A stretch of DNA of 23,356 nt from Nitrospirota bacterium. Lineage in GTDB: Bacteria; JACPQY01. The stretch covers positions 1-23,356 of the forward strand of contig JACPQY010000074.1 of NCBI GenBank assembly GCA_016190245.1, written 5' to 3'. Every line of letters begins with the position of its first letter. Positions within the stretch are counted from its first letter, which is position 1. The position numbers and the translations under genes are program-made. Positions 1-23,356 of this stretch are shown one piece after another. Below the pieces are notes generated by a model, which ran no database searches, was not told the origin of the DNA, and saw only the letters and a list, made by a program, of their open reading frames with translations.

Positions 1-864
1 CGAACAACCTGCGTGAGAGGTAACCGATCGCCACGTCCACCCCTTCCGCAGCAGACCCACCGCCTCTCTCCGCCGACGTTCCAGTTCCTGCGGGGAGCCA
101 TGCGGCCTCATGCAGAGTATATCGGCAGTTTATCAGCTTCCTTTAATTATCTAGACCTCAATAATGTCGTGAACCTGCGCAACGTCCCGCCCACGCCATC
201 CAATTACGCACAGCGCAGCGGCCGCGCAGGACGCAGCGGCCAGCCGGCCATGGTGGTGGCCTATTGCTCGGCCGGAAGCCCGCACGACCAGTATTTCTTC
301 CGACATCCCGAGCTCATGGTCGCGGGCGCGGTGAGCACGCCGCGCATCGACCTGGCGAACGAGGACCTCCTGCGATCCCACATCCATGCGATCTGGCTCC
401 GCGAGACGGGCCTTAACTTGAAGAGCACTCCCGCCGAGTTGGTGGAGCTGATGGGGGAGAACCCAAGCCTGGAGTTCCTGCCCAGCGTCCAGGCTGCCCT
501 GGCCGACCAGGCGGCCCTCGACAGAACCAAAACGCGCGCCGGGACGATCCTCTCCGGCATGCAGGACGACTTGAAGAAGGCCGCGTGGTATTCCGACGGC
601 TGGCTCGACGAGGTCGTGCTCTCGATTCGCCAGAGTTTCGCGGCTGCGATGGCTAGATGGAAGCATCTATACCGCACCGCTAGGAAGCAGGTGGAGGAGC
701 AGCAGCGCATCACGCTGGACCACTCCGCGAGCCAGATCCAGAGAGAGATAGCCGAACGTCTGCGCCGCGAGGCCTTGCTCCAGATTCAATTTCAGTCACG
801 AGAGGGACAAGCCCGCTGCAGAAGAGAAAGGGTTTATTCCCTCTTGTATGCCGGAGTGGGATGA
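1..864 (+). pseudogene. C-terminal remnant of a superfamily-2 (DEAD/DEAH) helicase
   Basis: The frame is open from the window edge to a TGA at 862-864. Helicase-like sequence runs only from about 151 to 789. It begins near NVVNLRNVPPTPSNYAQRSG and includes motif VI (QRSGRAGR, near 208-231), followed by the AxYCSxGSPHDQYFF, NEDLLRSHIHAIWL and WYSDGWLDEV blocks typical of very large helicases with a C-terminal DUF1998-type region, the family that includes DISARM DrmA-like and YprA/MrfA-like proteins. Upstream of 151 the translation does not look like a helicase: the DExx box and the usual motif V sequence are missing. After EALLQIQ (about 789) the family sequence also stops and unrelated residues run to the stop. 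The fragment therefore appears truncated at both ends and should have no helicase activity. The family call is fairly secure, the exact subfamily is not. A CTAG lies at the left junction (151-154). Confidence 0.75.
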
Positions 865-973
865 CACCCTGGCAAACGAAACAGGGAATGTCCACATTTC
901 CGGTCGTGAGGATGCGATCAATCGTGGACCGCAACTCGCCGGCGATCGTGGGGTGTAGAGATATGTTGTCCAC
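710..973 (-). CDS. Possible truncated small protein with a zinc-ribbon-like motif
   Basis: This is an 87-aa frame on the minus strand starting at GTG (973-971), five bases after a perfect Shine-Dalgarno AAGGAGG (upstream on the minus strand, about 979-985). An in-frame GTG at 979 is an alternative start. The first ~60 residues look like real protein and include PCFVCQGVIPLRH then KPFLFCSG, a CxxC followed by a PFLxCSG block reminiscent of topoisomerase-type C4 zinc fingers. The second Cys pair is incomplete. After about position 795 the frame runs antisense into the helicase remnant and becomes low-complexity Arg/Gly/Ser. I infer that the 5' end is genuine and the 3' end was lost at the junction with the helicase fragment. 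I do not recognise a named family, and it could be chance. Confidence 0.35.
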   Translation of the reverse strand: MDNISLHPTIAGELRSTIDRILTTGNVDIPCFVCQGVIPLRHTRGNKPFLFCSGLVPLVTEIESGARPRGADVRLSLSGSGSRSGPA

Positions 974-996
974 AGTCACCTCCTTATTGCGACTAA

Positions 997-1049
997 ATGG
1001 ATTGAATCGGCTTGACCGTCCGTGGATGTTGCGTCCCGATTGAATCCAT
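997..1049. promoter_or_regulatory. Near-perfect inverted repeat between divergent genes
   Basis: ATGGATTGAATCGG (997-1010) and CCGATTGAATCCAT (1036-1049) are inverted copies with a single central mismatch, 25 nt apart. They also share GATTGAATC as a direct repeat. They lie between the divergent starts at 973 (minus) and 1135 (plus). This could be an operator for the DUF6883/DUF4926 pair or a hairpin. No T-tract follows, so it is not a clear terminator. Confidence 0.35.
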
Positions 1050-1134
1050 TCAAGCGGGATTCGTTATTTCGAGGCATCCGGCTGCTCATGGCGCGGGATG
1101 GATGTTGAGACGGATTCCTGTAGGATGTCGGCCG

Positions 1135-1470
1135 ATGAAGCTGCCGAATTCGGAACAGGCCATCATCGATCGGGCCAAGATCGTGGACTATCTGCTTTGC
1201 TCGACCCATGATGATGGGTGGGGCAAGGCGCAGTTCTTCGCGGGCTTTGGTTTCCGGCTTGAAACTTGGGAGGAGCTTGCTGCCGCCCTGAGGACACATG
1301 GCATGACCCATGACGTGAAGGATGTGGTAGAATCCGAGCATGGGACGATATACGTGGTGGTGGGGTCCCTCGATGCGCCCAACGGGAGGAGCCCCGATGT
1401 GCGATCGGTCTGGATGGTGGACAAGGGTGGAGACACGCCTCGCCTGATAACGGCGTATCCATTGGATTAG
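1135..1470 (+). CDS. DUF6883 domain protein (toxin-like partner of DUF4926)
   Basis: 111 aa. I place the start at ATG 1135 because the family begins with MKLPN; the longer frame back to 1012 adds a stretch that does not look like the family. Family-like blocks are MKLPNSEQAIIDRAKIVDYLL near the N-terminus, HDDGWGKAQFFAGFGF with the G.KA.FF core (about residues 25-40), TWEELAAALRTHG, then IYVVVGSLDAPNGR and the C-terminal VWMVDKGGDTPRLITAYPL. The domain is compact and probably cytoplasmic, with no signal peptide or membrane segment. The next gene, a DUF4926 protein, starts 10 nt downstream. In my knowledge DUF6883 and DUF4926 genes recur as neighbours, and the arrangement resembles a toxin-antitoxin pair, but I know of no proven biochemical activity. 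The family call is confident, the toxin role is inference. Confidence 0.8.
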   Translation: MKLPNSEQAIIDRAKIVDYLLCSTHDDGWGKAQFFAGFGFRLETWEELAAALRTHGMTHDVKDVVESEHGTIYVVVGSLDAPNGRSPDVRSVWMVDKGGDTPRLITAYPLD

Positions 1471-1480
1471 GAGTGGGAAG

Positions 1481-1714
1481 ATGATCAAAGAACATGAGCG
1501 GGTTGTCCTCAAGTCGGATCTCCCTAAGGAAGGTTTGCGGGCGGGTGACGTCGGTACCGTGATCCATATCCATGGCCAGGGGGAAGCCTTCGTTGTCGAG
1601 TTCTTCACATTGGCTGGGAAGACAGTCACCATCGCCACGGTCGATTCCTCACAGGCCCGTCCGGTGAGTGCGCGCGACCTCACGCATGCTCGCCAACTGG
1701 AAGCGGCTGCGTAG
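1481..1714 (+). CDS. DUF4926 domain protein
   Basis: 77 aa, ATG at 1481 with a GGAG at 1470-1473 overlapping the upstream stop. The sequence matches the DUF4926 pattern: an N-terminal ERVVLKSDLPKEGLRAGDVG block, GTVIHIHGQGEAFVVEFFT, then GKTVTIATVDSSQARPV. The first ~60 residues would form a small SH3-like beta barrel, with a short Arg/Ala-rich tail. It lies 10 nt behind the DUF6883 gene on the same strand, so the two are almost certainly co-transcribed. By position and size it would be the antitoxin or immunity-like partner if the pair is a toxin-antitoxin system. That role is inferred only. No promoter of its own is visible. Confidence 0.8.
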   Translation: MIKEHERVVLKSDLPKEGLRAGDVGTVIHIHGQGEAFVVEFFTLAGKTVTIATVDSSQARPVSARDLTHARQLEAAA

Positions 1715-1782
1715 CTTCGTGCCCATCGGTTCCGGCACTTGGCGCCGAACCATCTCGCATCACGCTCGACCTGTTTCACCGG

Positions 1783-1941
1783 GTACCCCACCGTCCATGG
1801 CTGGCACTCGCGCCCTGAGGGGCGGGCGTCCTGCCCGCCGGGTTGCCGCGAGTACCCCACCGTCCATGGCTGGACCCCGCCCACTGATGCCTCCCATCGT
1901 GGTCGGCTTGGATGGCGGGGACCCGCATCGTCCATGGCTGG
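1783..1941. repeat. Three-copy short repeat with ~69-nt spacing
   Basis: The core CGTCCATGGCTGG occurs at 1792-1804, 1861-1873 and 1929-1941, so the steps are 69 and 68 nt. The first two copies share 22 identical bases (1783-1804 and 1852-1873); the third is degenerate upstream of the core. The sequences in between are not alike. The core contains the palindrome CCATGG. Confidence 0.65.
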
Positions 1942-1954
1942 TGAAACGTTTCAC
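1941..1954. promoter_or_regulatory. Perfect 14-bp palindrome GTGAAACGTTTCAC
   Basis: GTGAAACGTTTCAC is a perfect palindrome that begins at the last base of the third short-repeat copy. The half-site GTTTCAC also occurs singly near 1772 and 2108. It is a plausible protein-binding site, but no regulator is known. Confidence 0.4.
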
Positions 1955-2158
1955 TTTTCGCGGGTCAAATGGGGTTTTCGCGGGAATTTTCGGGAAAGGG
2001 GAGAGAGATCTGTTGTCCGCCGCTTTGGGCGCAGTTTCGGATAGTTAGATCCGCTCCAGGGTTCCCGGCAGTTCCCGCCGGGAGTGTGTTCAAATCTCGT
2101 TGGGGACGTTTCACCTCGCGAGGACGGAACGCGGGTATGGACCCGCGCGCCTGCCAGG

Positions 2159-2164
2159 TATGAT
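2159..2164 (+). promoter_or_regulatory. Possible -10 element upstream of wzt
   Basis: TATGAT, 128 nt before the wzt start and just after a 7-bp hairpin (2130-2147). No good -35 hexamer lies 17 nt upstream. Similar TATGAT/TATGCT boxes precede the genes at 9283 and 12325. Confidence 0.25.
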
Positions 2165-2291
2165 CGGCGCGCCTCCCGATGGGTTGCGGGAGGGGTGGCC
2201 CGACGTTATCATTCGCACTCCTGCCTGTGACACGTCGTGAGCCGGCCGGCTGGTCCGACCCCGAGCTCTGACTTTCCCGGGTTGGAGGAGC

Positions 2292-3572
2292 ATGAGCAAT
2301 ATCCTCATTCGGGCCGAAGGACTCTCGAAGCTCTATGTCATGGGCGAGTACGTGCGATACCGCGCGCTCCGTGACACCCTGGCCGGGGCCGCAAGGGGTT
2401 GGCTGGAGCGATTCGGAGGCGGAGCCGGATCGGCGGATGCGGCGCCACTCAAGGAGATCTGGGCCCTGAGGGATGTGTCATTCGATGTGCACGAAGGCGA
2501 GGTCCTGGGGGTCGTCGGACGCAACGGGGCGGGGAAATCCACGTTGCTCAAGCTTCTCGCCCGGATCACCGAGCCGACCCGCGGCTGCGTGACGGTTCGG
2601 GGGCGGGTGGGAAGTCTCCTGGAGGTGGGTACCGGTTTTCACCCCGAGCTCACCGGCCGCGAGAACATTTTCCTGAGCGGGGCGGTGCTTGGCATGCGGC
2701 GACTGGAGATCGCCTCCAAGCTTGATGACATCGTTTCCTTCGCTGAGATCGGTGCGTTTCTGGACACTCCCGTGAAGCGGTACTCGAGCGGAATGTACGT
2801 CCGGCTTGCGTTTTCCGTGGCCGCTCACCTGGAGCCGGAGATTCTCCTCGTGGACGAGGTGCTCGCAGTGGGCGACACCGCCTTCCAGAAAAAGTGCATC
2901 GGGAGGATGGGTGAGGTGACGCGTCAAGGACGCACGGTCGTATTCGTGAGCCACAACATGGGAGCCGTCACGGCCCTGTGCACGCAGGCCCTGGTGCTCA
3001 CCCGCGGACGCATGAGCGTGTCTCCCACCGACGTCGCGATGGCCGTCCGGGCCTACGCCGGCCAGGTCGAAGATCTGGCGGCGGGCACACTGCGGGACCG
3101 CACGGATCGGAAGGGTCAAGGCCGCCTCCGGATCGTGGCCTTTGAGGCAGTCAGTGCCGCGGGGACGCGCGGCGACGGTCTCCTGCCCGGAGTGGATGCG
3201 GAGTTTCGGATTCAGTACGAAGCCGACCAGCCCGCCGACCTCGCCGACTTGACTGCGGCGATCACCCTCACGTCCACGCAGGGCGCCGCCGTCGCGATGC
3301 TGGGCAACAACTTGACAGAGCAGGGTTTGGGGGTGGTGCCGAAGAGGGGCACGCTGGTGTGCCGGGTCCCCCGCCTCCCGCTTGCGCCCGGTCGCTACTT
3401 TCTGAACCTGATCCTCAGGCAGAAGAACGTTGTCGAGGACTGGATCCAGGAGGCGGCGTTGATCAGTGTGGAGGACGGAGACTTCTACGGCACGGGCCGA
3501 CTCACCCCTCCCACACACGGTGGTGTATTCTTGGAACAGAGGTGGTCGGTCGTTCCCACGCAAGCGTCGTGA
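2292..3572 (+). CDS. wzt: Polysaccharide ABC exporter ATP-binding protein (Wzt type) with C-terminal sugar-binding domain
   Basis: 426 aa, ATG 2292 directly after GGAGGAG (2284-2290). It is the cytoplasmic ATPase that would power export of a lipid-linked polysaccharide through a Wzm permease. Visible motifs are Walker A GRNGAGKST (residues 76-84), signature YSSGM (164-168), Walker B ILLVDE (184-189) followed by VLAVGD, and the switch VSHN (His 221). Residues ~260-420 form an extra C-terminal region (FRIQYEAD..., GVVPKRGTLVCRVPRLPLAPGRYFLNL) matching the Wzt_C carbohydrate-binding domain that recognises a capped chain end in O8/O9a-type systems. The stop overlaps the GTG of the methyltransferase by 4 nt. 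The permease gene is not in the window, so it lies elsewhere or upstream of the decayed region. It looks intact. Confidence 0.93.
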   Translation: MSNILIRAEGLSKLYVMGEYVRYRALRDTLAGAARGWLERFGGGAGSADAAPLKEIWALRDVSFDVHEGEVLGVVGRNGAGKSTLLKLLARITEPTRGCVTVRGRVGSLLEVGTGFHPELTGRENIFLSGAVLGMRRLEIASKLDDIVSFAEIGAFLDTPVKRYSSGMYVRLAFSVAAHLEPEILLVDEVLAVGDTAFQKKCIGRMGEVTRQGRTVVFVSHNMGAVTALCTQALVLTRGRMSVSPTDVAMAVRAYAGQVEDLAAGTLRDRTDRKGQGRLRIVAFEAVSAAGTRGDGLLPGVDAEFRIQYEADQPADLADLTAAITLTSTQGAAVAMLGNNLTEQGLGVVPKRGTLVCRVPRLPLAPGRYFLNLILRQKNVVEDWIQEAALISVEDGDFYGTGRLTPPTHGGVFLEQRWSVVPTQAS

Positions 3573-4288
3573 TCAAGGCGGCCGTGAAGAGGGTTCTGGC
3601 GTATTTCGGGATCGGACTGGTGCGGCTCGAGTCCTCTCCGGATGGACAGGGCTGGAACATCCGCTCCGCCGTGCACCACAATTCGCCGGATCGTCTCCAA
3701 GAGTTGTGGTCTGACCCGCAGATGGTTCGTGACCATTCGGGGGAGGGACGGCTGGAGCTTTTCCGGTGCATCGTGGACATGCTCGCGGAGAAAGGCATCG
3801 GGATCGACGGGAGAACGGTTGCCGACGTCGGATGTGGAACGGGCCATCTCCTCCTTGCCGTCGCACGAAAGCACCGCCCCGCACGCCTGACGGGATTCGA
3901 GTACGTGCCTGCCGCCGTGGACGCAGCGCGCCGGACCGTGCCGGGGGGGGATGTCCGCCGCCTCGATCTGTACGAAGGCACTCCGGACCGGTTCGATGTG
4001 GTTCTGTGCGTCGAGGTGCTGGAGCATCTGCTTCATCCCGACCGCGCCCTCCACAGCCTGGCGGATATGATTTCGGACGGCGGCGTGGCCGTTGTGACCG
4101 TCCCGGACGGAAGGCGGGACACGTTCCCAGGCCATATCAACTTCTGGAGCCCCGAAAGCTGGGACGTCTTTCTTCATGACCGACTCCGCGGCGTGGAGGT
4201 GGAGACTGGTCGTCTAACGGGCGGAGTTCTGTTCGCCGTCCTGCGCAAGACAGCGCCGATGGGTTGTGTTGAGGCCGGAGCTTCCTGA
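3569..4288 (+). CDS. Class I SAM-dependent methyltransferase
   Basis: 239 aa from GTG 3569, which overlaps the wzt stop as GTGA. A longer upstream frame exists but lies inside the wzt coding sequence. Motif I is VADVGCGTGH (residues 84-93), the acidic ribose-binding residue is in GFEYVP (Glu 111), and FDVVLCVEVLEHL is the motif-II-like block. The protein is soluble with no membrane segment. It would transfer a methyl group from S-adenosylmethionine, probably to a sugar of the exported polysaccharide. The tight coupling to a Wzt with a C-terminal sugar-binding domain suggests chain-end methylation, but it lacks the kinase and coiled-coil parts of WbdD. A G8 run lies at 3943-3950. The acceptor is unknown. 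Confidence 0.85.
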   Translation: MIKAAVKRVLAYFGIGLVRLESSPDGQGWNIRSAVHHNSPDRLQELWSDPQMVRDHSGEGRLELFRCIVDMLAEKGIGIDGRTVADVGCGTGHLLLAVARKHRPARLTGFEYVPAAVDAARRTVPGGDVRRLDLYEGTPDRFDVVLCVEVLEHLLHPDRALHSLADMISDGGVAVVTVPDGRRDTFPGHINFWSPESWDVFLHDRLRGVEVETGRLTGGVLFAVLRKTAPMGCVEAGAS

Positions 4289-4520
4289 CCGTACACGTCC
4301 GAACGTCGGCCCGCGCGGGATCTGTGTCATCACGATCACGAGCGGCTGGGTGGAAGGCGGAAAGGTGTGCAAAACCGGATCAGGCGATATATCCTTTCCG
4401 TATGCGCGAGAAGACCCGTAGTGGACCGGAGGAAGAGAAACAGATCGCCCATGAAGAGAAATGCGCGAGTCAAGCGCGCGAGGTCCACTCCTTCGCCAGG
4501 GCCGAGGTGGCCTGAGCCGC

Positions 4521-5174
4521 ATGGCTATGCAGGCCGAGGAGGTATTCATTCATCCGACCTCCGTGGTCGAGGATCCGTCCGCGGTCGGCGCGGGTACGCG
4601 GATTTGGTACTTTTGCCACCTTATGCGGGGTGCGCGCGTCGGTCGTGCTTGCAATATCGGGCAGAACGTCTTTGTGGATTCGGGCGCCGTGATTGGGGAT
4701 GGGGTCAAGATTCAGAACAACGTGTCCATCTATGCCGGTGTCGTCTTGGAAGACTATGTGTTCTGCGGTCCGTCGTGCGTGTTTACCAACGTAATCAATC
4801 CTCGCAGCGAAGTCCCCAGACCGGACGAGTTCCGTCGGACGTTGGTGCGGCGTGGGGCCACGATCGGTGCAAATGCCACGGTGGTGGCCGGAACCACGAT
4901 CGGTCGCTACGCCTTCATCGCGGCGGGGGCCGTGGTGGTGAGGGGTGAAGTGCCGGACTATGCTCTCATGATGGGGGCCCCGGCAGTTCGGCGGGGTTGG
5001 ATGAGCCGTCACGGACACCGGCTGGTCGCGCGCAATGCCGAGGGCGACTACATCTGTTCCCAATCCAAGTGGCGGTACCGGCTGCAGGATGGCGATCGGT
5101 TGCGCTGTCTGGATTGGTCGGAAGACGAGGCGTTACCCCGTCCGACCGGGGCCCCGGACGGTCCGCGATGGTGA
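4521..5174 (+). CDS. Left-handed beta-helix N-acetyltransferase (WbpD/FdtC-like)
   Basis: 217 aa. I chose ATG 4521, with GAGGTGG (4504-4510) upstream; ATG 4527 is also possible, and the frame open back to 4461 adds an unrelated Arg-rich stretch. Hexapeptide repeats run from FIHPTSVVEDPSAVGAGTRIW (residue 9 on) to about residue 145, giving a trimeric left-handed beta-helix. The FTNVINPR block (88-95) and YALMMGAPAV (148-155) are typical of WbpD/FdtC-type enzymes that acetylate the amino group of a nucleotide-activated amino sugar with acetyl-CoA. The last 50 residues are a family-like tail. The gene overlaps the oxidoreductase by 7 nt (ATGGTGA), pointing to a shared pathway such as UDP-2,3-diacetamido uronic acid synthesis. 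The exact substrate is uncertain. Confidence 0.88.
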   Translation: MAMQAEEVFIHPTSVVEDPSAVGAGTRIWYFCHLMRGARVGRACNIGQNVFVDSGAVIGDGVKIQNNVSIYAGVVLEDYVFCGPSCVFTNVINPRSEVPRPDEFRRTLVRRGATIGANATVVAGTTIGRYAFIAAGAVVVRGEVPDYALMMGAPAVRRGWMSRHGHRLVARNAEGDYICSQSKWRYRLQDGDRLRCLDWSEDEALPRPTGAPDGPRW

Positions 5175-6190
5175 CGCTGAGCCAGTTGGGCTGCGGCTAC
5201 TGGGGGCCGAATCTCCTGCGCAATTTCTCCTTGCTCCCGGACTGTCACGTGAAATGGGTGGCGGAGGAGAGCGCTGTTCGCCGCGCCTATGTGCAGATGC
5301 ATTACCCCCGATCCGGTGTCACGGTTGATTGGCGGGAGGCCATCGGCGATTCGGATGTGGACGCAGTCGTGATCGCGACGCCTGCGTCCACTCACTATGA
5401 CCTCGTCCGCGAAGCGCTCCAAGCGGGGCGACACGTGCTGGTGGAGAAGCCCCTGGCCATGAGCGTACGCGAGGCCGACGAGTTGGTCGCACTTGCCGAA
5501 CGACAAGAGAAGATTCTGATGGTCGGGCATACGTTTCTCTACAATGCCGCCGTCCGGCATGTGCGCCGGCTGATTGAGGAAGGCGCCTTGGGCGACCTCT
5601 ACTATTTCTACAGCCAGCGCCTGAACCTCGGGCAGGTGCGTCAGGACGTGAATGTCTGGTGGAACCTCGCTCCGCACGACGTGAGTATTCTCGTCTACTG
5701 GATGGGCGGCCTCGCGCCGCGGGAGATCCGGGCGCACGGGGTGGCGCACCTCCAGCCCGCCGTGGAGGACGTCGTCTTCGCAGCCCTTTCGTGGGGGGGG
5801 GGCATCTCCGGCCACGTCCACGTCAGCTGGCTGGACCCGGGGCGGGTGAGGCGGATGACCGTGGTCGGGAGTCGCAAGATGGTGGTGTATGACGATGTGG
5901 GGGAACACAAGATCACCGTTCTGGACAAGGGTGTGGATCGAGTACCACGGCTGGGTGAACGGATGGACTACGACCATATCAGCGCCTACACGCTCATGCC
6001 CCGTGCCGGCGACATTCTTGTGCCCCGGCTCCAGTTCGAGGAACCGGTTCGCGTGGAGGCGCAGCATTTCCTGGATTGCATCCGTACGGGGGAGCGCCCC
6101 TTGACGGACGGGCGCCACGGCCGCGACATCGTGGCGGTTCTGGAGGCCGGAAGTCGGGCACTCCGGGACGGGGCCACCGTCAGTCTCTAG
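5168..6190 (+). CDS. Gfo/Idh/MocA-family NAD(P)-dependent sugar oxidoreductase (WbpB-like)
   Basis: 340 aa from ATG 5168 (MVTLSQLGCGYWG), which places the nucleotide-binding strand directly at the N-terminus; the longer frame to 4997 lies in the acetyltransferase gene. Motifs are GCGYWG (8-13), VVIATPASTHYD, the EKP triad in VLVEKPLAMS (93-95) and WNLAPHDVSI with the His-Asp pair (170-171) expected in the active site. It would oxidise a nucleotide sugar, most plausibly at C3 of a UDP-N-acetyl uronic acid as WbpB does, providing the keto sugar for an aminotransferase that precedes the WbpD-like step. That aminotransferase (WbpE) is absent here. A G10 run at 5793-5802 encodes part of SWGGGIS. 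The TAG stop forms part of the CTAG at the edge of the downstream palindromic element. Confidence 0.88.
   Translation: MVTLSQLGCGYWGPNLLRNFSLLPDCHVKWVAEESAVRRAYVQMHYPRSGVTVDWREAIGDSDVDAVVIATPASTHYDLVREALQAGRHVLVEKPLAMSVREADELVALAERQEKILMVGHTFLYNAAVRHVRRLIEEGALGDLYYFYSQRLNLGQVRQDVNVWWNLAPHDVSILVYWMGGLAPREIRAHGVAHLQPAVEDVVFAALSWGGGISGHVHVSWLDPGRVRRMTVVGSRKMVVYDDVGEHKITVLDKGVDRVPRLGERMDYDHISAYTLMPRAGDILVPRLQFEEPVRVEAQHFLDCIRTGERPLTDGRHGRDIVAVLEAGSRALRDGATVSL
5793..5802 (+). repeat. G10 homopolymer tract inside the oxidoreductase gene
   Basis: Ten consecutive G, in frame, encoding the Gly run of SWGGGIS near residue 210. A gain or loss of one base would frameshift the last ~130 codons. Confidence 0.8.
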
Positions 6191-6329
6191 TACCATGCTG
6201 ACTAAGTCTTGGAACAGATCGGTGCCTCCAACATGGTACTTTCGGAACGATGTTTGCGGAAGCAAACATCGTTCCGATGGTCCCGCGTCGGTGACAATCT
6301 GCTCCAAGAATTCCTCAACGCGGGACTAG
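6187..6329. mobile_element. 143-bp palindromic MITE-like element bounded by CTAG
   Basis: The whole segment is one long imperfect inverted repeat. The centre is a perfect stem GGAACGATGTTTG (6244-6256) with its complement at 6263-6275, closed by the 6-nt loop CGGAAG. Going outwards, the arms continue to match imperfectly: CTTGGAACAGAT (6208-6219) against the reverse complement of ATCTGCTCCAAG (6297-6308), and CTAGTACC (6187-6194) against GGGACTAG (6322-6329). CTAG occurs at both ends, as expected for a 4-bp target duplication or a palindromic terminus. No transposase is encoded, so movement would need one in trans. It lies exactly between two co-directional genes. Confidence 0.65.
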
Positions 6330-6349
6330 CGGGGGGCCTCCCGGGGAAG

Positions 6350-7738
6350 ATGGAGAATGCTCCGGACCACGCGCTGGGTCCCGCGCCCGCCCTCGCGCCG
6401 CCCGCTGGGTCCGGCGGCACGATACGGCTCCATCCGAGGCCGGACGGTGGGCCGATCTGCCCGTATTGTAGCGTGCCCATGGAATCCCGCGGCTGGTACA
6501 TGCCTGGGATGCGTTGCTTGGCGGAGCTGAAGTGTTCGTCCTGTAGTCGTGACTATTATGGCGACCTCCCCGTCGGACATGGCCTGTACTATCCACTTCT
6601 CCTCGAGCGGGCGACGGGACGCGTGCACAATCCGACCGGCGTAGGATTCTTCGCGAGTTGGCTGCAGGAGTCGTACGCTCACCGCGTGGGAGAGGCCTTT
6701 GCCCTTGCCGTGGAGCAGCGGCGCGACATCCACCGCCCGGTCCTTCTCAACGCTCTCGACCCCGTGTACGGCCACGCGCTGACGAAGCTTATCTGCGCGC
6801 ACCACCATCTGGACCTTGACCCCGGGCTTGACCTGATTGTGCTGGTGCCGCGTTTCCTCAGGTGGCTGGTGCCGGCCAATGCGGCGGCCCTTTGGTCGGT
6901 GGACCTTCCGGCGGACCGCCTCTGGGAGTGGAGCGACGGCACGGCAGCCGAAATTCGGAGGCGGCTGGAGGCGTGGCCCGAAGTCGAGCTTGCCGCTACC
7001 ACGCCCGGCATCCTCGGGCGTCCGATCGATCCGAAACGACTGACGGGTCTCGACCCGTTCCCTCTCGACCAATGGGCACAGCGGCTGCGCGAACGGCCAA
7101 CGGTGACTTTCTGGTGGCGGGAAGATCGGCTCTGGCGGGGTCGGCGGAGGTGGATCCACGCCCTCTGGGACCGATCGCTGAGACGACCTCACCCCTCTCC
7201 CGGTTCCAAGGCATGGCAAACGCGTCGAGTGCGTGCCCTTGCCGAGGCCCTGCGCGTTCGTTTCCCGCGACTCGATTTCGGGGTCGTGGGGTTCGGACAA
7301 CCGAGGGGGCTTCCTGCGTGGGTGGTAGATCTCCGTGCGGAGGGCGCCGGTGAGGCCGCTCAGGCCGCGTGGATCGAGCGAACGGCGCGCAGCCACGTGG
7401 TGGTCGGAGTTCTGGGGTCCCACATGCTGCTTCCTTCCGCTCTGGCGGGTTCGGTGGTGGATCTTGTTCCGCCCGCGTTTCTGGCAAACCAAGGGGATGA
7501 TCTGATCATCCCCCCCCAGCCGGCGCGCCAACTCTTGTTTCGGTACCGGTACCTGACAGCCGACGTTTCCGCGATCACTCTGGCGGAGGTGCTTGCCGCC
7601 CTGCTCGCCAAGATGCCTCTGGCGCTTTGGAATCTCGGCGGGGACACAGCGGGCCTGGAACGAATTCCGCAGGATCCATGGGCCCATTCCAGGGTTCGCG
7701 CCGAGTTGGTTTCAAAGATGCGGGAGTCAACGTCGTGA
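6350..7738 (+). CDS. Unrecognised protein with N-terminal zinc ribbon, possibly a GT-B type glycosyltransferase
   Basis: 462 aa from ATG 6350; the frame upstream to 6209 is part of the palindromic element. Residues 37-65 hold CPYC and CSSC, 21 residues apart, a likely zinc ribbon, preceded by LHPRPDGGP. A block RPVLLNALDPVYGHALTKLICAHHH follows (about 125-150), then IVLVPRFLRWLVP, and RPTVTFWWREDRLW mid-protein. Around residues 345-370 SHVVVGVLGSHMLLPSALAG resembles the loop of GT61- and fucosyltransferase-like enzymes. I do not recognise a named family. The setting between sugar-nucleotide genes and a glycosyltransferase suggests glycan assembly. No signal peptide or membrane helix is seen. 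A C8 run lies at 7510-7517. The function is inferred from context and one weak motif. Confidence 0.75.
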   Translation: MENAPDHALGPAPALAPPAGSGGTIRLHPRPDGGPICPYCSVPMESRGWYMPGMRCLAELKCSSCSRDYYGDLPVGHGLYYPLLLERATGRVHNPTGVGFFASWLQESYAHRVGEAFALAVEQRRDIHRPVLLNALDPVYGHALTKLICAHHHLDLDPGLDLIVLVPRFLRWLVPANAAALWSVDLPADRLWEWSDGTAAEIRRRLEAWPEVELAATTPGILGRPIDPKRLTGLDPFPLDQWAQRLRERPTVTFWWREDRLWRGRRRWIHALWDRSLRRPHPSPGSKAWQTRRVRALAEALRVRFPRLDFGVVGFGQPRGLPAWVVDLRAEGAGEAAQAAWIERTARSHVVVGVLGSHMLLPSALAGSVVDLVPPAFLANQGDDLIIPPQPARQLLFRYRYLTADVSAITLAEVLAALLAKMPLALWNLGGDTAGLERIPQDPWAHSRVRAELVSKMRESTS

Positions 7739-7820
7739 GGATGGCTGGCTCCGGCGATCCTCATGGACATTGGGCCGTCCTCGTCGTGAGCCGGGGGAGC
7801 CGGAGTGGGCAGCGACGTAC

Positions 7821-8993
7821 ATGAGATTCCTGGTTCTGGTAGGTGACAGGCATCCGTTTCAGGAGGCGATGCTGGACCGTGTGGACGAATTCGAGGGGGT
7901 ATCCTACGAGGAACTGTTGCAGATACGTCGGGGCATGTGGTCGGGGCCTGGAACGTCCTATGCTCTTCATCTGGCCAAACTGGGCCACGAGGTCCACGAT
8001 GTCTATCCGACTAACGCCATTCTCCAGGCTGCTTGGGCGCGGGACCACGGGGGGAGGTCGCGGGACTGGCGCAGGCGTCTTCATCTGGGGATCGAGCGGG
8101 CCGTGTGGAGATTGAAGGACGGGCCTCTGGAGAGGGTTCGTCGCAGTATTGCCCCCAGGCTTCCTTGGAGGCGTGGGTTCGCTCCGTGGCTGCATGAAGC
8201 GCTCGATCGGCAGATCCGGACATATCGGCCTGATGTGATCTGGACCGACACATGGGGGCCCTTGCTGATGGGTCTTCTCAGGGGGGCGCGAACCCACTTC
8301 CGCATGCTGACCGCGTACGTCGGTCTTCCCGTGGCCTCGGCCGATGACCTCGCCGGTGTGGACTTGGCTCTGGCACCCGCTGAAGGCATCGTGGAGAGCA
8401 TCCGCGCGCTCGGAGTGCGGTGCGAGCTCGCCCGGCACGCGGTGCCCGACGGATTGATGGCCGCCGGTCCGGAGATGGCGCGTGACCTCCCGCTCTCATT
8501 CGTGGGGGCACTCTCCCCGTCCCATCACACCCGCATGGAGCTGCTGACGGCGTTGAGTGAAGCGTTCGACTTGAAGGTCTGGGGCCACGGGGTTGAGTAT
8601 CTCCCGGCGGATTCCAGCCTGCGCCGATGTTGGATGGGGACGGTGTGGGGCCGCGGCGCCTACGATATCCTTCGGCGCTCTCGGGTCACGATCAATTGTC
8701 ACATCGACGGCATCGGTTCGGACGTGGGGAACATGCGGCTTTTCGAGGCCACGGGTGCCCGCGCGTGCCTCGTGACGGACTGGAAACCGAATCTGCAGCG
8801 GATCTTTGAACCGGATCAGGAGGTGGCGGCCTACCGATCGGCCGCGGAGTGCCGCGAGTGGGTGGGGCGGCTGCTGGGCGACGAGCAGGAACGAGCCCGG
8901 ATCGCGGAGGCCGGAGCTCAGCGGGCGTTTTCCCAGCACACGTATCGCCACCGGGCTGAGGAGTTCGTGGCGGTCCTCCGGCGGTATCTGTGA
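7821..8993 (+). CDS. CgeB-like GT-B glycosyltransferase
   Basis: 390 aa from ATG 7821; the open frame to 7593 overlaps the previous gene and adds non-family sequence. The N-terminal half begins MRFLVLVGDR and has TYRPDVIWTDTWGPLLMGLL, the first Rossmann-like domain. The C-terminal third (from about residue 288: VTINCHIDGIGSDVGNMRLFEATGARACLVTDW, then EPDQEVAAYRSAAECREWV, and the closing QHTYRHRAEEF) matches the Glyco_trans_1_2 domain of CgeB/spore-maturation-type glycosyltransferases. It would add a sugar from a nucleotide donor to the growing polysaccharide at the cytoplasmic face. It follows the 6350 gene by 82 nt and probably belongs to the same transcript. Donor and acceptor cannot be told from sequence. 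Confidence 0.85.
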   Translation: MRFLVLVGDRHPFQEAMLDRVDEFEGVSYEELLQIRRGMWSGPGTSYALHLAKLGHEVHDVYPTNAILQAAWARDHGGRSRDWRRRLHLGIERAVWRLKDGPLERVRRSIAPRLPWRRGFAPWLHEALDRQIRTYRPDVIWTDTWGPLLMGLLRGARTHFRMLTAYVGLPVASADDLAGVDLALAPAEGIVESIRALGVRCELARHAVPDGLMAAGPEMARDLPLSFVGALSPSHHTRMELLTALSEAFDLKVWGHGVEYLPADSSLRRCWMGTVWGRGAYDILRRSRVTINCHIDGIGSDVGNMRLFEATGARACLVTDWKPNLQRIFEPDQEVAAYRSAAECREWVGRLLGDEQERARIAEAGAQRAFSQHTYRHRAEEFVAVLRRYL

Positions 8994-9282
8994 ACGTGAC
9001 TCAGGCCGGCGCCCCCGTTTGCGTGGGGGCCGAACCAAACCCGATAGGGTGGCGGATGCCGTCCCGGGTGCTATGCTTTCCGTTGTGATCGCCTGGCCCC
9101 GATTATCCATGAATTCCACAGGACAAAGGTTTCGGGGCCGGCCCCGCACCGCCGCTTCCTGCGGGGCTGGTGCGGCCCTTCGGGCGGACTATTGATGCGC
9201 TACATCAAGTATGGGGCGGCGTCCGGTGGGCCCCACATGGCCGCAGGATCCAGAAGCGCATAAATAATCCGGGCTGGACGGC
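8994..9282. other. 289-nt gap with hairpins and a possible promoter
   Basis: GCCCCC/GGGGGC (9011-9016 and 9025-9030) forms a strong stem just after the glycosyltransferase stop but has no T-tract. A second structure follows: the palindrome GGGGCCGGCCCC (9134-9145) overlapping a GCCCCGCA/TGCGGGGC stem (9141-9148 and 9160-9167). TGCTATGCT (9069-9077) looks like an extended -10 box. No gene is seen here. Confidence 0.45.
9069..9077 (+). promoter_or_regulatory. Possible extended -10 promoter (TGCTATGCT)
   Basis: TG-n-TATGCT, about 205 nt before the methyltransferase start at 9283 and after the hairpin that may end the previous transcript. There is no matching -35 hexamer, which an extended -10 promoter can lack. 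Confidence 0.25.
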
Positions 9283-10374
9283 ATGAGTCACCCTTCAGGT
9301 TCGGACCCGACACCTGATCCCCTGGTGGAGGGGCTTCGTGGATTGCTGCGCACCGAAAGCCTGCGAGTGGCCGGCCGAATGCGGAACGCGCGTCTCCGGG
9401 AAGTGTTCCAGGCGGAGGGGATCGCTCCGGTCCTGGTGGATGTCGGGGCTGCAGGGGGCGTTCCGGACGTCTGGAGCGATCTGGCGCCGATCTCGGTGTA
9501 CGTTGGCTTCGACCCCGACGGTGGGGTTGGCGAAGGGGCCGGGCCTTTCAAGCGGACGATTCTGGTGCAGGCCCTGGCCGTCTGCGGCGAGGACCAGTCG
9601 TCGGTCCCGTTCTTCGTCACGCGTTCTCCCCAGTGTTCCAGCACCCTCCGCCCGGACCACGCCTCGCTCCAACACTATCTCTTTGCTCCGCTCTTTGAGG
9701 TCGAGCGCGAGGTGCGGCTGAAAGGGCGCGGCCTCTCCGAGGCGCTGCGCGAGCACGGTCTGGACCGCGTGGACTGGTTCAAGTCCGATTCCCAAGGCAT
9801 CGACCTTCGCTTGTTTAACAGTCTCAGCGACGAAGTGCGGACCCGCGTCCTGGCGGTGGAGTTGGAGCCGGGGTTGGCTGACGCATACCAGGGTGAAGAC
9901 CTGTTCGTAGACGCCCACCGGGAATTGCTGCAGCAGGGATTCTGGCTCTCCAGCCTTCGGGTTGGGGGTGCGGTGCGGACAAATCCCGAGGTGTTGCGCG
10001 AGCCGGCTCTCGAGAAGGAGGGTCTGCGTGCGCAGGATCTGATGGTCTACACACGGGAGAGCCCTTTCTTCTGCGGTCCGCGCTACCTGCGCGGCCTCGA
10101 GGGGGCGCACGCGGCGATGATGGAGAGGCCGGACTACGTGAAGTTGTGGGCCTTCGCGCTGTTGGACGACCAGGTCGGGTTCGCGCTGGAGGTCTGGCGT
10201 GCCTACGAGGCCCGCTTCGGGCAGGATCCCCTCTCGAAGCGCATGCGCGAGGAGCCGTTGGAGCGGTTGCGACTCGCCCGGCGAGGCCGCGGCGTCGTGC
10301 TCGCCAAGGCTCTGATCCCGGCGTGGGCCAAGAGGTCTCTTGCACGCTTGTTCTTTCGGGCCGGAGGGGCGTAG
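9283..10374 (+). CDS. FkbM-like SAM-dependent methyltransferase
   Basis: 363 aa, ATG 9283 with only a weak ribosome-binding site. Motif I is VLVDVGAAGGV (50-60), followed by YVGFDPDG with the acidic residue after strand 2. DWFKSDSQGIDLRLF (about 164-178) corresponds to the FkbM signature LKxDxxGxE, with Ile-Asp in place of the usual Ala-Glu or Tyr-Glu. This is divergent for the family and longer than a typical FkbM (about 240-280 aa), with an extra ~120-residue C-terminal region rich in Arg and Leu. It would O-methylate a sugar or lipid in the locus. It is the last plus-strand gene before the inverted pair and ends 47 nt from the convergent stop at 10422. The methyltransferase fold is likely; the substrate is unknown. 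Confidence 0.75.
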   Translation: MSHPSGSDPTPDPLVEGLRGLLRTESLRVAGRMRNARLREVFQAEGIAPVLVDVGAAGGVPDVWSDLAPISVYVGFDPDGGVGEGAGPFKRTILVQALAVCGEDQSSVPFFVTRSPQCSSTLRPDHASLQHYLFAPLFEVEREVRLKGRGLSEALREHGLDRVDWFKSDSQGIDLRLFNSLSDEVRTRVLAVELEPGLADAYQGEDLFVDAHRELLQQGFWLSSLRVGGAVRTNPEVLREPALEKEGLRAQDLMVYTRESPFFCGPRYLRGLEGAHAAMMERPDYVKLWAFALLDDQVGFALEVWRAYEARFGQDPLSKRMREEPLERLRLARRGRGVVLAKALIPAWAKRSLARLFFRAGGA

Positions 10375-10421
10375 GCGTCAGGTTCTGACTGGCGGGGCAG
10401 GCGAGCGGGGCGGCTGTCGGC

Positions 10422-11468
10422 TCAGGTGGTCAAGGGCGCGGATTCCGCCCGTTCGGCTTGGGCCAGAACAGTCACGGTTGACCCGAGTTGCGCGACGTCC
10501 ATCGCCGCCCCCACGGCTCGGAAGACCGCGTATTCCAGGCGGTGGGCGAGCCGGAGGAGCGGGTTAGGGGAGGAGAACATGTCGCCCGTCGGCGCCGTCC
10601 GTCCCGTTGTGGTGTCATTGTCGCCTCCGATGGGCGCGACGGTGTACAGACCGACCCAGGCGAGCGCCCGGCGGAGGCTGTCCGAATAGAAAAAGGGCCA
10701 TAACGTCTCGTTCGACACGAAACGGAGCTCGAGGACCCGAAAACCGCACTCCCGCACGAGTCGGACGAGCCGCCCCGGAGTGAAGTGGTGGAGATGGCAG
10801 GGGACGTACAGCCCCACCCAGGACTTCCCGAACAGCCTGCGATCCAGGCTGGAGAAGTTGGGGACGCGCACGTGCAGGAGTCCCTCCGGACGGAGGGCGG
10901 CCCGCACGGAGCACAACACCCGTCGAGGGTCGTTCGTGTGTTCCAGCGAGTGGTGGAGGCTGACCACCGAATAACGGTCTGATGGGAGAGTGACATTCTC
11001 GGCGCTGCCAGGGTGGATTTTCAGGCCGAGTGTCCCCCGGGCATACGCACCGGCTGGCCCTCCCGGCTCGACGCCCTCCACTTTCCATCCCTGTTCCCGC
11101 ATGTGGTGAAGGAAGAGACCGTCGCCGCACCCGATGTCCAGGAGAGTACCGGGAGGCCGCGCATGGCGCATGATACCCTCCGCCCGCCTTCGCATGGCCT
11201 CACGCCAGGGCAGACCCCCGATGCGATAATCCTCCAGCTTGTTGCCGCGGGAGGGGGCGGTCCAAGTGCCCGTTGGATAGTAGGCCCCCATCGTGTCGGG
11301 GCTGGGTCGGGGATTGGTGAACACGTGGCCGCAGGGTCGGCACTGGGCGAGCTGGAACTCGGTCTGCTCCGGGTAGACGTATTCGCGGGCCCGCATGATG
11401 GGTCGCCATGCGTCGCTCCCGCACAGCGGGCAGTCCGTCGTCATCATCCGCACGCCGAGTTGGGTCAT
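10422..11468 (-). CDS. Class I methyltransferase with N-terminal zinc ribbon (Methyltransf_23 type)
   Basis: 348 aa, ATG 11468-11466 overlapping the upstream FkbM stop as ATGA, so translation is coupled. Two Cys pairs, CPLC (13-16) and CRPC (43-46), form a zinc ribbon of the kind common in sugar-modifying C-type and O-type methyltransferases. Motif I is LLDIGCGDGLFL (109-120), then VEGVEPG with the acidic Glu, SLHHSLEHTNDP, and VGLYVPCHLHHFTP typical of Methyltransf_23 proteins. There is no membrane segment. It is the second gene of a two-gene minus-strand operon inserted between plus-strand glycan genes, and probably methylates a sugar of the same polysaccharide. The family is secure, the substrate is unknown. 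Confidence 0.88.
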   Translation of the reverse strand: MTQLGVRMMTTDCPLCGSDAWRPIMRAREYVYPEQTEFQLAQCRPCGHVFTNPRPSPDTMGAYYPTGTWTAPSRGNKLEDYRIGGLPWREAMRRRAEGIMRHARPPGTLLDIGCGDGLFLHHMREQGWKVEGVEPGGPAGAYARGTLGLKIHPGSAENVTLPSDRYSVVSLHHSLEHTNDPRRVLCSVRAALRPEGLLHVRVPNFSSLDRRLFGKSWVGLYVPCHLHHFTPGRLVRLVRECGFRVLELRFVSNETLWPFFYSDSLRRALAWVGLYTVAPIGGDNDTTTGRTAPTGDMFSSPNPLLRLAHRLEYAVFRAVGAAMDVAQLGSTVTVLAQAERAESAPLTT

Positions 11469-12325
11469 TGCACGGGCGCACCGGCGGGGCGCCAGGCGTA
11501 GAACTGTAGGGCCAGCGCGCCGGACGGCAGCGCCGGAAACGGGGTGGGATCGGGTTCAGCGGCAAGGTAGGGGGCGGGGCGGGCCCAGCCGAGGGAGAAA
11601 CGAAATCCCTCGGCCGAGAGCCGGACCAACAACGACCCGAGCCGCACGTTGTCGCTCGCGGAACGAATGTGAAACTCGCAGAGAATGACGTGGACCCGTC
11701 CAAGGAGGTTCTTCCGGTCGAGATGATCCAAAACGTCCATTTCGGCGCCCTCGATGTCCAGTTTCAGGACATGAACGGTGTCCGTGACATAGTCGGCCAG
11801 ATCCACGGTCGGCACGCTCAGCCCGCCATCCGCTGGAGCGAGGTGTCCGCCGTCCGCTCCGTCGGCGCGGAAGAAGTGGTGGCCCCTCTCGATCCAGACG
11901 GCCGATTTCAAACAGGTCACGTCGGCCAGGCCGAGGGATGCCACGTTTCGCTCCAGAACCCGTTCGATGGCGGGGTCGGCCTCGAAGGCGATGATGCGTG
12001 CGCGGGGAAACAGGTGTTTGAAGCGGATGGTGGCCATCCCGACATGGGCCCCGCAATCGAGGATCAGGGGGCGATCGGTGGGTAGGGCTACGTCGTATTC
12101 CCGGTCGAGAAAAATACACTCGAACTGTGACAGGAGGGACAGGGCGTGCACGTATTCGATCTGCCCGAAGGAAAACCGGAAACGTCCGTCCCTGCGGGGC
12201 CAGCCTCGGCTGAACAGCCAGCCGAGGCGGGTGTACGTTTCGAGGTCGGACCGCGGGGGCAGATCGGCGAGCGCTCGAAGGGCCCAAAAGGCTTTGGAAG
12301 CGATGGGGGCCGACCGAAGGGCCAC
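11465..12325 (-). CDS. FkbM family methyltransferase
   Basis: 286 aa starting at ATG 12325-12323. Motif I is LILDCGAHVGMATIRF (87-102), followed by RIIAFEADP (110-118) with the acidic residue that binds SAM ribose, and the FkbM signature VLKLDIEGAEMDVL (186-199), then LGRVHVILCEFH. Length and motif order are normal for Methyltransf_21. It would transfer a methyl group to a hydroxyl, most likely of a polysaccharide residue. It is the first gene of the minus-strand pair, and its stop overlaps the next start (ATGA). The 257-nt region upstream is shared with the divergent glycosyltransferase at 12583 and holds a candidate extended -10 box. Confidence 0.88.
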   Translation of the reverse strand: MALRSAPIASKAFWALRALADLPPRSDLETYTRLGWLFSRGWPRRDGRFRFSFGQIEYVHALSLLSQFECIFLDREYDVALPTDRPLILDCGAHVGMATIRFKHLFPRARIIAFEADPAIERVLERNVASLGLADVTCLKSAVWIERGHHFFRADGADGGHLAPADGGLSVPTVDLADYVTDTVHVLKLDIEGAEMDVLDHLDRKNLLGRVHVILCEFHIRSASDNVRLGSLLVRLSAEGFRFSLGWARPAPYLAAEPDPTPFPALPSGALALQFYAWRPAGAPVQ

Positions 12326-12427
12326 GAGTCAGGTTGGGGGGGCAGCCGCGCGATCGCCCGGCTGCAGGGTAGCCGGGGCCCGGCGAGTCACGCAGCTTCC
12401 ATCCGTAGCGACCGACAAGACACGCTT

Positions 12428-12436
12428 ATCATAGCA
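12428..12436 (-). promoter_or_regulatory. Possible extended -10 promoter for the minus-strand operon
   Basis: Read on the minus strand the box is TGCTATGAT (TG-n-TATGAT), about 100 nt before the FkbM start. No convincing -35 is seen. On the plus strand a TTGACA at 12475-12480 has no good -10 at the usual spacing. Confidence 0.3.
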
Positions 12437-12582
12437 CAGCCGCGGCTCTGCCGCAGACGCTCTGAACCACAGGGTTGACACGACATTCCCCATCAAGACC
12501 CATATGGCATCCACCCCGGCCCGAATCCAAGCGCAATTGATCTCGCGTGAGCGGCAGGGTATTGTAAGAATCCCGGAGAGCC

Positions 12583-13620
12583 ATGACCCCCCTCCACTTC
12601 TGCACACTCTTCGATGGCCCCTATCTGGCGCGTGGATTGGTCCTCTACAACTCCCTCTGCGCGCACGCGAAGCCGTTTCACCTTTGGATTTGGTGTCTCG
12701 ACGATGCGGTGAAGGACGTACTCGCCCGTCTGAATCTCCCCGATGTCACCCTTCTTACCACGCCGGACCTTGAAGGAAGGGAACCCCGGCTCGCCGTCGC
12801 ACGCTCCAACCGGGCCACGCTTGAGTACTACTTCACGTGCAAGTCGGTTCTTGTCTCGTCTCTCTTGGGCCGCGTGCCGTCCGGTCAAACGTTGACCTTC
12901 TTGGATGCCGATCTTTGTTACTTCTCAAGGCCCGAGCCCCTCTACAACGAACTCGGGTCCGGTTCCGTTGGAATGTTTGGGCATCGGTACCCTCCTGGAC
13001 GACCCGAGGTCACGGGGAAATACAATGCCGGGTGGTGTACCTTCCGGAACGACAAGATCGGCCGCCTGTGCGCGGAATGGTGGATGGAGCGTTGTTTGGA
13101 ATGGTGCTATGCCCGGGTGGAGGAAAGGCGGTGGGGTGACCAGAAGTATCTCGAAGAGTGGCCGCAGAGGTTCGGGAATGTTGTTGTCCTCACCCACAAG
13201 GGGGGAAACACGGCGCCTTGGAATCTGTGCAACTGGGCCGTCCGTCTGGAGGGGGGAGAGGTGTGGATCGACGAGGTTCCCCTCGTCTTCTTCCACTTCC
13301 ACCACGTGCGCGCGTTGGGGCTGGGTCTCTACGATCCGAACTTGGAGCCCTACGGGGTGGTGCCGACTCGCGCCGTGATCAAGGGGATCTACTCGCCGTA
13401 CCTGCGCGCGCTGCACACGGCGGTCCGCCTCGTGCGTCGAATGGGCAGCGAGGCCCGACTTGCTTCAAGGGCCTGGCGGGACCTGCCTTCGGACGGCGAC
13501 GGCGCGCATGCACCCGTCCCCGGGGGCTTCAGACGCCATCTCGGCAGGGCCGTCCGGACCGCCGAAGCTGTGATCGCTCGACGATACCTGCTCACTCTCG
13601 GGGGGAGGGTTCTCGCATGA
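12583..13620 (+). CDS. GT-A fold glycosyltransferase (GT8-like nucleotide-diphosphosugar transferase)
   Basis: 345 aa, ATG 12583 with GGAG at 12575-12578. The N-terminus HFCTLFDGPYLARGLVLYNSL is the opening strand and helix of GT8-like enzymes. TLTFLDADLCYF carries the metal-binding DxD (108-110), and NAGWCTFRND, RWGDQKYLEEWP and VFFHFHHVRAL are the acceptor and closing motifs, with a His-rich metal ligand block. The last ~90 residues are Arg-rich and may sit on the membrane surface. It would transfer a sugar from a nucleotide donor to a glycan acceptor in the cytoplasm. It is the first gene of a two-gene unit and ends in an ATGA overlap with the next gene. Sugar specificity cannot be read from the sequence. 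Confidence 0.87.
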   Translation: MTPLHFCTLFDGPYLARGLVLYNSLCAHAKPFHLWIWCLDDAVKDVLARLNLPDVTLLTTPDLEGREPRLAVARSNRATLEYYFTCKSVLVSSLLGRVPSGQTLTFLDADLCYFSRPEPLYNELGSGSVGMFGHRYPPGRPEVTGKYNAGWCTFRNDKIGRLCAEWWMERCLEWCYARVEERRWGDQKYLEEWPQRFGNVVVLTHKGGNTAPWNLCNWAVRLEGGEVWIDEVPLVFFHFHHVRALGLGLYDPNLEPYGVVPTRAVIKGIYSPYLRALHTAVRLVRRMGSEARLASRAWRDLPSDGDGAHAPVPGGFRRHLGRAVRTAEAVIARRYLLTLGGRVLA

Positions 13621-14528
13621 GGTGGGGCGCGGGCAGCCGCCGTTTGCGGGGGGGGGGAGTCTCGGGCGCTTCCGAGGAGGCGGTCCGCCTCCACAGCATC
13701 GGCGAAATGCCGTGGACGAGGGGCGAGATGATCGACAGTCTCTTCGAATTCTGCGATCTCTATTCCCAGAGGCCGATCCGGGACAATCGGGGCGGCATGA
13801 GGGCCCCCCACATGTTTCTGGCGTGGTTCGCCCTCACCCGGCTGAAACCGAAGGCCATCATCGAGAGCGGAGTCTGGCGCGGACAGGGCACCTGGTTGTT
13901 CGAGCGGGCCTGTCCGGATGCGGCGCTCTACTGTATCGATCCCTCTCCCGAGTTGATGGTCTATCGCTCGACCCGAGCGACCTACTTCACGACGGATTTC
14001 TCGGATCTCGACTGGAGCTCGGTCCCGCGGGCCGACACCGTTGTCTTTGTCGATGATCACGTGAACAACGTCGAGCGACTCCGGTCCGCGCGGAAGTTCG
14101 GCTTCTTTCATCTGCTTTTCGAAGACAACTACCCTCCGTTCCTGGGACAGAACTCTCTGAAGACGGCTTTCATGCACGGCGGCTACTGCGAGCCGGCTCC
14201 CCCGCCGGCGACTCTTGTTGAGCGCCTTCGGCGCAAGGGCCTGCGGCTTCTGGGTCGGGCGAGGGAGGCGGACAACATACGCGTGCCGGGGAACACACAC
14301 GATGCGGATGAGTTGCGGCGCGACCTCGAGGTCTACTGCGAGCTTCCCCCCGTATTCAAGAGTGCTCGCACGCGCTGGGGTGAGCCTTGGGATGACCGCT
14401 ACCCTACGCCGGAGCCGCTACTCGGGGCGGTCTCGGATGAGCGGCTTCGGGTGTTTCAGGAGGAGGCCGACACGTATACCTGGCTGTGCTATGCCAGGCT
14501 GAAGGGGATCTCGGGCCCGTCCCGCTGA
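13617..14528 (+). CDS. Class I methyltransferase-like protein
   Basis: 303 aa from ATG 13617, coupled to the glycosyltransferase by an ATGA overlap. ESGVWRGQGTWL (83-94) is a motif-I-like glycine loop, ALYCIDPSPE gives the acidic position after strand 2, and TVVFVDDHVNNVERL (about 140-154) resembles the Asp-rich metal or acceptor loop of TylF-like and cephalosporin-hydroxylase-like methyltransferases. The protein is soluble. It may modify the sugar added by its coupled partner. A G10 run occupies codons 11-14, so a one-base slip would stop translation early; ATG 13707 is an in-frame start beyond the run. I am fairly sure of the Rossmann-like fold, less of methyl transfer. Confidence 0.75.
   Translation: MRWGAGSRRLRGGGVSGASEEAVRLHSIGEMPWTRGEMIDSLFEFCDLYSQRPIRDNRGGMRAPHMFLAWFALTRLKPKAIIESGVWRGQGTWLFERACPDAALYCIDPSPELMVYRSTRATYFTTDFSDLDWSSVPRADTVVFVDDHVNNVERLRSARKFGFFHLLFEDNYPPFLGQNSLKTAFMHGGYCEPAPPPATLVERLRRKGLRLLGRAREADNIRVPGNTHDADELRRDLEVYCELPPVFKSARTRWGEPWDDRYPTPEPLLGAVSDERLRVFQEEADTYTWLCYARLKGISGPSR
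13648..13657 (+). repeat. G10 homopolymer tract at the 5' end of a methyltransferase-like gene
   Basis: Ten consecutive G encode part of LRGGGVS at codons 11-14. The position, close behind the start codon, is where phase-variable tracts act as on/off switches. Confidence 0.8.
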
Positions 14529-14566
14529 ACAGAGCGGCTCGCCGAAGATCGGAGGACGGGACCGGG

Positions 14567-14812
14567 CTAGGCTCTGTTTGAAAACGACCTTAAGGGGATC
14601 GACCATGGGCGGGGCGGTTCTTCGTACCTTGGCCCAGGAAGGCCAGGTACCACGCAATGTGGCCCTGCCAGGATGGCAGGGCAAAGACCGTGGTAGGGGC
14701 GGGTCCTTCCGCCACGACGGACAGGTGGACCCGCCCGATGGGAGGGAGGGTGCAAGCACCCTCCCCTACAAGGATTGCGGTGGCCGGCGAAGGGTTTTCA
14801 AACAGAGCCTAG
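14567..14812. mobile_element. 246-bp MITE-like element with perfect 19-bp terminal inverted repeats
   Basis: CTAGGCTCTGTTTGAAAAC (14567-14585) is the exact reverse complement of 14794-14812. The outer CTAG at each end could be a 4-bp target duplication, leaving 15-bp ends GCTCTGTTTGAAAAC. Inside are strong hairpins: GTACCTTGGCC/GGCCAGGTAC (from about 14625), GCCCTGCCA-GGA-TGGCAGGGC (14662-14682), GGGCGGGTCC/GGACCCGCCC, and GGAGGGTGC/GCACCCTCC. No transposase is present, so it would be non-autonomous. The CTAG target and end style suggest mobilisation by an IS5-like transposase, which is an inference. Confidence 0.8.
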
Positions 14813-15079
14813 GCGCCTAACCGGCCTGCTCCCGACCCCACTCCTCAGCCCCGGCCCTTCGCCATGCCCTCGGCGCATGGCCAGGGGGTCGCCTCTCGGT
14901 AGCTCCCGACCGCCGCAACCTTTTGGATGCTCCGTGATAGAACATCATGGGTACGTTAGAAATCCACACGGCTAGACGGGTGGTTAGCGCATGGCGTGTG
15001 AATAGCATTGTGATCTCAAGGCGATTATTCAGGCCTCATGGTACAGAGCTTGCGCTTCACACGGCATGGAGGCGAAGCG
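14813..15079. other. Non-coding leader of the lipoprotein operon
   Basis: Between the MITE-like element and the lipoprotein start the sequence shifts from G+C-rich to a lower-G+C stretch (about 14930-15040), which probably contains the promoter of the two lipoprotein genes. I could not pick a convincing -35/-10 pair. No gene or tRNA is seen. Confidence 0.4.
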
Positions 15080-16090
15080 ATGAAAACCTGGAGACATTGG
15101 GTGTGGGGCGCCGCGATGCTGGGGGCGGCGAATTGCGGGGGCGTGGCTCGGGTTCGGGATTCCGAGCAGATCGAGTTGCCGCTTGACTCTGCCGGTGCGG
15201 ATGCCGTCGAAGGTATTCAAGACATGGCCTTGCTCCGGGCAGACCTCTCGGCAGGGGGCGTTATGGTGGCCGAAGGTGAAGCTGTCACGGTGGAACAGAG
15301 TGAATCCGTGGGGGAAGGGGTTTCGGCCTCCCACATAGCGGTCACACTGCCAAGTGAGGTCGCCGAGGTGGTGCACCAGGCTCTGGATGCGGGGGGAGAG
15401 GTGAGGGTGGTGGTCTATGCCACCGTGGGGGAGCAATCGGTGGCGCTCGCAGAAGCCGAAGTTGGGGCCACATCCGAGGGGACGCTGGTCGGCGGTTCGA
15501 TCCCGCCCGCCCCTGACGGGGGGGGGGAGTACTCGGGCGAGTTCGGAGGTACAGTAGGGACGAATGATCCGGCCCTAGCCGAGGGCGTTCAGACCGTTCA
15601 GCAGGTGGCGGCCGGAAGCCGCGTTCGACCGGAGTTGGTCCTTAGCTCCGAGCTTTCTCATTTTGCCGTGCTCCACAACAGCCGGACGGACCAGCCGGCA
15701 GCGGAGTGGGAAGTGATCGGCGGCCACCGGGACTTCACAGTCCGAGGCAAGGGAGGACTGCGGATCCCCGTGGCCCTGGGCGTGTCACAACCTTGGCTCC
15801 AGGTCCGCGCCGGCTGGAGCCAAACGCCGGATCGCGTCGATCTCGATCTCGTCCCCTCGGGCCTGGCGGGGCCGGGGAGTCAGACCGCCCGGGTTTCCTT
15901 TGCTATCGAGGTGGGTGGAGCGGCTGAGGAGTACACGCACTTGGTCGTTGTGGACGTGTGGGAAACAGGGGAGGAGGGGACGGTCGCCGGGAATTCATCG
16001 GCGGACGCCCTTCCGCGTGGAACGCTGTCTCGAAGTGGGATTTCTGGCGGTCCGACGGTGTCGGACGGAGTAAGGAGGGCCGAGCCTTGA
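15080..16090 (+). CDS. Probable secreted lipoprotein of unknown function
   Basis: 336 aa from ATG 15080, with GGAGG at 15068-15072. The N-terminus MKTWRHWVWGAAMLGAANCGG is a short signal peptide ending in a lipobox-like LGAANC; Asn just before the Cys is unusual, so lipidation is likely but not certain. The mature part is acidic, with beta-rich stretches (SHIAVTLPSEVAEVV, EVRVVVYATVGEQSVALAEAEV, ELSHFAVL). A Gly/Pro linker is encoded partly by a G10 run (15518-15527). No named domain is recognised. Its TGA overlaps the TTG of the giant lipoprotein gene, so the two are probably made together and may work as one envelope complex. Confidence 0.7.
   Translation: MKTWRHWVWGAAMLGAANCGGVARVRDSEQIELPLDSAGADAVEGIQDMALLRADLSAGGVMVAEGEAVTVEQSESVGEGVSASHIAVTLPSEVAEVVHQALDAGGEVRVVVYATVGEQSVALAEAEVGATSEGTLVGGSIPPAPDGGGEYSGEFGGTVGTNDPALAEGVQTVQQVAAGSRVRPELVLSSELSHFAVLHNSRTDQPAAEWEVIGGHRDFTVRGKGGLRIPVALGVSQPWLQVRAGWSQTPDRVDLDLVPSGLAGPGSQTARVSFAIEVGGAAEEYTHLVVVDVWETGEEGTVAGNSSADALPRGTLSRSGISGGPTVSDGVRRAEP
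15518..15527 (+). repeat. G10 homopolymer tract inside the small lipoprotein gene
   Basis: Ten consecutive G encode the Gly run of PDGGGEY near residue 147. Slippage would truncate this protein and could reduce coupled translation of the giant gene downstream. Confidence 0.8.
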
Positions 16091-19000
16091 TCATGTCGAG
16101 CCATCGAGCGGGGTCTGACAGCCTTTCTGCCGTGCGGGGTGCACGTACCCAGGCGGCGTCTCGGAATCTTGTGCGACTCGGGCGGATCGCGTGGATACTC
16201 TCCCTCACCCTTTCCCTTTCCACGGCGTGCGGGCGGGAGCGACCGGCCGAAGTGAAGGCGCGTCGAGCGGACAGCCGCGAGTCCATGGGGGGAAGCGTTG
16301 TGATCGCTTTGCCGACCCCGTGCCAGAGCTTGGCGAACAACTTCATGGTCAGCGGCACGTACTCGTACCAGACTCCGCCTTCCAACCCTTCGCTCACCAT
16401 CGAGGTATCGGGCTGCGCGCCCGATCCCGAGGACTCCGACAACTCCATCTGTGACAAGGACTACGAACGATTCGAGACGGCCTATCGAAACCGCATGTCG
16501 GTGGCCGGGACGGGCAGCATCTCCTACGAGCATCCCGTCAAGATTCGCGCCCAATTTCCTTTGGGTTCCCTGCCCGATACGGCCCTCGATTGGCAGATCA
16601 AGGTGGAGCTCTGGGACGGTGAGAAAGCCGTCGCCAACCACGTCCGCGGTGGGGACCCCAGTTGCTCGGTTGCTCGGCTGAGCATCGACTATCTACCCCG
16701 TGCAACGCTGGTCCCGGCCGGCGGATCATCGAACTCGCCGGCGCCTCTCGCCCCGATCGAGGAACACCCGGTCTTTTTCTTGGACATCTGGGACGATGAC
16801 CTCCCGGGCGAGCGGCCTGGTGCCAACGTCAGCGAGCAGTCGCAAGAGGGGGCGAGCGTGTGGGCTGAGGGCGAGGCGGTCCAGCCGGGCGCGCCTCCGG
16901 TCGATCGCGTCTTCTTTGCCCACGACGCGCCCTCCGGCGGCAGCTTCAGGGGCTACATCGAGGTGACAGATCGACTGATGGACGGCACGACACAGACCGT
17001 CTCCGTCATGTATGACTACATCTACGACGACGTCCTCCCGGCGATGACGTCAAGGGAGGACAACGTCTACGAACCGGGAGCCAGTGGGATCCTGCGTTTC
17101 TCAGGCAGCGTGACATCTTCCCTTGATGGGAGCCGCCTGGAGCCCTCCGCCCCGGACGTCATCGCGGAAGTCTACTGGGCAGGGGCGGGACAGGACGACC
17201 CCCTGCACGACCTCAGTGTGATGGAGAAGAGCGTGCGGACGGCCCATACCTCCGGGACGCAGTTCAGCTATCGATTGGAGTTCGACCCCAGAGGTCAGGA
17301 ACGATGTTCAAGCCAGGCTCAGTTGAATCGGTGCGCCTCCACGTGCGTCGTGGAAGACGACGGCGGAGCCGGATGTTCGTATCGCTGTCCCACGCATGGT
17401 CTGGACCTTCCTTGCCTGGTTCAGGATGGCAGCAGCCTTTCAGAGGTTGCTCCCGGCAGCGAGGTGCTCCTCTCGGATGGGCAGAGTTTCCTATCGAACC
17501 AGCTTTGCCTGGGGGGGACTGGAGTGGACGGCGCGACCCCCGCCCCTCGCCGGATCAATCTGGCCACGCCATCTCGACCGGCGGAATGCCTGCCGGATGG
17601 TGACCTCCAATTCAGAATCCTCGCCGCGGACTGGGCCGGCAACAAGTCCCCCGCCTACACGACGGCGGTCCGCGTGGACAACCAGCCCGCGAAGTTCTCG
17701 CTCGCCACAGTCAACGACAAACAGTACAGCCCCGAGATGGTCATCCCGGTGACCAACTCCACCTCACTCAAGTTGAGCTTCCATGCGGATCTCACAGGGC
17801 TCTGGACGGTCGGTTTTCGGGACAACGTCTCCCACCCTGGCCAGGACCTGCTTGTGTACCAATGCTACTCGAACTGCTCCGAGTCGGGTGAACGAACGAT
17901 CTCTGTACCCCTTCGATGTGCGGGTGACTATCGGATTACCGTGGCGTCCAAGGACAAGGCCTCACCCTCGAACGTCTTTCGAGAAACGTACACGCTTGGG
18001 ATGTGGCCGGGTGGATACTACGATTACTCGCCGATACTCGTCAGCCACTCGTTCAGTCCGCTCAAGGCCTCGCAGGAGAGACTGAGGATTCAGGCGGAGC
18101 TGGAGGACGTGAACAGCGAGGGCAATGTGTGCGCCATCACGGGTGCCCGCCTTCTTGTTGATCGACAGGAAATGGGGTCCTACGAGTTCCCGAATGTGGT
18201 GTTGCCGGAGAAGTCCAGAAGAGTGGAATTCTCGATCCCGATGCCTGCACCGGGAGACCATACGTTCGAAGTCGAGGCGAGCAATGCCGTCAAGACGGAG
18301 AAGATCCTGCTCGGGGGTGGACCGCTTTCCGTCGAGGACGATGTGCAGCCGGTGGTGGACGTGATCAACGTGCTCGACAACGGGGGGCAAGAGATTCGGT
18401 GTCAAGGGACATGTTCAGGGTCGTCTTCCAGGGTTGTGTACGCCGGTGCCGGCGCCCGTCGCCTCGATTTCATCGCTCAGGCCCACGACAACGTAGCTCT
18501 CGACGCGACGTATCCGCTGGAGGTTCGGATAAAGCCCGACTGCGCGGTGCACCAAGAGACGCTTGAACTTGCCGGCCAGCAGGATCACGTCGTGCGCGTC
18601 TTTTCCTACGCGATCGGACCGTTGTGCAGAGGGACATTCACCTTCTACGGCTACGATGGTCGAAACCCCTCAACGAGGTTGGACGTTGAACTCGAGCGGG
18701 GGAGCCCGGGTTCGACCCCGCCGAAAATGGCGGGTTTTGGTGGCTTCTTCCCAACGAAGTACGCGGACGCGGCGACCCAACTCATCAAGGCGGTCTCCGG
18801 ACATCCGGGGGTCATCCAAGTTGATGTTGATCGGGGCAGCGGCTTCGGGCTGCCGTACTTGGTGGTGAAGGCACCCACGGGGTCGGGCCAGTGTGTAGAG
18901 AGCACGAGCGATCTGGGCCGCCTCCACGAGTACACGTTGAGCGAGGTGCAGAGCCTTGGCGGCGGGCGGTGGCGGTTCCTCTATGAAGGATTCAAGCGGG

Positions 19001-22000
19001 TGACCAACGTTCCACAACGGGTGGCGGAATGCGTGTACCCGGCCGCGAAGGATTTTCTGTTTGGGAACGAGTACCGGGGGTCGAGTGATGTGCGCTACTT
19101 CACGATGATTCCCGAGTACGAGGAACTCGGGGGACTCCGGATTCTTACCCCGCAGCGGAACTACGTACACTCCGGCAACCAGCGTCTTGTCGTCCGCGGC
19201 CACGTGAAGACGATTCTGGACAACAAGACGGTTGAGGTCACGTACCGAGGAGGTGACAAGGTTTCGTATTGCAGCGCCGAGATTGGCGACACCCAGGCCG
19301 CGGTCCCGATGCTCGACCGGCCCAGCGTATCCAACATGTGGGCCTGCAGCCTAGCCATTCCCTGGGTCTCGGAGACGATCCCAGGCACGGTCACGGCGAC
19401 CATCGACTACGGCGCGAACCGGTACGACCGTGACGAGGTATCGATCCTGGTGATCAATGCCGACATCGGCGGCCCGGGCGAGACCGAAGTGGCGATCCTC
19501 AATCCTCGGCCCAGAGAGCGTGTCTTGAGCCATTTCGTGGCCTCGGGAACGGTCTACGATCCGGACGGGATCGTTGCGGACTCGCTCAAGGTCAGTCTCC
19601 AGTCGCAGCCTCCTTCCTCGTCTGCGTGCGCGTCGCCCCACGTCTGGGACTACGCCGTGAGGCCGGACACGGGTCGGATGACACACGCCTACTGGTATGC
19701 CGTTCTGTCCGACTTGGCCCCCTCGAAGCTTGGAGAGGATCCCTACGTGCTCGAGGTCTCGGCGAGCGGCTACAACGCGGACGGCACCGTCTCCACCAAG
19801 ACGACGTTTGTCCCTTTCAGAGTCTCTCCCGTCGAGGATCGCCTGGATCTTCGCGTCCTGGGCGCGACGCAGAAGCGGGCCGGCACGTACTTCGTTGCCG
19901 ATCTCAATCGTCACATGCTCGTGGCCTTGGACTACGGGACCGAGGTGGCCCCTGCGTCGATCGCGCCCGCTCTTTCGGCTTGGGATATCAATCTGGAGTC
20001 ACACCAGCCCGAGACACCTGCACCGGTTTCGATCGTGGCCGCGTCGGCAACAGGCGAGTGTCTGTCCAATCAGGCGTGGGTGGTGTACAGGGACCAGCTT
20101 CAGGTGGACAAGGTGCTTGATCTCTCGGCCCGCTACAAGCTTCTCAGTGATGAGACCGGAAGCCGCACCGTGCACCTACCGGGGTTCGTGGCCGATTCGA
20201 GGAGGGTCTTGCCCGAGGAGATCGTCTTGAAGGGGAACGCCTACTTGGTGGATCATGATGGCCCCTCTTCCCATCCGGGTTCGTATCTCTCCAAAGAAGG
20301 CCTCTTGCCTGATGCCCCCCCCATCCATGGGACCATCTCCAACCCCTATCCCCTCAAGCGGCTGTACGGTGCCGGCGGCGTAGAACTCAAACTGTCTCCT
20401 GGGACCTTCGTGAGAGGCGAATCGTGGTACGCAGACGACCACTACGAGTATGAATTCGACTACAAGCTGGATCCGACGAGCGTACTGCCCGAATTTCCTG
20501 CCATGGGCTCGAGCGCGAGAGCGTCGCGGGCAGGGCGGATCAAGGTTTACTACGAGGACTATGCCTACTCGGGAGGGCTGATGGTCGAGCCCGTGATCGT
20601 GACCGAGGCGCACACCGATGGGACTCCGTTGACGTTCCCCGCGGATGGCGGGCGCGTCCCCAACAGTTTCGGGGTCTTCCTGAACAAGCCGATGTTCCCC
20701 TACATGGAAGGCTTGGTGAACCGTGCGCTCAAAGAAGGATATCGTCGAATTCTTTCGCGAGTGCACGCCTCGCCCTTTTCCGAGTGCCTCTTCGCGGGCG
20801 CTCCGCTCGTCTACATGAATGAGGGAGCGGAGGACGCTCTCGAGGCCGTCCGGACAGGTGTGATCACCGGGCTCATCCTGAATCCGGCGGCCACATTGGT
20901 ACTTCTGTCGGTCCCGTCCCTCGCCCTGGGCCTCTGCGGGAAGGACATTGTGAGCGACAAGATCTCGGCCATCGGCCCCGGTCCCTACGGGTGCATGGTC
21001 GGGAACGAGTGCAAGACGTATGTGGAGTGGGTTGCCGACAGGAATGGCCTGGAGATCAGTCAGTTGGAGGCATACCGTCTGCAAGAGATCTTTCATCCCC
21101 CCAGCAGCCTGATGGCGGTGGAAGACTGGGGAGCGTGGCATCGTGACTGTGTCGAGAACCGCTGCGAGCTGTACAACTGCCGGGACATCGTGGACATGCC
21201 GGCCGAAAAGGCGATTCAGGACCTCAAGGCCAAGTTCTCGACCCTGGATGGCGGCTGTGCCGACAGCTCACAGAACAATGAGGCGTCGGAGAAGGAACTG
21301 TGCTTTGGAATCACTAAAGACTCATCGGGCGGTGAGGACGAGAAGGGGAAGGGAATACCGCTCGTGTGCCAGTCCGGGCCCGAGGACAACGTGGACGAGC
21401 TCCTCGCGATCGAGCTGACAGGACTCGATATCCCTTACCCCGAGTACCGCTTCTCGATCACGGACGAGGGGACGCTCGAGAGCAGGCTAAGCGCGAACAA
21501 TGGGCGGGTCCGCTTCCGTGCCTCGATGCCCCAGGCCCCGCTGGTGAACTACTTCGCCAGCTTCCCGATCGCCGTGGGCTACGAGAACTACGACATCCTC
21601 GCGCAATCGACGTGGGGTGTCGATCGTGCCAAGAATCGACTGGCATGGAACCTCATGAGGCTTGAGTCCTGTTTCTCCGCCGGCGACGGCGAGGGCAACG
21701 GTATCTACGTGGACCCCACCTATACGAGCAAGTGGTGGCAAGTGATCCGCCGGAAGATCCAGAAGAAAATCGTGAATATCATTGATCGGGCGCTGGAAGA
21801 GGCGTTGCTCGGCAAGGTCCCGGCCCTTCTGAGCGGGGCGGCGCAGTTGGGGAACACTGCCGTGAACGAGGCCCTGGCCAAGGTTCCGCTGGAGTACGAC
21901 TACGTCAGGGAATTCAGGCCTGAGGATATCGACGACGAGGTTCCTCTGAGCGTGTCCATTGACCTGGAGCTCGGCGTGGAGGTGCCCGAGGACAACCCTC

Positions 22001-23142
22001 ACATCGTAGGGGATGACCCCAAGGGTATCGCGTTGACTGCGGATGCGGGTGTTGAGGAGGTGAGCACCTACGGGGAATCGGGTCTGCCGAGGATGAGCAC
22101 GTTGGGGTCGGTGCGCTATGGAAAGCAGCCGACCACATTCGATCACTTGCGAGGGACTATGGATTGTGTGGCCGGCCTTGAGGACAGTTCCACATGCAAG
22201 TCGAGCTACTCTGTCGACGAACCCTACTGGACCCCCGATTCGCACCTCCAGTTCTTCGTAAGCCAGGACTTCATCAACAAGGCTTTCTACGAGCTTTGGG
22301 AAAAGGGAAAGGCGGAGGCCCTGGCGTGGGACTACCTCCGCTACTACGCGATCGAGGCCCTGAAGTCGGATGTTTTGTCACAGATCATCAGTCGTGTCGC
22401 CTCGCTCAAGATCACGCAACCGCCCGTGGTGTTGACCGATGATTGCACCTACCAGACCCGCGAGACGAACTCCTATGGATGGAGCTACGCATACCCTTGT
22501 TTTGAATTCTCGGGAGTTCAAATCGGAGTCGAAACCATGGCGGGAGAGGCACTCACACTCAACCTGACCATGGGGATGAAACCGTTGAGTATGTACCTCG
22601 ACCGGCCCACGGGCGAGTTCCGATTCAAGCTGGTGCCTGATTCCGTCCCCGCGCCTTGGGAACTCACCACCGAGTATCTGCTCAGTTGCATGGCCAATCC
22701 GGAGAGCCTTGGCCTGGGTATTGACGTGAGCCTGGAGGTGGCGTCGCTGTCTCGCCTGGCCTCGTCGCAGGTGGACGTGGCGAACCTTGAAAAGGCCGTC
22801 GAGCAGGACCTTGTTCAGCCGGTGGCCAACATGTTGCGCTGCCTTGCGCTGCCCGCGCTCGGTCGGGCGCTGGAGGCATCCGCCAACTACGTGATCCCGC
22901 CCTTCGACGGCTACTACCGCAACGCGGTCGAGAAGCAGCGCGGGGAGGAACTCCCCGTAGAGATCCTGTTCTACAGTATGATGGTGGATGGAGGAGCAGA
23001 CACCGAGTACCACCATGCAGACAACGGTTGGATCGTGATCGGCGAGACGATTGCCGACGTGCGGGCCAAGACCGACCTCAAAGAGATCAAGGCGATGAGT
23101 GAATCCGAAGAGAATAGCTGCGAGTACGACGCGGCCGACTAG
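16087..23142 (+). CDS. Giant lipoprotein with Ig-like modules and a possible lipid-binding C-terminal region
   Basis: About 2350 aa. AAGGAGG (16072-16078) fits TTG 16087, which overlaps the upstream stop; ATG 16093 is the alternative and the basis of residue numbers here. A long basic N-region leads to IAWILSLTLSLSTAC, whose STAC lipobox gives lipid-modified Cys 46. Residues up to ~1250 contain beta-sandwich-like modules, for example LVSHSFSPLKASQERLRIQAELED (from ~649) and AILNPRPRERVLSHFVASGTVYDPDG (from ~1135), the pattern of bacterial Ig-like domains. Six Cys fall in residues 405-441. A hydrophobic stretch VITGLILNPAATLVLLSVPS lies near residue 1590. The C-terminal ~600 residues (FSITDEGTLESRLS, then SQDFINKAFYELWEKG) weakly resemble BPI/TULIP lipid-binding proteins, an inference only. 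It is probably an outer-membrane or surface protein of unknown function. Confidence 0.85.
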   Translation: MIMSSHRAGSDSLSAVRGARTQAASRNLVRLGRIAWILSLTLSLSTACGRERPAEVKARRADSRESMGGSVVIALPTPCQSLANNFMVSGTYSYQTPPSNPSLTIEVSGCAPDPEDSDNSICDKDYERFETAYRNRMSVAGTGSISYEHPVKIRAQFPLGSLPDTALDWQIKVELWDGEKAVANHVRGGDPSCSVARLSIDYLPRATLVPAGGSSNSPAPLAPIEEHPVFFLDIWDDDLPGERPGANVSEQSQEGASVWAEGEAVQPGAPPVDRVFFAHDAPSGGSFRGYIEVTDRLMDGTTQTVSVMYDYIYDDVLPAMTSREDNVYEPGASGILRFSGSVTSSLDGSRLEPSAPDVIAEVYWAGAGQDDPLHDLSVMEKSVRTAHTSGTQFSYRLEFDPRGQERCSSQAQLNRCASTCVVEDDGGAGCSYRCPTHGLDLPCLVQDGSSLSEVAPGSEVLLSDGQSFLSNQLCLGGTGVDGATPAPRRINLATPSRPAECLPDGDLQFRILAADWAGNKSPAYTTAVRVDNQPAKFSLATVNDKQYSPEMVIPVTNSTSLKLSFHADLTGLWTVGFRDNVSHPGQDLLVYQCYSNCSESGERTISVPLRCAGDYRITVASKDKASPSNVFRETYTLGMWPGGYYDYSPILVSHSFSPLKASQERLRIQAELEDVNSEGNVCAITGARLLVDRQEMGSYEFPNVVLPEKSRRVEFSIPMPAPGDHTFEVEASNAVKTEKILLGGGPLSVEDDVQPVVDVINVLDNGGQEIRCQGTCSGSSSRVVYAGAGARRLDFIAQAHDNVALDATYPLEVRIKPDCAVHQETLELAGQQDHVVRVFSYAIGPLCRGTFTFYGYDGRNPSTRLDVELERGSPGSTPPKMAGFGGFFPTKYADAATQLIKAVSGHPGVIQVDVDRGSGFGLPYLVVKAPTGSGQCVESTSDLGRLHEYTLSEVQSLGGGRWRFLYEGFKRVTNVPQRVAECVYPAAKDFLFGNEYRGSSDVRYFTMIPEYEELGGLRILTPQRNYVHSGNQRLVVRGHVKTILDNKTVEVTYRGGDKVSYCSAEIGDTQAAVPMLDRPSVSNMWACSLAIPWVSETIPGTVTATIDYGANRYDRDEVSILVINADIGGPGETEVAILNPRPRERVLSHFVASGTVYDPDGIVADSLKVSLQSQPPSSSACASPHVWDYAVRPDTGRMTHAYWYAVLSDLAPSKLGEDPYVLEVSASGYNADGTVSTKTTFVPFRVSPVEDRLDLRVLGATQKRAGTYFVADLNRHMLVALDYGTEVAPASIAPALSAWDINLESHQPETPAPVSIVAASATGECLSNQAWVVYRDQLQVDKVLDLSARYKLLSDETGSRTVHLPGFVADSRRVLPEEIVLKGNAYLVDHDGPSSHPGSYLSKEGLLPDAPPIHGTISNPYPLKRLYGAGGVELKLSPGTFVRGESWYADDHYEYEFDYKLDPTSVLPEFPAMGSSARASRAGRIKVYYEDYAYSGGLMVEPVIVTEAHTDGTPLTFPADGGRVPNSFGVFLNKPMFPYMEGLVNRALKEGYRRILSRVHASPFSECLFAGAPLVYMNEGAEDALEAVRTGVITGLILNPAATLVLLSVPSLALGLCGKDIVSDKISAIGPGPYGCMVGNECKTYVEWVADRNGLEISQLEAYRLQEIFHPPSSLMAVEDWGAWHRDCVENRCELYNCRDIVDMPAEKAIQDLKAKFSTLDGGCADSSQNNEASEKELCFGITKDSSGGEDEKGKGIPLVCQSGPEDNVDELLAIELTGLDIPYPEYRFSITDEGTLESRLSANNGRVRFRASMPQAPLVNYFASFPIAVGYENYDILAQSTWGVDRAKNRLAWNLMRLESCFSAGDGEGNGIYVDPTYTSKWWQVIRRKIQKKIVNIIDRALEEALLGKVPALLSGAAQLGNTAVNEALAKVPLEYDYVREFRPEDIDDEVPLSVSIDLELGVEVPEDNPHIVGDDPKGIALTADAGVEEVSTYGESGLPRMSTLGSVRYGKQPTTFDHLRGTMDCVAGLEDSSTCKSSYSVDEPYWTPDSHLQFFVSQDFINKAFYELWEKGKAEALAWDYLRYYAIEALKSDVLSQIISRVASLKITQPPVVLTDDCTYQTRETNSYGWSYAYPCFEFSGVQIGVETMAGEALTLNLTMGMKPLSMYLDRPTGEFRFKLVPDSVPAPWELTTEYLLSCMANPESLGLGIDVSLEVASLSRLASSQVDVANLEKAVEQDLVQPVANMLRCLALPALGRALEASANYVIPPFDGYYRNAVEKQRGEELPVEILFYSMMVDGGADTEYHHADNGWIVIGETIADVRAKTDLKEIKAMSESEENSCEYDAAD

Positions 23143-23185
23143 GGTTGGCGTCAGCCTGGTCAGAGCGGATCGACGGGAAAGGGTG

Positions 23186-23356
23186 CTACGGGGCGGGGCT
23201 GGTGAGAGCGAGGAGGACGGCACCGACGCCGTAGTGGATGTCGTCCTTCTGCGGGATGGAGGCGTATTGCTCGAAGGAACCGGGTCCGGTGCCGACGGAG
23301 GTGCCGGACACCATGATGGACCCATCCAGACGAAGGATTCGCGCGCGGAGCGCGGC
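23186..23356 (-). CDS. C-terminal end of a GH88/GH105-like glycoside hydrolase (partial)
   Basis: The minus-strand frame enters from the right window edge and ends at TAG (23188-23186), leaving 56 residues. The ending SIMVSGTSVGTGPGSFEQYA and then DDIHYGVGAVLLAL resembles the C-terminal segment of unsaturated uronyl or rhamnogalacturonyl hydrolases of GH88/GH105: the GTSVGT turn and the D-I-x-Y-G-V-G-A helix that packs the (alpha/alpha)6 barrel. These enzymes release unsaturated uronic acids from lyase-cut polysaccharides. The gene converges on the giant lipoprotein gene with 43 nt between stops and no clear terminator. Start, signal peptide and catalytic residues are outside the window. Confidence 0.65.
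   Translation of the reverse strand, partial: AALRARILRLDGSIMVSGTSVGTGPGSFEQYASIPQKDDIHYGVGAVLLALTSPAP

Follow-up and report, generated by a model that had tools for sequence, protein, structure and literature searches.

Three-hairpin palindromes bounded by CTAG in two related uncultured bacteria: non-autonomous mobile elements that may move as single-stranded DNA

Insertion sequences of the IS200/IS605 type recognise hairpins at their ends, follow the template of the lagging strand and leave their target unduplicated (PMC6006769, PMC5371812). The hairpins of REPs carry the tetranucleotide GTAG at their foot (PMC8266576). MITEPsy1 duplicates CTAG or YTAA upon insertion (PMC3189936), and IS630 is credited with a preference for the TA in CTAG (cited in PMC2170065). 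We compared with these systems a CTAG-bounded palindrome from the genome of a Nitrospirota bacterium (GCA_016190245.1), located in a window of 23,356 nucleotides (contig JACPQY010000074.1, positions 1–23,356). The locus and the parts of the element are as follows.

4997–6190, + strand: Gfo/Idh/MocA oxidoreductase gene (Pfam), its stop within the left CTAG; the true start may be further in
6187–6329, + strand: the whole element, a family A copy (six full copies in the home genome, plus sister copies)
6191–6329, + strand: extent of the element should the left CTAG be target sequence
6187–6190, + strand: left CTAG, the putative target, containing the oxidoreductase TAG stop (left flank varies in sister copies)
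6190–6200, + strand: left arm hairpin, 5' side, with one C-A mismatch in the window copy (covarying helix 1)
6208–6219, + strand: left arm loop segment, complement of 6297–6308 (two-sided changes in 11 of 12 pairs)
6229–6239, + strand: left arm hairpin, 3' side (covarying helix 1)
6242–6277, + strand: central hairpin with a 16-bp stem and the loop GGAA at 6258–6261 (folding, copy comparison)
6280–6287, + strand: right arm hairpin, 5' side (covarying helix 4)
6297–6308, + strand: right arm loop segment, complement of 6208–6219 (loop-loop complementarity, covariation)
6319–6326, + strand: right arm hairpin, 3' side (covarying helix 4)
6326–6329, + strand: right CTAG, the conserved element end (CTAG in all A, full B and the nine best-preserved G001 copies)
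6350–7738, + strand: downstream ORF of 462 aa, no Pfam match

The Pfam match of the oxidoreductase extends to its last residue and the TAG stop occupies 6188–6190, in agreement with an earlier sequence-only reading that had placed this stop within the left CTAG. Excision of 6191–6329 leaves the stop 20 nt before the ATG at 6350, which is the gap that reading had calculated. It had also called both neighbours polysaccharide genes; for the 462-aa ORF, which has no Pfam match, the label rests on its neighbours (a hexapeptide transferase, a Wzt-type ABC transporter, methyltransferases and a glycosyltransferase). Judged from sequence, the insertion looks almost neutral for the host, with the stop codon kept and a transcribed hairpin added before the next start.

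The palindromic character of the segment is borne out by folding: 6187–6329 reaches −66.8 kcal/mol, against a mean of −37.1 (sd 4.0) for shuffled sequences (z −7.4), and 0 of 200 shuffles fold as well. Its anatomy differs from the near-complete single inverted repeat that had been proposed, since end-to-end symmetry covers 70 of the 143 positions, with strong symmetry confined to the outer ∼33 bp, which form an imperfect terminal inverted repeat. The central hairpin, previously given a 13-bp stem and a 6-nt loop, has instead 16 perfect basepairs (6242–6257 with 6262–6277) around the 4-nt loop GGAA; in four other family A copies this loop reads TTCC, the same sequence inverted. The left arm stem is formed by the strands GTACCATGTTG and CAACATGGTAC, and the right arm stem by GTACCGCG and CGCGGTAC in family B and by GTCCCGCG and CGCGGGAC in family A. 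Three hairpins with complementary arm loops are therefore a better description than a single inverted repeat. CTAG is under-represented about 11-fold in the home genome (74 occurrences in 13 stretches of 20 kb, where 850 would be expected), so that two CTAGs 139 bp apart are not a matter of chance.

The home genome (G000; 86 contigs, 3.29 Mb, completeness 85%) contains six full 143-bp copies of this family A, at 94–98% identity, and one decayed copy. All six have CTAG on both sides and are otherwise unrelated in their flanks. A second family, B, is 164 bp long, with end motifs as in A and a different centre, and is represented by seven full copies and one cut by a contig end; one more element end, belonging to either A or B, abuts the edge of contig C86. 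A covariance model built from A and B revealed 14 more copies, mostly of 164 bp, in G001, a genome of a different genus in the same family and the only other member of the phylum among the genomes searched, for an overall number of about 30 across these two related, uncultured bacteria. A search of 290 genomes with stricter filters gave no match beyond these two, so the element seems to be confined to one bacterial family. A direct DNA search of 59 other genomes and a search of viral contigs likewise gave no copy, and the two matches from a GTDB scan with the arm pattern, in Actinokineospora and Thiohalobacter, were set aside as chance.

With very little room for doubt, the segment is a non-autonomous mobile element: it is short, non-coding and multicopy and has terminal inverted repeats, as do MITEs in the broad sense. 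The precise insertion proposed from the sequence is thus strongly supported by many copies at unrelated sites, six of them bounded by CTAG at both ends. The opposite prospect raised at the time, a palindrome found always here and never elsewhere, is excluded by the six copies in the home genome and the relatives in G001. A syntenic empty site was sought in G001, where the best oxidoreductase homologue is 41–43% identical and the following gene is different; this nearest relative does not have the gene pair in synteny, for which reason no orthologous empty site was found. We also observed a 55-bp CTAG-bounded palindrome, CTAGTACCGC...GCGGTACTAG (L076, 1641–1695; G000 contig C31, 58640–58694), that resembles a solitary arm of the element.

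An upstream gene could be called for six A copies; all six share its orientation, and three are placed exactly on its stop codon, as is to be expected in a genome poor in CTAG, where TAG stops provide it. This sense-oriented position after a gene, together with the stable fold, is what a conserved, non-mobile regulatory RNA element of the operon (an attenuator or mRNA stabiliser) would show. We regard that explanation as very improbable: the copies lie at unrelated loci, the element has no Rfam match above the gathering score, an intrinsic-terminator-like site was looked for on its sense strand and not found, and G-U intermediates are skipped in the changes of its stems, as described below.

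Comparison of the copies indicated which helices are conserved. In an alignment of 14 sequences, paired changes were found in the arm stems and none in the outer end-to-end helix; this ruled out that what is conserved is one long hairpin spanning the element from end to end. With 27 sequences, two-sided changes were present in 22 of 39 pairs, a number matched by 0 of 500 shuffles. The loop-loop helix covaries in 11 of its 12 pairs; its sequences vary by lineage, with complementarity kept in many of the better-preserved copies. Each end of the element thus carries a structurally kept hairpin, a feature of IS200/IS605-type elements (PATEs included). Across the three stems of the arms and centre we counted 60 two-sided cells against one one-sided (wobble) cell, and this near-lack of G-U steps argues for a structure formed by DNA rather than RNA. 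Template switching within palindromes could be another source of paired changes, a caution that is strengthened by the inverted central loop (GGAA/TTCC) among copies and by some G001 copies that look like arm recombinants. In three of the latter (L139, L140 and L141, corresponding to copies H_C3, H_C15b and H_C2), the left and right arms appear by eye to differ in lineage, which suggests that arms were exchanged at the central hairpin.

The two ends of the element behave differently. The right end is CTAG in A, B and the nine best-preserved G001 copies without exception. On the left, every A copy is flanked by CTAG and the B copies by CTAG or the variants CTGG, CAAG, CCAG and CTGA, and the nine G001 copies have NYAG (TTAG, CCAG, ATAG, ATAG, GCAG, CTAG, TCAG, TTAG, CTAG). 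Over B and those nine copies together, CTAG is present in 16/16 right ends and 6/17 left flanks (Fisher p = 9e-5), with the qualification that the nine are the best-scoring copies, so that their right ends were partly selected as intact, while B was not so picked. Because the right end is fixed and the left flank variable in the sister copies, the right CTAG is likely to be part of the element and not a duplicate, and the left tetranucleotide would probably be the target, here the oxidoreductase stop codon. This asymmetry speaks against target duplication: the CTAG duplication implied by the sequence-only reading is probably wrong, and a TA or CTAG duplication was rejected for the G001 family because of its unequal flanks. 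A fixed right end, a short left target and no target duplication, as in PATEs, fit the sister families, as read from the flanks alone. Family A by itself, with CTAG on both sides, is compatible with duplication or with none. Three A or B left ends adjoin an element of an unrelated family, C, with one CTAG common to both.

Family C provides an internal control. Its ends are GCTCTGTTTGAAAAC, and it has about 18 copies in the home genome, including one at 14567–14812 of the window, a long form with extra internal sequence that includes a GTAGGGGCGGGTCC module. On either side its copies are flanked by CTAG or the one-base variants TTAG, CTAA, CTGG and CCAG. By analogy it looks like an ordinary MITE of IS5/IS630 type that duplicates TA or YTAR, comparable to MITEPsy1 (PMC3189936) and to the targeting of CTAG by IS630 (as cited in PMC2170065). 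CTAG seems to be targeted by more than one element type in the home genome, since the apparent ends of an IS630-type transposase gene (L061, G000 contig C77) are also flanked by CTAG and CTGG.

To follow the orientation of the copies, we split the third-codon-position GC skew within 10–60 kb around each copy into replication and transcription components, with long ORFs of coding-like composition serving as genes. In G001 the replication skew on the element strand is positive in all 11 readable copies (p = 0.001; three others are near zero), given a cut-off for 'readable' of about 0.05 that was chosen after the values were seen; by sign alone it is positive in 12 of 14 (p = 0.013). Genes around these copies have no clear direction bias, so transcription is an unlikely cause. 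If the leading strand is G-rich, as is usual, the element strand in G001 is the lagging-strand template. Positive values were found for 7 of 18 family C copies, i.e. no bias, and in the home genome for 5 of 8 B copies and 3 of 7 A copies, neither of which is significant. Family A is nearly symmetric (its reverse strand scores 107–114 bits with the A+B covariance model), and this near-symmetry suggests that it may enter in either orientation.

The main rival of single-strand movement is that the element is a classical MITE, mobilised in trans by an IS5- or IS630-type DDE transposase that would insert at CTAG and duplicate CTAG or its TA; in its usual form the sequence-only reading amounts to this. 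The CTAG on both sides of 6/6 A copies, the lack of strand bias in family A, the behavior of family C as such an element in the same genome and the published CTAG preferences of MITEPsy1 and IS630 all count for it. The sister copies do not conform: their left NYAG stands opposite a fixed right CTAG, with no duplicated target of fixed length, the G001 copies show a strand bias that is absent in family C, and covariation runs within the arms rather than end to end. Nor was a DDE gene with matching ends found; IS630 (DDE_3), IS4/IS5 (DDE_Tnp_1) and IS701 (DDE_5) were rejected as partners because their ends mismatch or the gene is absent from the 85%-complete genome. We consider this explanation possible, if rather doubtful.

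We lean instead towards a three-hairpin, non-autonomous palindrome inserted 3' of a CTAG target and moved by an HUH/Y1-type transposase in trans; for HUH-type single-strand movement as such we put the chances at even or a shade better. Each arm would fold into a hairpin while the lagging-strand template is single-stranded, would be cut at its AG/CTAG foot, and would be joined to the target tetranucleotide by the enzyme supplied in trans. The near-symmetric family A could be used in either orientation, and in the window the insertion point would be directly 3' of the CTAG containing the oxidoreductase stop. Among the points against this model, the ends of the element are imperfect inverted repeats of each other, which typical IS200/IS605 ends are not; the strand bias is not significant in the home genome; and family A, flanked by CTAG left and right and unbiased in strand, would by itself suit a DDE-type MITE.

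Candidate enzymes are present, with 8 and 7 Y1-domain matches in the two genomes. Among these 15 loci no arm lies beside a Y1 gene, and no IS200/IS605 relative combining a TnpA gene with the arms of the element was found; those Y1 genes that were examined in detail carry terminal repeats of their own that are unrelated to the element. Two pairs of Y1 (HUH) genes, L067/L150 and L068/L148, are 87–90% identical between the genera, carry terminal inverted repeats of the GGGGTCAAG type and fit the published description of TIRYTs. At L152 and L153 (G001 contig C5), Y1-domain matches lie amid many GTAG-tagged hairpins in REPtron-like arrays.

These matches, with the two pairs shared between the genomes, would also suit a REPIN-like element moved by one of the genome's RAYT or TIRYT enzymes, i.e. 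two inverted hairpins with an AG-ending tetranucleotide at each foot. The NYAG or CTAG directly at the foot of each arm hairpin recalls the GTAG foot of REPs, and a GTAG-tagged central hairpin is present on the minus strand in the B and G001 copies. Against this, GTAG occurs only centrally there and is missing from the core of family A, the arms end in CTAG or NYAG and not in GTAG or GGAG, their loops (28–40 nt) are far bigger than those of REPs, just one possible solitary arm was seen, and no RAYT gene flanked by the same repeat was found among the Y1 loci inspected. We judge this origin improbable.

More tentatively still than the HUH reading, the element could represent a new class that moves as folded single-stranded DNA, with end hairpins recognised by structure and joined by complementary loops, a fixed CTAG right end, a short NYAG/CTAG target and mobilisation by a Y1 enzyme whose gene lies elsewhere in the genome. 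As a compact example, the families show how comparison between copies can help to tell transposition of a miniature element that depends on structure (single-strand) from one that depends on sequence (double-strand); they also show that CTAG on each side of a palindrome need not signify target duplication. If the HUH reading is true, the Y1 genes common to both genomes are testable candidates for enzymes acting in trans on foreign hairpins.

Among known systems, MITEPsy1 and other IS5/IS630-type MITEs at CTAG resemble the element in size (∼100–160 bp) and in having CTAG on both sides (PMC3189936); MITEPsy1 duplicates its target, whereas the sister copies of the element combine a fixed right CTAG with an unequal left flank. 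The repeats associated with TIRYTs are likewise moderately abundant, partly self-complementary inverted repeats tied to Y1 enzymes (PMC3733652), although the Y1 genes inspected here carry ends of the GGGGTCAAG type, unrelated to the element. REPINs and BIMEs moved by RAYT (TnpA-REP) share with it two inverted hairpins, a short foot tag, non-autonomy and single-strand recognition (PMC8266576); the element differs in its CTAG/NYAG tag, its big loops, its near-lack of solitary arms and the absence of an adjoining RAYT gene with these repeats. In the PATEs of Haloquadratum, which are related to IS200/IS605, we find the same short, non-coding and dispersed character, near-end palindromes and no target duplication (PMC3119063), while the element has no parent IS that we could find, its ends form an imperfect inverted repeat, its hairpins are strictly terminal, with loops that pair with one another. 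The element is a variant of these MITE-, PATE- and REPIN-like elements.
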